DNA of 64,000 nucleotides from assembly GCA_029266615.1 (NCBI GenBank), contig JAQSWN010000021.1, positions 57,093-121,092 on the forward strand. The letters run 5' to 3'. Both the position numbers and the translations under genes were made by a program. Positions within the stretch are counted from its first letter, which is position 1. Each line of letters starts with the position of its first letter. The notes under the pieces were generated by a model. It did not search any database. It saw only the letters and a program-made list of their open reading frames with translations, and was not told the origin of the DNA. This document shows positions 1 through 64,000 of this stretch, piece by piece. Source of the stretch: Polyangiaceae bacterium (GTDB lineage: Bacteria > Myxococcota_A > Polyangia > Polyangiales > Polyangiaceae).

Positions 1-851
1 ATCCAGAAGCGCATCTTCTCGCCCTTGACCATCAGCTGCAGACCTTCGGTCCAGCCCGGGATGACCTGGTTCAAACCGAAGCTCGTCGGCTCGCCGCGAG
101 TGACGGAGCTATCGAACATTTTCCCGTCTTTGGTCCAGCCGGAATAGTGCACCTTCACGCGGCTAGTCGGCCCGGGGTGGTCCTTACCGGTGCCCTTGGT
201 CACGGTGCGGTAGGCGAGGCCGGATGGCGTCTTCTTCGCGTCCGCCGGGGGAGCCGCTACGTCCTTCGGTACCTCGGGCGGCTTGGGGGCAGCGACGATC
301 TCGAGCAGCTCCACGTCGAACGTGAGCTGGCCGGCGGGGTAACCGGGGCGAGCCGTCTCGCCGTAGGCGATCTTGGCCGGGATCCAGAGGCGGCGCTTCT
401 CGCCCACGACCATGAGCTTGAGTGCCTCGGTCCAGCCGGCGATCACTTGGTTTACCCCGAAGCTCGTCGGCTCGCCGCGCGCGACCGAGCTGTCGAACAT
501 TTTTCCGTCGCTGGTCCAGCCCGTGTAGTGGACCGACACCTTGTCGTCGTCCTTCGGGTGATCCTTGCCTTTGCCTTTGGTGAGCACCTTCGTGGCGAGA
601 CCAGATGCGGTCTTGCTCGCGTCCGCCGGCGGCGCCTTCACGTCCTCCGGCGCAGGGATGGCTTTCGGCTCTGCAGCGGCGGCGGTAGTGGTGGCGGCAG
701 CAGGAACGGAGCTGGCGGCAGCAGGCGCCTCCGCCGCCTTGTCCGGCGCGCTCTTGGTCGCGGGTTCCTCGGTCCTCTTGTTGTTGCAGGCGACGACGCC
801 GAGCAGCACGGCCGAGACGGTTAGAGAGTAAATGGCAGACCGGATACGCAT
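1..851 (-). CDS. Lipoprotein with tandem FKBP-type peptidyl-prolyl isomerase domains (3' end cut by window edge)
   Basis: Translating the minus strand from an ATG at 851 gives an uninterrupted frame to base 1, so the C-terminus lies outside the window. Residues 1-22 form a lipoprotein signal ending VVAC, with Cys22 as the lipidation site. An Ala/Pro-rich linker follows to about residue 75. A complete FKBP domain comes next (VHYTGWTSDGKMFDSS, then GEKRRLWIPAKIAYGE and the closing FDVELLEIV). A second copy begins with a near-identical VHYSGWTKDGKMFDSS and is truncated after GEKMRFWI. FKBPs catalyse cis-trans isomerisation of prolyl bonds; with a lipoprotein anchor this one should act on proteins in the periplasm. 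The YTGW/DSS/RLWIP motifs are those of active members. It is transcribed away from the cytochrome gene at 932. Confidence 0.9.
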   Translation of the reverse strand, partial: MRIRSAIYSLTVSAVLLGVVACNNKRTEEPATKSAPDKAAEAPAAASSVPAAATTTAAAAEPKAIPAPEDVKAPPADASKTASGLATKVLTKGKGKDHPKDDDKVSVHYTGWTSDGKMFDSSVARGEPTSFGVNQVIAGWTEALKLMVVGEKRRLWIPAKIAYGETARPGYPAGQLTFDVELLEIVAAPKPPEVPKDVAAPPADAKKTPSGLAYRTVTKGTGKDHPGPTSRVKVHYSGWTKDGKMFDSSVTRGEPTSFGLNQVIPGWTEGLQLMVKGEKMRFW

Positions 852-931
852 GGCGGGCGGAGCATAGTCCGATTTGCGGCCGCGGGTAGCGCCTTGCGCG
901 CGCCTTCCGGTTGGGCAAAAACTGACGCCCC

Positions 932-1285
932 ATGCGCGTTTTAACTAAGATTTTTGCCATCGGCACGATGGCCTTCGCGCTCGCGGGCGCGGCGTGCAAG
1001 GGCGGCGCACCGGGGGATCCTCGCGCCGAAGCGAAGGAGCGGTACGACTCGGCGTGCGGCAAATGTCACGGTCGCGACGGCCGCGGCGGCGTGCCTTCCG
1101 CCGAGGGGCTGGCGCCGCCGCGCAACTTCGCCGACGCCACCTTTCAGGCGAGCCGAACCGACGCGCAATTGCGTGACGCGGTGGTCAACGGGAAAGGCCA
1201 GATGCCTCCGTTCGGCAAGCTGTTCGACGAGCCGCAGCTGACCGAGATCGTCGCTCATATTCGAAGCTTCAATCCCAAGAAGTAA
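932..1285 (+). CDS. Small monoheme c-type cytochrome lipoprotein
   Basis: A 117-residue protein with a signal peptide ending ALAGAAC (lipidated Cys22). A single heme-binding motif CGKCH (Cys42, Cys45, His46) follows. The sixth ligand is probably Met91 in the segment GKGQMPPFG, typical of class I cytochrome c. It fits the cytochrome c6/cbb3-subunit-like fold (Pfam Cytochrome_CBB3 type) and should carry electrons at the outer face of the membrane. The gene ends 6 bp before the plsC-like gene at 1292, so the two are probably co-transcribed. I see no oxidase or dehydrogenase partner nearby, so its redox partner is unknown. Confidence 0.88.
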   Translation: MRVLTKIFAIGTMAFALAGAACKGGAPGDPRAEAKERYDSACGKCHGRDGRGGVPSAEGLAPPRNFADATFQASRTDAQLRDAVVNGKGQMPPFGKLFDEPQLTEIVAHIRSFNPKK

Positions 1286-1291
1286 GGAGCT

Positions 1292-2092
1292 ATGACCGGC
1301 CGAGTCATGAGCGCGGTCGTCGACGCAGAACCTCGCAGCCGCCGTCGGGCGCGACTGGGTCCGGTGGGCCTCACCGTCTACAACCTGTTCTATTGGCCCT
1401 ACCTGATCGTGACGTGCGCGATCCTATTCGTGCCGGCGGTGCTGCTGTTCGCGCTCACCGCCTGGTGGGATCCGAAGCGGCGCTGGCTACGCCGCTACAC
1501 CACGTATTGGGGCGCGCATTATCTCACGTGGGCCCCGTTCGCGGGCGTGCGCGTCACCGGTCGAGAGCACCTGCGCGGCGTCACCGGGTGCATCTACGTC
1601 GTGAACCACCAGTCCATGTGCGACATCCTCGCGGTGTACGGCACGTACCTGGACTTGGCGTGGGTCAGCAAAATCGAGAATTTCTATGCGCCGTTCTTGG
1701 GTTGGAACATGTGGCTCAACGGCTACGTGGCCCTGCGGCGCGGCCACCTCCCCAGCATTCGCCGCATGCTGCGCAAGAGCGAGCGCATGCTGCGTTCCGG
1801 TCAGGCGCTCTGCGTCTTTCCGGAAGGCACGCGTTCGCCGGACGGGCAGCTCATCCCCTTCTACCGCGGCGCCTTCTGGCTCGCCGCGCGCGCGGGCGTG
1901 CCCATCGTCCCGCTCGTCGTAGACGGCACTCAAGAAGTGATCGCCAAGCACAGCGCGCGTATCGTGCCTCTTGAAGTGGACGTGCACATCCTTCCCCCCA
2001 TTCAGCCGTCGGAGACGAATGGGGACTCTCGCGCGCTCCGCGATCTCACGCGCCAGCGTATGGCCGAAGAGCTGGCGCGCATGCGCGCCTGA
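1292..2092 (+). CDS. 1-acyl-sn-glycerol-3-phosphate acyltransferase (PlsC family)
   Basis: A 266-residue PlsC/LPLAT-type acyltransferase. It would transfer an acyl group to the sn-2 position of lysophosphatidic acid, or to a related acceptor, at the inner membrane. Visible family features are the catalytic block NHQSMCD (residues 105-111, the HX4D motif), the acceptor-binding motif FPEGTRSPDG (about 176-185) and an N-terminal hydrophobic segment (about 33-57). The start is supported by AAGGAG 5-10 bp upstream. It lies directly downstream of the cytochrome gene and ends 6 bp from the convergent MlaF-like gene. Many myxobacterial genomes hold several PlsC paralogues, so I do not assign it as the essential plsC. 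Confidence 0.88.
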   Translation: MTGRVMSAVVDAEPRSRRRARLGPVGLTVYNLFYWPYLIVTCAILFVPAVLLFALTAWWDPKRRWLRRYTTYWGAHYLTWAPFAGVRVTGREHLRGVTGCIYVVNHQSMCDILAVYGTYLDLAWVSKIENFYAPFLGWNMWLNGYVALRRGHLPSIRRMLRKSERMLRSGQALCVFPEGTRSPDGQLIPFYRGAFWLAARAGVPIVPLVVDGTQEVIAKHSARIVPLEVDVHILPPIQPSETNGDSRALRDLTRQRMAEELARMRA

Positions 2093-2098
2093 GGCGGC

Positions 2099-2806
2099 TC
2101 ACGCGCGCCGCGAGCGGTGCGTCTCGTCTTCGGGCAGCAAATGTCCGTGAGCGAGCTCCATCGGGTGAATGCCGAGGCGGTCGATGAGCTGCCGGCTGTT
2201 CGTAGCGATGACGACCGTCATGCGCGAGTCGTCGCGAAAGCCCATGAGCCGCTCGTAAACGAGGTTCCTGGTCGCGGAGTCCAAGCCCCCGTCCGGATCG
2301 TCCAAGAACACGAAATTGGGCTCCAAGGCGAGCGCGCGCGCGAGAGCGACTCGCTTCCTCACCCCGAGCGATAGGTGCGCCGGCAAGGCATGAAAATCCG
2401 TCTGAGCGACGCGCAGCTGGCCGAGCGCGTCGCGCGCCCGCTGCGTGACCTCCTTTTCGTCCCAGCCGAACAGATCCGCGTGGTAGCGCAGGCCGAGCGT
2501 CACGTTGGACAACGCGCTGAGGTTGGACATCAAGCCGCCCTGTCCGAACAAGAAGCCGCGCCTCACGCCTTGCCGCATCAGCTCGCTCGGGTTCTTCGCG
2601 GATGCGTGGTGCCCGTCGAGCCAGACGTGCCCGCTCGTGGCGTTCAGCAAGCCCGCGCACACGTAGAGTAGCGTCGACTTCCCGACGCCGTTGTCGCCCG
2701 TCACGATCAGGGTGCGGCCTGGCGGGACGTGCAGCTCCGTTTCACGCAGCACCCACAGGTCCCCGTAACGAAAAGCCGCGTCCTCGAGCCAGAGCCCGTC
2801 CTTCAT
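2099..2806 (-). CDS. MlaF-type ABC transporter ATPase with degenerate catalytic motifs
   Basis: A 235-residue ABC ATPase starting MKDGLWLED. The ATG at 2806 overlaps the stop of the MlaE-like permease (ATGA), so translation is coupled. A longer upstream frame exists, but it only runs antisense-like through the permease gene. The Walker A motif GDNGVGKST and a Q-loop (FGQGGLMSNLSALSNV) resembling MlaF are present. Three catalytic elements are unusual. The signature is LSLGV instead of LSGGx, Walker B ends FVFLDD so the catalytic Glu is Asp, and the H-loop reads VIATNS with Asn where His is expected. The likely role is energising phospholipid or other lipid transport with the adjacent permease. 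The altered motifs suggest slow or no ATP hydrolysis (inference). Confidence 0.85.
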   Translation of the reverse strand: MKDGLWLEDAAFRYGDLWVLRETELHVPPGRTLIVTGDNGVGKSTLLYVCAGLLNATSGHVWLDGHHASAKNPSELMRQGVRRGFLFGQGGLMSNLSALSNVTLGLRYHADLFGWDEKEVTQRARDALGQLRVAQTDFHALPAHLSLGVRKRVALARALALEPNFVFLDDPDGGLDSATRNLVYERLMGFRDDSRMTVVIATNSRQLIDRLGIHPMELAHGHLLPEDETHRSRRA

Positions 2807-3657
2807 GGGGCCGGGAGCGGGGGGCCAACGAACCAGTAGAAGCCGGCTGTGAGCACGGTGTTGTAGACCACGCAGCCGAGCAGGCTCATCACCACCGCGC
2901 GGCTCGCCTGCTGCGGCACTTCGGTCGGGGAGCTCTTTACCTCGAGCCCGAAGTGGCACGAGAGCCAGCCGACGATGGTGCCGAGCCCGAGGCCCTTTGC
3001 CAAGAAGAGGGCCAAATCATAGGGCATGACGCTGCCGGCGACGCCTTGCTGGAAGCTCGACAAGCTCGCCCCGGACGTCAGAATGCCGATCGTGAAAGCC
3101 GCGGTCAGGCTCACGATGCTGAAGTAGATCATCAGCGCAACCACGCTCACGACGCAGCCGACCATGCGCGGGAGCACCACGTAGCGAAGCGGGTCCACGC
3201 CAAGCGAGGACAGCGCCAGTATTTCGCTGTTCACCTTCATGTTGCCGAGCTCGGTAGCGATCGCGGTACCCGAGCGCCCCGCCACGACGATGGCCGTGAT
3301 GAGCGGCGCCAGCTCGCGCAGCACGACCGCGACGAGGACTCGGCCGATGAGCTCGCCGTCCGCCGGCATCATCATGTTGGTTTGGATGATGATGCTGGCG
3401 CCGATGAGCGTGGCGATCGCGCTGACCAAAGAAAGCGCCTGCACGCCGGTGAACATCACCTGCGTCAGCATGATGCCGTGCACTAGCTGCCGCGCCGCGA
3501 CGCCCGGCGCGAAATCCGACAACACCGCGTCCTTCAGAGTGCCGAGCAGCGCACGCAGGGTGGCCGTTGCGGCGATGGCACGCCGCCCAATGCGCTCTAT
3601 CCAGCTTGCTTCCCGAAGAACGTCCGATCTCGGGTCGTAAGGCAGGGTCGAGCGCAT
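2803..3657 (-). CDS. MlaE-family ABC permease (lipid transport)
   Basis: A 284-residue MlaE/YrbE-type permease with an amphipathic N-terminus followed by about five hydrophobic segments. Conserved family stretches include VVAGRSGTAIATELGNM and the preceding block LRELAPLITAIVV, characteristic of the MlaE permease fold. Such proteins form the membrane core of MCE-linked lipid transporters. A well-placed GAGGAG ribosome site lies just upstream, and the start is 16 bp after the stop of the giant TPR gene, so the three genes form one operon. No MlaD/MCE substrate-binding protein, MlaB or MlaC is encoded in the neighbourhood. Those parts must be elsewhere or absent. Confidence 0.9.
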   Translation of the reverse strand: MRSTLPYDPRSDVLREASWIERIGRRAIAATATLRALLGTLKDAVLSDFAPGVAARQLVHGIMLTQVMFTGVQALSLVSAIATLIGASIIIQTNMMMPADGELIGRVLVAVVLRELAPLITAIVVAGRSGTAIATELGNMKVNSEILALSSLGVDPLRYVVLPRMVGCVVSVVALMIYFSIVSLTAAFTIGILTSGASLSSFQQGVAGSVMPYDLALFLAKGLGLGTIVGWLSCHFGLEVKSSPTEVPQQASRAVVMSLLGCVVYNTVLTAGFYWFVGPPLPAP

Positions 3658-3673
3658 GGCGCTGCTCCTCGGC

Positions 3674-6600
3674 TCAGCCCTTCAGCGCGGAAAGGCGTGC
3701 CTTGGCGTCTTCGAGCCCGTCAGTCTGCACCGCACGCTCGTACATCTGGACTGCCTTGGCCTTCTCGTCCAGCTGCTCGTGGATTTGACCAAGTCGGAAG
3801 AAGACCATGCTCTTTTTGATGGGTCCGTTCACTTCGTCCAGCTTCTGCAAGAGGAGCGCGCGGTACATCTGCTGGGCCTTCTTGTGATCGCCGACTTGCA
3901 TGGCGACGCTGCCGAGCAGGGTGAGCACGTTGACGTTGCCAGGCTCGATGCGGAACGCCTTGTCCAGCTCCTCTAGCGCGCGCTGCACCTCGCTATCGGC
4001 CAGGTATGCGGCGGCGAGGCGCCGGTGGATCTCGCCCAGCTCTTTGGTGCGCTTCGTTCCGAAACTGTCCACGATGCGCTGCAGCACTTCGGCGGCGGCC
4101 TTGCCACGACCGGAAGCGCTGTACTGGTCGCACAGCTCGAGAAGGATTTCGCGGTCGTCCGGCTTCAGCTTGCTGGCGCGCTCCAAGAGCTCGGCCGCCG
4201 CGACGTGGTCGCCACGCTCCTTGCTCTGAATTTGGGCGGCGCGCTGCAAGAGCTTGATGGCTTCCTCCGGCTTGCTCGCGAGCTCCGCGTCGCGAGAGAG
4301 CAAGCTTCCCAGCTTGTCCCAGGCTCCCTCGGTTTGGTAGAGAACGCGCAGGCGGTCGCGCAGCTCGGCGCTTGCCTCGTCATGGGTCAGCCCCCGCTCG
4401 AAGGCGCGGGCCGCCTGCTCCGCGTTGCCGAGCTTCTGCTCGGTCTCGCCCAGCTCGAGCGCCAGCGCGACGGCGGGCGCGCCGCTCGCCATGTCCAGCA
4501 AACGGCTGGTGATCTCGGACGCCGCGGCGAGGTCGTTCTGAGCCTTGTACAAACGTGCCAGGGCCTCGAGCGCGCCCTGGTGGTTCGGATCTCGCTCCAG
4601 GACTCCGCGGTAGGTGTCGATGGCGCGCGAGCGATCGCCGAGCCGGCCGTCGTAAACCTCGCCCAGCCGCACCTGGAAACGGAGCTCGCTCGCCGTATCA
4701 CCGCGGGCCTGAGCCGCGCTGATCTGGGTGGAGAGCAGGTCCGCCAGCTCTTCGTCGCGCTGCGTCTTTTCGTACAGCTCGCTCAGGGCCACGACCGCTT
4801 CGCTCTGGCCCGGCTCTTCGTCGAGCACGGCCCGGAGCAGCTCGATGGCCGCGTCCATAGACTCGAATTTGTCGCGGTTCAGCTGCGCCAGCTCGAGCCG
4901 TAGCGCGGTGCGCGCGCTCGGCGACTCGGCCATGTCCACCAAGCGCTCGAGCAAGCGCCCGAGATCTTGGTGCCGCCCGGCCATTGGGTAGAGGGCGCGA
5001 AGGGCCGCGGCCGACTCTTGATCGCTCGGCTCGTCCTCGAACAGCTGCTCGAACAGCTCGGTGGCCTTGGCGGTGTCGGACAGCTTGTCGCGCGCGACCT
5101 CCGCCGCGCGCCGGCGAAGCGCTCGAACGCTGCCCGCATCGGCGGTGAGCTCGGCCTGACGCACGGTGAGCTTGAACGTCTCCGTGTAATCACCAGCGGC
5201 CTCGCGGAGACGACACAGCTCCGACAGCGCCCACAGGTTCGTGTCGTCCTGAGCCAACAGCTCGCGCAGCACCGACTCGGCCGCGGCGCTGTCGCCACTC
5301 TTCTCCGCGAGTGACTTGGCCTGACGATACAGCTCCTCGCGACGCGATTCGTCCACCTGGAGCTTAGCGCGGCGACGCAACGTGCCGAATAGGTCCAGCT
5401 CGCGACCGGGCGCGCTCTGGAGCTGCTCGATCGCCTGCAGCACCTCGTCATTCGTGTCCTCGAACGAAAGGGCGCGTTTGAGCGCCGCTTCCGCGGCCGC
5501 GTTGTCGCCCACCTTTTCTCGGTACCAGCGCGAGAGTCGCATCGCGAGCTCCACGCCGGACTCCGGGCTCAGGTCACTCTTCAGCGCGATCGCGCTGTCG
5601 AGGGCCTGGCACGCCTTGTCCCACTCGCCGGTGATCGGCGCGAGCCGCTCCAACTCCTCGAGCAGGGCCGTGTCCTCTGGCGCCTCCGCGAGCCCCAGCT
5701 CAATCACGCGCTGCGCGGCGCGCGGATCTTTGGCTTCTTCTTCGAGGACCCGGGCGAGGCTGCGACGCATGTCGATGCGCCCCTCCACGCTGTCCGCGAA
5801 GCCGACGCGCTTTTCGTACAGCTTGGCGAGCCGGTCCGTCATGCCGCGCGCGCGATAGACGGACTCGAGGATTTCCGACACTTCCTCGAACAGCTCCTCG
5901 TTGTCGACGAGCTTCTCCAGCTCGGCGATCGCGGGATCGTGAGCGGGCACTCGCTCGAGGGCCATGCGCAGTGAGCCCAAGCCGCGCGCGGGCTCCTGGA
6001 AGCGCTCGATCTGAATTTGGGCGAGGCGGAAGTACAAGTCCGCTTGACGCTCATCCGAGCTCTCCACCGTCACCCGTCGCTCCAAGACGTCGGCCACCGC
6101 TTCGTGCTCGTTCAAGCGCGAATGCAGTCGATCCAGCGCGTCCAGCAGGTCCGGCTGGTCGCCGGCTTGTTCTCCGGCGCGCTTGTACGCGTTCACCGCG
6201 CGGCGATCGTCCTTCAGCTCGACCTCCGCGATTCGACCGAGACGAACGTACAGCTCTCGCGCGACGTCCGGCTCGAAGGTCGAGCCCGCGCGATCCGACA
6301 GCGCGTCGGCGTAGCGACCGAAGCCGCCCGTCGCGCGCGAGAGCCGCTCGAGCTCGACGTGCAGCTCGCCATCGTCCGGCACCTCGCTGATGGCGCGCAG
6401 CAACGCGGACTCGGCCTCGGCTTGCTTGCCCAGGTTCGCTTCCTGCACGCGCGCGATGGTGCGCAGGGTCTGCACCCGCTCCGTAGGCTCCGTCTCGACC
6501 GTGAGCCGCAGCTCCAGCACGTCCACCAGCTCCACGTGACGGCCGCTTTGCTCCAGCACCGGTACCAAGATCTCCGCCACCGTCCGGCGCAGGTCTTCGT

Positions 6601-9600
6601 GGCCGCCCCCAATCTCTCGAACCGCGGCGATGACCTCGCCGTCGGTCGGAGCCTCCTCGAGCGCGAGCCGGTAGGAGTCGAGCGCGTCCTCGAAGCTTTC
6701 CAGCTTGGAAGCCAAAATGTTGCCGATTTCCTTGCGAATTTGCGCGCGTTCGGCCGGCCCTTCCGCGGCGCCCGCCTGCAGCCGAAGGCTGTCCAGCAGC
6801 TCCGGCCACATCGCCTCCGAGCGGTACAAGCGATTGAGCGACGCGAGCACGCCACCGTCGCCGGGACGCACCTGCAGCGCCTGCTCCAGCACTTCGATCG
6901 CCTTGCGCTTGTCGGAAAGCTGCTTGTCGTAGCAAGCAGCGGCGCTGACCAGGAGCGTGTACTTGAGGTCGTCGTCGTCCTGAGTGAGCTCCACGCGCCG
7001 CTGGTACAGCTCGACGAGCCGCGCCGCGTCGCCCTTCGTCTCGTACAGCTCGATCAAGCAATCTACCGTGAACGCGCTCTCGGGATCGAGGTCGAGCGCC
7101 TTCTCGTAGCCGGCGATCGCGCCGGGCGCGTCGTCCAGCATGTCCCGCTTGGCTTCGGCCACGCGGCGCCACACGCTCGCTCGCTCTTCGTCGTTCGGGA
7201 GCAGCTCCGCTTTCGCGGTCAGCACGCGCACCAGCACCTGCCAGTCGCTGAGCAGGGTCGCGAGCGACTCCATCTTGTTGAGCGGCTCGATGTCGCTCTC
7301 GTCCGCCGCGAAGAGCCGCTCGTAGGCCGCCAGCGCGCGGCGGGGGTCGTCCCGGCGCGAGTTGTGCACGTTGGCCAACGTCGCCAAAATATCGCGTCTG
7401 TCCCGCAAATCGGGGTGCTCTTCGAGCACCGCCTCGTAGGCGTCCGTGAGTGCGTCCCAAGCCGCGGTCTTTTCGACGAGGCGCTCGTACTCGGCGCGCG
7501 TGTCCGCGTCGTCCGGGTCCAGCTTGACCGCCGCCTCCAAAGCCCGGCGGGCACGGTTCAGATCGTCCCCTCGTTTTTCCCACAGCTCCGCGGTTTCGCG
7601 CAGCACGCGTACCTTGTCGGCCGCGTCCTCGGCGAGCTGGTAGCGGTCCTCGTTCAGTTGAATCTGCCGACGCCAGTCGTCCGCCGCTTCGTAGAGCGGG
7701 CGCAGGATGTCGACGATGCGTTCCGTATGCTCGGGCCGCTTACGCAGCTGCTCGAGCGCGGTGATCGCCTCCTGGTGACGCGGCAGGGACGAAGTGATCT
7801 CTTGCAGCTGATCGACGGCTCGCTCGATCTGGTTTTGCTCTTGATGCAAGCGCGCGAGCGCCAGGCGGTACTGCGCCCCCTGCTCTGCCGACGGCGCGCT
7901 CTCCGCCCGGCGCAGGTACAGCTCGGCCAAGTCGTCCCACCGCGAGCGGCTACGGTACAGCTCCGTGAGCGCGTCCAGCGACACCGCGTCGTCGTCCTGC
8001 ACCTCCAGCGCTTGGCGATAGGTCTCGATAGCGTCGTCGGGCTTGGCGAGAGCGCCCTTTTGTAGCCCCGCCATCGTGTGCAGCAGCTGCAGGCGCTCCC
8101 CCGGCTCGAAGCGATGCTCGAGCCCCTGGCGATAAAGCGCGACGCGCTCTTCGTCGCGACCGGCCTTCTCCAAAAGCTGGTCGACGCTCCCGAACAGCGA
8201 CTTGCTCTCGGGCTCGAAGGCGAGCGCGCGACGGAAGAACGAGAGTGCCAAGTCGCCCTCGTTCAGATCTCGGAACAGCTCACCGGTGCGCCGCGCAAGC
8301 TTTACGCTCGACTCGTCGTCGGTCTCGATCTTCTTGAGCTCGTCTGCGTAGATCTCGGCCAGGCGCCGCTCCGCCGAAGCCACCTTCGCGAGTCGCTCCA
8401 GCTCGGCGATGGTGCCGGTGTCGCTCGGATCTTCGGACAGGAGCCGGGCGACGGTGTCGAGCGCCGCGCGGTAGTCTTCCTTCTGCTCCTCGTACAGCTT
8501 GGCGAGCCGTGTGAGCAGCTCGCGGCGCTCGTCCGGGTCCCCGCTCGCCTCCAAACGGGCACGGATGGTGTTCATCACCTTGCCGAAATCCGCGCGGAGC
8601 AGGTACACCGGCTCCAGCAAGGCGGCCGCGCGCGCGCGCTCCTGCGGATCCGGAGCGTCGTTGACCAAGCGCTCGAGCTCGGCGATGGCACCTTCGTGCT
8701 GGCGCTCGGCGGAGAGCGCGCTCTCGAGCTCGTCGAAGGCGCGCCCGACATTGTTCTGGTGACGCGAGGCCACGCGAGCGATCGCGACGTGCAGGGCGGC
8801 CGGCTCTCCCAGCTTCGCGTCCAGCTGGCGCTCGTAAAGAGCGACGAGCTCCCCCCACATGGACTCGCTGGTGTAGAGCGACTCGAGCGCGGTCAGCGCG
8901 TCCCTTTCGAGCGAGATGTCGAGGATGGTCTCGTACACCTCGATCGCGCGGCGCCGCTCGGAGAGCGCCTCCGAGAGGAGCTTGGCGCGTCGGAACAACA
9001 GCGACTTTCGCTCTTCGTCGTTCTCGGCGACCTCGGTTCGCCGCTCGAGGATCTCGAGCAGATTGCGCGCGTCCCCGCTCTCCTCGTAAAGAGATTCGAG
9101 CGCCGATAGAGCCCGTTTGTCCTCCGCGCGGAGCTCGAGCGCCTTCTTGTAATACGTGCGCGCAAGCTCACGATCGGCGAGCTGGTGACGCGCCAAATCC
9201 GCGATCTTCAGGGTGACGATCAGCTGCACCTCGCCGTCGAAGATCTCGGGCACGACCTCGGCCAGCAGCTTGACGTACTCGGCCTGGCGCGACGTGGCCG
9301 TCGCCAGGCGCTCCAGGTGGTTGAACCACGGAACCAGATCCGCATGGCCGACCGCAGAGCGCACGGCGCGCTCCGCGAGCCCGAAGGCGCGCTGCGGGTC
9401 GTTGAGCGGTCCCTCCGCGACCTTCATCGCTGCCTCGAGGCCGTTCAGCTTCTCGATCGGATCGTCGGTCGTATCCACCTCGATGAGCTGCGTCGTCAAG
9501 AGCCGCTCGTGATTACCCTCCGCCTCGAAGATAGGCTTGAGGATGAGCGCGGCCTCGCGACGGGTCGCGTTCTCCGGCGACTCCAGCAGCTTGCCGAGGG

Positions 9601-12600
9601 CCGCGCGGCTCGCGTCGTGCGTCGTGCGAATCGAGAGCGCGCGACGATACACCTCGATCGCGCCCGGCTCGTCCGCGAGGTGCTCGCCCTTGATGGCGCC
9701 GAGCTTGGCGAGAATGTCCAGCCGCTCGTCATCCGTGTCGCACAAGCCGAGGTGCCGCTCGTAGGTGTCCGACAAGTCTTCCCAGCGGCGGGCGGAAGCG
9801 AACAGAGCCTCGAGCGCGGAGAGCGAGTCGCGGCTCGGGCCAAATTCGGCGACGAGCGCTTGGTAAGAGTCGATGGCTTCAGGGACGGAGTCGAGCTTCT
9901 TCCACAGCGTCTCGGCTTCCCGCGTCATCAGCGAGCGACGCAGCTCCGCGTCAGTGCTGGCCTCGCGGCGTCGCTGCAGCACGTTCACCAAGTCCCGGTA
10001 GCGTCCAGCGCTATCGTAGAGTCGGTCGAGCGCGGCGAGCGCCTCGGCGTCGTCGGGATTCTCTTCCACGCGCGCGCGCCACGCGGCGATGGCTCCCGCT
10101 TCGTCGTTCAGCACGCTCTGGCTCAACGTGCCGAGGCGGCCGAAAAGCTCGCGCCGAACGGCGCCGTCCTGCTCGTGCTGGACCTGGAGCTTGAGCATTT
10201 CCGACAGCTTCAGGCTCTCTCCGGAGGATATGTAGAGACGCTCGAGAGACTTGGCCGCGGGCAAGACGAGCGCGGCGTCGCTCTCGTCCAGCTTCAGGAT
10301 GCGGCGGTAGGTTGCCTCCGCGCGGCTCGGATCCGCCAGCAGCTCTTCGTAGGTGCGCGCGACCGCGGTGAGGATTTCTCCCTTGGCCGCCGACGTATCT
10401 GCCTTCTCCGCCGCTTTGGTGAGGACGTCCGCCACGCGCTCGTGGGCCGACACGCGACGCCCGATTTCCAGCAGGCGCGTGCGGGCCTCCGCGTCCAGTG
10501 GATCCATGGGCACCAGCTCCGCGAGCGCGTCGAGCGCGCCTTGGTCGTCATGCAGCCGGTCGTCCCGGAGCATGGATATTCGGCGCAACAGCTCGCGGCG
10601 CTCCTCCACCACCTCCGCCGACGTGAGCGACTCGAGGCGGATCGCGAGGACGCGTACCAAGTCCCGCACTTCGTCGCGGGTCTCGTAGACGGTCTCCAGC
10701 GCTCGGGCCGCGCGCGGCCTCAGCTCGCCGATGGCGAGCATGCGCTCGGCCAGCTCGCGCGCTTCGTAGTCACCGACGCGCTCACGCAGCACGTCTTCCA
10801 CGTGACCCATCGCCTTTTCCGGGTAGAGCAGGTCCAGCTGCAGCTTGGCGAGTCGGAGCTTCAGCTCGAACACGTCGTCGCCGGTCGCGGTCTCCAAGCG
10901 CCGCTCGAGCAACGCGGAGAGCTCCGGGTTCTTGCCCTGCTTCAGGTACAAGCGGTCGAGCGCGCGAATGGCGGCGTCGTGCCCGGGATCGATTTCCAGG
11001 ATGCGCTCGTAGTAGGTGGTCGCTTTCGCGGCGTCCTCGATGATCTCCTCGCAGATGAGCGCTACCTCCACGAGCATGTCCACGCGTCGGCCGAGGTCGT
11101 CCGTCGCGCGGGAGGCGCGGTCGTACAGCGCCTCGAGCTCACCCCAGCGCTCCGCGGCGGTGAGGATGTCTTTGAGCCGCTGAAACGCGGCTTCATTGCT
11201 GGGCTGAATCGAGAGCACGCGCTCTAGGTACGGAGTCGCGCCGATCGGATCGCCTAGTTTGTCCTCGTGCAGCCGCGCCGCGCGCTCGGAGAGCTCACTC
11301 TCTAGCGATGCGTCGAGCTTACCGCGCAGCACCTCGCGCAGGGCTTCGGCCAAGTCCGTGGGGCGACCGGCGGAGCCGGCCAGGCTGTCCGCGCGGTCCC
11401 AGAGCGCGAGCTCGTTCGGAAACTCGCGCACGGCCTGGAGAACGACGTCGAGCGCACTGCCGTGCGCGCCGAGCTTTTGCTCGTGAACGTCCGCCAAGCG
11501 ACCGTAAAGCGCCAAGCGCTCGGACGGCTCCTGGACCTGCTCGAGAAGGACGGTCAAAGCCGACGCCTCGCGCCGGGCCTCACCGCCGCTCGCGTAACGC
11601 TGAGCGAGGACATCCGCGGCGCGCGCGCGCACCTCGGGTACGTTCACCAGCCGCTCCAACACCGACATGGCCCGCGGGCTTTGCGCGTCCGAGCTCAAAG
11701 CCGAAATCGCGCTCGCGAGCGCGTCCGCCGGGCGGTTGAGCTTCTCCAAATACAGCTCCGCCAGCTCGACTTCGCGCTCCGCGCGTACCTCTCCCGAAAC
11801 CGCGTCGCGGTGCTGGGCGATGATTTGCGCGGCGCTGGCGGCGTCCCCCGCGGAGAGCAGCAAGCGCGGCAAGCTCGAGAGGGCGCGGTCGTCCGCTCCC
11901 GCGAGCTCCAGCATGCGGCGGTAGAGCCTGATCGCCGCTTCCGGCGACTCGAACACGGCTTCTTCGAGCGTCGCCCACTCGCCCAGCAGCCGCAGTCGCT
12001 CTTCGTCCGAAGGCGCGCTCGTGACGCGCAGCTCCAAAAGCCAACGCAAGTCGTCGCGCCGGTCGTGCCGGCGGAGGATACCTTCCAGCTCGCCCGCCGC
12101 GTCGGCATCCGCCGGGTCGCGTTCGAGCATCTGCTTGTACACCTTCACCGCGTCGTCCGTGCGAGAGAGCTCGTCTGCGTACACTCGCGCGAGCTTCAGC
12201 TCCAGCGTGCGCCGCGCGCTCTCCGGCGCGGACTTGACGGGCTCCGCGGCCGCTGCGGGCTCAGCCGAGTCGGGCTTCTTCTTGCCCTTTTTGCCTCGTT
12301 TCGGCGCCGCCGCGGCGGGAGCCGAATCCTTGGCCGCGACGGGGGGCGGCGCGTCCGTCACCTCTGCGCTCACGGTCGCGAGGCGCGCTTCCAGCACGTC
12401 CACGAACGAATCCCACGTGCCGGCCGCGCGCGACGTTTCCTCCAGCATCTCGAGCGAGAGCGCGTTGTCAGGCGAGAGCTCATAGGCCTTGCGTGCGTAA
12501 CCCGCCGCGGCCTTGCGATCGCCCAGGCGCTTGCCCGAGACGTCCACCAGGCGTCCGAGTAGCTCGAGCTTCTCGGACTCGGTCTCGGACTTCTCGAGCA

Positions 12601-15031
12601 AGAGCTCGTAGAGCGGCACCAGCCGCGCCCACTTCTCGTCCTTTTCGTACAGCGGCAACAGCGCGCGCGCGGCGCGGGTGTCGGCCGGGTCCACGCTCAA
12701 AATGCGATCGTACGAACGGAAGGCGCGCTCTGGCTGGCTCAGCTTCTCTTCGTAAACACGCGCCGCGCGGTAAGACAGCGCAATCTTGCTCTCCTTGTCC
12801 TTGGCGCGATCGGCGGCGGTGGACAAAACCTCGGACAAGCCTTCCCAGTCGTTCTGGCTGCCGTAGAGGGATTCGAGCGCGTCGAAGTCGGCCGCACCCA
12901 AGTAAGACTCTCGCAAGACGCGGAGCGCGCGCGAGTGGCCCGGAGAAAGCGCGAGCACGCGGCGCCAAGTGTCGACGGCTTTCTCCGCGTTTTGCAGCTG
13001 GTCCGCGTAGACAGTGCCGAGCTTCTGCAACGCGGCGAGCTTTCCCGCCGGTTCCCCCTCGAGCTCCACGCGACGCTCGAGCGCGGAGGCGAGCGTGGGG
13101 TAGTCACGACTGCGCTCGGCGAGCTTCTCGAGCGCGTCCAGGACCTCGCCCCGCGTGGGGTCGATTTCGAGCGTTTGCTGGTAGAGCGCGATCGCGTCCA
13201 TCGGGCGGTTCAAGCGCTCCGCGGCGAGCGCGGCCATTTCGCGCAAGAGCGGGAGCTGCTTGACGCCTTCGGCTTGCTTCAAGTCCGCCGCATACAGCTC
13301 GTAAAGCGGCGCCCAGGCGCGACGCTTGCGGTACAGCTCCTCGAGCCGCTCGCGCGCTTCGCGGTCGTCCGGAGCGACCTTGAGCAAGGCTGCGTACGCC
13401 TCGGTCGCGTTCTGCGCGTTGGAGAATTGGTCGAGCCAGCGACGCGCAGCGGCGCGGTAGAGCTCCTTCTTCTCCTCGACGTCGGGTGTGATCTCCGCAA
13501 GCTTCATCTGGTTGGTGATGAGGTCGCGGTGACGGCCGAGCTTGTCGTAGAGCGAGACGAGCTCGCGCATCTCCACCACGTCTTGCTCGTCCAACTTGTC
13601 GTCGAGCTGGACGATTTGTCCGAGCACGGAGAGGAGCGCGGTGTCGCTCTTGATGTACTGGCGGTAGACGGTCGCGACCTCGCGCAGCACCGTGATGCGC
13701 TCTTGGTACTTTTCGTTCGGCAGCCGCTCCAGCTCTTGCCGGAGCAGCTCCACGAGCGCGTTGTAACCCTGCGTCTGCTTGTACAGGCGCTTCAACGCGT
13801 CGCGCGCCTCCACGTTGTCGGGGTCTTGGCGCAGCACGCTCTTGTACTGCTCGACCGCTTTTTGCGCGTTCTCCTGGCCTTCCGCCATCTTGCCCAGCTG
13901 GGCGCTGAGCTGCGTGCGGTCCTTGCTACCTTCGGGCAGCGCGCGCGCGGCGCTCTGAAGGATTTCCATCAGGCGCGTGTCGTCGTTCAAGCCCGCGCAG
14001 TACTCGCGGAAGAAGCCGAGCATACCGGGGTTCGCCGGCTCGACCTTGCGAATGCGCTCGAACCACGGCTCCGCGTCGGCCGGCTTCTCCAGCTTCTTCC
14101 AGTGCAGCATCGCGATCTGCAGCATGTCGCCGATGCGCTCGGCGTCGCTCGAGCCCTTGGCCTTCACCTCTCGCTCGTAGAGCACCACCAGGTCCGCCCA
14201 GCGCTCCGAGCTCGAATACAGATCCGAGAGGAATTCCTTGGCTTCGGCGTGGTCCGGGCCGTCTCGCAGCACGCTGTTGTAGGCGCGCGCGGCGCGCTCT
14301 GTGTCCCCCAGCTCTTGCGCGTACACGCGCGCGAGGCGCACGCCCGCCGCGATTCGCGCCTGCGCCGTCTCCCCTCGATCGGCGAGCCGCTCGAGCACGC
14401 CCGCGACGTCCTCGTAACGGTCTTTTTGCCGGTACAGGTGCTCCAGCAGGCGGCTCGCGGGCTCGTTCGTCGGATCCAAGCGCACGGCTTGCTCCAGTCG
14501 ATCCACGGCCGCTTCGAAGGCGGCCTCGTCACTACCGAAACGGACGTCCATCTCCGCGGCGCGCATCAGCATCGCGCTCTTGTAGGCTTCGTCGCTCGCG
14601 CCTTCGGCCTCGCTCAAATAGCTCGCGCGGAGGTCGGCGTGACGTTGCCGACGGCTTTCCTGATCCGAAAGCGCCTTGGAAGCTTCTTCGTCGTTCGGCT
14701 GGATCTCGAGCAGCCGCAAGTACGCCACGGCAGAGCCGTCTTCGTCGAACAGCTGCTCCGAAAGGAGCTTCGCTTGCTCACGCACCAACACGCCCTCGCG
14801 CGGCGTGCCTTGCGCCTGCGCGACCGCCAGCTCCAGCAGCTTGCCGGCCGCAAGCCACTCACCCCGCTCGGCATGCTTCTCGCGCGCGGCGTCGAGGAGC
14901 CGTGCCAGCTCCTCCCTCGAAAGATCGCCGCCTTCTTCCTTCACGGACGCTTGCAGCGCTTCCCAAGCTTGCTTCGAACCCGGTTCTGCCTGCAGTTTTC
15001 CAAGCGCGGTGCGGATCGTCTGAGAATCCAT
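3674..15031 (-). CDS. Giant tetratricopeptide-repeat protein, 3785 residues
   Basis: A single uninterrupted frame of more than 11 kb made almost wholly of degenerate TPR units. They recur as A..YE.IL..DP....A...L..LY followed by a partner helix with a WxxLxxLYER-type ending. The number of repeats is of the order of a hundred. There is no signal peptide or membrane segment, so it should be a cytoplasmic alpha-solenoid scaffold. One low-complexity Ala/Pro/Lys linker, about residues 895-935 (12.23-12.37 kb), with the basic run KRGKKGKKK, splits the solenoid into a shorter N-terminal and a much longer C-terminal part. The ATG at 15031 is preceded by GAGGAAAAG. It heads the operon with the MlaE/MlaF-like genes, suggesting a scaffold or assembly role for envelope machinery (inference). 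Extreme length and lack of frameshifts argue that it is under selection. Confidence 0.9.
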   Translation of the reverse strand: MDSQTIRTALGKLQAEPGSKQAWEALQASVKEEGGDLSREELARLLDAAREKHAERGEWLAAGKLLELAVAQAQGTPREGVLVREQAKLLSEQLFDEDGSAVAYLRLLEIQPNDEEASKALSDQESRRQRHADLRASYLSEAEGASDEAYKSAMLMRAAEMDVRFGSDEAAFEAAVDRLEQAVRLDPTNEPASRLLEHLYRQKDRYEDVAGVLERLADRGETAQARIAAGVRLARVYAQELGDTERAARAYNSVLRDGPDHAEAKEFLSDLYSSSERWADLVVLYEREVKAKGSSDAERIGDMLQIAMLHWKKLEKPADAEPWFERIRKVEPANPGMLGFFREYCAGLNDDTRLMEILQSAARALPEGSKDRTQLSAQLGKMAEGQENAQKAVEQYKSVLRQDPDNVEARDALKRLYKQTQGYNALVELLRQELERLPNEKYQERITVLREVATVYRQYIKSDTALLSVLGQIVQLDDKLDEQDVVEMRELVSLYDKLGRHRDLITNQMKLAEITPDVEEKKELYRAAARRWLDQFSNAQNATEAYAALLKVAPDDREARERLEELYRKRRAWAPLYELYAADLKQAEGVKQLPLLREMAALAAERLNRPMDAIALYQQTLEIDPTRGEVLDALEKLAERSRDYPTLASALERRVELEGEPAGKLAALQKLGTVYADQLQNAEKAVDTWRRVLALSPGHSRALRVLRESYLGAADFDALESLYGSQNDWEGLSEVLSTAADRAKDKESKIALSYRAARVYEEKLSQPERAFRSYDRILSVDPADTRAARALLPLYEKDEKWARLVPLYELLLEKSETESEKLELLGRLVDVSGKRLGDRKAAAGYARKAYELSPDNALSLEMLEETSRAAGTWDSFVDVLEARLATVSAEVTDAPPPVAAKDSAPAAAAPKRGKKGKKKPDSAEPAAAAEPVKSAPESARRTLELKLARVYADELSRTDDAVKVYKQMLERDPADADAAGELEGILRRHDRRDDLRWLLELRVTSAPSDEERLRLLGEWATLEEAVFESPEAAIRLYRRMLELAGADDRALSSLPRLLLSAGDAASAAQIIAQHRDAVSGEVRAEREVELAELYLEKLNRPADALASAISALSSDAQSPRAMSVLERLVNVPEVRARAADVLAQRYASGGEARREASALTVLLEQVQEPSERLALYGRLADVHEQKLGAHGSALDVVLQAVREFPNELALWDRADSLAGSAGRPTDLAEALREVLRGKLDASLESELSERAARLHEDKLGDPIGATPYLERVLSIQPSNEAAFQRLKDILTAAERWGELEALYDRASRATDDLGRRVDMLVEVALICEEIIEDAAKATTYYERILEIDPGHDAAIRALDRLYLKQGKNPELSALLERRLETATGDDVFELKLRLAKLQLDLLYPEKAMGHVEDVLRERVGDYEARELAERMLAIGELRPRAARALETVYETRDEVRDLVRVLAIRLESLTSAEVVEERRELLRRISMLRDDRLHDDQGALDALAELVPMDPLDAEARTRLLEIGRRVSAHERVADVLTKAAEKADTSAAKGEILTAVARTYEELLADPSRAEATYRRILKLDESDAALVLPAAKSLERLYISSGESLKLSEMLKLQVQHEQDGAVRRELFGRLGTLSQSVLNDEAGAIAAWRARVEENPDDAEALAALDRLYDSAGRYRDLVNVLQRRREASTDAELRRSLMTREAETLWKKLDSVPEAIDSYQALVAEFGPSRDSLSALEALFASARRWEDLSDTYERHLGLCDTDDERLDILAKLGAIKGEHLADEPGAIEVYRRALSIRTTHDASRAALGKLLESPENATRREAALILKPIFEAEGNHERLLTTQLIEVDTTDDPIEKLNGLEAAMKVAEGPLNDPQRAFGLAERAVRSAVGHADLVPWFNHLERLATATSRQAEYVKLLAEVVPEIFDGEVQLIVTLKIADLARHQLADRELARTYYKKALELRAEDKRALSALESLYEESGDARNLLEILERRTEVAENDEERKSLLFRRAKLLSEALSERRRAIEVYETILDISLERDALTALESLYTSESMWGELVALYERQLDAKLGEPAALHVAIARVASRHQNNVGRAFDELESALSAERQHEGAIAELERLVNDAPDPQERARAAALLEPVYLLRADFGKVMNTIRARLEASGDPDERRELLTRLAKLYEEQKEDYRAALDTVARLLSEDPSDTGTIAELERLAKVASAERRLAEIYADELKKIETDDESSVKLARRTGELFRDLNEGDLALSFFRRALAFEPESKSLFGSVDQLLEKAGRDEERVALYRQGLEHRFEPGERLQLLHTMAGLQKGALAKPDDAIETYRQALEVQDDDAVSLDALTELYRSRSRWDDLAELYLRRAESAPSAEQGAQYRLALARLHQEQNQIERAVDQLQEITSSLPRHQEAITALEQLRKRPEHTERIVDILRPLYEAADDWRRQIQLNEDRYQLAEDAADKVRVLRETAELWEKRGDDLNRARRALEAAVKLDPDDADTRAEYERLVEKTAAWDALTDAYEAVLEEHPDLRDRRDILATLANVHNSRRDDPRRALAAYERLFAADESDIEPLNKMESLATLLSDWQVLVRVLTAKAELLPNDEERASVWRRVAEAKRDMLDDAPGAIAGYEKALDLDPESAFTVDCLIELYETKGDAARLVELYQRRVELTQDDDDLKYTLLVSAAACYDKQLSDKRKAIEVLEQALQVRPGDGGVLASLNRLYRSEAMWPELLDSLRLQAGAAEGPAERAQIRKEIGNILASKLESFEDALDSYRLALEEAPTDGEVIAAVREIGGGHEDLRRTVAEILVPVLEQSGRHVELVDVLELRLTVETEPTERVQTLRTIARVQEANLGKQAEAESALLRAISEVPDDGELHVELERLSRATGGFGRYADALSDRAGSTFEPDVARELYVRLGRIAEVELKDDRRAVNAYKRAGEQAGDQPDLLDALDRLHSRLNEHEAVADVLERRVTVESSDERQADLYFRLAQIQIERFQEPARGLGSLRMALERVPAHDPAIAELEKLVDNEELFEEVSEILESVYRARGMTDRLAKLYEKRVGFADSVEGRIDMRRSLARVLEEEAKDPRAAQRVIELGLAEAPEDTALLEELERLAPITGEWDKACQALDSAIALKSDLSPESGVELAMRLSRWYREKVGDNAAAEAALKRALSFEDTNDEVLQAIEQLQSAPGRELDLFGTLRRRAKLQVDESRREELYRQAKSLAEKSGDSAAAESVLRELLAQDDTNLWALSELCRLREAAGDYTETFKLTVRQAELTADAGSVRALRRRAAEVARDKLSDTAKATELFEQLFEDEPSDQESAAALRALYPMAGRHQDLGRLLERLVDMAESPSARTALRLELAQLNRDKFESMDAAIELLRAVLDEEPGQSEAVVALSELYEKTQRDEELADLLSTQISAAQARGDTASELRFQVRLGEVYDGRLGDRSRAIDTYRGVLERDPNHQGALEALARLYKAQNDLAAASEITSRLLDMASGAPAVALALELGETEQKLGNAEQAARAFERGLTHDEASAELRDRLRVLYQTEGAWDKLGSLLSRDAELASKPEEAIKLLQRAAQIQSKERGDHVAAAELLERASKLKPDDREILLELCDQYSASGRGKAAAEVLQRIVDSFGTKRTKELGEIHRRLAAAYLADSEVQRALEELDKAFRIEPGNVNVLTLLGSVAMQVGDHKKAQQMYRALLLQKLDEVNGPIKKSMVFFRLGQIHEQLDEKAKAVQMYERAVQTDGLEDAKARLSALKG

Positions 15032-15253
15032 TTAGCTTTTCTTTTCCTCGTTCAGCCGAGGCCCTGAGAGCAGGGCGGGCCACTTCCGAGCGTGGGTGGT
15101 CGGCTCTTGGCGGAAGCCAACGTCATGACGTCTCGGAGCCAGATCGGGTGTCAGTCGCGGAGGTCCCTCCCTCGCATAGAAGAGCGAGGGCCGCCGAGAG
15201 TACGCCGCGGAATGAGGCGTTACAAGCGCTCGAAACCGCTCGGTTTTGGAGCG
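15032..15253. other. Intergenic region upstream of the giant TPR gene
   Basis: About 220 bp between the start of the giant TPR gene and the stop of the TPR lipoprotein gene. It must carry the promoter of the TPR-mlaE-mlaF operon. The only clear signal is the purine-rich GAGGAAAAGAAAAG just before the ATG at 15031. I could not pick a convincing -35/-10 pair. Confidence 0.4.
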
Positions 15254-16105
15254 TTACGGAGCCGGAACGGAGGCCGGGTGAGCGGATGTGCGCCGCGCGA
15301 GCTCGCGCCGCTGTCGGGCGACGACCGCGGGGCTTGCCCCGAGGCGAGCGGCGCGGTCGAGCGCATGACGCGCGTCTTCGAAACGCCCGAGTCCCATGAG
15401 CGTGAAGGACCGGCCGAGCTGGGCGTCGGCAAAGCTCGGTCTACTTGCGGCGATGGCGTCGTACTGCACGAGCGCAGCGGCGAGATCGCCCCGTGTCAGC
15501 GCCAGCGTCGCCAAGCCGACTCGGTTTTCCAGAGCGCGCGGGTCGGCCAGGAGGCCAGCCCGGTAGGCGCGCTCGGCGGCGACGAGCTCCCCGCGCGATA
15601 ACTGCACTAGGCCGAGGGCATGCCAGGCAGTGGGATTCTTAGGACCGCGTCGGACCGCCTCTTGGAGCCGTGGCGCCGCCAGCTCCAGCTCGCCCCACCT
15701 CGCCGCGCGCAGGCCCCCGGTCAAAGGACCGAGTGGGTCCGCCGGAGCTTGCCTGGCCGCTGCGTCATAAGCAGCAAGGGCCTCGTCGAACCGGTGCGCC
15801 AGCTCCATCGCGTGCCCCAGCTCAACGAGGGGGATGGGGCTCTTTGGTCCGAGCTGCCGCTCCAGTTGCGCGACCTGCTCCTGTGCCGCCCCGAGCTGCC
15901 CACGTGACGCCTCGACGCGGACCAGTAGGCGACGCTCCGGCAGCGCGGCGGGATTTTTGGCGAGGTAGCCGCGAAGAAGCCATGCCGCCTCCTCATGTTG
16001 GCCCTTTTCGGTGAGCATCGTAGCGCGAGGCAGCGGTGACGCCGCCGCACCGCAAGCGGCGAGCGCCGAGCACAAGCCGACGATAGAAAGCAGCCTCGCG
16101 AGCAT
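15254..16105 (-). CDS. TPR-repeat lipoprotein
   Basis: A 283-residue exported protein. The signal peptide ends SALAAC with Cys18 as the lipid-modified residue. The rest is TPR helices (for example EEAAWLLRGYLAKNPAALP, ELGHAMELAHRFDEALAAYD, WHALGLVQLSRGELVAAER), about six repeats. It is probably a periplasmic protein-interaction scaffold, similar in role to PilF/NlpI-type TPR lipoproteins, but I cannot assign a system. It is divergent from the acyl-CoA dehydrogenase gene with only about 45 bp between starts, so the promoters must overlap. Confidence 0.82.
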   Translation of the reverse strand: MLARLLSIVGLCSALAACGAAASPLPRATMLTEKGQHEEAAWLLRGYLAKNPAALPERRLLVRVEASRGQLGAAQEQVAQLERQLGPKSPIPLVELGHAMELAHRFDEALAAYDAAARQAPADPLGPLTGGLRAARWGELELAAPRLQEAVRRGPKNPTAWHALGLVQLSRGELVAAERAYRAGLLADPRALENRVGLATLALTRGDLAAALVQYDAIAASRPSFADAQLGRSFTLMGLGRFEDARHALDRAARLGASPAVVARQRRELARRTSAHPASVPAP

Positions 16106-16150
16106 CCGGCCGCCATGTTACCTCTACCGGCGACCGCGGGGCACCGACGC

Positions 16151-17035
16151 ATGAGCACCGAACCGAATGCGATTGAAAGCGTGGCAGTCGTGGGCGCCGG
16201 CCAGATGGGCGCGGGCATCGCGCAGGTCGCGGCGCGTGCCGGCCTGCAGGTCGTCCTGTCGGACCAGGCCGAATCGCAAGCGGCGCAGGCAGTCGCCAAA
16301 TTGAAGGCGAGACTCGAGCGTCAAGAAAGCGAAGGCAAGGTGCCTCCTGGCACCGCGGCCGACGTCGTAGGGAAAATCCGTACGGGCGGCCCGCTGTTCG
16401 GCGTCGCGGATGCGGACCTCGTCATCGAGGCCGCCCCGGAATCGTTGGAGCTGAAGTCGGCGTTGTTCCGGAGCTTGAGCGCGCTCGCAAAGCCGTCGGC
16501 CATCCTGGCCAGTAACACCTCGAGCTTATCCATCACGCGCTTGGGGAGGGAAACGACCCGACCGCAGCTGGTCGTCGGTATGCACTTCATGAACCCGGTG
16601 CCGGTCATGAAGCTGGTGGAGGTGGTGCGCGGCGCCCTCACGGCCGAGGCTACCCTAAAGAGTGTGGTGGCCTTGGCGGACCGGTTCGGCAAGCAGAGCA
16701 TCGTCAGCCAAGACCGGCCGGGCTTCTTGGTGAACCGCATCCTCATTCCTCTCCTCAACGAGGCGTGCTTCGCGCTCGAGGAAGGAGTGGGCACCAAAGA
16801 GGACATCGACGCGGGGGCTCGGCTCGGGCTGGGTCACCCGCTGGGCCCGCTGGAGCTCGCCGACTTGATCGGGCTGGACACCGTGCTCTCGATCGCCGAA
16901 ATCCTGCATCGGGATTTCGGCGATCCGAAGTACCGCCCCTGCGCGGGGCTCAGAAACTTGGTGCAGGCCGGGCTGCTCGGCCGTAAGACGGGCCGCGGTT
17001 TCTACGTCTATGATCAGAATGGGAAAAAGAGCTGA
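16151..17035 (+). CDS. 3-hydroxyacyl-CoA (3-hydroxybutyryl-CoA) dehydrogenase
   Basis: A 294-residue NAD(P)-dependent dehydrogenase of the Hbd/PaaH family, converting 3-hydroxyacyl-CoA and 3-ketoacyl-CoA in beta-oxidation or butyrate/PHB-type metabolism. The Rossmann motif VVGAGQMGAG is at the N-terminus (about residues 13-22). The catalytic His lies in GMHFMNPVPVMKLVEVV (about His145), and the dimerisation/C-terminal domain holds DRPGFLVNRILIPLLNEA and GLGHPLGPLELADLIGLD. I chose the ATG at 16151 because it puts the Rossmann strand at the usual distance. An in-frame ATG at 16115 would add twelve residues. The 3' end overlaps the following lipoprotein gene by 26 bp, indicating translational coupling. 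Confidence 0.93.
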   Translation: MSTEPNAIESVAVVGAGQMGAGIAQVAARAGLQVVLSDQAESQAAQAVAKLKARLERQESEGKVPPGTAADVVGKIRTGGPLFGVADADLVIEAAPESLELKSALFRSLSALAKPSAILASNTSSLSITRLGRETTRPQLVVGMHFMNPVPVMKLVEVVRGALTAEATLKSVVALADRFGKQSIVSQDRPGFLVNRILIPLLNEACFALEEGVGTKEDIDAGARLGLGHPLGPLELADLIGLDTVLSIAEILHRDFGDPKYRPCAGLRNLVQAGLLGRKTGRGFYVYDQNGKKS

Positions 17036-18785
17036 GCTCTGGGCCGCGGCGGTGCTCTCACTGCCGCTGTTTTCGCTCGGTTGTAACGGCTGCGAGAAGG
17101 AGAAGCCGTACACGCCCTTCGGGGTGACGACCACCGTACCGGCGTCGGAAGCATCCGCGCCAGCTCCCAGCGCCAGCGCCAAGCCCGAGCCGGGGAAGTT
17201 CGCACCCGCCGTGGTCGCCCCCGAGGGCTCCCGGAAGCTCCGAATGGGAGAGCTGACGCTGGAGGCGCCGGCTCGTTACGCCTTCGACCGGGCGGTGCTG
17301 CTCGGCGAGGGAGACACGCAGCAGGTCGTCACCTGGGTCAAAGCCGAGCGAGACGCACGGGACGTACCGCCTGGCTTGCTCATGGCTTACAGCCCGGGCG
17401 GCAAACCGCGCCAGGTCATGGCGCAGCCGAGCTTCGTGCCCATCGCCCCCGGTTGCGTGCACACCACCCGCCTCGTGCAAACCAGCGCCAGCAACGTGCT
17501 GGTGGATACGACCGCGACATGCCCGGCGGGGCTCGTGGCGCGTGTGCCGGTCCGGGCCGTGAGCGTGGTTGCTCCCGCTAGCGCACGACCGGAGGTGCTC
17601 ACGCTGCGCGTCGCGGAGCCGGCCGCCGGGGAAGCGCTCGGCATCGACGAAGATTCGGCCGATCGCGACGGCGACGGTCGTGACGACGTGAAGCTCGTCT
17701 TCACCCTGACCGGTCCGGATGGCGCGAAGGCAAGTGCCACCCTCGCCTTCTTGGATCGCGCCGCCGGCGTATCTCGAGATGCCTCCGAGCCGCGCACCTC
17801 CCTTTCGCTCGCCGCCAAGAGCATCCTGAGCAAGGCGGGACCGAGCGCCTCGGCAGAGGTGGACGCCGTGCGTCGCCTGCTCGCGACCTTATGCGCGGAA
17901 GGCGCCACGCCTCGCGTCTTCGACTCCGAAGGCGCGCCCATCCGCTGCGATGATCTGAGCGGCGTCGTCGACGCGCTGGCGCGCGCGGACGTGCTGTCGC
18001 GACTCGCGGCCAAGGACGCGCTCGGCGCGGTCTCGGTGCTGTCGCGCAGCGACTGGTACTTCAAGAAGCTCTCCAGCGACGCCGAGAAGTCGATCACGAA
18101 GGAGCTGACCAAGCGGCTGCTCGCGGTCACTCCGACGGCGAGCGCGCTGAGCACGAAGCCGAAGCTCGCCAAGGGGCCGCACTGGAGCCCACTTTGGTTC
18201 GAGCAAGACGGCGCGCTCCTCATCGTTACGGAAACGGGAGTGGTGCGCGTCTCGCGCGACGGCGCCACCGAAACGGCGCTGGAGGGTGAAGGCGCGGCTC
18301 CCCCCTGGCCACTGGACGTGACGGACGGGAGCGGCAAGCGGCTGAGCGGCTCGCTCTGCGCCTGTGACTCTTCGGAGGTGCAGCTCGGCCTGACTGACGC
18401 CGCGGGCGCCCCGCAAAACGGCGTGCCGACACGCCTGCTCGCGCCTCGCCCCGGTGGCTGCAAGGGGCGCTTCACGTGTCCGGATCCGGTGCCGGTCGCC
18501 AGCGGCCCGGAGGGCTTTTCGGTGCTGCTCGCCGGCTCTCTCTCGGAGCCGCGCAAGGCGGGCAAGGCGCTCCCTAGCCCAGGCTCCGCGCGCTCGCCGG
18601 ACGGCGCGTGGCTCGTCGCGTCGACGCCGCTCGGTCTCGTCGTCACCGGCCTTGCTCAGGAGCTGTGGAAGCTGCCCGATGCGCCCGTAGATGCGCGACG
18701 CGCGCAAGATTGTGTCGTGGCGAACGACCGCGCTGCCGTCGCGTGTGTCAGCGACGGCAGGGTCGTACTGCTCAAACGGCCGTGA
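17010..18785 (+). CDS. Large exported lipoprotein of unknown function
   Basis: A 591-residue protein with a type II signal peptide ending LFSLGC (Cys25 counted from the ATG at 17010; a second ATG at 17019 is also possible). A Pro/Ala/Ser linker follows. I recognise no catalytic domain. A short acidic stretch, IDEDSADRDGDGRDDVKL (about residues 213-230), resembles a thrombospondin-type-3/EF-hand calcium loop (D-x-D-x-D-x-x-D), so calcium binding is possible. The C-terminal third contains a beta-rich segment with four cysteines (GSLCACDSS, GGCKGRFTCPDP), which may form disulfides. It overlaps the dehydrogenase gene upstream, although a metabolic link is not evident. Confidence 0.78.
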   Translation: MIRMGKRAELWAAAVLSLPLFSLGCNGCEKEKPYTPFGVTTTVPASEASAPAPSASAKPEPGKFAPAVVAPEGSRKLRMGELTLEAPARYAFDRAVLLGEGDTQQVVTWVKAERDARDVPPGLLMAYSPGGKPRQVMAQPSFVPIAPGCVHTTRLVQTSASNVLVDTTATCPAGLVARVPVRAVSVVAPASARPEVLTLRVAEPAAGEALGIDEDSADRDGDGRDDVKLVFTLTGPDGAKASATLAFLDRAAGVSRDASEPRTSLSLAAKSILSKAGPSASAEVDAVRRLLATLCAEGATPRVFDSEGAPIRCDDLSGVVDALARADVLSRLAAKDALGAVSVLSRSDWYFKKLSSDAEKSITKELTKRLLAVTPTASALSTKPKLAKGPHWSPLWFEQDGALLIVTETGVVRVSRDGATETALEGEGAAPPWPLDVTDGSGKRLSGSLCACDSSEVQLGLTDAAGAPQNGVPTRLLAPRPGGCKGRFTCPDPVPVASGPEGFSVLLAGSLSEPRKAGKALPSPGSARSPDGAWLVASTPLGLVVTGLAQELWKLPDAPVDARRAQDCVVANDRAAVACVSDGRVVLLKRP

Positions 18786-18797
18786 AGACGGACGCGC

Positions 18798-19367
18798 TCA
18801 CTTAGCGGGCGCTTTGGCGCGCTCCATGTACGCGGCGGTGCGGGTGTCGATCTTGATCCACTCGCCCTCCGTCACGAAGATGGGCACCGCGACCGTCGCG
18901 CCGGTGCTGATCTTGGCCGGCTTCGTCACGTTGTTGGCAGTGTCGCCGCGGACGCCCGGCTCCGTCTCCGTGATTTGCGCCACGATGTGGGGCGGCAGCT
19001 CGATCGAGACGGGGTTACCGTTGTAAATCGTGATCGTGACGTCGATACCGTCCATCAGAAAGCCGTGGGCGTCGCCCACGATGTCCTGGTGCACGATGAC
19101 CTGGTCGCCGGTCTTCGGGTGCATGAACACGTAGTTCTCACCCTCTTGATAGATGTACTGCAGCGTGCGGTCTTCCACGTCCGCCGGGTCGAAACGCTCA
19201 CCAGAGCGAATGTTGCGCTCGATGGTGTTGCCGTTGAGCATGTTGCGCATCTTCGTGCGCGTGAACGCCTGCCCCTTGCCAGGTTTGACGAACTGAAAGT
19301 CCGTAACCACGTACGGGTTGCCGTCCATCATCAGCTTCAAACCCTTGCGAATGTCACTCGTATCCAT
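18798..19367 (-). CDS. efp: Translation elongation factor P
   Basis: A 189-residue protein matching EF-P along its whole length: N-terminal KOW-like domain, OB domain and C-terminal domain. EF-P binds stalled ribosomes between the P and E sites and promotes peptide-bond formation at consecutive prolines. The tip loop reads KPGKGQAF, with lysine at the position modified in the EpmA-type (beta-lysyl) system. Other recognisable segments are GNTIERNIRSGERFDPADVE and the C-terminal GEWIKIDTRTAAYMERA. It begins with ATG at 19367, preceded by GGACGGAAGCG. It is convergent with the 17010 lipoprotein gene, with only 12 bp between stops. Confidence 0.97.
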   Translation of the reverse strand: MDTSDIRKGLKLMMDGNPYVVTDFQFVKPGKGQAFTRTKMRNMLNGNTIERNIRSGERFDPADVEDRTLQYIYQEGENYVFMHPKTGDQVIVHQDIVGDAHGFLMDGIDVTITIYNGNPVSIELPPHIVAQITETEPGVRGDTANNVTKPAKISTGATVAVPIFVTEGEWIKIDTRTAAYMERAKAPAK

Positions 19368-19522
19368 CGCTTCCGTCCTGTTGCGAGCTGGGCAGGCCCC
19401 AGCGGGGGCCCTCCTTTACATGACGTTCCGGGACCGTGCAAGCCGGCCGGGCCCGTCCGTAGGCCATAAAACGCTGCAACCTCGCATTCTTTGAAGGAAG
19501 TCCAGCTAGTATCGCCGCATCC

Positions 19523-20377
19523 ATGGATGAGTACGAGCTCGAGCAGGTCAAGCGCGAGATCGTCGAGAGCCGCGCTCTGACGATCAAGACCAACAACCTG
19601 GTCAACGCCCTGGCCGCCGACCTGAAGAGCATTTCCAAGCGGCAGCAGGGCTCGGAGCGGCGCGTGCTGGTGACGAGCGCCACGGGTTACGTCGTCACCA
19701 TCGCCATCATTTTGGTGTTCGTGAAGCTCGCCTGGGACATTCGCATCGACACCGTGCGGGCCGAGAACAAGGAAACGCACGACCAGCTCGAGCAGATGGA
19801 GAAGGAGCAGAAGCTCTCCGTGCAACGCGAAGAGGCGCGCACCTCCGCTTCTCGACAGGCGGCCGAGTTCTATCGGCTGGTGCTACAGAACAAGCGCCGT
19901 GAAATCATCGACGGCTACGCGGGCGTGAGTAAGTTGGAGCTGTCGCCCACGGAGCGCGCCGTCTTCGAGGCGGCGGTGGAGCGGGCCAAGAACGAGCTGT
20001 CGCTCATCGCTTACCAGACGGGCGTGGACCATATCCGCATGCAGCGCTGGCACGAGGCGCAGCAATCCCTGCGCGAGTCGCTGCAGTACAAGAGCGACGC
20101 CGCGCATAGCCCGCAGGCCAACTATCAGCTCGCCCGCGCGCTCATCGCGCTCGGGCTCCACCGCGAAGCCATCCCGCTGCTCATGCAGCTCTCCGAGTCC
20201 TCGGCGGACAAAGAGGTCATGGACGAAGCGACGCTCACGCTCGCTCACGCGCAGCTCGAAATTCAAGCCTGGAACGACGCTAAATCCACGCTCCGTACCT
20301 TCATTCGGCGCTTCCCCTCGAGCGCGCACATCAACGAAGCCAAGGGAAAGCTCGCCGAGGTTTCCCTCTATCACTGA
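19523..20377 (+). CDS. Single-span membrane protein with coiled coil and TPR-like repeats
   Basis: A 284-residue protein. Residues 1-50 are charged and helical, and a transmembrane helix (about 55-73, YVVTIAIILVFVKLAWDI) follows. A Glu/Lys-rich coiled coil comes after that (about 80-115), then TPR-like helical repeats (for example WHEAQQSLRESLQYKSDA, LARALIALGLHREAIPLLM and WNDAKSTLRTFIRRFPSSAHI). The last resembles the YbgF/CpoB-type TPR motif. The topology suggests a cytoplasmic N-terminus and a periplasmic TPR domain. It is divergent from efp (155 bp between starts) and its last 7 bp overlap the convergent lipoprotein gene at 20371. Function is unknown; a scaffold role in envelope assembly is the best guess. 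Confidence 0.8.
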   Translation: MDEYELEQVKREIVESRALTIKTNNLVNALAADLKSISKRQQGSERRVLVTSATGYVVTIAIILVFVKLAWDIRIDTVRAENKETHDQLEQMEKEQKLSVQREEARTSASRQAAEFYRLVLQNKRREIIDGYAGVSKLELSPTERAVFEAAVERAKNELSLIAYQTGVDHIRMQRWHEAQQSLRESLQYKSDAAHSPQANYQLARALIALGLHREAIPLLMQLSESSADKEVMDEATLTLAHAQLEIQAWNDAKSTLRTFIRRFPSSAHINEAKGKLAEVSLYH

Positions 20378-21630
20378 CGCGTGGGGTCGTTGTCGACCAA
20401 CGCGAACGCGGGCGCGTTCCACCAGCCGCCCTGGAACAGCCTCGGCGCAGGCCCGAGCAGGACCGCCGTGTAAGTGCGCCCGGCCGCAAGCTCCGGGAGA
20501 CCGGAGGCTTCGAGCACGCTCGGCCAAGGCGCCTCGTGCAACACGGCCGCGCCCGCGCCGATGGCTTGCAAGCCAAAGCGCGCGTCGGCCAGGCCCAGCT
20601 CCGCGGGTGAGAAGCGTGTGTCGGCCGGGCGCGGCGCGATCTCGCCGAAGCGGAGCGAGCTTGCGAACACGAGCGCGGTGCTGCCATTGCCCCCTTCGAC
20701 GCGCAGGTCGGCGGAGCCGATGGCGAGCGCGGCGTGCACTCCCTGGAGCGCCACCTTGTCGAACCGGAGCTCGCGCGACAGCTTGACCACGACCGGCTGC
20801 ACCGTCGGCGCGTCGGGAGCATAGTCGTCGCCACACACCGAGCTCACGCCACTCCCGTCGTAGGCGGCGCCGCCCAAGCAGCCGGAGAGCACCATCAGGA
20901 TACTGCGGCCAATCGCTACCGTACCGGCGGGCAGGGCCGGAAGCGCTCGCGCTCGGAGCGCCGGTTTCTCCCCCTTCGCTGCGGCGCGAGCCGCGACATC
21001 CGCGCCGCTGGCCTCCCCGGCGTCACCTGCAGCGGGTGCCCCACCGACTCCGCCCTCCGCGCCACCGGCGCCGCCTGTTCCGGGCTCCGGCTCCGGTTCG
21101 GGTTCCGGCTCCGGTTCGACAATCCGTTCTGCTTCGCGCGCCACGTCCACGGCGTCGGCGCAGTCCAGGTCCTCGATTCGCGCAAGGTCGCCGGCGATGA
21201 CCCAGGGCTGAATCACATCTTCGTCGAACGATAGCTCTGGCAGCTCCGTGAGCACGACGTGGCCGGCGTACGCGAGCTCCGACAAAGGCGAACCGACGAG
21301 CTCCGCGTTGCCTTCTTCGTCCAAGCGCGCGAAGCAGAGCCGCACGGCGGCTGCGTCGACCACGCCGTTGACGACGGTGAGCACGTCGTCTCCCAGTGGC
21401 TCGTCGTCTGGATTCACGCGGCCGCCCTGGGCCTCGTTACCCGTATTGCCGAAGCCGCCGGTGCCGAAGCCGGCGCTCCCACCCGTTCCGCCCGAGCCAC
21501 CTGCCGGAGGCTGGCGAGCGAGCGCGTCATGATTCGTGGTGCAGGCAGCGACGACCGGCAGCGTCGATAATCCGAGCAGGAACGCGGCGGAACCCACGCG
21601 ACGCCGAGCCACCTCGCCTAGCCGCAACAT
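20371..21630 (-). CDS. Low-complexity exported lipoprotein, unknown function
   Basis: A 419-residue protein with signal peptide ending LPVVAAC (Cys30). A Gly/Thr/Asn-rich spacer (GGSGGTGGSAGFGTGG) follows, then a domain beginning VLTVVNGVVDAAAVRLCFA that resembles DUF4397-type beta-sandwich repeats of extracellular proteins. A run of Glu-Pro dipeptides comes next (encoded about 21079-21120), then a further Ala/Gly-rich linker and a C-terminal domain with related beta-strand patterns (YTAVLLGPAPRLFQGGWWN). The cysteines FARLD/DLDCAD and SGCLGG/VCGDDY could pair. Such linker-rich lipoproteins are typical of myxobacterial cell surfaces. No catalytic motif is visible. Confidence 0.8.
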   Translation of the reverse strand: MLRLGEVARRRVGSAAFLLGLSTLPVVAACTTNHDALARQPPAGGSGGTGGSAGFGTGGFGNTGNEAQGGRVNPDDEPLGDDVLTVVNGVVDAAAVRLCFARLDEEGNAELVGSPLSELAYAGHVVLTELPELSFDEDVIQPWVIAGDLARIEDLDCADAVDVAREAERIVEPEPEPEPEPEPGTGGAGGAEGGVGGAPAAGDAGEASGADVAARAAAKGEKPALRARALPALPAGTVAIGRSILMVLSGCLGGAAYDGSGVSSVCGDDYAPDAPTVQPVVVKLSRELRFDKVALQGVHAALAIGSADLRVEGGNGSTALVFASSLRFGEIAPRPADTRFSPAELGLADARFGLQAIGAGAAVLHEAPWPSVLEASGLPELAAGRTYTAVLLGPAPRLFQGGWWNAPAFALVDNDPTRQ

Positions 21631-21666
21631 GGGCTGACCATAGCCTGCTCCGCCGAAGAGCGCACG

Positions 21667-22545
21667 TCAGCCCCGAGCACGCTCAGGCGCGGCGGCCGCG
21701 GCCGCGGCCAGAAGTGGGTGCGCGAATTCGAGCGGACCATGGCCATTGCCCAGCCCCGGAGCGTGCTCGATGGCCGCGACGACGTACTTGCGCGCGCGGG
21801 CCACCGCACCTTGCAGGGTGAGCCCTTCCGCGACCCCGGCTGCGATGCCAGACGCTAGCGTGCACCCGGTCCCGTGCGTCGACCTGGTCATGATGCGCGG
21901 CCCTTCGAAGCGATGCTCGGCGCCGTCCGCCGTCCGCAGCAGGTCCACGACCGTGTCGCCTTCGAGGTGCCCGCCCTTCATGAGCACCGCGCTTGGACCG
22001 AGCGCGAGCAGCGCGTCGGCGGCGCGCCCCAAATCGTCGGCAGTCCGGATTCGGAGGCCGGTCAGCTTCTCGGCCTCCGGCACGTTGGGAGTTACGAGCG
22101 ACGCGAACGGGAACAGCCGCAGCACCATCATGTCGATCGCGCCTTGGTCCAAGAGCGTCGCTCCACCTTTGGCGACCATCACCGGGTCGACGATGAGCGG
22201 GACCCCTGAGGCAAGGCCTTCGCACATGCGCGCCACGGTCTCCACCACGCGTGCCGAGCCGAGCATGCCAGTCTTGATCGCGTCGGCGCCGATGTCCGTG
22301 AGCACCGACCTCATTTGCGCGGCCACGAAGGCGGGGTCGACGGCCAGCACGTCTTGCACGCCGAGCGTATTTTGAGCAGTGAGCGCCGTGATGGCCGTGG
22401 TCGCGAACCCGCCCAGCATCGTTATCGCCTTGATGTCGGCTTGGATGCCCGCGCCACCTCCCGAATCCGACCCCGCGACGACGAGGACCCGTGGTTTGGT
22501 GGTTTCGCTCACGACGCGCTTGCTCTTCATGACGGCGGCGCTCAT
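21667..22545 (-). CDS. thiD: Hydroxymethylpyrimidine kinase / phosphomethylpyrimidine kinase (thiamin biosynthesis)
   Basis: A 292-residue ribokinase-fold enzyme that phosphorylates HMP and HMP-P to make the pyrimidine half of thiamin. ThiD signatures are VLVVAGSDSGGGAGIQADIK near the N-terminus, LTAQNTLGV, the central block VPLIVDPVMVAKGG, the strand VLMKGGHLEGD, and the anion-hole/catalytic motif STHGTGCTLASGIAAG with the catalytic Asp position replaced in the usual ThiD manner (GTGC). The start at 22545 gives a short extra N-terminus; a second ATG at 22530 is equally plausible. No other thi genes or TPP riboswitch are recognisable around it. It is divergent from the tandem kinase gene (95 bp). 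Confidence 0.93.
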   Translation of the reverse strand: MSAAVMKSKRVVSETTKPRVLVVAGSDSGGGAGIQADIKAITMLGGFATTAITALTAQNTLGVQDVLAVDPAFVAAQMRSVLTDIGADAIKTGMLGSARVVETVARMCEGLASGVPLIVDPVMVAKGGATLLDQGAIDMMVLRLFPFASLVTPNVPEAEKLTGLRIRTADDLGRAADALLALGPSAVLMKGGHLEGDTVVDLLRTADGAEHRFEGPRIMTRSTHGTGCTLASGIAAGVAEGLTLQGAVARARKYVVAAIEHAPGLGNGHGPLEFAHPLLAAAAAAAPERARG

Positions 22546-22640
22546 CGCTTAAGCCAAATTCCAAGGCCACGCAAACGGCGCTGGTCGAGCGGTGCCGTTG
22601 CTCGGTACTATCGGGGCTTACTCGTGCCCAAGTCCGTCCG

Positions 22641-25073
<2,433 letters not shown>

Positions 25074-25203
25074 GCGGCGCCGCTTCCCACCGGGGCGTCC
25101 TCGCTTCGGCGATCCCCGCCTCGAGGGCGCGAGGCTGAGCAGCGCGGCGTCCACCCTCGCACAACTTGTTGAAATATATGGTGTTTTACAGTCGATTTGA
25201 CAT

Positions 25204-25219
25204 GTGACCTCTGGGTCAC
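25204..25219. promoter_or_regulatory. Inverted repeat upstream of the arsR-type gene (candidate operator)
   Basis: GTGACC and GGTCAC form a perfect 6-bp inverted repeat separated by TCTG, ending 13 bp before the ATG at 25233. ArsR-family repressors commonly autoregulate through short palindromes at this position. The preceding 60 bp (25155-25200) is distinctly AT-richer than the surroundings and is the likely promoter. The operator assignment is inference. Confidence 0.4.
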
Positions 25220-25232
25220 CTATCGAAGGACC

Positions 25233-25542
25233 ATGGTCGAAGCTGAGAGCGCGCGCGAGGACGCCGTCTTCAAGGCACTCTCGGACCCGACCCGTCGCGC
25301 GCTGCTCGACCGCTTGTTCGTGACGGACGGACTGACTCTTGACACGCTTCGGGGTGATGAAGCACCTACGCGTGCTCGAGCAAGCGAGCCTCGTGCTCAC
25401 ACGCCGCGCGGGGCGCACCAAGCTCCACTACCTGAACCCCGTGCCCATCCGGCTCGTTCACGATCGCTGGATCGACAAGTACACCGAGCGGCGCGTCTCT
25501 GCGCTCGCCGATCTCAAAACCCAACTGGAGACTGCAGGATGA
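25233..25542 (+). pseudogene. ArsR-family transcriptional regulator, frame broken by an internal deletion
   Basis: The first frame from ATG 25233 reads an ArsR N-terminus (EDAVFKALSDPTRRALLDRL, then FVTDGLTL). The continuation of the family, TRFGVMKHLRVLEQASLV and then KLHYLNPVPIRLVHDRWI, lies in the +1 frame from about 25342 to the TGA at 25542. At the junction (about 25336-25345) roughly ten residues expected between the helices of the winged-helix domain are missing, so this looks like a small deletion plus frame change, not a single-base error. A TTG at 25339 could give a 67-residue fragment with the recognition helix and wing. Relatives repress or activate the SRPBCC gene that follows. 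The stop overlaps the next ATG (ATGA). A sequencing or assembly error cannot be excluded. Confidence 0.7.
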
Positions 25543-26033
25543 CCACCCCCGAGACCGCGCCCACGCAAATCTACGAAATTTACATCAAGGCCTCTCCACA
25601 GGCGATTTGGGACGCCATCACCAAGCCCGAATGGACCGCGCGCTACGGCTACCAAGGCCCCGCGGAGTACGACCTTCGTCCGGGCGGCAGCTACCAAGGT
25701 AAGGCCAGCCAGGCCATGGTCGCGATGGGCATCCAAGGAACCCTGGTAGACGGCGAGGTCATCGAGTTGAACCCGCCGCACAAGCTAGTTCAGACCTACC
25801 GCATGCTCTTCACCGACGCTCAGCGCGAGGAAGGCTTCACGCGCGTCACTTGGGAAATCGAGCCCACCCAGTCCGGCTTCTCGCGCCTCACGGTCACCCA
25901 CGAGCTCGCCGGCAAGCCCATCATGGCCGCCATGGTGGGGTCCAAATTCTCCGAAACTGGCACCGGCGGCTGGAGCTGGATCCTCAGCGACCTCAAGTCC
26001 GTGCTGGAGACCGGCAAAGCCATGGGCGCCTGA
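25539..26033 (+). CDS. SRPBCC / AHSA1-family protein
   Basis: A 164-residue START-like (SRPBCC, activator of Hsp90 ATPase homologue 1-like) domain protein. Recognisable parts are the first strand IYEIYIKASPQAIWDAITKP, the mid-domain DLRPGGSYQG and LVDGEVIELNPPHKLVQTYR, the strand VTWEIEPTQSGFSRLTVTHE, and the C-terminal helix GGWSWILSDLKSVLETGKA. The family binds small hydrophobic ligands and commonly sits behind an ArsR regulator, exactly as here. The ATG at 25539 overlaps the regulator's stop. I set the start here because the longer upstream frame only runs through the regulator gene. The ligand is unknown. Confidence 0.9.
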   Translation: MTTPETAPTQIYEIYIKASPQAIWDAITKPEWTARYGYQGPAEYDLRPGGSYQGKASQAMVAMGIQGTLVDGEVIELNPPHKLVQTYRMLFTDAQREEGFTRVTWEIEPTQSGFSRLTVTHELAGKPIMAAMVGSKFSETGTGGWSWILSDLKSVLETGKAMGA

Positions 26034-26045
26034 CCTCCCCTCGGC

Positions 26046-26083
26046 TCGGCGAAGCGACCGGAGCCGTCCGGCAGCTTCGCCGA
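26046..26083 (+). terminator. Strong two-step hairpin after the SRPBCC gene
   Basis: TCGGCGAAGC (26046-26055) pairs perfectly with GCTTCGCCGA (26074-26083). Inside the loop, CCGGA and TCCGG form a second 5-bp stem closed by GCCG. It begins 12 bp after the SRPBCC stop. There is no T-run, so it may act as a Rho-assisted or U-less terminator, or as an mRNA 3' stabiliser, and it insulates the downstream tRNA gene. Confidence 0.55.
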
Positions 26084-26144
26084 CGCTGCCCGCACGCGGC
26101 GGTTCCCATCGGCCGCGCGTCGGTGCTATGGCGTCGCCCACCAA

Positions 26145-26228
26145 GGCCCCTTGGCGGAATCGGCATACGCAGGAGACTTAAAATCTTCGGACCGCAAGGT
26201 CGTCCCGGTTCGAGTCCGGGAGGGGCTA
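26145..26228 (+). tRNA. tRNA-Leu (anticodon UAA)
   Basis: The cloverleaf folds by eye. The acceptor GGCCCCT pairs with AGGGGCT, with a G-U at the first pair. T8-G9 are followed by the D arm GGCGGAATCGGC. The anticodon stem GGAGA/TCTTC closes loop CTTAAAA, with anticodon TAA at 26179-26181. A long class II variable arm follows, then the T arm CCCGG-TTCGAGT-CCGGG and discriminator A at 26228. The variable arm and UAA anticodon identify leucine. The bases after the discriminator are CC then G, so a full CCA is not encoded and must be added by the CCA enzyme. Confidence 0.95.
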
Positions 26229-26776
26229 CCGCTCATCGCCGGCCACCCTGCTCAGGGCACGGCCCGCGAGAAGCGACGTCGTTGTCGTTCGAGCATCGCG
26301 TGACGCCGGGCGGCCCGGCTCGGCCGTCGCGTGCGCGAGTCAGGCGCGGCGCGCTCGATGAGCTCGAAGGGTCGCCATCTGCGCGGTGCAGGCGGTGCAG
26401 GCGCCGCGACGGACGACGTGAGCCACCTCGCTGACTGGAGCATGGGCTCGGGCTCCTCTGCGTGTTGCGTGCTCGCGCGGCGCTGGCCGCCTCGACGAGT
26501 CTGCGCGCTTTGGGTAAGGGAGGCCGAGCTTCGTTTGGTGCGAGGCAGCCCAGCTGGGCTGCCGGTGACCAGGCCTACCAGTCCGAGGGCGTCCAAAAGC
26601 GCTCCGTCGTCGAGCGGCGCCGCCAAGCCCGAGCGACCCCGACTGGAAAGTGGCTGGTCGCTGCGACCGAGGGCGCGCGTTGCAGCGCACCCCGGGACGG
26701 GTGGCCCCGGAGCGCGTGGAGGAACTGGCGAGTCTCTGGCGTGTCGAGCCTCTGGCCGCGCCAGGCGTGTCGAGCC
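26229..26776. other. Intergenic region of about 550 bp with no supported gene
   Basis: Both strands have long open frames here, but these are of the Arg/Ala/Ser-rich kind that high GC produces by chance, and none shows a domain or a usable ribosome site. Near the right end a 14-bp direct repeat, GGCGTGTCGAGCCT, occurs twice within about 40 bp (around 26738 and 26764). No copy of the tRNA 3' end that would mark an integration site was found. Confidence 0.5.
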
Positions 26777-26986
26777 TCAGGCGTGCAGGTTGAGGCGGGT
26801 GCCCAGCGGGCCGCCAGCCCTGTCGGGGGCATTGACGCCGAGGGGCGGCTTCAATTCGGGCGGAGGCGGAACGTAGACCTCACCGCCCGAGTACTCGCGG
26901 CCGGGCTTGGCGGGATCCATACCCTTCTTGGCGAGCTCCACATCGGCGCAGTTGCGGCAGTAGTAGCCGTTGACGGTGCGGCTCAT
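26777..26986 (-). CDS. Small CxxC protein of unknown function
   Basis: A 69-residue protein starting MSRTVNGYYCRNCADVELA. The N-terminal CRNC pair could be half of a zinc site or a redox pair. The C-terminal half is Pro-rich (EVYVPPPPELKPP) and likely flexible. No signal peptide is present, so it is cytoplasmic. Its amino-acid composition is protein-like, unlike the Arg/Ala-rich frames around it, which is why I call it real. It is divergent from the Hsp70-like gene (about 190 bp between starts). With only two cysteines, zinc binding would need a dimer. Confidence 0.6.
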   Translation of the reverse strand: MSRTVNGYYCRNCADVELAKKGMDPAKPGREYSGGEVYVPPPPELKPPLGVNAPDRAGGPLGTRLNLHA

Positions 26987-27179
26987 GGCGGGTGTACGGT
27001 GGTAGGCCGCAGCGGTTACCGACGCGGAGCGAAGACGCGAAAAAGCTTGCGCGTGAGGTGCGATAGGCTCACACCAGCTGGCCGCGCCGTTTTCCGCCCA
27101 TCCAGATACCCTGAACCGAGGGTGCCTGAATCTTCACAGATTGTAAAGGTGGGCCGTCGAGCGCATTTTCCGCCCCGCC

Positions 27180-28454
27180 ATGCTCGAAGACAAGCCCTCG
27201 CTCTACGCGATCGATTTCGGGACCAGTAACTCGCTGCTCTGCGGCGTGAGCGCGCGCCAAGTGGACGAGCCGCTGGCGCTCGATCCGCACGCGGCGGACC
27301 CCTCCGTGTTTCGCAGCATCCTCTTCTTTTCCGAGACGCGCGACTGGTACTTCGGTGCGGAGGCACTGGAGCGCTACGTGGCGGAGGGTATGCGGGGTCG
27401 CTTCCTGCGGTCGCTCAAGCGCTTCTTGCCGATGCCGAGCTTCGAGGAGACGCGCATCGGTAGCAAGAACGTCGCGCTGGAGGAGCTCATCGGCGTGTTC
27501 TTGCGCGAGATGCGTGGGCGCGCGAACCAACACTACGGCGTAGACGTAAAGCGCGCCCTGTTCGGTCGACCCGCGCGCTTCTCCGACAGCGACGACAACG
27601 ACAGGCTCGCGGAAGAGCGGCTCGCGGAAGCGGCCGGATTCGCTGGCTTCGACGAAGTGTATTTTTGCCCGGAGCCCATCGCGGCCGCCTACGACTTTCG
27701 CAGCCGTTTGACCGAGCCAAAAGTGGTTTTGGTGGCGGACTTCGGCGGCGGCACGTCGGACTACACCGTCGCGCGGCTCACGCCGGGCGAGACTCAAGTA
27801 GAGGTGCTCGCCGTCGGCGGCGTGTCGGTCGCGGGCGACGCGTTCGACGGCTCGATCATGCGGCACAAGGTGAGCCGCCATTTCGGCGCGGACGTGAAAT
27901 ACAAAGTGCCGTTCGGCTCCAACGTGCTCAGCATGCCCAAGCCGTTGATGGAGTCGCTGTGCTCGCCGGCGGAGACGTGCTTGCTCGCGCAGCGTGACAT
28001 CATGACGTTCCTGCGCGACATCAAGAGCGGCTCGTTGGGCAAGGACGACAAGCAGCACATCGACCAGCTGCTGTGCTTGGTAGAGGACTCGCTCGGTTTT
28101 CAGATCTTCGAATCCATCGAGCAGACCAAGCGCGCGCTCTCCGACCAAGAGTCGACGCAGTTCACGTTCGATTATCCAGGCATCGACATCAGCGAGACCA
28201 TCGGCCGCCAAGAGTTCCAAACCTTCTCTACTCCCCAAGTCGACAAGATTCTGGGGTCGCTCGACTCCACGCTGGGTGAGAGCGGGCTGGGCGCGGAGGG
28301 CATCGACCTGGTGTGCTGCACGGGTGGCACGGCGCGCGTGGCCGCGCTCGCAGAAGGCATTCAGTCGCGTTTCGGGCCAGAAAAGCTGGTGCGGCTGCGT
28401 AGCCTGCACTCGGTCATCCAAGGTTTGGGCGAGCGCGCAAGAAGCCTGGCCTGA
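27180..28454 (+). CDS. Hsp70-like (YegD-type) ATPase domain protein
   Basis: A 424-residue protein of the actin/Hsp70 nucleotide-binding fold without the substrate-binding lid. Phosphate-1 motif YAIDFGTSNS is at residues 9-18. PVAAYDF-like segment CPEPIAAAYDFRSR precedes phosphate-2 VADFGGGTSDY (about 187), and the adenosine motif LVCCTGGTARV is near the C-terminus. E. coli YegD is of the same class, about 450 residues. The family presumably acts as an atypical chaperone; clients are unknown. It sits 32 bp upstream of the polytopic membrane protein gene on the same strand, so the two are likely co-transcribed. Confidence 0.88.
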   Translation: MLEDKPSLYAIDFGTSNSLLCGVSARQVDEPLALDPHAADPSVFRSILFFSETRDWYFGAEALERYVAEGMRGRFLRSLKRFLPMPSFEETRIGSKNVALEELIGVFLREMRGRANQHYGVDVKRALFGRPARFSDSDDNDRLAEERLAEAAGFAGFDEVYFCPEPIAAAYDFRSRLTEPKVVLVADFGGGTSDYTVARLTPGETQVEVLAVGGVSVAGDAFDGSIMRHKVSRHFGADVKYKVPFGSNVLSMPKPLMESLCSPAETCLLAQRDIMTFLRDIKSGSLGKDDKQHIDQLLCLVEDSLGFQIFESIEQTKRALSDQESTQFTFDYPGIDISETIGRQEFQTFSTPQVDKILGSLDSTLGESGLGAEGIDLVCCTGGTARVAALAEGIQSRFGPEKLVRLRSLHSVIQGLGERARSLA

Positions 28455-28486
28455 AAGGCTCGGCGCTCGGTAGCATGCGCTGAGAC

Positions 28487-29455
28487 ATGGCCGGTTCCCC
28501 CGCAGACGCGATCAGCAAGGCCGTGGAGCGCAGCAAGCAGCTGCTCTTCCCGGTGAAGATCGAGAAATGGTTCGCGCTCGGCTTCACCGTATTCCTGGCT
28601 CAGTGCGGCGAGAGCGGTGGCTCCATCAACTTCCCCACCGGCCTTCCGTCGAGCCCGTCGTCCTCGTCCTCGTCGTCCTCGGGCGGCGGTCTGGGGGAGC
28701 TGGGTCGAACGTTCGAAGACGGCGTGCGCGCGTTCGAGGCGGACGCCGCGCTCTACATCTCGCTCGGGCTCGGCGCGCTGCTGCTCGCGGCCGGAATCTG
28801 GCTGGTGGTGCTGTGGTTCTCGAGCCGGGCCAAGCTGATGTTCGTGGAGTCCGTGGTGTGGGATCGCGTCGACGTCTCGGCGCAGTGGACGCGCGCGGCG
28901 GAGCTGGGCTTCAGCCTGTTCAAGTTTCGCGCCGCGCTAGGGCTGACGGCTTGGTTCCTGTTCTTGGGCAGCACCGCCGCCGGCGTCGCGGTCGCTTTTC
29001 CAGCCTTTTTGGCGGGCGAGCTGTGGGGGCCGCGGGCGTGGGCCGCTTACGCGACGTTCGCGCTCGCCGCGCTACTCGTCGGCATACCGGCGGCCATCGT
29101 TTCCGCGCTGCTGGACGACTTCGTGGTTCCGCTGATGGTCGTGCGCAACGTACGCGTGAAAGACGCGTGGGCGGCTTGCCGGAGCGAGGTACTGGCCGGC
29201 AACGTCGGCGGCTTGGTGCTCTTCTACCTGCTTCGCTTCGTGCTCGCCGTCGGCATCGCGATGGTCGCCTCCATCCTCACCTGCTTGACGTGCTGCATGA
29301 CGGCCATCCCGTACTTGGGCACGGTGATCTTGTCGCCCGTGTTCGTGTTCTCGCGCGCCTACCCGCTCTATTACTTGGAGCAGCTCGGCGTGGCTGTGTT
29401 CCCCCAAGCCGAGCCGCAGTGGGCGAGCTACGAGCAGTGGCGTTTCCCACGCTAA
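28487..29455 (+). CDS. Polytopic membrane protein, unknown function
   Basis: A 322-residue protein. An N-terminal amphipathic region contains KIEKWFALGFTVFLAQCG and is followed by a Ser-rich linker with a run of eight serines. About five hydrophobic helices come next: ALYISLGLGALLLAAGIWLV, LTAWFLFLGSTAAGVAVAF, TFALAALLVGIPAAIVSALL, then two in the C-terminal region LLRFVLAVGIAMVASILTCL and YLGTVILSPVFVFSRAYPL. It resembles uncharacterised DUF-type inner-membrane proteins whose last segment reads RAYPLYYLEQLG. Motifs point to no enzyme. It follows the Hsp70-like gene by 32 bp and is convergent with the glycine-rich lipoprotein gene (6 bp). Confidence 0.8.
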   Translation: MAGSPADAISKAVERSKQLLFPVKIEKWFALGFTVFLAQCGESGGSINFPTGLPSSPSSSSSSSSGGGLGELGRTFEDGVRAFEADAALYISLGLGALLLAAGIWLVVLWFSSRAKLMFVESVVWDRVDVSAQWTRAAELGFSLFKFRAALGLTAWFLFLGSTAAGVAVAFPAFLAGELWGPRAWAAYATFALAALLVGIPAAIVSALLDDFVVPLMVVRNVRVKDAWAACRSEVLAGNVGGLVLFYLLRFVLAVGIAMVASILTCLTCCMTAIPYLGTVILSPVFVFSRAYPLYYLEQLGVAVFPQAEPQWASYEQWRFPR

Positions 29456-29461
29456 GCGGCT

Positions 29462-31120
29462 TCAGCGAATGTCGAGTACCGCCGCGGAGTTTCCACTGGC
29501 GCCGCTCTGCGCCGCCGGCATCGCACCGACTTGACCGCCGAGTCCTCCCAAGCCGCCTTTTCCCGGCGTGAGCTGGGTGTCGGCTGCGAAGAGCGGCTTC
29601 ATTCCCGAGAACGCAACGGCGTACGAAGGTCCTCCCGTTCCGCCGGAACCGGATCCGCCCCGACCGCCGTCCCCGCCGCGGCCGCCATCGCCGCCTGGCT
29701 TGCCCTTGGGCTGCGGCTGTGGGCTCCCGGGCGCAGCTTCACCGCCGATTCCGCCAAGGCCTCCGACACCCCCTCCTCCGCCTCGTCCGCCGGCGCCGCC
29801 CGCTGCCGACGTGAGCTCGCACTGCTCAAGCAAAACAGAGCTCTCAGCACTCAGCAGGGCTACGGATGCCCCACCCCCGACGCCGCCCAGCCCCGCGCCT
29901 CCGCCGCAGCCTCCCATGCCCCCCGCCGCGCCGCTCCTGCCGGGGCAAGACCCGTCGCCCAGGGCGCCGCCGCCGCCTCCGCCTCCCTGCCCCGGAAACC
30001 CGTCGGCACCGCGGTTTCCGTTGGAAGGCACGTAACCTCGCGCATCGAAAGCCCCGCTTCGCAGGTTGGCTTCACCATTAGCGCCGTCTTCTCCGGGCGA
30101 GCCCACCTCGCCGGCCTCTCCGCTTTCGCTCACGTCACGTGCGGCCGCTCCGAAATTTTCGCGGCTAGGAGGCGCCACGTTGCTCATCGGCAAGCCTGAT
30201 TGTCCGTTTTCGGGACCATCTAAGTGATGGTCCCCTCCGTCTCCACCTCGCGTGCCACCGCACGAAGGCTCCGTTGGCCAATAGCCGCCGGTCACGCTGC
30301 GCGCTTTGCAATTTCCACTTCGCCCGTTCTGCGCTTCGCCCGGCAGAGCGCCGTCCGCGCCTGAAGCACCAGCCGCGGCATCCACGCCCGGGGCTCCCTC
30401 ACCGGCCCGGAGCTCCACGCGGCGAAACACGATGTCTCGACTGTCCGTAACGATAGCACCATAGCTGCTCGCGTCGTACCCGGAACCACTCGCGTTGCCG
30501 GCGGTGATCCGAAAATTCTCGAGCCGCAGCCGTTGCGCCTTGGCAATCTCGAGCCCAATGGGCGTCGGCGACTTGATGCCGACCTTGCGCGCTCTCGCAT
30601 ACGCCCATGTCTCGCAGACGAAGCCGCCGTGCACCGCGACGTCTTCGAGTCCTTCGAAGGATAGCGTCTCCGTGTAGTCGCCCTTAGCTCCCGAGCAGAC
30701 GAAGACCTTCTTGCCCGACGCCGCCTGCACGCCCTTAGTGATGCTCGCGAAGGGCGCGCCTTTCGTTCCGTCGCCGGTCCGGTCATCGCCGTACATGTTC
30801 GACACGAAGACCGCATAGTCGTTGGTCGCCCAACACGCCGCGTCGTCCTCCACGTCGCCCGCACAGGGCGAGCCTGCGCCATCACCACCGGCCCCGCCCG
30901 CGCCACTGGTCGTCCCGCTCATGGCGCCAGCGCCTTCCGAGCTCCCCCCGTCACCATTCGGCGTCGCCGCCGCGTCGCCGCCATCGGCAGCGCACGAATT
31001 GTTGCTGTGGCAGTCGTTAGCGCCGAACCGTTCAGTGCATGAAGCAACCAGCACCGGCAAAAGTGTCAGCAACGCGATGAAGCACCGCCCTACGCCTCTC
31101 GAAACGTCGTGTGACCTCAC
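29462..31120 (-). CDS. Glycine-rich beta-helix-like lipoprotein (paralogue 1)
   Basis: A 552-residue exported protein with signal ending LVASC (Cys28). A Gly/Ser/Ala spacer follows, then a conserved domain beginning ACWATNDYAVFVSNMYGDD with GTKGAPFASITKGVQAA, as in DUF1565/pectate-lyase-like right-handed beta-helix proteins. A continuing beta-helix (EDVAVHGGFVCETW, LRLENFRITAGNASG, IVFRRVELRAGEGAPG) comes next. The C-terminal half is dense in GG(A/D)GG repeats reminiscent of PGRS sequences. It ends TPGKGGLGGLGGQ...SAAVLDIR. Its neighbour at 31137 has the same order of segments, so the pair arose by tandem duplication. It is the last gene of a four-gene operon. A surface adhesin or matrix role is inferred, not shown. 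Confidence 0.88.
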   Translation of the reverse strand: MRSHDVSRGVGRCFIALLTLLPVLVASCTERFGANDCHSNNSCAADGGDAAATPNGDGGSSEGAGAMSGTTSGAGGAGGDGAGSPCAGDVEDDAACWATNDYAVFVSNMYGDDRTGDGTKGAPFASITKGVQAASGKKVFVCSGAKGDYTETLSFEGLEDVAVHGGFVCETWAYARARKVGIKSPTPIGLEIAKAQRLRLENFRITAGNASGSGYDASSYGAIVTDSRDIVFRRVELRAGEGAPGVDAAAGASGADGALPGEAQNGRSGNCKARSVTGGYWPTEPSCGGTRGGDGGDHHLDGPENGQSGLPMSNVAPPSRENFGAAARDVSESGEAGEVGSPGEDGANGEANLRSGAFDARGYVPSNGNRGADGFPGQGGGGGGGALGDGSCPGRSGAAGGMGGCGGGAGLGGVGGGASVALLSAESSVLLEQCELTSAAGGAGGRGGGGGVGGLGGIGGEAAPGSPQPQPKGKPGGDGGRGGDGGRGGSGSGGTGGPSYAVAFSGMKPLFAADTQLTPGKGGLGGLGGQVGAMPAAQSGASGNSAAVLDIR

Positions 31121-31136
31121 GTTTCCCCCGTCTGCG

Positions 31137-32798
31137 CTACTGAATTTCGAGCTCGATCCCGGAGATGCCTTCCGCGCCGTCCGGAGCTTTGGGGGCTTCC
31201 GCGTCTACTTGACCTCCGGGACCGGCGGCGCCGCCATCGCCCGGCGTGAGCGTGGTGTCGCCCGCGACGTACAGGGGCGTCGTGCCAGCGAAGACCAGTG
31301 CGTAGGAAGCGCCGCCCGTCCCACCAGAGCCGGAGCCGCCGATACCACCGTTGCCGCCGGCCCCGCCCTTGCCGCCACGAGCGACTTTGCCGGTACCATC
31401 CGGTGCACCTCCATCACCTCCGGAGCCTCCGACTCCGAGACCGCCGCCGTTACCGCCACCGCCGCCCATGCCAGCGGCAGTTGACTTGACCGTGCAGCTC
31501 TCTAGGGCAACGCCGCTGTTCACGCTCATCACGCCGACCGATGCGCCACCACCCATGCCTCCGCTACCGGCACCGCCGCCACATCCCCCCATCCCACCAG
31601 CGCCGCCACTAGCGCCGCGACAGCCTAGGCGCCCTAAGCTGGCACCTCCTCCACCTCCGCCTTGACCGGGAAATCCGTCGGTGCCGGCGTTCCCACTTGC
31701 CGCCACGTACCCACTCGCACTGAACGTGCCTAATTGCGGAGCGCTCTCACCAAGCGATCCTTGGGTACCAGCCGAGCCGGCCTTGCCCGGATCACCTTCG
31801 ACTCCCATTGACGTCGCGCCGGCTCCGAGGTTCTTGACGTTTGGGGGGGTCACGTTCGTAGACGGGATTCCGGAGGCGCCGCTCCCGCCGTCCGTATCGA
31901 GCACGCCGATTCCGCCGCTGCCTCCTCGAGTGCCGCCGCAAACCGCTGCCGGCCACTTTCCGGGAACACCGTCGGCAGTTGCTGCACCGTCGCACTTGCC
32001 TGGCTCGCCGACTTGGCCGACGTCGGGACCAGCGCCGTCAGCCCCCTTCACGCCCGGCTCCCCATCAGCACCCTTGGCACCCTTACCGGCCGTGATCTCC
32101 ACCCGCCGAAACACCACACCGCTGCTATCCGTCACGAACGCGCCGTAGCTGCTCGCGTCGTAGTCCTTGCCTGTCGCGTCCGCGGCCATGATCCGCAAAT
32201 TCTCGAACGTTAGGTTCTTCGAGTTGTTGATCCGAAGCGCGATGTTCTTTGCAGGCTTGATGCCCGCTTTGCGCGTCGTGCTGTACTCCCAACTATCGCA
32301 CTCGAACCCGCCGTAGATGGAGACGTCTTCGCTACCGTTGAAAGAGAGCTCGTCCGTGTAGTCGCCTTTCAAGCCCAGGCACACGAACACCTTCTTGCCC
32401 GCAGCCGAGCTCAGCCCCTTCGTGATGCTCGCGTACGGAGACTCCTTCGTCCCGTTGCCCGTCACGTCGTTGCCGTGCGCGTTCGAGACGAACACACCGT
32501 GCTCGTTATTCGCCCAGCACGCTGCGTCGTCCGACACGTCACCTTCGCATTCGACGGTGCCGCCCGCCCCCGCAGAGCCGCCGCCGCCGCCGCCCGTGTT
32601 CGACGTGCCGGCGCCGTCACTCCCGCCCTCCGTGCTGCCCCCCGCCCCCGTGCCGGAGGTGTTGCTCGCGGTGCCGCTGGCGGCGCCGCAGGTGGCGGTA
32701 GCGTTGCAGTCCCCTGACGAGTTGCTGCACGCGGACAGGTGCCCGAGAGAGAGGCCGACAAGGGCGAGCGCGAGAGCGGAATAAGCAAAAGTACGCAT
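31137..32798 (-). CDS. Glycine-rich beta-helix-like lipoprotein (paralogue 2)
   Basis: A 553-residue paralogue of the 29462 gene. The signal peptide ends GHLSAC (Cys24). The domain AACWANNEHGVFVSNAHGND with GTKESPYASITKGLSSA and the repeat-rich tail follow in the same order. The C-terminus is TPGDGGAAGPGGQVD...SGIELEIQ. The start is ATG 32798, 7 nt behind a GGAAAA ribosome site. An in-frame ATG at 32810 (MENNMRTF) is the alternative. A far longer open frame upstream is only the shadow of the neighbouring TPR-PEGA gene. It is separated from paralogue 1 by 16 bp and from the TPR-PEGA gene by 23 bp, so all are in one transcript. Confidence 0.88.
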   Translation of the reverse strand: MRTFAYSALALALVGLSLGHLSACSNSSGDCNATATCGAASGTASNTSGTGAGGSTEGGSDGAGTSNTGGGGGGSAGAGGTVECEGDVSDDAACWANNEHGVFVSNAHGNDVTGNGTKESPYASITKGLSSAAGKKVFVCLGLKGDYTDELSFNGSEDVSIYGGFECDSWEYSTTRKAGIKPAKNIALRINNSKNLTFENLRIMAADATGKDYDASSYGAFVTDSSGVVFRRVEITAGKGAKGADGEPGVKGADGAGPDVGQVGEPGKCDGAATADGVPGKWPAAVCGGTRGGSGGIGVLDTDGGSGASGIPSTNVTPPNVKNLGAGATSMGVEGDPGKAGSAGTQGSLGESAPQLGTFSASGYVAASGNAGTDGFPGQGGGGGGASLGRLGCRGASGGAGGMGGCGGGAGSGGMGGGASVGVMSVNSGVALESCTVKSTAAGMGGGGGNGGGLGVGGSGGDGGAPDGTGKVARGGKGGAGGNGGIGGSGSGGTGGASYALVFAGTTPLYVAGDTTLTPGDGGAAGPGGQVDAEAPKAPDGAEGISGIELEIQ

Positions 32799-32821
32799 GT
32801 TATTTTCCATACCTGCGAGAC

Positions 32822-33943
32822 TCAGAAGGTCCCCGAAAGTCCGAGCTTCACGGATTGTAGCGCGCCGCCTTCGTGGCTGGCGGCCCTGGTCAGATCCACC
32901 CTGGGTGTGAGGGCCAAGCGCGGAGGCGCGGGTGAGCGCGAGGCGGCTCTGTCCGCAGGCGGACGATGCGACAGTGCGTCCCAGTAGAAGTAGCCGGCAA
33001 CGAGCGCCGCGACGCCGCCGACCACGAAGGCGCCAATCTCGATATTGCGCGTGGTGTCGATGCTGTTGCGGCGGTCGACGAGGTCTGCACAGGACGCAGC
33101 AGGCGCAGTGCCGCCGTCGCCGCAACCGCCTTGCGTCTGCAAGTCGTCGCGAATTTGATTGGCGTCGTCGGTCTTGGAATTGGCGCTGAGCAGCAGCACC
33201 AAGCCCGTCACTCCGCCCGCGACCGCCACACCAGTCGCGATGTACGCGGGCGCGAGGCTCTTGGTACCGGTGCTCGGGAGCGCGTCCGCGCCGGGAGAGC
33301 TCGCGACTTCGCTCTTCAAGCCGGAGTCCACGGGCGGCGCGGGCTCGGCTGGGGTCGCCGAGTCCTTGGGGACGAGCGCAATCTCCACCGCTTGCTCGGT
33401 GCCCTTGGCCACCATCACGCGCTTGTCGATGGCGATGTAGCCCTCGTGCTTCACGGAAACGATGACCTCTCCCGGATCGACGTACACGCCGCCGGCGATC
33501 GGCGCCTTGCCGACGTTCTGCTCGCCCACGATGACGTCGGCCCCCTCCGGCTTGATGTCGAGGCGGAGCGCAGCGACCTCCGCGCGAGATTTGGCCAAGC
33601 CGGTCTCCACCGCCTTGCGTTGCGCGTCGGACGCGCTGGGCAGCAGATTGGCGAGCGCCCACTGAAAATGCTCTGCGGCGGCGCGGTACTTCTGCTGTTC
33701 CAGCTGCGCTTGGCCGAGGTTCGCGGCGATGTCGGAGCTCTTTCTCAATGAGAACGCCTCGGAAAAGAGCCGCTCGGCCTCGGACATGTCGCCTTTGCCG
33801 AACGCCGCTTTGCCGTTCTTGAACAGCTGAGTGACCTTGGCGGTCTCGGTGGCGCTGGTTTGCGAGCGCGCAGGAAGCGCCGTCACGACGGGGGCCAGGA
33901 CGACGAGTGAAAGCAGCAGGCGTGGGAGGGACGAGCGACGCAT
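32822..33943 (-). CDS. Exported TPR-PEGA membrane protein
   Basis: A 373-residue protein. A cleavable signal (LLLSLVVLAPVVTALPARS) is followed by TPR helices (about residues 30-115: LFKNGKAAFGKGDMSEAERL, NLGQAQLEQQKYRAAAEHF). A PEGA domain (about 125-190) contains ALRLDIKPEGADVIVGEQ, IAGGVYVDPGEVIVSVKHEG and a closing EIALVPKD. A Pro/Ser linker and two hydrophobic segments (PAYIATGVAVAGGVTGLVLL and IEIGAFVVGGVAALVAGYFY) separated by a Cys-containing loop (GGCGDGG..SCADL) complete it. This TPR-PEGA-2TM layout is a common myxobacterial family; the PEGA domain is thought to bind surface components. Start ATG 33943 lies 5 bp after the stop of the preceding gene. Confidence 0.87.
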   Translation of the reverse strand: MRRSSLPRLLLSLVVLAPVVTALPARSQTSATETAKVTQLFKNGKAAFGKGDMSEAERLFSEAFSLRKSSDIAANLGQAQLEQQKYRAAAEHFQWALANLLPSASDAQRKAVETGLAKSRAEVAALRLDIKPEGADVIVGEQNVGKAPIAGGVYVDPGEVIVSVKHEGYIAIDKRVMVAKGTEQAVEIALVPKDSATPAEPAPPVDSGLKSEVASSPGADALPSTGTKSLAPAYIATGVAVAGGVTGLVLLLSANSKTDDANQIRDDLQTQGGCGDGGTAPAASCADLVDRRNSIDTTRNIEIGAFVVGGVAALVAGYFYWDALSHRPPADRAASRSPAPPRLALTPRVDLTRAASHEGGALQSVKLGLSGTF

Positions 33944-33948
33944 GAGGT

Positions 33949-35385
33949 TCAGAAGATGGTTTCGCGAGTGGCTTTGGTCGTAGCTGGTTTGCGAGAGCCG
34001 TTCGGGCTCGAAGAGAGGGAGGACGGCTTGCTGGGAGCCCTGACCGCAGGAGCGGGCGTCGAAGGCGGAGCGACGAGGGGCTCGGCGGTGGCCGTCACCG
34101 CCGCCGGAGGCTCCGCTTCCACCACAGGCTCCGTCGGCGAAGGCGCGGCAATGTCCACGGCCGGCTCGGGGGCGGGAGCGGCCGCCGGCTGCGCTTGCTC
34201 GGGTAGCGACGGCGCAGGTGAGCGCGTGAGCCACAAGCCGAGCACAATCGTGAGGAGGAGCGCGATACCGAACGCGGTGAGGTTAATCCACAAAGGCTTG
34301 CGAACTGTGTGGTCCAGCTCGACTGGCTCTTCTTCGAAGCTCGGCGCGCTACTGGCGGCGATAGCGTGCGCGGTTGCGAGCGCGGGCGTCGGATCCGAAG
34401 GCGACGCGATGGAGGGCACGGCCGGCGGTGGCGGCAGGCTTGCTTCGATGCGGTGCATCGGCAAGTCGCGTTGTGTCGGCACCGTGCTCGGATCCGGGCC
34501 GAGCGATGGTGGAATGTCCGACGCGCGCCGTGCCGCGAGCGGCTCCGCGCGCGTTGGCACGCCGTCGAACGAGTAGCTTGGCTCCGCGTGGTCGCGAAAT
34601 GGGCTGAGCGATGCGTGTATCTGCCCCGCTTCGTGCTCTCCGAGCGAGGACGCGGGCTCGTAGTCGTCGGCGCCCTCGAATGGCAGCGAGGCGGGCTCGT
34701 CGAAGTCCACGCTACTGCCAGGGCCGGTGAGCACGCTCGGCGCTGCGGATTCTTGCGGGTGTTCCTCCTCCACATAGCGAGCCAACACGTGGCGATCGAT
34801 GCGCGGGAGGGTCTTCGCGCGACGCGGATCGATCGAGTCTGCGAGCTTCACCGTCTCCGTCTCCAAGGTTTGATGAACGGTGACGGCGGGGATTTTGCCG
34901 GGCTTGAAGTACACCTCGCCGCCGGCGTCGGCCTGGCTGAAGTACATGCGAGGGGTCTCGAGGGTGCGCTCGGTCTTCGCGCGAGGATCCACGCCGCCGA
35001 TGGAGAGCAGAGTGCCGCTGGCCGCCGAACGACCGCTAGAGCTCGGAGGATGGGGACTGCTCGGTTGTGCGTCGCGCCCCAGCCGCGTACCGGGCGATTC
35101 CGGCGTCACACTGTCCGGCGCTTCCGTCTGAGCTGGCGCGTAGCCGCGGCGCCCGCCTTGCTTCGTCGAAGGATCGTCGCGCCGCACCGGATTGCGCAGC
35201 ACTGCCAGCTCTACTTGCGCGAGCTCTGCTTCGTACGTGGGGTCGCGGGGCAATTGCTCGGGACGCTTACCTCGCGGTGCTGGCTCGGCATCACTGCCAG
35301 CGTCGCGCACGAACGGCACGTCGCGCGCAGTCGTGCGAGCGGAGGACTTCTCGAGGCGGCTAGGCTTATCCCTCTCGTCTGTCAT
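33949..35385 (-). CDS. Largely disordered single-span membrane protein, unknown function
   Basis: A 478-residue protein starting MTDERDKPSRL at 35385. The long first part is rich in Pro, Ser and charged residues with no recognisable domain, apart from scattered protein-like segments (YFSQADAGGEVYFKPGKIPA, LPRIDRHVLARYVEEEH). A transmembrane helix follows near residue 385 (LWINLTAFGIALLLTIVLGLWL), then a Pro/Ala-rich tail that would be periplasmic. That gives a cytoplasmic N-terminus. The Pro-rich tail is TonB-like in composition but lacks a TonB domain. It heads the operon with the TPR-PEGA protein and the two glycine-rich lipoproteins. It may receive phosphorylation or scaffold the complex (speculative). 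Confidence 0.72.
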   Translation of the reverse strand: MTDERDKPSRLEKSSARTTARDVPFVRDAGSDAEPAPRGKRPEQLPRDPTYEAELAQVELAVLRNPVRRDDPSTKQGGRRGYAPAQTEAPDSVTPESPGTRLGRDAQPSSPHPPSSSGRSAASGTLLSIGGVDPRAKTERTLETPRMYFSQADAGGEVYFKPGKIPAVTVHQTLETETVKLADSIDPRRAKTLPRIDRHVLARYVEEEHPQESAAPSVLTGPGSSVDFDEPASLPFEGADDYEPASSLGEHEAGQIHASLSPFRDHAEPSYSFDGVPTRAEPLAARRASDIPPSLGPDPSTVPTQRDLPMHRIEASLPPPPAVPSIASPSDPTPALATAHAIAASSAPSFEEEPVELDHTVRKPLWINLTAFGIALLLTIVLGLWLTRSPAPSLPEQAQPAAAPAPEPAVDIAAPSPTEPVVEAEPPAAVTATAEPLVAPPSTPAPAVRAPSKPSSLSSSPNGSRKPATTKATRETIF

Positions 35386-35635
35386 GGAGCGACCCGGGCG
35401 GCGTCTGCCGCGCGATCCAAACGACTCAGGTAAGCCGAACAGGGACACACCGCGCAATCGGTCACACACCGCCGCGGTTGCGCCAAAACGATCGCGCCAT
35501 CCCAATATCTCGCCAAGCGGCGGTAGTTTATGCTCGGACTAGATCAGGGAAGCAACCCTTCCCCACATAGTCGCTAAACTGCCGCACCGACGACCGCCAG
35601 AGGCAGCCGTCGGTTCGCACTGCAGCGTCAGCGGA
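35386..35635. other. Intergenic region, no gene seen
   Basis: About 250 bp between the start of the disordered membrane protein gene and the stop of the PHAX-domain gene. It should hold the promoter of the four-gene operon to its left. I see no clear -35/-10 pair, palindrome or terminator hairpin with a T-run. Confidence 0.35.
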
Positions 35636-36418
35636 TCAGCCGCTTTTCGCGGACTTACGAGCGGGCGCTTTGCGCTTGGGCGACGGCGGAGGCTCTGAGG
35701 ACGCCGGTGCCGGCTCCGCAGCGCGCGTGGCCATGGCGGTCGGCGCCGACTTCGATTCGGGCGCGACCTTGGAGTCCGGCGCCGCGGTGTCCGCGCTCGC
35801 GCCGTACACGGCGTGGAGGTCTCCGAGGAGCTCCAACAGGACGAGGTACTGGTCGTCCGGGTGGAGCGAGCCGAGCGCCTCCAGGATACCCAGCTTGGCT
35901 TTGCCGCGCGCAATCGCATTCGGCAACTGAGGAGGTACGTGCGTGCCAGGCGGCGTGGGAGGTGGCGACCACTGACCGCGACTGCTGCTCGGCGGGGCAC
36001 CGAACGGACGACTGGCGGGCGCGCTACCAGAGCTCCCAAAACGAGACGAGCCCGGATTCACTTCGAACACCCGACGGCGTGGGAAGTTGCGCTCCGACTC
36101 CTTCGGACGCTTTTGTTCCGGCACCCAACCCTCGGGCTTGGCCTCACGCGGCATCTTGTCGTTGAAGATGGCGGCGCGTTGTTCCTTCGGCAGCTTCTGG
36201 CGCGCGAGGTAAAAAAATACGCCGCCGGGTGAGCGACGACCTTTGCCGTCTCCACGCTCCATTCCGCCGGCTTTCTCGATGCGGTCTGTTTCCGCGAGGA
36301 GCGACAGACAGGTCTCCTCTCCGAGTGCCGTGACGACGGCTTGGATCTGCGCGAGGGGGCCCTCGTCAGCCTCCCCTAACGCTTTGGAGATGGTTTGGAT
36401 AGTTGCCTCGCTGGCCAT
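35636..36418 (-). CDS. PHAX-type RNA-binding domain protein
   Basis: A 260-residue protein starting MASEATIQTISKALGE at 36418; an upstream in-frame stretch is not protein-like. Residues about 5-90 match the PHAX RNA-binding fold. Helices LAQIQAVVTALGEETCLSLL and AETDRIEKAGGM lead to the signature GGM......GRRSPGGVFFYL, which matches the GG...GxRRRTPGGVFLxLL motif of the eukaryotic snRNA export adaptor PHAX. KLPKEQRAAIF follows. The rest is Pro/Ser/Gly-rich and disordered and ends in a basic Lys/Arg tail (KRKAPARKSAKSG). No signal peptide is present, so it acts in the cytoplasm, presumably binding single-stranded RNA. It is not obviously in an operon. The domain assignment is from memory of the motif. 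Confidence 0.8.
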   Translation of the reverse strand: MASEATIQTISKALGEADEGPLAQIQAVVTALGEETCLSLLAETDRIEKAGGMERGDGKGRRSPGGVFFYLARQKLPKEQRAAIFNDKMPREAKPEGWVPEQKRPKESERNFPRRRVFEVNPGSSRFGSSGSAPASRPFGAPPSSSRGQWSPPPTPPGTHVPPQLPNAIARGKAKLGILEALGSLHPDDQYLVLLELLGDLHAVYGASADTAAPDSKVAPESKSAPTAMATRAAEPAPASSEPPPSPKRKAPARKSAKSG

Positions 36419-36738
36419 GTGCTTATGGTGTGCCGGACCGAAACGCCCCCTCGGGTGCGGCTCGACATCGATCTTTGGCACCGCCGGTTACCAACTGCAA
36501 CAGGATTTGCTGAGGAGTAACTCAGGCACCGATTGCTTCAAACGCCGCGGAACATGCTCGGCTGTTTGGCCGGGGCGCGAGGCTTTCAGTGCTGCACGGC
36601 GCCCTCACATCCTTGCAATGCGGAGGCGGGATCGTACGCACCAACGAGCCCGCGCGGACACTGCCGCTCACATGTTTGGGCGATGCATTATCGTCGGCAC
36701 TTTATGCCGCGAGCGGCGATTGCGAGCGCGTGCACGCC
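36419..36738. other. Intergenic region of about 320 bp, nothing recognised
   Basis: This lies between the PHAX-domain gene start and the stop of the lipoprotein gene at 36739. Short open frames on both strands show no protein-like composition. The composition is a little less GC-rich than the genes. The promoter of the PHAX gene should lie here, but I cannot place it. Confidence 0.35.
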
Positions 36739-37452
36739 TCAGTCGAAGCCGTGCAGGTGGACGACGTACCACTCGCCTCGCCAGCTGATCATGCTGGTGA
36801 GCTCCAGCGACTGCTCTTTGCCGGTCGGCATGCGAAAGCGCAGCCGCGAGCGAAGAACGCGGAAGTACCCGAGACGGTTGCCTTCTTTGCCCGGCTTCAT
36901 CCACTGCACGCGCTCTTCTGGAACCGAGACGCCCAAAAACTCCGCGCGCCCTGCGTCCCGCCCCAGCGCCTTGCGGTACTCGCGGACGTCGCGCTCGAAG
37001 TGCGCCATGAGCCGATAGCGGTAGTCCCGCTCCGGCTTCTGGACGTCCTTTACCTGCGCGTAGGCGACGAGCGGGAAGAACGTATCGCGCGCCCTCTCTA
37101 CGTCACCCGTCAGGATGGCGTCGGCGAGACGCTGCATGCGACGGAGAAAGAGGGGGCTAGTCACCGACGGGCGCTCTTCCGTCTGCGGTAGGGGCGTGCC
37201 GTCGGCCGAAAGGAGCGCCGGCTCGGCCACCTCCGCGTTCGGCGGCGCCGCGCTCACGCTAGGAGCAGCGGCGGTGGCCGGCGCTTCGCTCGGCGCGGAA
37301 TCAGGCGAAGCGCTGGGGACGGGCACGGGGGCCGGCGCGCCGGCAGGAGGAGCGGGCGGGGCTGCGGGGGACAGGGACGGCGCCGGCTCACCTCGGCACT
37401 GGCACAAGGCCGCCAGCAGGAAAACGATGGGCCCGAGGCGTGCCGCGCGCAT
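36739..37452 (-). CDS. Exported (putative lipo)protein, unknown function
   Basis: A 237-residue protein from ATG 37452. An N-terminal hydrophobic signal (IVFLLAALCQC) is followed by a Pro/Ala/Ser linker to about residue 95. The signal ends in cysteines, but without a textbook lipobox, so lipidation is uncertain. The C-terminal domain contains RRMQRLADAILTGDVERARD, FFPLVAYAQVKDVQKP and the closing strands RLRFRMPTGKEQSLELTSM and SWRGEWYVVHLHGFD. It looks like an SnoaL/NTF2-like or periplasmic sensor fold, but I do not recognise it. It is divergent from the acyltransferase gene (38 bp between starts). Confidence 0.75.
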   Translation of the reverse strand: MRAARLGPIVFLLAALCQCRGEPAPSLSPAAPPAPPAGAPAPVPVPSASPDSAPSEAPATAAAPSVSAAPPNAEVAEPALLSADGTPLPQTEERPSVTSPLFLRRMQRLADAILTGDVERARDTFFPLVAYAQVKDVQKPERDYRYRLMAHFERDVREYRKALGRDAGRAEFLGVSVPEERVQWMKPGKEGNRLGYFRVLRSRLRFRMPTGKEQSLELTSMISWRGEWYVVHLHGFD

Positions 37453-37490
37453 GACGCGTCTATAGTCGATGCCGCAGAACGGCGTCCATC

Positions 37491-38582
37491 TTGCACCTCT
37501 TCTCGGCTTCTCCCGCTCGAGCCATCGAGCATCAACGCTTCTTGGAGACCAAGCACCTGCCGGGTCTGGACGGCCTGCGGGCTTTGGCAATCTTGCCCGT
37601 CGTGTGGCACCACGCGACGCCTCGACTGCTCCCGGGAGTGTTGGGCAAGGGCGCGGTGGGCGTCGATTTGTTCTTTGCGCTGAGCGGCTTCTTGATCACG
37701 ACGCTACTTTTGCGTGAGCTCCGCCAAAGCGGCCGCGTGCGCCTCGGTGCCTTCTACGTACGTCGCTCGCTGCGCATCTTCCCTCTCTACTATGCGGTGC
37801 TCGGCCTCTACACCCTCCGCGCGCTGCAAACCCAAGCCTCCTCGGAAGTGGCGCGCCACTTTCTGCGCAGTCTTCCGATGCACGCCAGCTATACCGCCAA
37901 CTGGCTCGTCGACTACTCCGTGCCGCACTCGGTAATGTTCGCCTTCTCGTGGTCACTGTGCGTGGAGGAGCAGTTCTATTGGGTGTGGCCCGGGATCTTG
38001 GCGCTCTTTGGACGACGCTTGCCGGCCGCGGCGTTGATGCTCGCGGCCGTCGTAGTCGATACGTTGGCCGAGCATGCCTACTTCCGTAGTGTCTTACCCG
38101 ACGGGTCACTCGGCTTTCGCGTCGTCACGAGCTTCTCGACGCCCATCGGGTGCGGCGCGCTGCTTGCGCTCTTGCTCGACAGCGAGCGCGGGTTCGAGCT
38201 CGTGCGGCGCGTGCTCGGCTTTCGCGCGGCGGCGCCGCTCGCGCTGGCGCTCGGCGTATATTGGCTCACGATTCCTGCGACTCCTTATTTGGAGCTATCC
38301 GTGACGCTGGCCGCCCTCGTCGGCGCGGTGGCGCTGCGCGCGGACAACGGGCTTGCGTGGCTACTCGAGTGGCCACCGTTCAAGCGAATTGGCACCCTCA
38401 GCTACGCGCTTTACCTGCTGCACATCACCGCGCTCGGCCTCGTGAGGCGCTTCCTGCCGCAGTACGAGCAGAGCGCGTTGGTGGTGTTCGCGATCGGACT
38501 GCCAGTCTCGCTCGCGCTGGCGGAGCTCGCTCACCGCGCCATTGAGCGGCCGTTCCTCGCCCTGCGAGCTCGCTTCCACTAG
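37491..38582 (+). CDS. Acyltransferase family 3 (OafA/YrhL-type) membrane protein
   Basis: A 363-residue integral membrane acyltransferase with about ten hydrophobic helices. The family hallmarks are HLPGLDGLRALAILPVVWHH near residue 22 (with the conserved Arg and the catalytic His pair), GVDLFFALSGFLITTLLL, the block YVRRSLRIFPLYYAVL, and SWSLCVEEQFYWVWP, where the SLxVEEQFY motif is diagnostic. Members O-acylate surface polysaccharides, peptidoglycan or secondary metabolites. The start is a TTG at 37491; no ATG or GTG sits closer to the domain, and the N-terminus is therefore uncertain by some residues. No glycan-biosynthesis neighbours indicate the acceptor. Confidence 0.92.
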   Translation: MHLFSASPARAIEHQRFLETKHLPGLDGLRALAILPVVWHHATPRLLPGVLGKGAVGVDLFFALSGFLITTLLLRELRQSGRVRLGAFYVRRSLRIFPLYYAVLGLYTLRALQTQASSEVARHFLRSLPMHASYTANWLVDYSVPHSVMFAFSWSLCVEEQFYWVWPGILALFGRRLPAAALMLAAVVVDTLAEHAYFRSVLPDGSLGFRVVTSFSTPIGCGALLALLLDSERGFELVRRVLGFRAAAPLALALGVYWLTIPATPYLELSVTLAALVGAVALRADNGLAWLLEWPPFKRIGTLSYALYLLHITALGLVRRFLPQYEQSALVVFAIGLPVSLALAELAHRAIERPFLALRARFH

Positions 38583-38646
38583 CCTTGCCACGCCAAGCCG
38601 CCCCACCCCACCATGGCCCCCAAGTATCGAGCCAGTCACGGGTACC

Positions 38647-39042
38647 ATGGTTCGAATGTTGCGCCGCCAGAAGCTCGGCTCCGCTTTGACGCTGAGCGCC
38701 ATAGCTCTCCTTCTCGTCAGCTGCGCGAAGGACGCGCCCCGACCCCCGCCGGAGCCGTGGCAGGGATTTTTTCATCCTCCACCCAAACCAGGACAGAGCA
38801 TCAGCCACACGCAGCAGTGCGAATGTCGCGCGTGCGACCCAGACAGCTGCTGCCGCGCCGACCAGACCGAGCTCAGCGGCCCCCCTCCCGCCGAATGCAC
38901 GCGGCCCGACGGCGACTACGTCTTTTCGGACCAGTGCGGCGTTCAGGTGCAAACTTGCACGCCTCGCTGTTATTCGAAGGTCTGGCGGATCTCGAAGCAA
39001 GAAAGCTGCGAGGCCTCTCGTCCGCTTGTTTGCTGCGGTTAG
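38647..39042 (+). CDS. Small cysteine-rich lipoprotein
   Basis: A 131-residue protein from ATG 38647, with signal peptide ending LLLVSC (Cys26). The mature part begins with a Pro-rich linker (PRPPPEPWQGFFHPPPKP) and continues into a compact region with twelve further cysteines (CECRACDPDSCC, AECTRPDGDYVF, QCGVQVQTCTPRC, then SCEASRPLVCCG). The even number and spacing suggest six disulfides in an extracytoplasmic knot. No family is recognised. The next gene (39064) starts 21 bp downstream and also encodes a Cys-rich lipoprotein, so they are probably co-transcribed. Confidence 0.78.
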   Translation: MVRMLRRQKLGSALTLSAIALLLVSCAKDAPRPPPEPWQGFFHPPPKPGQSISHTQQCECRACDPDSCCRADQTELSGPPPAECTRPDGDYVFSDQCGVQVQTCTPRCYSKVWRISKQESCEASRPLVCCG

Positions 39043-39063
39043 CGGGCAGCCTATACTCGGCCC

Positions 39064-39861
39064 ATGTTGGTTACAGGTGGTAGGTCTCGGCGGACGCGTG
39101 CGCTCGCCATCGGGGGCCTTTCGGGGGGCTTGGCTTTTTTGACGCTCGTGAGCTGCGGAGGGCGCACGTCGGCGTTGGATACGGACGGTTACGGGACCAG
39201 CACCGACGGCGACGAAGGTGGCTCCTCGAACGGCGGTCGACCGAGTGTCGCGGGAAGCCCGAGCGTCGGCGGCGCCGCGGCGGCTGGGGGCACGAGCACG
39301 TCCGTGGGCGGAACCACCGGCGTCGATGAAAGCTTGTCGGTTGCTCCCTGTAGCGCCTACTGCCCCGGCTACGGCACGCAGTGCGCCCAGCGACTGATGG
39401 GGCAAGACTGCATGACGGCGTGTCAGTCCGAAGTGAATAGCTTCGGGCCGCGGTGTCAAGCACTGGGCATCAGCGCGCTCAAGTGCTTGACGCCGTTCTT
39501 CACGCCCAACGGCTTTAACTGCGACGCCACCGTCAACGCCGCCCTCACGAAGTGCGGGAAGGTCGTCAACGACTTTCAAACGTGCAAAGGGTCGCAGAAA
39601 CCGAACATGCCCATGCCCAGCATGCCCAGCATGCCCAGCACGCCGAACGTCGCGAGCTGCCCGGGCATGGGCGTCGCAGACAGCTTGAGCTGCGTCCAAC
39701 TGTTCGCGTGCGGGGCGGGCGTCTACACGGTTATATGCAGCTTTCAGCCGAGCAATATGCTCGCTAACTGCTCGTGTACTCGTCCGAACGGAAGCGCGGA
39801 GAGCATCGACGTCGCGAACGACGGTAACGCCTGTTTGGGCGCCGCGTCCCTGTGCGACTGA
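39064..39861 (+). CDS. Cysteine-rich lipoprotein with Met-Pro repeat linker
   Basis: A 265-residue protein. The signal ends TLVSC (Cys31), and a Gly/Ser-rich spacer (GGSSNGGRPSVAGSPSVGG) follows. A helical Cys-rich domain (CSAYCPGYGTQC, QDCMTACQSEV, RCQALGISALKCLTPF, NCDATVNAALTKC) comes next, of the type that recurs in myxobacterial secreted proteins. A short linker of Met-Pro-Ser repeats is encoded by a 9-bp tandem repeat (39607-39641). The C-terminal beta domain (VADSLSCVQLFACGAGVY, then FQPSNMLANCSC) carries more cysteines. The stop lies 3 bp from the convergent dehydrogenase gene. Function is unknown; a disulfide-stabilised surface or periplasmic protein. Confidence 0.8.
   Translation: MLVTGGRSRRTRALAIGGLSGGLAFLTLVSCGGRTSALDTDGYGTSTDGDEGGSSNGGRPSVAGSPSVGGAAAAGGTSTSVGGTTGVDESLSVAPCSAYCPGYGTQCAQRLMGQDCMTACQSEVNSFGPRCQALGISALKCLTPFFTPNGFNCDATVNAALTKCGKVVNDFQTCKGSQKPNMPMPSMPSMPSTPNVASCPGMGVADSLSCVQLFACGAGVYTVICSFQPSNMLANCSCTRPNGSAESIDVANDGNACLGAASLCD
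39607..39641 (+). repeat. Coding 9-bp tandem repeat (ATGCCCAGC)
   Basis: Within the lipoprotein gene, ATGCCC is followed by near-exact copies of ATGCCCAGC, encoding Met-Pro-Ser. Such a repeat can change copy number by slippage, altering linker length without shifting frame. Confidence 0.7.
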
Positions 39862-39864
39862 GCT

Positions 39865-40824
39865 TCAACGCGGGTTGACGACGTTCTGTGGTGCGCCCCG
39901 CAAGATAGCGCGCACGTTCGCGGCGGCGACTTGCATCGCCCGCCGACGCGCCGACAAGGTCGACCAGGCATTGTGAGGAGTGATCACGCAACGTGGCGCC
40001 GACAAGAGGGGGTTGTCGGACGGGGGCGGCTCTTCGCTCAAGACGTCCACGGCCGCGCCGGCGATCGCCCCACGCGTCAGCGCGTCGGCGAGCGCCGCTT
40101 CGTCCACGAGAGGGCCGCGCCCCGCGTTGACGAGTAGAGCGCTCGGTTTCATGCGCGAGAGACGAGCCGCGTTCACCAGGCCACGCGTTTCGGAGGTCAA
40201 CGGGCAGTGCAGCGTCACGACGTCCGCGGTAGCGAACAGCTGGTCCAGCTCGACCCGCACGAGCCACTCGGGATCGCCAGTGCGAGCCGGGCCCGCCGCC
40301 TGCACCCGCATCCCCAAGGACCGAGCGACCTCAGCGACGCGACGGCCAATGGCACCGAAGCCGACCACGCCTAGCGTGAGCCCGTCCAGCTCCGTGAGCG
40401 GCGCCAAAGTGAAGCTGAAATCCGACGAGCGGCTCCAGACGCCCTCGTGCACCGCGCGGTCGTGCTTGCCGACCCAGTTCGTGAGCTCCAAGAGCAGCGC
40501 GATGGTGTGTTGGGCGGTGCTGGCCGTGCTGTACGCCGGCACGTTACACACCGGAACGCCCAGCGCGGTCGCGGCGTCCACGTCGACCACGTTGACGCCG
40601 GTCGCGAGCACACACACGCCGCGCAAGCTCGGAATGGCTCGCAGCGTGTCAGCGTCGAGCGGCGTCTTGTTGGTCAGCACGATGTCCGCACCCTGCGCGC
40701 GCTCCAAGATTTCACTCGGCTCGCTGCGCGCGTAGACGGAGAGCGTGCCCAGCGCTTCGAGCTCCGTCCACGGGTTGTCGCCCGGATCGAGCGTAAACGA
40801 GTCGAGCACGACGAGACGGGTCAC
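39865..40824 (-). CDS. D-2-hydroxyacid dehydrogenase (glycerate/hydroxypyruvate reductase type)
   Basis: A 319-residue NAD(P)-dependent dehydrogenase starting with GTG at 40824. The N-terminal catalytic domain contains LRGVCVLATGVNVVDVDAA. The Rossmann fold has GVVGFGAIGRRVAEVA (about residues 150-165). The catalytic Arg is in VNAGRGPLVDEAAL, the Glu in SEEPPP and the His in ITPHNAW, in the usual order. After the second strand the sequence reads VQAAGPARTG, with Arg instead of the Asp typical of NAD-specific enzymes, which hints at NADP preference (inference). It reduces 2-oxo acids such as hydroxypyruvate or glyoxylate. It follows the pseudokinase gene by 15 bp on the same strand. Confidence 0.92.
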   Translation of the reverse strand: MTRLVVLDSFTLDPGDNPWTELEALGTLSVYARSEPSEILERAQGADIVLTNKTPLDADTLRAIPSLRGVCVLATGVNVVDVDAATALGVPVCNVPAYSTASTAQHTIALLLELTNWVGKHDRAVHEGVWSRSSDFSFTLAPLTELDGLTLGVVGFGAIGRRVAEVARSLGMRVQAAGPARTGDPEWLVRVELDQLFATADVVTLHCPLTSETRGLVNAARLSRMKPSALLVNAGRGPLVDEAALADALTRGAIAGAAVDVLSEEPPPSDNPLLSAPRCVITPHNAWSTLSARRRAMQVAAANVRAILRGAPQNVVNPR

Positions 40825-40839
40825 GGGGCGCTCCTTGGC

Positions 40840-42690
40840 TCAACGGCGCGCGTCGCTGACGGCCGCGCGCCCCAAAAATTGCTGAAATGCCGCGCGGTTG
40901 GCCTCGGAGGGAGGCTTTTCGTACGGATAGGGGCGCGCGATTTTGTTGGCGAACAAGCAATTGACGGCTTTGTCGAAGTCCCGCGCAGCGGGCGCGAGGT
41001 CGACGGCTTTGGAGCTGTCGTCAGCGATGCGGCGCACCGCGGACTGCAGCTGCTCGCACCAGCCCGCCGACTCCGGCAACGTGAGCGGCGCCGAGGCCAC
41101 GCAACACGTGCGGCGGATAATCGCGGTCGCTGGGAGCTCGTACCAATCCAGGCCCGAGCCTCTGACGGCCGCGTCCGCCTTAGCGGAGTCCGCCGGAGCT
41201 GCGGTGTCGGTCGGCGGCCCTCCCCCGCTACCGGGACTCGGAGCGGGAGGCACCACCATTTGGTTCAAGCTCGTGGCGATCTCGCGAAAGTCCTTGTCCG
41301 AGCACAAGAACTCGAAGGTGGGCGTGCCCACGAAAGAGCCGTCCGGGAAGTAAGCCGTCACACACGCGTCCCGGTCTTCGGCGACGCTCTGGCGCTTCTT
41401 GACCGACTTGGCCGCGGTCGTAGCTGGAGGCGCAGGCGGAGGCGTGGGCGCTGCCGAGGGCGTCGTCGGCGCAGAATCTGGGGCGACGGCTAGGTAAACG
41501 CCGGCGCCACCGAGCAGTGCCGCGCCGAGCAACATCGGCCAGAGCTGCTTCTTCTTTTCGAATGGATTGATGGAGACGCGCTTGCTCGCCCGCTTGGCGC
41601 CGCCGCCAGCGACGGCCGCCTCCGCGTTGGAAGGTAGCGACGCTTGCGCCGGGACCGCGAGTGAAGGCAGCGGGAGCGATGGCGGCGAAGCGATGGGCGG
41701 AGCAGCCACGAGCGAAGTCCCGCTGCCGAGCGGAGGTGGCGCGGGACGAAGCTCGGCCCCCTCGTCGTCGGGAAGCAGGTCGTCATCGATGACCACGCCG
41801 TCGTCGCGCGACGCGCCCAGCGCCGCCCCCGAGGCGATGTCCGCCAAACCACGGGACGCAGGGCGTGGCATGGCCGGTCGTTTCGGCGGCATCACCGTCC
41901 GGTCACGCTCCCACCCGTCCAGCGCCTGAGCGAGCTCGGGCAAATCCGTCACGCGCAGGCGCTTCTCGCCCACGAGGCCGCGCATCAAGATCTCGTCGAG
42001 GACCGGCTCGTCCACCCCGAACGAAGCGAGAGATTTAGGGCGGCCTGCGAGCATCGACCTGAGCAGCGCGTCGCGCGCTCCACCTTTGAAGGGCGCCTCG
42101 CGCGTCAACATCGCAAAGAGGCAGGCGTGCAAAGCCCAGACGTCGTCCGCGGACGTCTCCATGCTCCCTCGCAGACGCTCGGGCGGGCAGAACGCGCCGA
42201 CCGGCTGCGCGAGCAACTGTGAGAGCACGGGCGCTATTTTGCGCCCCTCCGGCTCGGCCACGACGCTGCGCGGGGAGATCGCGCCGTGCACGCCACCCGC
42301 CTGGTGCAACGCCTGTACGGACTCCGCGAGCCGCAGCGTCCACGCGACGGCCTTGGTTGGGTTGACGGTCCCCGCGTCCAACTGGCTTTTGAGGCTGGTA
42401 CCGGGCAGGTATTCAGCCACCGCGATGCCGCCGGCGGTGGGCACCACGACTCCGTCCGGTAAGGACTGCGGATCCACCTCTCTGACGACAGCCACGATGC
42501 TGGCCAGATGCCGGTGCTTGACCCCCTTCGCGGCCTCCAAAGTCGCGAGGCGTCCCGCTTCCGTTGCGACCGCGATCACGCGCCGCCCGGTGTCACTTTC
42601 GGTAGCGAGCCAGCGCCGTGGCCCTTGGCTCGTGCGCAAGAGGCCCGCGAAGGCGAATCGTCCAGCGAGCGGAATGCGAGGGTCTGCCAT
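40840..42690 (-). CDS. Membrane-anchored Ser/Thr pseudokinase
   Basis: A 616-residue protein with an N-terminal region (about 10-270) that follows the Hanks kinase fold but has lost its chemistry. The VAIK lysine position reads VIAVATEAG, the HRD block is HGAISP (135-140), there is no DFG, and the activation segment ends FCPPERL. Helix-F residues DDVWALHACLFAML remain. A disordered Pro/Ala/Ser stretch and one transmembrane helix (about 383-402, LWPMLLGAALLGGAGVYLAV) follow. A periplasmic region then has a C-terminal four-cysteine part (RRTCCVAS, GWCEQL, NCLFANK). It probably acts as a binding scaffold or allosteric partner for the active kinases. The dehydrogenase gene follows 15 bp downstream. 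Confidence 0.85.
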   Translation of the reverse strand: MADPRIPLAGRFAFAGLLRTSQGPRRWLATESDTGRRVIAVATEAGRLATLEAAKGVKHRHLASIVAVVREVDPQSLPDGVVVPTAGGIAVAEYLPGTSLKSQLDAGTVNPTKAVAWTLRLAESVQALHQAGGVHGAISPRSVVAEPEGRKIAPVLSQLLAQPVGAFCPPERLRGSMETSADDVWALHACLFAMLTREAPFKGGARDALLRSMLAGRPKSLASFGVDEPVLDEILMRGLVGEKRLRVTDLPELAQALDGWERDRTVMPPKRPAMPRPASRGLADIASGAALGASRDDGVVIDDDLLPDDEGAELRPAPPPLGSGTSLVAAPPIASPPSLPLPSLAVPAQASLPSNAEAAVAGGGAKRASKRVSINPFEKKKQLWPMLLGAALLGGAGVYLAVAPDSAPTTPSAAPTPPPAPPATTAAKSVKKRQSVAEDRDACVTAYFPDGSFVGTPTFEFLCSDKDFREIATSLNQMVVPPAPSPGSGGGPPTDTAAPADSAKADAAVRGSGLDWYELPATAIIRRTCCVASAPLTLPESAGWCEQLQSAVRRIADDSSKAVDLAPAARDFDKAVNCLFANKIARPYPYEKPPSEANRAAFQQFLGRAAVSDARR

Positions 42691-42824
42691 GCGCGGTGCG
42701 AATCGGTGCCGTGCCGGTGCCGGCGGCGGCTACCGTACGAGACAGCAAGCGTATCACCCCTCGCCATGCAGGACATTCGCTCCGTTCAGCGGAGGGAGCG
42801 GCCTCGCCCTGGGCCGGCCGGCAG

Positions 42825-44297
42825 TCACACGCGGGCGGCGCGCCGAGGTCCGAGAACGCGTCCCGCCCGGGAAATAGCGCCACTTCGATAAGCCATCGCA
42901 CCATTCACTACCACGCACTCGATGCCGCTCGGCGTGCGCTTCGGGTCGTCGTAGCTCGCACGGGGCGTGACGGTGTCGGCGTCGAACAGCACGAGATCGG
43001 CGATCATGCCCTCGGCGATGCGCCCGCGCTCCTCGAGCCCGAAGCGCTCGCACGAAGCGTGGGTCATCTTGCGGATCGCTTCCGGCAGCGCCAAGAGCCC
43101 GCGCTCACGGACGTAATGACCGAGCACGCGGGGGAAAGTCCCGAACAGACGCGGGTGCGGCTTGCCGCTCAAGTCGACGAGCCCATCGCTGCCGATGAGG
43201 GCATGGGGGTGGGAGAGGTTGCGCTCCAGATCCTCGTCTCCCATCGTGAACGTGATGCAAAGGGTGCGCTCTCCACCGGGCGCCGCGAGGATGCGCGTCA
43301 CGAACGTCGGCACGTCGGTCGCCGCCTCCGCCGCGAGCTCCACGAGCATCCGCCCTTCGAGCTCCGGAAATGGCGGGCAGCTGGCGATGCGAGAAACCTC
43401 CAGGAGGTCGAGATCCGGACGTGCGGGGTCGAAGTATTCGACGAGCGGCCCGCTGCCGGCCGTGTACGGGTACACGTCGAACGCGATGTCCACACCCTGC
43501 GCGCGCGCGGCCGCGAAGCGCGCGTGCGTTTGCAGAGTCTTTCCCCAGTTGCGCTTGCCTGAGGCCTTGTGATGAGAAATCTGCACACGACAGCGCGCAA
43601 GTCGACCGATCTCGATGGCCTCCTCCACGGCCGGGAGCAAGCGGTCCGACTCGCTCCTGATGTGCGTGGTGTAGATGAGGTCTCGCTCGCCGCAGAGCGC
43701 AGCCAGCTCCGCCAGCTCTTCGAGCGTGGCGGACCGACCGGGTCGATAAATCAAGCCCGTGGACAGGCCGACCGCGCCGTCCTCTAGCGCGCTCGCGAGG
43801 AGGCTCCGCATCGCCGCCCGCTCCTCGCGGCTCGGACTTCGCTCCTCCGCGCCGAGCACGCTCGAGAGCAGGTTCGCGTGACCGACCAGGGTCGCCACGT
43901 TGACCGCAGGCCGCGCGGACGTAACGGCGGACAGGTAGTCCCGAACGCGTGCGAAGCGCGGCCGCTCGACGCCGAACAGACTGGCGTTACCCGGCGGCTC
44001 CGCGCCCGTCAGCGGTGAGAGCCCGAAGCCGCAATTGCCGACGACGACGCTGGTGCACCCCTGCGAGAGCTTGAACTCGAGATCCGGCAGCGTGAGCACA
44101 GCCGCGTCGTCATGAGAATGCACGTCGACGAAGCCCGGCGTGAGGTAGCGGCCCCGCCCATCGATTTCCTGGTAGCCGGAAGGAACCGAGCCCACGCGCT
44201 CGATCCGCTCGCCGACGATCGAGACGTCCGCCGCGAGAGGAGGCGCGCCCGTACCGTCGAGCACTCTCACGTCACGGAATACGAGGCGCTCGCTCAC
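42825..44297 (-). CDS. N-acyl-D-amino-acid deacylase (amidohydrolase superfamily)
   Basis: A 490-residue metal-dependent amidohydrolase (GTG start at 44297) of the D-aminoacylase family, hydrolysing N-acyl-D-amino acids to D-amino acids and fatty or organic acids. The motifs run in the expected order: N-terminal beta-sandwich, then FVDVHSHDD (metal ligands), the Cys ligand in VVVGNCGFGLSPL, TTHIRSE and VQISHHKASG (His ligands), and the catalytic Asp in ALIGSDGLVDL. The C-terminal part closes the sandwich (GMIADLVLFDADTV). A signal peptide is absent, so it is cytoplasmic. The substrate could be peptidoglycan-derived N-acyl-D-amino acids (inference). It is downstream of the tetraheme cytochrome gene on the same strand, with a 78-bp gap. 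Confidence 0.93.
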   Translation of the reverse strand: MSERLVFRDVRVLDGTGAPPLAADVSIVGERIERVGSVPSGYQEIDGRGRYLTPGFVDVHSHDDAAVLTLPDLEFKLSQGCTSVVVGNCGFGLSPLTGAEPPGNASLFGVERPRFARVRDYLSAVTSARPAVNVATLVGHANLLSSVLGAEERSPSREERAAMRSLLASALEDGAVGLSTGLIYRPGRSATLEELAELAALCGERDLIYTTHIRSESDRLLPAVEEAIEIGRLARCRVQISHHKASGKRNWGKTLQTHARFAAARAQGVDIAFDVYPYTAGSGPLVEYFDPARPDLDLLEVSRIASCPPFPELEGRMLVELAAEAATDVPTFVTRILAAPGGERTLCITFTMGDEDLERNLSHPHALIGSDGLVDLSGKPHPRLFGTFPRVLGHYVRERGLLALPEAIRKMTHASCERFGLEERGRIAEGMIADLVLFDADTVTPRASYDDPKRTPSGIECVVVNGAMAYRSGAISRAGRVLGPRRAARV

Positions 44298-44375
44298 TTG
44301 CGCGAATCTACGTCCCTGGCGAGCGAGAGGTCAAAGCCACTTCACTTCCACTTTGCAGTCCTTTTCGCGCTCGGC

Positions 44376-45650
44376 TCAGAGCGGACGCCCTTGCGCTACC
44401 CACGACTCGACCAGTTGAATCTGCTCGGCGCTGAGCGGCGGCAAGCCAAGGGGCATCCCCCGCACTTCCTCCGACTCTCGCCCAAGGGTCTCGCGCCCGC
44501 GGGCGAGGAGCGCCGCTACCAGGAGCGGAACGCCCTCTTTCGTGGGCGCGAAGAGGCTCACTCGCTCGCCGCGGGCGTCCACGCCCCCCGACTGAATCCC
44601 CTGATAGCTCGAGAAATCGATCTTACGTGGCTTGAAGCCGAAGCCGCCCGTATTACCCGGGCCGCCGTCGCCGCCCGCGCTGTCGGGGTTCGTGTGGCAA
44701 TGCCGACACGTGACGGCGAATACGCGTTCGTTCACTTCATCGAAACCCACGCGGCGCTCGAGAACCGGCAGTCGCAGAGCCGGCTCGGCGCGCGGCGGAG
44801 GCGCCAGCTCCCCGAAGCTCAAGAACGCGGTGAGGTCCCGCACGTCGTCCGCGGCGAGGTGCAGGTTCGGCATCGCGGTGTCGTGCTTGACCTGTGTCGG
44901 ATCCGTGAGCCACCGCGAGATAGCCGCCGGCTCCGAGCGCTCGCGTGCGAAGCGCAAGTCCGGAGCGAGCCCCAACGTGCGCGGCGCGGGCTCGGTGCGG
45001 GGAGGCTCGCTCAGGCCCGCGCCGCTCACCCGGTGGCAACCGACGCAGCCGCGCTCGGTGAGCAGCTCTTTGCCTCTCGCCACGTGCGCGGGCGCCGCGC
45101 TCACCGGCACACTCGGGGCCGGCCCTTCTACCGCTGTAAGGTAGGTCGCGATGTCCGTCGCTTGATCAGTGGATATCGCGAGCCGGGGCATGTTCTGAGC
45201 GAGGTTCGGTCGCAAGTCGTGTGGATGCAGCAAGTAGTCCCGAACCCACGCCGGCCGGAGCCGCTTGCCGAGCTCGCCGAGAGACGGAACGTCCCGGTAG
45301 GGCTGGATGTGCGGCTTCCATTTCGCGAGCTTGCTGGGGGCGGCGCGAAACTTGTCAGTGGCGATCTGCTCGTGACAGCCGACACAGTCCTGATCGAGCC
45401 GCGCGGGCGGCTGCCCCGTACCGGAGTGACAGCGATGACATTCGAACTCGCCGACCAACGATTTCCCACGTGCGGCGTCTCCGGGCTCGAAAGCCGGGGC
45501 GACCACCGCGGTGGCATCGCTGCCAGGCCGGAAAGCGACTGACTTCGCCTTCTCGGGCCGAGGTGAGGTGGTCGGCGAGGACTGACATGCCGCCAGCAGC
45601 GTCAGACTCAGCCCGAGCGCGTGGAGGGTTCTGGGTAGAGATCCGAGCAT
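44376..45650 (-). CDS. Tetraheme c-type cytochrome lipoprotein
   Basis: A 424-residue exported protein (signal ending LLAAC, Cys22). Four heme-binding CxxCH motifs occur along the chain: CHRCH, CVGCH near the N-terminus, a second CVGCH mid-chain and CRHCH in the C-terminal half. The arrangement suggests two or more cytochrome domains, with mid-chain methionines such as MPRL and MPNL as distal ligands (NMPRLAISTDQ, AMPNLHLAADD). It resembles cytochromes fused to Planctomycete/Myxococcota-type c-domains (PSCyt-like) and should be an electron carrier at the outer membrane or periplasm. The C-terminal stretch MPLGLPPLSAEQIQLVESWV is the typical closing helix of such domains. The redox partner is unknown. 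Confidence 0.88.
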   Translation of the reverse strand: MLGSLPRTLHALGLSLTLLAACQSSPTTSPRPEKAKSVAFRPGSDATAVVAPAFEPGDAARGKSLVGEFECHRCHSGTGQPPARLDQDCVGCHEQIATDKFRAAPSKLAKWKPHIQPYRDVPSLGELGKRLRPAWVRDYLLHPHDLRPNLAQNMPRLAISTDQATDIATYLTAVEGPAPSVPVSAAPAHVARGKELLTERGCVGCHRVSGAGLSEPPRTEPAPRTLGLAPDLRFARERSEPAAISRWLTDPTQVKHDTAMPNLHLAADDVRDLTAFLSFGELAPPPRAEPALRLPVLERRVGFDEVNERVFAVTCRHCHTNPDSAGGDGGPGNTGGFGFKPRKIDFSSYQGIQSGGVDARGERVSLFAPTKEGVPLLVAALLARGRETLGRESEEVRGMPLGLPPLSAEQIQLVESWVAQGRPL

Positions 45651-45674
45651 TCGAGTCCTCGCCCCGCGGTCGTT

Positions 45675-46340
45675 TCAGCTACGTGCGACGCAGGCGTCTT
45701 GACTCTTCGCCATCGCCTCACAGCGCTTGAGCGCCAACTTCTGTCCGTCAGAGTCACCGGACTGACTGCGCAGCGACGCAAGCGCCGCGTAGCCTTCCGG
45801 CGACGCAATGAGATCCCGCTTGGCCAAATCTTCCAACAGCGCGCGCGCCTCGGAGCGGCGCTCCGGCACGCGGGACATGGCTTCGGCCAAGTCCGTCTTC
45901 AGACCGATGTCGTCGTGCTTCGCGTCCGACTGACGCTTCAGTATTTCGACCGACCAGGCCAGGTTAGCGCTGCTCTCCCCGTCTTTCGTGCCCTGCCACC
46001 CCGCCCGCGCTTCGCTGGGTACTTCTTTGGAAATGCTCAGCATGCCGTTCGAACGAGAGAGCGCGACGGCCAACACGCGCTCGGCGCGTCCGACCAAGGA
46101 CCCGGGCTTGGACTTGAGCGACTTGATATGAGGCATCATGCGAATCACGCTGGCCGCCGCCGCGAGTCGATTGCCGCTCGCCAGAGATTTTTCGGCCTGC
46201 GCCACGCCATGGATGCGCGGATCAACCATCACTTCCGGGTACCATTCACCGCCGCACGCTTGGGCGTCCCGCGAAATCACAGCGAGGCCCAGGCAAGTAC
46301 CGAAAGCTGCTACCCAAATCGCGTGTTGACGAAAGTTCAT
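45675..46340 (-). CDS. Exported TPR-like helical protein
   Basis: A 221-residue protein with an N-terminal signal (WVAAFGTCLGLAVIS), a predicted cleavage near DAQAC and the conserved CGGEWYPEVMVDPRIHG at the mature N-terminus. The remainder is helical with TPR-like heptads (KSLASGNRLAAAASVIRMM, LKTDLAEAMSRVPERRSEA, LASLRSQSGDSDGQKLALK). The motif CGGEWYPE recurs in uncharacterised myxobacterial proteins. The 24-bp gap to the tetraheme cytochrome gene suggests a shared operon. Confidence 0.75.
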   Translation of the reverse strand: MNFRQHAIWVAAFGTCLGLAVISRDAQACGGEWYPEVMVDPRIHGVAQAEKSLASGNRLAAAASVIRMMPHIKSLKSKPGSLVGRAERVLAVALSRSNGMLSISKEVPSEARAGWQGTKDGESSANLAWSVEILKRQSDAKHDDIGLKTDLAEAMSRVPERRSEARALLEDLAKRDLIASPEGYAALASLRSQSGDSDGQKLALKRCEAMAKSQDACVARS

Positions 46341-46720
46341 TGAATACTCCTTGTTACGCTCGAGGTCGCGAAACGCTCCCCAACCGCCCGCTACTGACGA
46401 CCGAGGGCGTTGCGAGTTTCATCAGCAAGTTGCTGGCCAGAGAGAAATCCCCGAATTCTGAGGTAGGTGCGCCGGTATGCGTGTCCGCCGCCCCACGTCC
46501 CGTGTCAGGCGCCACCACGGAGCCCGCTCCTCCGAGTCCGGCACGGGAGCCGGCTCCCGTACGATCCAAAGACCGATCCTAGAAAGGGATTCGGGGCGGA
46601 TTGACGCACAGGCATAGCGTCTATGTCGCACCCCGCACTTCGAGTGTGACCGACAGACACGAATTAGATTCGGAGTCTCGGAGCAGAAATCGACTGAGGC
46701 CAGGAATATCGCCCCGGCCA
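46341..46720. other. Intergenic region, no gene seen
   Basis: About 380 bp between divergently transcribed genes. It is less GC-rich than the coding DNA around it. No open frame with protein-like composition or ribosome site is present. It must carry the promoter of the exported TPR-like gene (leftward). Confidence 0.4.
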
Positions 46721-46749
46721 TTGACACTGCCTTTGGCGATGCATTACAC
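46721..46749 (+). promoter_or_regulatory. Sigma-70-like promoter driving a near-leaderless transcript
   Basis: TTGACA (46721-46726) is followed by a 17-bp spacer and TTACAC (46744-46749). Transcription would start about 7 bp on, at 46756-46757, almost exactly at the ATG at 46758. No Shine-Dalgarno sequence lies before that ATG. Confidence 0.55.
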
Positions 46750-46757
46750 GGCTCGCC

Positions 46758-47177
46758 ATGGCTAACACCCTAGATGATCGTATTCGCGCTCGCGTTGAGC
46801 AGTTCGCCTCGGAGCTTGCAGAGCTGATCCGCGAGTCGGCAATGGAAACCGTCAGCGTCGCCCTCGCCGGCGCTCGCCCATCGCCCGGTCGCGGTGGCCG
46901 CCGCGCCGCTGCGCCGGTTGCGGTGGCTCGCAGTGCCGGACGCGGCCGCGCTGCTTCTCGCGAAAAGGGCGCCAAGCGTCCCCCGGACGAGATTGAGCGT
47001 CTCACCAGCCGTTTGCTCGACTACGTAAAAGGCAACCCCGGCCAGCGCATCGAGCAGATCGCGGACGGCATGGGCACCTCCACCAAAGAGCTCAACCTCC
47101 CGGCCAAGAAGCTCATCGCGGGCAAGCAGCTGAAGACCAAGGGTCAGAAGCGCGCCACGCAGTACTTCTCTCGCTGA
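46758..47177 (+). CDS. Small basic DNA-binding protein with winged-helix-like C-terminus
   Basis: A 139-residue protein. An acidic-helical N-terminus (LDDRIRARVEQFASELAELI) is joined by a flexible Arg/Gly/Ala-rich basic linker to a C-terminal domain (about 75-139). That domain resembles a small winged-helix fold: IERLTSRLLDYVKGNPGQRI, EQIADGMGTSTKELNLPAKK, LKTKGQKRATQYFSR. Proteins of this layout are abundant in Polyangiales and are likely nucleoid-associated or regulatory, but the exact target is unknown. Upstream is a promoter giving an almost leaderless message; downstream are two hairpins. It is a single-gene unit. Confidence 0.78.
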   Translation: MANTLDDRIRARVEQFASELAELIRESAMETVSVALAGARPSPGRGGRRAAAPVAVARSAGRGRAASREKGAKRPPDEIERLTSRLLDYVKGNPGQRIEQIADGMGTSTKELNLPAKKLIAGKQLKTKGQKRATQYFSR

Positions 47178-47188
47178 GCCGAAGAGCC

Positions 47189-47206
47189 GCGTTCCTCCTG
47201 GAACGC
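47189..47206 (+). terminator. Accessory hairpin after the DNA-binding protein gene
   Basis: GCGTTCC pairs perfectly with GGAACGC around a TCCT loop, 12 bp after the stop codon. It has no T-run of its own, but precedes the main terminator 13 bp further on. Confidence 0.5.
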
Positions 47207-47218
47207 GCGCGCGCAATG

Positions 47219-47249
47219 GGGCCCGCCAGGTGCGGGCCTTCTGCTTTTT
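47219..47249 (+). terminator. Rho-independent terminator
   Basis: GGCCCGC pairs with GCGGGCC (7 perfect pairs) around loop CAGGT and is followed by TTCTGCTTTTT. It ends transcription of the small DNA-binding protein gene and stops just before the end of the convergent pseudogene at 47255. Confidence 0.88.
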
Positions 47250-47254
47250 GTGCC

Positions 47255-48078
47255 TCAAAACTGAGTCGAAAGGAGCAAGGTCGTGCGCTGAGGGCCGACC
47301 TGCGCGTGAATGCGCGCCGGCGGTTCGCTCTTCCAGAGTGCCAAAGTGAGACCGAACGCAACGGCCGAGACGCCAGCGGTCACGAAGCCCACGGTCGCGA
47401 ACGTTCCGTTTCGCTTCTCGTCCTGGCGCGCATCCTCCAACTCCGCGCAGCCGTCTCGCGGTATGGCGCACGCGATGCCGGTCGGATCGCTGCCGCCGAC
47501 CTGAGCGAGCACGCGCTCGTTGGCGGTCTCGTAGCGGTCGGCTGCGCCTCCCTTCGCGATGGAGAAGACGATGCCGGTCGTCAGCCCGGCGGCGAACAAG
47601 GTCGCCTCGCTAACGAGCACCACGGTTCGGGCCGTCTCCCCATCGCGCGAGGAGCGCGCCCGTACCGGCGCTGGAGCCGGCGCCGTGGTGGGAGACGTAG
47701 TGTGACCGAAGCCACCTTGTCCTGGACGCGCTGACGCGCTTCGGGCAACAGCCGCTCGACGTCGGGAGCCTTGAAGCCGCTGTCGAGCATCTCTCGGGCG
47801 CGGTCATATTCGACGAGCGCCTCCACGAGCGCGCCCTGCTCCTCCTCACAGCGTGCGAGGTGGAATCGCATCCCCGGTGTGTCCTTGATGGCGATGGCCT
47901 TGCGGAACCGGTCGGCTGCGTCCCGATACCGGCCCGCGTCCTCGGCTGCCTTTCCCTCTTCGAACAGCCGGCGAGCGACGCTGATTTCCGAGGGCGTGGG
48001 CTCGGGGGCGGCAGTCGCCACTCTTGGGGAGGCGGCTAGAAACAGACCCAAGACAAGGGGGGCGGAGTAACGGGGCAT
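47255..48078 (-). pseudogene. TPR-PEGA family protein with the PEGA domain deleted and frame shifted
   Basis: From ATG 48078 the frame encodes a signal peptide, TPR helices (SVARRLFEEGKAAEDAGRY, DTPGMRFHLARCEEEQGALV) and VASVTLRLPP, then turns into Arg-rich nonsense at about 47690. The C-terminal family part, SPTTAPAPAPV, ETARTVVLVSEATLFAAGL, the loop with GIACAIPRDGCAEL and a second hydrophobic helix GFVTAGVSAVAFGLTLALW, lies in a different frame ending at 47255. Compared with the intact relative at 32822-33943, the missing piece is the PEGA domain of about 60-70 residues. The gene therefore looks like a deletion pseudogene. A collapsed repeat in the assembly is the alternative. Confidence 0.75.
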
Positions 48079-48204
48079 GGGCGGGACCGGTGCGGATATA
48101 CACCTGCTCGGCGCGCCACCTCGGACAGTTGCGTGAAAATGATGCCGTATTTCAGTACTGCTGAATATTATGGACGCCGCGCCGGCTCGGGTTAAACAAG
48201 GGGC

Positions 48205-49428
48205 GTGCGCGCTTTCCGGGCCACCCTCGCCGCGACCGTCATCCTTACTTGGATTGGGCTAGCGTCCGCCGCCAGCTCGCCGCGGTACCACACCATCGCG
48301 AGCGGGCAGCGCCTGGGCTCCATCGCCAAGCGCTACGGTGTCAGCGTGGACGCGGTATGCACCGCCAACGCCATCGACCGCAATCAGCGGTTGAAGGTGG
48401 GCGAGAAGCTGCTCATCCCCTCAAAAGAGGACAAGGACGGCTCCCTGACACGGCGGCAGTACGGTCCACCTGAGCGTAAGGAGGCGCGCGACGGCGCCAC
48501 GGCCGAGACCCTGCTCGCCAGCACGCGCGAGGCGGATCGTCCAAAAGCTCACACGGTGTTCGCTGGCCAGCGGCTGGAATCGATCGCCAAACGCTACCAG
48601 GTCAGCATCGAGGCGCTCTGCGACGTCAACCGTATCCGCCGGCGCGACAAGCTGAGGCCGGGCCAGGTGCTGGTCATTCCGGGCTCGTTGCCGGACGGCG
48701 GCCTCTCCAAGCTCGGCGACGAAGACGACGCGCCTCGCGCCAGCAGCAAGCCGACCAAAAAAGGCTTCGTGGACCTCGCTACGCACACCTCCCGCTATCG
48801 AGGCGTCGTGTTCGACAAAAGGGGCAAAGTCGCGCCCGGCGCGCTCGAGTCCATCTCGCGCTTGTTTGCGGCAACCGGCAATCGTCCGCGCGTGGACGCG
48901 CGCCTCATCGCGCTCTTGGCCGACGTGAGCGAGCATTTCGGCGGGCGGCCCATGCGGGTCGTGAGCGGCTGGCGAGATCACTCGTATTTCGAGGACTCGC
49001 GTCACAAGCACAGCCAGGCGGTGGACTTCAGCATTGCCGGCGTGCCCAACACGGTCGTTCGCGACTACGTGCGACGCTTCCGCAACTGCGGAGTCGGCTA
49101 TTACCCGAACTCCTCATTCGTCCATTTGGACGTGCGCGACAGCGCTGCGTATTGGGTGGACTACGCGGGCCCCGGCGAAGCGCCGCGGAGTAAGGCGCGC
49201 GCGGAGCCGCGCGAGAAGGTCGCCGAGGCGGATAGCTCCGGCCCCATCGAAGAAGCGGGCGGAGCGGACGTGGACGAGCGCCCGGTCGGCGCCGCAGCTG
49301 CGGCCGCCGCCTTGCCTCGAAAGCCGGGCAGCGACATCGCGAGCGGCGCGTCGCACGCTTCGCATGCCGCCGCTGCTGCCGCCGCTGCTGCGGCGGCCAC
49401 GAGTCCTGCCTCGCCCGAAGGGCCCTGA
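48205..49428 (+). CDS. Exported LysM protein with M15/DUF882-type peptidase-like domain
   Basis: A 407-residue protein (GTG start) with signal peptide to about residue 22. Two LysM domains follow (about 28-72, YHTIASGQRLGSIAKRYGVS; about 114-158, HTVFAGQRLESIAKRYQVS), which bind peptidoglycan. A domain (about 195-315) with VVSGWRDHSYFED, HKHSQAVDFSIAGVPNTVV and NSSFVHLDVRD comes next. The His/Asp/His spacing (HxxxxAxDF and HxDV) matches the zinc ligands of D-Ala-D-Ala metallopeptidases of the YcbK/DUF882 class. A long Ala-rich, low-complexity tail ends the protein. It should cut peptidoglycan stem peptides in the periplasm. It is the first of three genes in a row on this strand. Confidence 0.88.
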   Translation: MRAFRATLAATVILTWIGLASAASSPRYHTIASGQRLGSIAKRYGVSVDAVCTANAIDRNQRLKVGEKLLIPSKEDKDGSLTRRQYGPPERKEARDGATAETLLASTREADRPKAHTVFAGQRLESIAKRYQVSIEALCDVNRIRRRDKLRPGQVLVIPGSLPDGGLSKLGDEDDAPRASSKPTKKGFVDLATHTSRYRGVVFDKRGKVAPGALESISRLFAATGNRPRVDARLIALLADVSEHFGGRPMRVVSGWRDHSYFEDSRHKHSQAVDFSIAGVPNTVVRDYVRRFRNCGVGYYPNSSFVHLDVRDSAAYWVDYAGPGEAPRSKARAEPREKVAEADSSGPIEEAGGADVDERPVGAAAAAAALPRKPGSDIASGASHASHAAAAAAAAAAATSPASPEGP

Positions 49429-49461
49429 TCGCGCGGCCGTTTTTGCGGTTCGCGGTTAGCT

Positions 49462-50163
49462 ATGCTTTTGTCTGACGCCGTGTTTCCCCGTTTCACGTCG
49501 GACCTACTGCGCCCCGCCTTCGCGCTGAGCTTCCTCGCCGCCTCGAGCTGCCATTACCCCAAGCCGCCCGCCGCCTGGACCGGCGCGCAGCCGCCGCCAC
49601 CCAGCGCCGCTCCCGTCGTCGTTGCGCCGGCTCCGACGCCGCCGCCTCCCCCTCCGAAGTGCGAGGATTTGAAGGAACACTGCACGGCAACGCCGGATAC
49701 GAAGCTACTCGTCGGCGACGGTGGCTCGTGGTTCACACCGCCGGAAGGTTGGCAGTACGCTCGGAGCAGCGGCGGCAGCATCGCGGTGCATCCTGACGGC
49801 ACGGCTCTGGTGATGCTGATGCCCAGCCCAGACCCTTCGGACCTCGCGCCCGCCGTCGAAGCGATCGTCACCGAGCATGGCGTCAAGGGGCTCAAGGTCG
49901 AGAAGCTGAAGCGGCGCTTGAAGAAGCCGCAACAATCCTTGCCGGCGGGCGAAGGCAGCGTGGACTTGTGGGAAGTGGACAAGTCGCAGCAGGGCGAAGC
50001 GCTCTCCTTGCGGGATAAGGGCAACGGAACCTTGCTCGTGCTCGTCGGCAAGCCGGCACCCGAGCGCACGCTGCTCGGCATTGGCTTCGTGGTAGAGGCT
50101 GCGGCCGAGACCGAAGCGCCCAAGATCATGCAATCCGTGCAGACCCTGCGGGGTAAGCCGTGA
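49462..50163 (+). CDS. Exported lipoprotein with proline-rich linker
   Basis: A 233-residue protein. The signal peptide ends LAASSC (Cys30). Pro/Ala-rich linkers (SAAPVVVAPAPTPPPPPP) follow, with two cysteines (KCEDLKEHCTA). A globular domain contains SWFTPPEGWQYARSSGGS, VMLMPSPDPSDLAPAVEAI, LKVEKLKRRLKKPQQSL and a final GFVVEAAAETEAPKIMQ. It has no recognised catalytic residues. The pattern (glycine-tryptophan turn, amphipathic helix, beta-strands) recalls the fold of PsbP/LpqN-type lipoproteins. It is 33 bp after the LysM gene and 31 bp before the kinase gene, so the three may form an operon. Confidence 0.75.
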   Translation: MLLSDAVFPRFTSDLLRPAFALSFLAASSCHYPKPPAAWTGAQPPPPSAAPVVVAPAPTPPPPPPKCEDLKEHCTATPDTKLLVGDGGSWFTPPEGWQYARSSGGSIAVHPDGTALVMLMPSPDPSDLAPAVEAIVTEHGVKGLKVEKLKRRLKKPQQSLPAGEGSVDLWEVDKSQQGEALSLRDKGNGTLLVLVGKPAPERTLLGIGFVVEAAAETEAPKIMQSVQTLRGKP

Positions 50164-50194
50164 GGCACCGCTCTTTCTCGGGAGGCAACCGCTG

Positions 50195-51991
50195 ATGGCC
50201 GCGCCCAGACTCGCGCCCGGAACCGTCTTGTCCGGCCGCTACCAGGTCGGGGAAATGATCGGCGAGAGCGACCTCAGCGTCGTGTACTCGGCGACGGACC
50301 AACGCGGACCCGCGAATATCGCCCTCAAGGTGTTCGACCCCGCCGTTAAGGCGCGCGCGGCCGCCCTATCCGAATACCAGAGTCTGGCGCGTCAAGCGTC
50401 GGGTCTCGGCGTGGAAGGCATCGCCCGCGCCTACGACTTCGGCATCGACGCGAACAGCGGCCTCGCGTTCAGCACCGCCGAGCTGATTGGCTGGGCATCG
50501 CTGGATCGACGCGTGCTCGCGCAAGGGCCGCTCGGTGTCGCGGATCTCGCCCGCGCGCTGGGCGTGCTCGGACGCGCGCTGGACGCGGCGCACGCCACCG
50601 GTCTGCTGCATCGCGATCTCAAGCCGCAGAACGTGTTCATCTCGCCGGAAAATCCGGAGTGGGCGCGCCTCACGGACTTCGGCGTCGGCGCGGTACGCCG
50701 CGGCGCTCCGGAAGCCATGGGTTGGGGGGGACCTCCGGGCTACACTCCGCCCGACTCGGTGGACGCGGCGGCCCCCAGCTCGCCCGGGGCGGACCTGTTC
50801 GCGCTCGGGGTGATCGCGTTCTTCGCGTTGACGCGTGGCACGCCCTTCCGCTCGCTGCGGAGCGCCACCTTCGATCCGAACGCGCACTGGTCTGAGCTCA
50901 ATCAACCGCTCCCCTCCGTGAGCGAGCGCGCTCGAGAGATCGGCGTCGCGCTGGATCCGGCGCTCGATCCTTGGTTTTCGCGCGCGCTCGCGCGGAGCCC
51001 GCAAGAGCGATTTCGAAGCGCAGGAGAGATGGCCCGAGAGCTCACCATCGTGGCCGAGCAACTGAGCCTACGGGGCGGCGGTGGGCCCCGGTCGATGCCC
51101 GGAATCGCCGCCGCGATCGCGCAGCCGCTCGTGTTTCAACCGGAGCCGTCCCCGTCGTCGCTGGGGCTTGCGCCGACGTCACCCATCACCACCGCGGCCA
51201 TGGCTGCCGTCGCTACGGCCGGCCCGGCTCTCCCCTCACCTGCTCCGACGCTCGTCTCTTCCGCGGAAGAGCCCGTCGCGCCCCCGCGCAAGAAGAGCCT
51301 CGCGCTACCCCTCATGATCGGCCTCGGCGTGGTCTTGCTCTCTGGTCTGGCCCTCGCTGGCTACGCCGTGCTCGGTAAGAGCGACGAGACCGCAGCGGCG
51401 CTGTCCAGCGCCAGCGCCGTTCCCGCCGCGGCGCCAGCTCCCCAAGCCGCGGTCGCCCCATCGGCGACGTCCGTCGTCGTCGCCAGCGGCCCCGCGAAGG
51501 CGCGCTTCACGTGTCAGCCCCAAGCGTGCGAATCGGTAGTATGCGACGGAAAGAACGTTGCTCAGATCACGGGCGAGGTGGAACTCGAGCCCGGCCGCCA
51601 CGAGTGCAGCGCGTCGCGCGGTGGCTTCGCGTCCACGGCCGTGACGTTCACGGCGTCGGCGGGGCAGACCAGCGCCGTCCAGTTCGAGCTTTCGCCGTTG
51701 CCGCCGGCCAAGGCGGCCGCGGCTCCGGCCCCCGCCAAGCCGGCCGCCACCGCCACGTCGAAGCCCGTTGCCGCAACGCCGTCGGCCAAGGCCGCCGCCG
51801 CTAAACCTGCCGCGACGCCAACCGCCAAGCCTGCGGCTTCCACCGCCGCCAAGCCGACGGCTTCGGCCAAAGCGGCCGCAGCCGCGGCTTCGGCCAAGGC
51901 GGCCGCGACCAGCGTCGCTGCGAAGGCGCCTGCGACCTCCAAGTCCGCGACGACCAAGAAGAAGTGCAGCACCTTCTTGGGCTGCAAGTAA
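50195..51991 (+). CDS. Membrane Ser/Thr protein kinase with Ala/Lys-rich tail
   Basis: A 598-residue Hanks-type kinase with GGAGG 9 bp before the ATG. The kinase domain (about 15-280) has a glycine-poor loop region MIGESDLSVVYSATD, Lys in IALKVFDPA, HRDLKPQN (139-146), TDFGVG (DFG 161-163) and an activation segment ending GPPGYTPPDS instead of APE. A transmembrane helix lies at about 370-394 (LPLMIGLGVVLLSGLALAGY). A short beta domain with three cysteines (FTCQPQACESVVCDG, then PGRHECSA), PEGA-like, is followed by a very Ala/Lys/Pro-rich tail ending CSTFLGCK. The first loop lacks the second and third glycines, so activity is likely but not certain. It is the third gene after the LysM protein. 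Confidence 0.88.
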   Translation: MAAPRLAPGTVLSGRYQVGEMIGESDLSVVYSATDQRGPANIALKVFDPAVKARAAALSEYQSLARQASGLGVEGIARAYDFGIDANSGLAFSTAELIGWASLDRRVLAQGPLGVADLARALGVLGRALDAAHATGLLHRDLKPQNVFISPENPEWARLTDFGVGAVRRGAPEAMGWGGPPGYTPPDSVDAAAPSSPGADLFALGVIAFFALTRGTPFRSLRSATFDPNAHWSELNQPLPSVSERAREIGVALDPALDPWFSRALARSPQERFRSAGEMARELTIVAEQLSLRGGGGPRSMPGIAAAIAQPLVFQPEPSPSSLGLAPTSPITTAAMAAVATAGPALPSPAPTLVSSAEEPVAPPRKKSLALPLMIGLGVVLLSGLALAGYAVLGKSDETAAALSSASAVPAAAPAPQAAVAPSATSVVVASGPAKARFTCQPQACESVVCDGKNVAQITGEVELEPGRHECSASRGGFASTAVTFTASAGQTSAVQFELSPLPPAKAAAAPAPAKPAATATSKPVAATPSAKAAAAKPAATPTAKPAASTAAKPTASAKAAAAAASAKAAATSVAAKAPATSKSATTKKKCSTFLGCK

Positions 51992-52005
51992 CCGGGCGAA
52001 CCTCG

Positions 52006-52033
52006 GCGCGGCGCCCGAAGAGGAGCGCCGCGC
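52006..52033. terminator. Hairpin between convergent genes
   Basis: GCGCGGCGC (52006-52014) is perfectly complementary to GCGCCGCGC (52025-52033) around a 10-nt loop. It is situated in the 49-bp space between the kinase and hydrolase stops, so it could act for both. There is no T-run on either side. Confidence 0.5.
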
Positions 52034-52040
52034 TAACCGC

Positions 52041-52973
52041 TCAGCGCCAGCGCTCTTTGAGGTAGGGAAGAAGCAAGTCCCCGAAGGCGTACAGTTGGTT
52101 GCAGTGCGCCGGCTTATCCATCCCTGCGAAGCCGCGAACGTGGAACGAGCCGCGGTCAGCCATGGAGGTGAGGTCCATATCCGGGCGTGGGCCGGGTAAG
52201 CTCACCACCGTGCGCTCCATGCCTTCCGCCTCCAACAAGTACGAGGCAGTTTCGGTCGTGCTCGCGTAAGGCGTCGCGATCGTGGAGTGCGTGATGGCGA
52301 ACAGGCGCTTGTCCTGCACGGCCTGATCCGCGAAGAGCTCGAACGCGGCCATCTGCGCGGGGTTCACGTTGCGCTCCCGCTCGTTGCCGACGAAGCCAGC
52401 GTGCAGGCCGTCCGACAACAACACGGAGTCGATCTTCGCCGCGTCGTTCGCGCGGTCCAGGATTCGCCAGATGGCGCCGTAGCCGGCGCTCCACGCGCTC
52501 AGTGCGAAACGCTTGGGAGCGGACGCCGCCGGGCACAGCTCCCGGATGCCGTTGGTGATATTCGTGACGAGTTGGCCGAATGAGCCGGGCGCGCCGAACT
52601 GGTCTTCGTAAGCGCCGGAGCCGATGCCCCAGTTGTAGACGACGAGCGCGCCGTCGATCCCTGACTTTTCGAACGCCGTTTCCAACTGGTTGGGAGCGCC
52701 GTGGAAGTGGATGAGGAGGTCGTATGGCTCCTGCACCGCGCGACACCCGGCGGTGAGCGAGATGACCCGACTGCCCGGCGCGACGCGGCGCTTCGGCGTA
52801 TCCAGCTGGGCGTCGAACTCGCGGGGCACCTCGAACGAGACGCTGAGGGTGCGGTCTAGCTCGGCGCGGGCGGGGTCCAGCAGCCCGGCGTTCAGCTGCT
52901 CGGTGGGCCCTTGGCCGCCGAGTTTGCCGACTACCATGAGGTAACCGAGTGCGATGGCTGCCAGGACTCGCAT
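52041..52973 (-). CDS. Exported alpha/beta-hydrolase-like protein
   Basis: A 310-residue protein with a short N-terminal hydrophobic signal (AAIALGYLMVVGKLGG). The core pattern is a hydrolase fold. The oxyanion-turn segment LLIHFHGAPNQLE is followed by the nucleophile elbow LSAWSAGYGAIW (Ser162, AWSAG). An acidic position in VLLSDGLHAGF (about Asp188) and a C-terminal DKPAHCNQLYAFGDLLLP with His about 294 complete a possible triad. Substrates are unknown; it is likely a periplasmic esterase or peptidase. It is divergent from the aldehyde dehydrogenase gene. Confidence 0.75.
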   Translation of the reverse strand: MRVLAAIALGYLMVVGKLGGQGPTEQLNAGLLDPARAELDRTLSVSFEVPREFDAQLDTPKRRVAPGSRVISLTAGCRAVQEPYDLLIHFHGAPNQLETAFEKSGIDGALVVYNWGIGSGAYEDQFGAPGSFGQLVTNITNGIRELCPAASAPKRFALSAWSAGYGAIWRILDRANDAAKIDSVLLSDGLHAGFVGNERERNVNPAQMAAFELFADQAVQDKRLFAITHSTIATPYASTTETASYLLEAEGMERTVVSLPGPRPDMDLTSMADRGSFHVRGFAGMDKPAHCNQLYAFGDLLLPYLKERWR

Positions 52974-53271
52974 CGAGTGCTCTGGTTATACCGGTCAGAA
53001 TTTCATTCTGTAAACCCGAAATCGACTCACGAGACAGGCGGGTACGCTCGCCCCCACACCGTCACTCTTCCGGGTGGAGCGCGATAAAATCGCTGTTTTA
53101 TCGATAGTTTCGACCACAGTCTGACGATGGATATCGGGCCATGACATGTAGGATCCTGTCGCGAAGCATCCTGGGAAAATTCGCGCCGACATGTGATCCT
53201 GCACTGAAACGGGATTTTTGCCGATGCGCGCAGAGGCGCGAATGAGGGGCGCGATTATGCTTCGCCGACAC
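52974..53271. promoter_or_regulatory. Divergent promoter region with palindrome and direct repeat
   Basis: About 300 bp, AT-rich by local standards, between the hydrolase and aldehyde dehydrogenase starts. It holds an 8-bp palindrome (53082-53103) and two near-copies of GACATGT(AG)GATCCTG at 53143-53158 and 53188-53201, spaced 45 bp. They are good candidates for regulator binding; no -35/-10 pair is certain. Confidence 0.5.
53082..53103. promoter_or_regulatory. Candidate operator: perfect 8-bp inverted repeat
   Basis: CGATAAAA, a 6-bp spacer TCGCTG, then TTTTATCG: a perfect dyad with 22-bp total length, typical of a TetR/LysR-like dimeric site. It lies about 170 bp upstream of the aldehyde dehydrogenase start and 110 bp from the divergent hydrolase start. 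The binding protein is unknown; no regulator gene is adjacent. Confidence 0.5.
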
Positions 53272-54696
53272 ATGACGACGCGTGCGATGGGCCCGTACAT
53301 CGGTGGCAAGCACGAAAGAGCAGCTCTGCAGGAGGTTCGAAACCCGTACGATACAACCCTCGTGGGTGAAGTGGGGCTCGGCGACGCGGCTCACCTCGAA
53401 GCCGCGATCAGCGGCGCGGCAGCTTCATTTCGGGCCTGGTCTCGCGCTCCCACTCACGAACGCGCGGGAGTCCTGGAGCGGCTCGCGCACGCGATCGAGG
53501 CCGAGCAGACCGAGCTCGCAGAGCTCATCACGCGCGAGAGTGGCAAGCCCATTCGCTACGCAAACGCGGAGGTCGCGCGCGCCGTATCGACATTCCGACT
53601 CGGCGCCGCGGAAGCGCGGGTGCTGGGCGGCGAAGTACTGCCCTCCGATCAGCTGCCTGGCGCGGAAGGGCGGCTCACTTTGTATCGGCGCGTACCCCGA
53701 GGCCCCATCGGGGGCATCTCCCCGTTCAATTTCCCACTCAACTTGGTCGCGCACAAGCTGTCACCCGCGCTCGCGATCGGCGCGCCGCTCGTGCTCAAGC
53801 CCGCGCCGCAAGCGCCGCTCACCGCTCATCGCCTCGCAGAGTTGGTCACGGCCGCAGGCGCACCCCCGCATGCCTTCGACGTCGTCCACGCCGAGCCGCA
53901 AGTCGCCGAGCGGCTCGCGACCGATCCGCGCTTGCCCGTGCTGTCCTTCACCGGCAGCGACACGGTTGGCTTTCACTTGGAGAGCGTAGCTCGGCGCAAG
54001 CACGTCACGCTGGAGCTGGGCGGCAATGCCCCCTGCCTCATCGACGAGACCGTCGACTTGGAAGCTCTCTTGCCACGCGTGGTGGACGCCGCGTTCGCGA
54101 ACGCCGGCCAGGTGTGTATCAAGGCGCAGCGGCTATTCGTGGTAAAGAGCCGCTTCGACGCGTTCCTCGAGCGCTTCGTCGAGCTCACGCGGGCGCTGGC
54201 GGTGGGAGATCCCATGGACCCGCGCACGGTAGTCGGTCCCATGATCGAAGCCCGCCACGTAGCGCGCGTTCAAGAGTGGGTCGCGGAAGCCGAACGCGGA
54301 GGCGCGCGGCGCCTGCTAGGAGGCGAAGCGCGCGGCAACCTGCTCTGGCCAACCGTGCTCACGGGCACGAAGCCCGACCAGCGCGTGTGCAAGGACGAGA
54401 TCTTCGGCCCCGTAACGCTGGTCGAGCCCGTCGACGACTTCGAGGCGGGTTTGAAGGCGTGTAACGCCTCCCGCTTCGGTATTCAGGCCGCCGTGTTCAC
54501 ACGCGACCTGGGGCGCGCCCTCACCGCCTACCGGGAGCTCGACTATCCGGGCGTGCTCGTCAACGACGCGCCCAGCTTTCGCGTCGACAACGTGCCTTAC
54601 GGCGGAACGCGAGACTCTGGTCAGGGCCGCGAAGGAGTGCGCTTCGCGATTCAAGACTTCACGGAGACGAAGCTGCTCAGCCTCACCGATCTCTAA
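53272..54696 (+). CDS. NAD(P)-dependent aldehyde dehydrogenase
   Basis: A 474-residue ALDH-superfamily enzyme starting MTTRAMGPYIGG at 53272. Several upstream ATGs would add non-homologous residues. Motifs are GPIGGISPFNFPLNLVAHKL (active-site approach, with catalytic Asn in NFP), VLKPAPQAPLTA, FTGSDTVGF, the general base Glu in TLELGGNAP (about residue 248), the nucleophile Cys in NAGQVCIKAQR (about 282), and FGPVTLVEPVDD. The length and motifs fit the lactaldehyde/glyceraldehyde-3-phosphate/succinate-semialdehyde branch; the exact aldehyde is not clear. Its 3' end overlaps the convergent PHP gene by 4 bp. Confidence 0.93.
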   Translation: MTTRAMGPYIGGKHERAALQEVRNPYDTTLVGEVGLGDAAHLEAAISGAAASFRAWSRAPTHERAGVLERLAHAIEAEQTELAELITRESGKPIRYANAEVARAVSTFRLGAAEARVLGGEVLPSDQLPGAEGRLTLYRRVPRGPIGGISPFNFPLNLVAHKLSPALAIGAPLVLKPAPQAPLTAHRLAELVTAAGAPPHAFDVVHAEPQVAERLATDPRLPVLSFTGSDTVGFHLESVARRKHVTLELGGNAPCLIDETVDLEALLPRVVDAAFANAGQVCIKAQRLFVVKSRFDAFLERFVELTRALAVGDPMDPRTVVGPMIEARHVARVQEWVAEAERGGARRLLGGEARGNLLWPTVLTGTKPDQRVCKDEIFGPVTLVEPVDDFEAGLKACNASRFGIQAAVFTRDLGRALTAYRELDYPGVLVNDAPSFRVDNVPYGGTRDSGQGREGVRFAIQDFTETKLLSLTDL

Positions 54697-57140
54697 GGAC
54701 CGGCGGTCACGAAGCTGCCGTCGGAGTCAGCGTCGACCAAGATGGGGTTGGAGAAGCCGAAGGGCTTGATCCATTTGCCGGGCAGCGCGTCGTTCATGAA
54801 CTTGTCGCCGCGCGCCAGCACGACAATCCAAGTGTCGACCTTGAGCTCGAGGTCGATGTTCAGATTCCACACCGACTTGCGCATCGGCACGTCGCGGGTC
54901 CGCTCCTCGACCTTGGCACCGTTGGCGTAAACCTCCACGCGCGACACGTCTACCCACTCCGGCGCCCCCACGCTGACCGCAAGCGACACGCGCGAGCCCT
55001 GCACGGTGTCGCCTGGCCCCGCGCTGCCGTTGGCGGTGGGCAGCACGAAAATGCCGCAAGAAACGACGGCGTGGCCGCCGGTGACGGCGCGCGCAACCTC
55101 CAGCGGCTGCACTCGCGATAGGTCTTGGTCCGGCACGCGGACGTACGTGCGGGGCCAGCCCGCCCACTGGAAAACGACGCGATGCGAATCCGAGTTACCC
55201 ACCGCCGTATAGCGATGACCGACGTTCAGCAGCTCGAACCAGTCGCGGAAGTTTCGCTCGAACACCTTGGGATCTTCGAGATCGAAGCCGTTGGACACCT
55301 CGAGGGCGTCGAATCCGAAGCTGAACTCGGGCGACTCCGCGACGCCCGTCTTGGTATTCAGCTCGCCGCGGTTGAAGTAGCCGACGCCGGGCATGCGGGG
55401 GTGATTCACCTGCAGCACCGCTTGCGGCGCGCGCGCGCGCACGACCGCGAAGATCTCCAGCGGCGAGGTCTCGTGGGTCGGGGGTACGTCGACCGACTTC
55501 GGATACGGGTAAGCGTTGAAGTGCCCCCAGTTCAGGGTCGTGATCTCCACGCCGCTCATGGTGGCCAGCTTGCCGTCGAGCCGCTGAATCGCGATGGCTT
55601 CCGAGTAGTCCGTCACGTGGTTGTGATCGGTCGGCACCCCGAGCTCGACGCCCTCTGCCGCCAAGGTGAGCACGCGGTCGTTCAGCGGCACGTTCGAGTC
55701 CTTGCTCGGCGACGCGTGCAAATGAAAGTCCGCCGAAAGCCAGCCACTCGTGTCCACCGTTCGCGTAAAAACTCCGCGAAATGTGGCACCTAAGTCCGCG
55801 TTCAGCTCCAGCTCCTGGCGCGGCATGGAGTACTCTGGGCCGTGCGTCGCGAGCACGTCATAGCGTCCCGCGGGCAGCTCTATCGAGCCCGAGCCGGTCA
55901 GCGAATAGAGCATGTTGCGCGAGCCGGACTCGTTGGAGCCCGGCACGAGATCCGGATCCTTGGTCGGCGGCACCCCCCGCACCACGAGCCGCCCCGCGAG
56001 ATGCTGCTCGTGCTCGTCCGTGATGAGGTAGGTCAGCGTACCCGGGCGCGGCGGTACCAAGTTGAGGCGCAGATCTCCGCCTTCCGCCACCGTGCCGAGC
56101 TCTTCGTCTTCACCGCCCGGGGCCGCGAGCACGAAGCGGTACTCCCCCACCGGTAGAGGAAGATCGAAGCTACCATCGCTCTCCGCAGGGACGCTCAGCA
56201 CCGTGCGCCCGTCCGGGTGGCGCGCGGAGATTGTGGCCCAGCTCTGGGGCGGTTTGAGCACGCCGCGAGCGTGTCCGATGGGCTTGCCCAGGCGGCGCCA
56301 CGCAATTTCTGCCGCTTTTCCGAGCCCCCCCGGCACGACGACCACGTCGCGCCGGAACCCCGCACTCTGACCCGGCGCGAGATCTGCGCTCTGTCCCAGC
56401 GCGACTTCGCCCGCAGGCCCGACGACGTCGAATTGAAACGCTACCTGCGCGGGGCGATCCGTAAAAACGAAGCCATAGCTCAGCTTGCGACCGACACGAC
56501 CGAGCCACGGCACGTCGGCGCGAGTCGCGAGGTGCACGTACCCGAGCCGCGGCGCGAACGCGGTGGTGCCCGGCCACCGTCCACGATCCCCGATCTGCAC
56601 CGCCGCGATGCGCTTACTGCTGGCATTGGTCACGGTGCTGACCAGCTCTACGAAGTCACGCTTCTCCGCGAGTCGGTACTCAGTGCGCAGCTCGAAGCGC
56701 CCGTCTCGTGATGCCTCCTCCACTGCGAGCACCGGTAGCTCCCCCGCGCGCGTCGCTTCGATTCCGACCGTGCGCAGCGGCGTCTGCGAACCGGCCACGT
56801 ACAGCACCGTGCGCAGCTCGATGAGCTCGTCCTGCGCCGCGCTAACCGTACCGAAGTCGATGAGAGCTCCGAAGCGCTGATGACGCTCCATGCCGCTGCC
56901 GTCGTTGGCGAGCACCAAGCGGAGCCGATCCGACTCCAGCACGTAGTCGCGCGGCTCGTCCGACGCGGAGCCCGGCGCGCCTCCGCGCGCCCAGTCCAGC
57001 GTTACGCCCGCGCCCCGGAGCGGTAGCTTGAGCTCGTCGTTGACCGGTGCGCGCGCACGTCGAACCGCCCAAAACGCGGCCGCGGCGCCCAGCGCTACTA
57101 GCAGCGCCGCGGCGGAGAGCAGGACGACTCGACGAGACAC
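54693..57140 (-). CDS. Membrane-anchored PHP-domain metallohydrolase (CehA/McbA family)
   Basis: An 815-residue protein. A GTG at 57140 starts SRRVVLLSAAALLVALG, an N-terminal membrane anchor or signal. A long beta-rich region (about 40-460) with carboxypeptidase-regulatory-like segments (DLPLPVGEYRFVLAAPG, IELPAGRYDVLATHGPE) follows. A PHP domain has SADFHLHASPSKDS (about 466-479), LGVPTDHNHVTDYSE, LQVNHPRMPGVGYF and VGNSDSHRVVFQWAG, the metal-ligand pattern of the family. The final domain is immunoglobulin-like. Related CehA enzymes hydrolyse phosphoesters or carbamates; the substrate here is unknown. It is divergent from prfC (69 bp). Confidence 0.9.
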   Translation of the reverse strand: MSRRVVLLSAAALLVALGAAAAFWAVRRARAPVNDELKLPLRGAGVTLDWARGGAPGSASDEPRDYVLESDRLRLVLANDGSGMERHQRFGALIDFGTVSAAQDELIELRTVLYVAGSQTPLRTVGIEATRAGELPVLAVEEASRDGRFELRTEYRLAEKRDFVELVSTVTNASSKRIAAVQIGDRGRWPGTTAFAPRLGYVHLATRADVPWLGRVGRKLSYGFVFTDRPAQVAFQFDVVGPAGEVALGQSADLAPGQSAGFRRDVVVVPGGLGKAAEIAWRRLGKPIGHARGVLKPPQSWATISARHPDGRTVLSVPAESDGSFDLPLPVGEYRFVLAAPGGEDEELGTVAEGGDLRLNLVPPRPGTLTYLITDEHEQHLAGRLVVRGVPPTKDPDLVPGSNESGSRNMLYSLTGSGSIELPAGRYDVLATHGPEYSMPRQELELNADLGATFRGVFTRTVDTSGWLSADFHLHASPSKDSNVPLNDRVLTLAAEGVELGVPTDHNHVTDYSEAIAIQRLDGKLATMSGVEITTLNWGHFNAYPYPKSVDVPPTHETSPLEIFAVVRARAPQAVLQVNHPRMPGVGYFNRGELNTKTGVAESPEFSFGFDALEVSNGFDLEDPKVFERNFRDWFELLNVGHRYTAVGNSDSHRVVFQWAGWPRTYVRVPDQDLSRVQPLEVARAVTGGHAVVSCGIFVLPTANGSAGPGDTVQGSRVSLAVSVGAPEWVDVSRVEVYANGAKVEERTRDVPMRKSVWNLNIDLELKVDTWIVVLARGDKFMNDALPGKWIKPFGFSNPILVDADSDGSFVTAGP

Positions 57141-57209
57141 GCCGCCACGATAGCGCGCATTGTCGGCCCCGTGCTTGCCGGAAGGCTCGCCCTCTGGTAC
57201 CGCCCCGCC

Positions 57210-58793
57210 GTGGCTACTCCCCTCGAGCAGGCCGTCAACCGACGCCGCACATTCGCCATCATCGCGCACCCGGACGCCGGCAAAACGACGCTGACCGAAA
57301 AATTGCTGCTGTTCGGCGGCGCCATCCAGCTGGCCGGCGCAGTGAAGGCTCGCGGCGACGCTCGACGCGCGCGTTCGGATTGGATGAAGGTAGAGCGCGA
57401 GCGCGGCATTTCCGTCTCGGCGTCGGCCATGACGTTCGAGCACGACGGCTGCGTCTTCAACCTGGTCGATACGCCCGGTCACCAAGACTTCAGCGAAGAT
57501 ACGTACCGCTCGCTCACGGCCGTCGACTCCGCCATCATGGTGCTCGACGCCGCAAAGGGCATAGAAGAGCAAACGCGCAAGCTGTTCGAGGTTTGCCGGC
57601 TGCGCAACATTCCCATCATCACGTTCATCAACAAGCTCGATCGCGAAGGCCGCGAGCCGTTCGAGCTGATGGACGAGGTCGAGCAGGCGCTCCAGTTACA
57701 AGTAACGCCCATCAGCTGGCCGATCGGCATGGGTCAGCGGTTCCTCGGCTGCTACGACTTGAAGCGCGACCGCTTGGCGCTGATGGAGCGCACGAAGAAC
57801 CGCGCCGCGGACGAGGGTGAGGTCTGCAATGGCCTCGACGATCCCAAGCTCGATCGGCTACTGCCCGAGTGGGCCACCAAAGCCCTGCGGGAAGAGGTTC
57901 AGATGGCACGCGAGCTGTGCCCACCCTTCGATCTCGAAGAGTATCGCGGCGGCCACATGACGCCGGTCTTCTTCGGCAGCGCCGTGAACAATTTCGGGGT
58001 ACGCGAGCTGCTCCGCGGCGTCGCAGACGTGGCGCCGCCGCCGCGTCCACAGAAAGCACGGGAGCGCGAGGTCTCGCCGACCGAAAACAAGGTCACGGCC
58101 GTCGTCTTCAAAGTGCAGGCCAACATGGATCCGAAGCACCGCGACCGCATCGCGTTCGTGCGCCTGTGCTCAGGCCACTTCCGCCGCGGCATGAAGCTCA
58201 CCCACGTTCGCTCCAACTCGGTAATGGCCCTGAACAACCCCGTCAGCTTCTTCGGACAAGATCGCGAGACGAGTGAAGAGGCGTTCGCCGGCGACATCCT
58301 CGGCATACCCAATCACGGTAAGCTCGGCATCGGCGACACCCTCAGCGAAGGCGAGACTCTCACCTTCACCGGCATCCCCAGCTTCGCCCCCGAGCTCCTT
58401 CAGCGCGTCCGTCCCACGGACCCGATGCGCGCGAAGCACCTGACGCGCGCTCTCGAGCAGCTCGCGGAAGAAGGCGCCGCCCGCGTCTTCAAGCCGCGAA
58501 TCGGCAGCAACCACATCGTCGGCGTCGTCGGCGCCCTCCAGTTCGACGTGCTCGCCGATCGCATCAAGAGCGAGTACGACATTCCCGTCGTCTTCGAAGC
58601 CGCCGGCCTCTTCACCGCGCGCTGGGTCGAAGGCGGCGACGCCGCGCTCCTCAAGAAGTTCGAGAACGGCAACGAAGGCTATCTCGCCGACGACCACACC
58701 GGCGCCCTCGTCTTCCTCGCCCGCAACTCCTGGCACCTGGACACCACTCAAAAGGAGTGGCCCGACCTCAAGTTCGCCAAAACGAAAGAATAG
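57210..58793 (+). CDS. prfC: Peptide chain release factor 3
   Basis: A 527-residue translational GTPase that recycles RF1/RF2 after termination. Key motifs are RRTFAIIAHPDAGKTTLTEK (G1, about 19-27), the segment SDWMKVERERGISVSASAM, FNLVDTPGHQDFSEDTYR (G3) and FINKLDRE (G4), followed by beta-barrel domains with DPMRAKHLTRALEQLAEEG and the RF3-typical end WHLDTTQKEWPDLKF. I chose the GTG at 57210, which gives eleven residues before RRTFAI as in E. coli RF3; a GTG at 57171 is the alternative. It stands alone between the PHP gene and the repeat array. Confidence 0.95.
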   Translation: MATPLEQAVNRRRTFAIIAHPDAGKTTLTEKLLLFGGAIQLAGAVKARGDARRARSDWMKVERERGISVSASAMTFEHDGCVFNLVDTPGHQDFSEDTYRSLTAVDSAIMVLDAAKGIEEQTRKLFEVCRLRNIPIITFINKLDREGREPFELMDEVEQALQLQVTPISWPIGMGQRFLGCYDLKRDRLALMERTKNRAADEGEVCNGLDDPKLDRLLPEWATKALREEVQMARELCPPFDLEEYRGGHMTPVFFGSAVNNFGVRELLRGVADVAPPPRPQKAREREVSPTENKVTAVVFKVQANMDPKHRDRIAFVRLCSGHFRRGMKLTHVRSNSVMALNNPVSFFGQDRETSEEAFAGDILGIPNHGKLGIGDTLSEGETLTFTGIPSFAPELLQRVRPTDPMRAKHLTRALEQLAEEGAARVFKPRIGSNHIVGVVGALQFDVLADRIKSEYDIPVVFEAAGLFTARWVEGGDAALLKKFENGNEGYLADDHTGALVFLARNSWHLDTTQKEWPDLKFAKTKE

Positions 58794-59180
58794 CCTCCTA
58801 CGCGACGCCTCTGCAGGCCGCCCGGCGCATCTCTGCCGATTTCAAGCCGCCGCACGGCTCCGCAACCGGAGCGGCGACTCCACATCACGAGATGGCACCG
58901 CACGCCGCCCGGCGCGGTATCTGCCGAATCGAGTCGCCGCACGCCTGCAGGCCGCGCGATAGCATCTTGATTCGGCGGACCATCACCCCGGCGCAGCATC
59001 CGCACGGTGCGGTCTTGATTCGGCAGAGATACGCGCGGCGCAGCAGTCGGACGGCGGGGTGCTGATTCGGTGATATCCGCACGAGGCGCGTCGCGGCGGA
59101 GGCACCTGGCGACGGCGCGGAGGCTTCTGCGTTGGGCTGCAGCTTGGCAGCCCAATTGAGGGAGAGAACGGCGGCGCGCG
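58794..59180. other. Intergenic region between prfC and the radical SAM gene
   Basis: About 390 bp between convergent genes, taken up largely by the repeat array described at 58815-59090. No gene and no T-run terminator is seen. Small open frames are due to the GC-rich repeats. Confidence 0.5.
58815..59090. repeat. Inverted array of degenerate 46-48 bp repeats (core TTGATTCGGCAGATAT)
   Basis: Left half, minus orientation: copies with cores at about 58827-58847 and 58907-58933, plus a decayed one between them, spaced about 43-44 bp. Right half, plus orientation: copies starting at 58966, 59014 and 59061, spaced 48 and 47 bp. Each unit has a CTTGATTCGGCAGA core followed by GC-rich CGCGCGGCGC. 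The two halves face each other, so a transcript could fold into long imperfect stems. Further copies occur at 61851 and 62550-62629. Confidence 0.75.
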
Positions 59181-60605
59181 CTACTCGCCGACGACGCGGA
59201 GGCGTCGCGGCTCGTCCGGAGCATCACCCTTTGGAGTAATAGGGCCGACTTCCGCCGCGATTGCGGACATGACGGTGCTCATCGGGTCGAAGTCGGAGTC
59301 GGAACGGAAGCGTTGGGTGCCTCTGCCGATTTTGTATTTGGCGAGGCGATTTTGCATGATGTTGAGCGGCAGGTAGCCGAGCGTCTGGATCCAGCTCGAG
59401 CGTTGACGCACCGTCCAACGCTTCCAGATCGCGCCGGGCGAGTAGAAGCGTTGCCAGGCGCGCTGCCAGCCTTCTCGCAGTGCCTCGCGCGACATGGTCT
59501 TCGGGAGGTAGTAAGGCGAGCCTGCGTCATGATCGCCCTCCAGCCACCAGTTGGGCTTCGTGAGGCGGTTCTCGGCGAGGAGGCGCTTGTAGAGCTTCGT
59601 ACCGGGGTACGGCGTGAGCATGGCGAAGAGCGCCATGGTCAGCTGCATTTGGACGCCGAACTCCACCGTGCGGTCGAACACTTCCGAGTCGTCGGTATCG
59701 AAGCCAAAAACGAAGCTGCCCCAGGTGGAGATGCCGTGGTCGTGCAGCATCTCGAGCACTTCCTTGTACTTCGCGGGACGGTTCTGCCGCTTGCCGGTGA
59801 AGGCGAGCGTCTCGTCGTCGATGCTCTCGAAGCCGATGAAGAGGGCCTTGCAGCCACTTTCGGCCATGAGCTTAACGTTTTCGATGCGACCGACGGCGGC
59901 GAGCGAGCATTGGCCGATCCAGTGCTTGTCTAGCTCGGCCAGCTTGGTGAAGAGCTCCGCGGAGTACTTGCGGTGGATCATCACGTTGTCATCCGCAAAC
60001 ATGATGAGCTTGCCGAGCTGCTTCAATTCGCCCAGCACGTCGTCCACGGGCCGGAAGCGCATGGTGGTGCCATTCGCGGTGGAGACGCTGCAGAACTCGC
60101 ACGGGTACGGGCAGCCGCGCATGGTCTGTACGACCTGAAAGGGAATGTACTTTTTCGAGCGGAACAAGTCGCGTCGCGCCAGTGGGCGCCCCGGCTTGGA
60201 TAGGTCCGGCAGCTCCCCGCGATAGATGCGCTGCAGACGGCGGTTCCGCGCGTCCTCCACGACTCGCGGCCACAGATCCTCCGCCTCGCTCACCACGACC
60301 GAGTCCGCAAAGCGTAGCGCTTCGTCTGGTAGCGCGGTGGGGTGGATGCCGCCAAGCACGACCTTGACGCCGCGCTTACGGTACGCCTCCGCGATGGCGT
60401 AGCTGCGGCTCGCCGTTTTGCTGTCCACGCTGATGCCGACGAGGTCGACGTCTTTGACATCGCGCTCGATGTCGAATGGTTTGACGAGGTCGTCCGTGTA
60501 GATGACCTCGTCCGTCTTCGGCGTGAGCGCCGCGAGGACTCCGAGTCCGAGGCGCGGGAGGTATGCCGAGTCTTCGCTTGCGGTGGCGATCAGCTCGATC
60601 TGCAT
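59181..60605 (-). CDS. B12-binding-type radical SAM protein
   Basis: A 474-residue protein. The N-terminal B12-binding-like Rossmann domain (about 1-140) includes VKDVDLVGISVDSKTASRSY and VKVVLGGIHPTALPDEAL. The radical SAM core has the cluster motif CPYPCEFC (CxxxCxxC, about residues 165-175) and downstream GFESIDDETLAFTGKRQ and MLTPYPGTKLYKRL. The C-terminal region (FYSPGAIWKRW, GYLPLNIMQNRL) matches DUF4070 of the HpnP/BchE-like methylases and cyclases. No cobalamin-binding DxHxxG is obvious, as in many class B members. The product is likely a lipid or hopanoid/pigment modification, but this is inference. It is isolated on this strand. Confidence 0.9.
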   Translation of the reverse strand: MQIELIATASEDSAYLPRLGLGVLAALTPKTDEVIYTDDLVKPFDIERDVKDVDLVGISVDSKTASRSYAIAEAYRKRGVKVVLGGIHPTALPDEALRFADSVVVSEAEDLWPRVVEDARNRRLQRIYRGELPDLSKPGRPLARRDLFRSKKYIPFQVVQTMRGCPYPCEFCSVSTANGTTMRFRPVDDVLGELKQLGKLIMFADDNVMIHRKYSAELFTKLAELDKHWIGQCSLAAVGRIENVKLMAESGCKALFIGFESIDDETLAFTGKRQNRPAKYKEVLEMLHDHGISTWGSFVFGFDTDDSEVFDRTVEFGVQMQLTMALFAMLTPYPGTKLYKRLLAENRLTKPNWWLEGDHDAGSPYYLPKTMSREALREGWQRAWQRFYSPGAIWKRWTVRQRSSWIQTLGYLPLNIMQNRLAKYKIGRGTQRFRSDSDFDPMSTVMSAIAAEVGPITPKGDAPDEPRRLRVVGE

Positions 60606-60620
60606 CGCCGGCAGGCTACA

Positions 60621-61361
60621 TCAGCCGCCAGCGATCTGCTTCATCAAGCGATCCTTCTCAAGGACGCCTGGGTCAAAAATGTAAGCTTCGGCGTTATTTG
60701 CCGCGCTCACGACGACGGACATGCCAGACAGTGCCCCGCTCGTGATTTGGCAAACGCTGCGCTTCACGCCTATGCCGCTCGTCGAAGGCACCTCGAAGCT
60801 CTTGCTCTCGGTAGCGCCGAAGTCGACGCACGAAACCGGCGATGGGAACTTGGTGGAGAAGCGAGCCAGCTTGGGCTCCGCCTCCCAGTAACGCGCGGTG
60901 AGCGAATTCTCACCCGCCGTGCGCGTCGCGGTACACAGGCGCTCTTTGGTGCGCTCGACGGCGGCCTTCTCGGCCGCGTCCGTCGGCGTGTCGCACTGCG
61001 GCGCCGCGGAAGCCTTGTCGGGCGCGGCACGGTTGTCCCCCGCCCAGGTGACGAACAGCTTGAGCAGCGCGTCATTCTGGGCCTTTCGCTGGGCCTCCGC
61101 GTCGGCGGCGGCTTTGACGGCGGCCTCAGCGGAGGTGATCTCCTGGTCCAGCTTGACCAGGTTCTCTTTGTCTTCCCCCGCGGGGTCACACATCTTGTAG
61201 GCGAACTCGCGCCATTGCTTGGCGAGCGCGAAGTCCTTCGCGGTGACGGCCTGGCGCGTGACCGTGAAGCCCTGCTCGCACTTTTCCGCGTTGCGGGTCT
61301 GACAGCCGAGCGAGAGCAGGCTGCAGCCGAGCAACAACGACATTCCGGGTCGCAAGATCAT
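60621..61361 (-). CDS. Exported lipoprotein, unknown function
   Basis: A 246-residue protein from ATG 61361. The signal ends LLSLGC (Cys20). Mature helices include FTVTRQAVTAKDFALAKQWR and an Ala/Glu/Lys-rich coiled coil (EAAVKAAADAEAQRKAQ), then a beta domain with paired cysteines (PSPVSCVDFG, KRSVCQITSGA) and the end VLEKDRLMKQIAGG. A longer upstream frame has no protein-like sequence. It lies 16 bp upstream of the radical SAM gene on the same strand, so the two may be co-transcribed. Confidence 0.78.
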   Translation of the reverse strand: MILRPGMSLLLGCSLLSLGCQTRNAEKCEQGFTVTRQAVTAKDFALAKQWREFAYKMCDPAGEDKENLVKLDQEITSAEAAVKAAADAEAQRKAQNDALLKLFVTWAGDNRAAPDKASAAPQCDTPTDAAEKAAVERTKERLCTATRTAGENSLTARYWEAEPKLARFSTKFPSPVSCVDFGATESKSFEVPSTSGIGVKRSVCQITSGALSGMSVVVSAANNAEAYIFDPGVLEKDRLMKQIAGG

Positions 61362-61850
61362 GGCGGCATGTAACCCGGCCCCGCCGCCGTTTTCAACCAC
61401 CCCGCTCCCAGAGGCGCGCGTAGCGAGAGAAAGCCTCAGTTCCCGGGTTCGATCCGTGACGAGCTCCGCGGCAAAGCAGGACAATGCGTGCAGGCTCCGG
61501 CGCTGCCAGAGGACGCTGGGCTTGGAGAGGAAGCGAATACGATACTGGCCCGCGGTCAGGTCCGAGACCTCTGATCCAGCTCCCGAAGCTCTTGAAAGCA
61601 GGAGCTGCTCATGAACTCGAGCGCACGTAAATCTGCCTCGGCGATGTGACGCGCAGCTTCGAGCTTTTGATGAGCTGTCGTGTCTAGTGCCGCGCCTGTG
61701 ACCTGCGCTCAACAATCGCTGCGCGATTGTCCGCTGCGCGGCATGCGCCGCACTAGCCACCATGGCGGAAGAATCAGGCCCCGTTGCGCCAGGTGGTGGC
61801 GTTCGTTGAGAAGGCAGGCGAGAGACAGCGTCGCGGCGGCGGGCGGCGGC
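61362..61850. other. Intergenic region, no convincing gene
   Basis: About 490 bp between two minus-strand genes. Open frames on both strands lack family features. One perfect 8-bp hairpin, ACAATCGC-TGC-GCGATTGT, lies at 61712-61730 with no T-run. A minus-strand stretch of about 50 codons around 61570-61720 reads like protein (EAARHIAEADLRALEFM) but has no start codon; it could be a gene remnant. Confidence 0.4.
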
Positions 61851-61882
61851 TTGATTCGGCAGAGAAGTCGAGGCGGCGGGCG
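61851..61882 (+). repeat. Isolated copy of the TTGATTCGG repeat
   Basis: CTTGATTCGGCAGAGAAGTC followed by GC-rich sequence, the same core as in the 58.8-59.1 kb array. It abuts the stop of the YjdF-type gene at 61883. Confidence 0.7.
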
Positions 61883-62533
61883 TTATGGCGCGGGTGCGGG
61901 GACTTTCGCCATGGACGCGTCCTGCGCGCGCGCAAGCAGAGGCAAGGTAACGAACGCTCCCAAAAGGGCTAGCAGCATGTCCCACTGCGCGTCCCACACA
62001 TCGCCCTGGGAGCCGAGGAACGCGGTGCCCACGTCGGGCGCGGCAAGGAGAGCCGTCCACCACTCGAGGAGCTCCCAAAAGGCAGCAAACGCGAGAACGA
62101 CGGAGCACACGAGGAAGAAAAGCCACCGACCTCTTTGAAGGGGCGTACAACGCAGCAGTACCTCACGCGCAAGGAGGCTTGGTACGACGCCGAGCGCGAC
62201 GTGGCCCACGCGATCGTAATGGTTCCGCGTTAGATGGAAGGCATCCTTGGCCCAATCACCGAGCGGAGTGAGAGCGTAGGTGTAATAGCCGCCGTAGATG
62301 AGGATTTGCATGTGCAGGAAGATGGCGACGTAGACGAGATGTGAGAGCGGCAGGCGCCGATACGCGGCAGCCAAGACCGCGATCTCGGCTAAGCCGGGAC
62401 CGACCTCGAGCGCCCAGCTGACGCGGCCCGCGGGTGGTGACCACGCGCTCGCTACACAAATCACGAAAAGCACGGCGAGCAGCACGAGCGGAAGCCGGGC
62501 GTGCCGTCGAAGCGCGGAGGTCATGGCCCGCAT
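61883..62533 (-). CDS. YjdF-family (DUF2238) inner membrane protein
   Basis: A 216-residue membrane protein from ATG 62533 (a second ATG at 62524). About six hydrophobic helices are present. Family signatures are HLVYVAIFLHMQILIYGGYY, NHYDRVGHVALGVVPSLLAR, AAFWELLEWWTALL and FLGSQGDVWDAQWDMLLALL; the last closely matches the DUF2238/YjdF C-terminus. The role is unknown in any organism. It is flanked by repeat copies on both sides: one abuts its stop, and a pair sits immediately upstream of its start. Confidence 0.9.
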   Translation of the reverse strand: MRAMTSALRRHARLPLVLLAVLFVICVASAWSPPAGRVSWALEVGPGLAEIAVLAAAYRRLPLSHLVYVAIFLHMQILIYGGYYTYALTPLGDWAKDAFHLTRNHYDRVGHVALGVVPSLLAREVLLRCTPLQRGRWLFFLVCSVVLAFAAFWELLEWWTALLAAPDVGTAFLGSQGDVWDAQWDMLLALLGAFVTLPLLARAQDASMAKVPAPAP

Positions 62534-62549
62534 AGTGTCAGAAGTGCCA

Positions 62550-62629
62550 CTTGATTCGGCGGATATCGGCGGCGCGGCCGGCGGAGGCGCGGCAACTTGA
62601 TTCGGCAGATATTCGCGAGGCGCGGGCGG
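62550..62629 (+). repeat. Tandem pair of the TTGATTCGG repeat
   Basis: Two copies start at 62550 (CTTGATTCGGCGGATATC) and 62596 (CTTGATTCGGCAGATATTC), 46 bp apart and each followed by GC-rich CGGCGCGG-type sequence. The period matches that of the 58.8-59.1 kb array. The pair lies between the YjdF-type gene start and the universal stress protein stop. Confidence 0.75.
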
Positions 62630-62700
62630 TGCGGCGGCGCGCGGGCGAGCAACAAGAGTGCCGCGCGCGAGACGGATTGCTACGCGCGCGGCGGAGTGAC

Positions 62701-63372
62701 CTATTGGCGCGAGACGAGGGGCATTTCGACGTCTGAGGAGGTTCTGTCGCGTTGGAAGTAAGTGTGGCGCTGGCCGTGGCGCTCCCGGTGGCGTTCGCAC
62801 CACATTTCGGTGCCGCCGGACGCCCGCCGTGCGGCTACGCAGTCTGGGCACGGCGGCTCGATGCGCGGCGGCGAATCTGGGACCGCCTTGGGGCGGACGA
62901 CGAGCACCGGACAAGGCGCGAGCCGCACCGTGGCTTCGGCGGAGGACCCTAGCAGCATGCGCGAAAGGCCGCGGCGACCGTGGGTGCCGACGACGACGAG
63001 ATCTGCCTCCAAGTCCGCGGCGAGCTGCGCGACTTCGTCCGCGACCGAGTCGAAGCGAACATGGGTGAAGACGCGAGAAATGCGCTTTCCTGGGTTTTGA
63101 GCGCTGAAGCGCGCGACCGCTTGGTCCGCGTAAGTTTTGAAGCGGGTGCGCGCCTCCGTGACGGTCAGGACGGAGAGCGCAGAGGCGTCCATCGGCATTT
63201 CGTACGCGACCTGCGGGCCGTAGGTTTGTACGACGTTGATGAGGTGTAGCTCGGCAGGGTCACGTTCGGCCGCGAGCTCGAATGCGCGGTGTGCGGCAAG
63301 CTCGGATGCCTCCGAGAAGTCCACGCCCACGACGATTACGTACGGTTTGCTCTCGACCGATGTGGTTGCCAT
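62701..63372 (-). CDS. Universal stress protein with Cys/His-rich C-terminal extension
   Basis: A 223-residue protein. Residues about 10-160 form a UspA domain, with YVIVVGVDFSEASELAAHR at the start and the ATP-binding motif VVGTHGRRGLSRMLLGSSAE (G-2x-G-9x-G-S pattern) and CPVLVVRPK at the end. An unusual tail of about 55 residues follows, with PPCPDCVAARRASGG and EMWCERHRERHGQRH, where CxxC plus C-x2-H and extra histidines could hold a metal. Typical Usp proteins stop near residue 150-160. It lies 31 bp downstream of the CDF transporter gene on the same strand, so a metal-stress link is plausible (inference). Confidence 0.88.
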   Translation of the reverse strand: MATTSVESKPYVIVVGVDFSEASELAAHRAFELAAERDPAELHLINVVQTYGPQVAYEMPMDASALSVLTVTEARTRFKTYADQAVARFSAQNPGKRISRVFTHVRFDSVADEVAQLAADLEADLVVVGTHGRRGLSRMLLGSSAEATVRLAPCPVLVVRPKAVPDSPPRIEPPCPDCVAARRASGGTEMWCERHRERHGQRHTYFQRDRTSSDVEMPLVSRQ

Positions 63373-63403
63373 TTCGAGCTACGAAGCATGGCGCGTGCCA
63401 AAC

Positions 63404-64000
63404 CTACTCCGGTGGCATTGGATTGAATTTTTGGCCTTCAGCGGCGGGTTCGGTATGGACGACCACGTCCGTGACGCCGGGCAAGCGAGCTTTGATGGCG
63501 TCGATCACCCAGTGGGTGACTCGGTGCGCCGCGACGACGTCTAGATGCCGCGCGACCTGGACATGGAGGTCCACATGCACGTCCCCGGGAGCGCCGCGCG
63601 TGCGGATCTTGTGCACGCTGGCGACGCCGGCTATCTGCATCACGACCTCGTGCACGGCTTGCGGCTCGAGCGCGGCTGCGTCCGCGAGGTAGCGCAAATT
63701 CTGCCGCAAGATTTGCACGCCGGTCCAGGCGATGAAAGCGGCGATGCCGAGCGCCATGATCGGATCGAAGATCGGAAAGCCAGCGTGGACGAGCGCGACC
63801 GTCGCGATGACGCCGAGCGTGACGAGCACGTCCGAGCCGGTGTGAGCCGCGTCGCTGGCCAGGAAGGTGCTGCCGAGGAGCTCGGCCTGGCGGCGCTCGT
63901 AGCGCGCGACGCCGACGTTCACGGCGAGCGTGACGACGAGCACGACGAACGCCTTCGCGTCCAGCTGAGGCGCCTCCGCGACTCCCGAGAGTCTTCCCGC
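63404..64000 (-). CDS. Cation diffusion facilitator (CDF) metal transporter, N-terminus outside the window
   Basis: An open frame of 198 codons continuing past the window end, so the first transmembrane helices are missing. Visible are a helix (AFVVLVVTLAVNVGVARYE), the metal-site motif SDAAHTGSDVLVTLG (HxxxD), the further helices VTLGVIATVALVHAGFPIFD and ALGIAAFIAWTGVQILRQN, and the cytoplasmic C-terminal domain (SVHKIRTRGAPGDVHVDLHV, HRVTHWVIDAIKARLPGVTD). Members export Zn, Fe, Co or Mn by proton antiport. The adjacent universal stress gene is probably co-transcribed. Confidence 0.9.
   Translation of the reverse strand, partial: AGRLSGVAEAPQLDAKAFVVLVVTLAVNVGVARYERRQAELLGSTFLASDAAHTGSDVLVTLGVIATVALVHAGFPIFDPIMALGIAAFIAWTGVQILRQNLRYLADAAALEPQAVHEVVMQIAGVASVHKIRTRGAPGDVHVDLHVQVARHLDVVAAHRVTHWVIDAIKARLPGVTDVVVHTEPAAEGQKFNPMPPE

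Follow-up and report, generated by a model that had tools for sequence, protein, structure and literature searches.

In animals, the export of small nuclear RNAs is mediated by the adaptor PHAX; an earlier, sequence-only reading of a stretch of bacterial DNA proposed that one of the proteins encoded there carries a PHAX-type RNA-binding domain. Whether this assignment holds, and what such a domain might do in a bacterium, are the questions raised by this locus. We addressed them for the whole analysed stretch, 64,000 nucleotides from a member of the Polyangiaceae (the window), and for relatives of the gene in other genomes.

The open frame is a conserved gene

The coding sequence occupies positions 35636–36418 of the window and is read on the minus strand, from an ATG at 36418 to the stop codon at 35636–35638 (260 codons). 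The sequence-only reading had placed an open frame here without naming a strand; a minus-strand frame encoding 260 amino acids is confirmed, and plus-strand frame 1 across the same interval is not open, being interrupted by three stops. A family search found one copy of the gene in the window genome.

Comparison with the nearest relative gave a dN/dS of 0.042 for the whole gene and 0.014 for the PHAX domain, at a dS of 0.69. Across six pairs of relatives the ratio ranged from 0.042 to 0.449 for the whole gene, from 0.014 to 0.288 for the PHAX domain, which was the lowest of four segments in five of the six pairs, and from 0.021 to 0.418 for a predicted C-terminal hairpin that is kept in the genus; these ratios, derived from NG86 counts, are rough because dS exceeds 1 in several segments. 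Constraint on the linker and tail is weak: over these short stretches, single pairs gave values as high as 1.15 and 1.49. The window gene is a real gene, with purifying selection acting on the domain and the hairpin. Elsewhere in the window, the minus strand holds a very long open frame (3674–15031; 3785 codons) with a high third-position GC content.

Homology to the eukaryotic PHAX RNA-binding domain

The Pfam profile PHAX_RNA-bd (PF10258) matches residues 9–88 of the window protein (positions 36155–36394, minus strand) with an E-value of 8.4e-18, scoring 64.6 bits where the curated cut-off is 25. This bears out the domain assignment by the profile search that had been suggested as its check. 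The same profile scores the human PHAX domain at 118 bits, and 0 of 14 control genomes were positive in the PHAX family search. No NCBIfam model or PADLOC defence family matched the window protein at E ≤ 0.01. The signature GGMERGDGKGRRSPGGVFFYL spans residues 51–71 (36206–36268, minus strand), where the motif first noticed, GGM......GRRSPGGVFFYL, is indeed found. Relative to the PHAX signature (GG ... RRRTPGGVF), the GG and PGGVFF elements are kept and GRRS replaces the usual RRRT, the first Arg, near-invariant elsewhere, having become Gly and the Thr having become Ser. The domain carries no net charge (12 K/R, 12 D/E).

Sequence matches run in both directions. A phmmer search of solved structures with the window protein retrieved human PHAX (2xc7) at E 1.2e-5, and a profile made from 75 bacterial domains, with no eukaryotic member, retrieved 2xc7 at E 1.8e-18, the full-length human chain at 1.5e-17, and 2w4s, an RNA-binding domain from Cryptosporidium, at 3.2e-16. 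One designed repeat protein, 4rv1, stood above 2xc7 in the phmmer search (E 7e-6); it was rejected as spurious, its score being a sum over repeats none of which passes alone (4.8–9.5 bits for each repeat printed). A second designed repeat protein, 4hxt, was dropped from the bacterial-profile search on the same grounds, no single stretch passing by itself; both rank below the PHAX chains in that search.

An AlphaFold2 model, computed from an input alignment of 38 sequences, folds the domain into five helices, with pLDDT values of 92–98 in the ten-residue blocks that end at or before residue 80 and of 84 in the block 81–90; the pTM of the whole-chain model is 0.42. The model contains no strand and only two single-residue bridges. 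When it was compared with the PDB by Foldseek, the first three ranks were taken by 2xc7 and two chains of 2w4s, so that the proposed comparison of a predicted structure with human PHAX returned the two solved PHAX domains as its best matches. The match to 2xc7, entitled 'PHAX-RBD in complex with ssRNA', has an E-value of 3.9e-4, with a superposition that is poor across the whole length (rmsd 6.3 over 106 columns, TM 0.59 by target). The match to 2w4s (E 5.8e-4) superposes closely, with an rmsd of 1.6 over 86 columns and a TM of 0.79 by target for 2w4s_A, and all matches beyond the two 2w4s chains have E-values of 4.6 or worse.

The first third of the window protein is a genuine homologue of the eukaryotic PHAX RNA-binding domain, which it resembles in signature, in helical fold, and in sequence matches both ways. 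It differs from the eukaryotic domain in the GRRS for RRRT exchange, in a wider spacing of the first conserved Glu from the Gly (16 residues; the two eukaryotic chains have 13), and in the company that the domain keeps within the protein.

A predicted hairpin between basic, disordered segments

Residues 89–160, which follow the domain, are modelled with low confidence and are basic (pI 11.5). This linker contains a short basic motif, FPRRRVFEV (residues 112–120; 36059–36085, minus strand), whose RRRV-x-(E/D)V core is kept in 8/8 aligned sequences of the genus. Further on, the model predicts a helical hairpin at residues 165–208 (35795–35926, minus strand), formed by helices 165–183 and 187–208, with mean pLDDT values of 65, 85, 93, 91, and 72 in successive blocks from residue 161 to 210. 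The hairpin gave no Pfam match above cut-off, and no Foldseek match of the model to the PDB was attributable to it. The chain ends in a basic tail (residues 246–260; 35639–35683, minus strand) with a pI of 10.3, the last 25 residues holding 6 K/R and 1 D/E. The first description of the rest of the protein as disordered thus agrees with the low-confidence linker but missed the predicted hairpin, where pLDDT is 85, 93, and 91 over residues 171–200; the Lys/Arg tail is as that description had it.

Like full-length PHAX, the window protein is a largely disordered chain with a single folded RNA-binding domain. In human PHAX, parts that bind CRM1 and the cap-binding complex (residues 55–60 and 112–162) precede the domain, and an ARS2-binding part is described as well (PMC12350170). 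Because only 8 residues precede the domain in the window protein, counterparts of these parts cannot sit N-terminally in it, and, judged against these parts of PHAX, the window protein is not an export adaptor.

Occurrence in bacteria

The domain was found in 8/8 genomes of the window genus that were searched, in genes with a GC content of 0.66–0.69. In the family, 15 of 108 genomes were positive; one match (L012, genome G333) is spurious, its frame lying antisense to a VgrG-like protein as judged by reading the frames, and the family count is therefore 14/108. The phylum sample gave 6/377 positive genomes, or 5 without G333. Among 400 sampled Chloroflexota genomes, 21 encode the domain, one of them in four copies; two to four copies of PHAX-domain genes are found in some genomes of this phylum. 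PHAX-type domains are not a one-off of the window genome; they form a family in at least two bacterial groups.

A scan of the genome_contigs collection with one short pattern returned 72 stretches and 49 confirmed loci, of which 40 bear Chloroflexota titles, 8 are of the Polyangiaceae kind (L014–L021, with L018 titled Proteobacteria), and 1 comes from a Nitrosomonas MAG; as a single pattern was used, members in other phyla may have been missed. The Nitrosomonas locus (L054, Nitrosomonas sp. Bin_15_1, on a 6.4-kb contig) is the sole one besides L018 to be titled as another phylum, and its contig may be mis-binned, since its domain sits among Chloroflexota sequences in the tree described below.

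In 50,697 phage records, tblastn with the window protein found nothing at E ≤ 0.01, and plasmids gave one match, in Herpetosiphon; viral contigs gave no match with one query alignment and one with another. The latter is a short PHAX-domain protein (L113:3938–4468) on a 141.6-kb IMG/VR contig filed as viral, where a helix-turn-helix protein lies, by eye, about 3 kb from the PHAX gene. The contig may represent a mobile element whose host is a member of the Chloroflexota.

Nucleic-acid-binding partners in other bacterial PHAX proteins

We scanned 85 bacterial PHAX frames, namely the window protein and 84 relatives, against Pfam. The set excludes frames with identical domains, the spurious L012, and the frame-split L061 and L062, and it retains some near copies; each frame runs from one stop to the next, and contig ends truncate some of them. 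PHAX_RNA-bd was matched in 85/85 frames. At E ≤ 1e-4 the only other families were RRM_1 (7 frames), cold-shock (5), RRM_7 (1), and IF2_N (1), with no enzyme family among them. The recognised partners are nucleic-acid-binding domains save for the one match to IF2_N, a translation-factor domain. In one relative (L048) four RRMs are present, and these match the NCBIfam Rbp RNA-binding regulator above its cut-off; another (L047) has two PHAX domains.

Many Chloroflexota copies, among them many of L022–L060, carry an additional C-terminal domain of about 100 residues with the pattern TLIGRP..LPKGLP..KQW..LIIEG. At E ≤ 0.5, no Pfam family recognised more than 3/39 members of this domain (the best being ThiS-like, at 0.036). 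A model of the protein from Thermosporothrix hazakensis (L025; mean pLDDT 92.4) shows this domain as five strands and short helices. Foldseek with the whole L025 model retrieved 2xc7 and 2w4s, and also lysyl-tRNA synthetases, editosome proteins, Stn1–Ten1, mitochondrial SSB, and PriB; these non-PHAX hits (E 1.9e-4 to 3.9e-3) are whole-model matches with poor global superposition. The LysRS, Stn1–Ten1, mitochondrial SSB, and PriB targets hold OB folds; as Foldseek gave no aligned ranges, we take the C-terminal domain to be the probable OB-like part of the L025 model. A profile of this OB-fold-like domain matches 48/85 frames, its 39 rows having been picked by eye from the same set. The domain occurs twice per protein in L052, L094, L095, and L097.

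The window protein has no RRM, cold-shock, or OB partner by Pfam or by the OB-like profile. It shares the PHAX domain with the Chloroflexota proteins (for example L025, Oscillochloris L030, and Herpetosiphon Haur_5073, the last annotated 'hypothetical protein') but differs from the many that add an OB-fold-like domain and the some that add an RRM or cold-shock domain. Other architectures were also seen. Four Myxococcota relatives (L011, L013, L110, and L111) have shorter PHAX-type domains, followed, by eye, by a winged-helix-like C-terminal part in all except L110. Several Chloroflexota proteins (L080–L083, L085, and L087–L089) are short, with almost nothing after the PHAX domain and a highly charged, probably helical N-terminus before it.

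Gene neighbourhood

No neighbour gene is common to the whole genus, in which two sub-groups have different neighbours, and we rejected gene neighbours as a clue to function. In one sub-group (the window, L014, and L015) a PEGA/TPR protein and an unassigned protein surround the gene. In the other (L016, L018, L019, and L020) a biotin-protein ligase lies upstream, identified by Pfam in L016 and L020 and by BLAST cluster in L018 and L019; L020 also has a quinolinate phosphoribosyltransferase and a YjeF-type protein nearby, and L019 a sigma-70-type factor. Pfam was run on the neighbours of the window, L016, and L020 copies. Around the window gene it recognised the PEGA/TPR protein, an acyltransferase, a 2-hydroxyacid dehydrogenase, and, below cut-off, a kinase-like protein, with no match for 6/10 scanned neighbours. 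Several apparent opposite-strand neighbour clusters were discarded as shadow frames of real genes. In Chloroflexota, where several loci have short flanks, no neighbour cluster extends beyond 5/39 loci.

Likely function

We favour, with moderate confidence, the view that the window gene encodes a stand-alone bacterial protein that binds single-stranded RNA and acts after transcription; it probably belongs to a kind of bacterial RNA-binding protein that has attracted little attention. We infer RNA binding from domain homology and from the fusion partners of relatives. The RRM, cold-shock, and OB-fold-like partners found elsewhere fit such a role, and since none of them is present in the window protein, the argument there runs through the homology of its domain. 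By analogy with PHAX, the loop-plus-helix signature (GG...RRSPGGVFF) would grip single-stranded RNA, the hairpin might join two copies or a partner, and the basic linker and tail could contribute loose affinity. The whole protein might then serve as a post-transcriptional regulator or RNA chaperone, much like the bacterial cold-shock (Csp) and RRM (Rbp) proteins, whose domains are fused to the PHAX domain in some Chloroflexota. The likeness to these proteins lies in the proposed mode of work: RRM and cold-shock folds are unrelated to the PHAX fold, and neither is present in the window protein. SSB and other OB-fold proteins likewise differ from it, as it has no OB-fold domain (no match to the OB-like profile and no strand in the model).

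Cold-shock and OB domains also bind single-stranded DNA, and the same partners could indicate a single-stranded-DNA or nucleoid protein, in which the domain and basic tails would hold single-stranded or chromosomal DNA instead of RNA. The Foldseek matches of the L025 model to SSB, PriB, and Stn1, the strong basicity of linker and tail, and the winged-helix-like part seen by eye in two Myxococcota genomes (L011 and L013 in G349, L111 in G846) are consistent with this. RNA is nonetheless favoured by the RRM fusions (7/85) and the solved PHAX-RBD/ssRNA complex, and no replication or repair gene was found among the Pfam-tested neighbours; we regard a DNA-binding role as unlikely. More improbable still is reuse of the domain as a protein-binding module that has lost nucleic-acid binding, with the hairpin and RRR motif recruiting a partner. 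Loss of the near-invariant first Arg in the window protein, L006, and L007, the zero net charge of the domain, and conservation of the hairpin would suit such a module, but the rest of the RRSPGGVFF signature is retained, and in most pairs no other segment has as low a dN/dS as the domain.

The gene could, lastly, be a fragment of a eukaryotic PHAX gene, brought in by assembly contamination or by a recent transfer and without a settled role. It is in eukaryotes that the domain is best known, human PHAX outscores the window protein on the Pfam profile (118 vs 64.6 bits), and contamination of the assembly is estimated at 7%. This explanation is contradicted by the presence of the gene in every searched genome of the genus at GC 0.66–0.69, by the single supported group that the nine family sequences form in the tree (96/89), by the wide and varied occurrence of the domain in Chloroflexota, and by the position of the gene on a 129-kb contig amid bacterial-type genes, and we give it almost no credence. 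To our knowledge, little is known of post-transcriptional regulators in the two phyla; the bacterial PHAX family, with its fusions to three other kinds of nucleic-acid-binding domain, offers a testable group of RNA-binding proteins there.

Evolution of the domain

The bacterial family also raises a testable question about the origin of the RNA-grip of the snRNA export machinery. When 75 bacterial domains were put in a tree with two eukaryotic chains (79 columns), the nine window-family sequences grouped together, and the human and Cryptosporidium chains fell into a fork (80/86, not starred) with five bacterial sequences, four of them titled Chloroflexota and the fifth L054. The free tree does not join the two eukaryotic chains to each other; a tree constrained to hold them as one clade was not rejected (p-AU 0.195). 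The stretch between the first conserved Glu and Gly measures 16 residues in 66 of the 77 rows and 13 in both eukaryotic chains and 6/75 bacterial sequences (L031, L046, L054, L056, L059, and L084). Four of these six lie inside the fork and L031 and L084 outside it, and L060 is in the fork without the short spacing. The eukaryotic domain may branch from within the Chloroflexota sequences, a lead and not a result because the tree has 79 columns and two eukaryotic chains. A tentative scenario, which we consider possible and rather doubtful, makes the PHAX domain an ancient RNA-binding module of bacteria that took on diverse forms in Chloroflexota, with OB, cold-shock, and RRM partners, and was passed to the Polyangiaceae; the eukaryotic snRNA-export adaptor would then have drawn its RNA-binding part from a lineage of Chloroflexota type in which the spacing is the short one of 13 residues.

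In the literature collection searched, no paper was found for PHAX with Chloroflexi, and among the matches listed for PHAX with bacterial terms no title concerned a bacterial PHAX; papers under the Pfam name and 'PHAX domain' dealt, by title, with eukaryotes only. Databases may already list bacterial members, since Pfam's own model finds these proteins. A comparative study regards PHAX as an innovation of animals (PMC3032688); as far as the domain is concerned, the Cryptosporidium chain already speaks against such an emergence.
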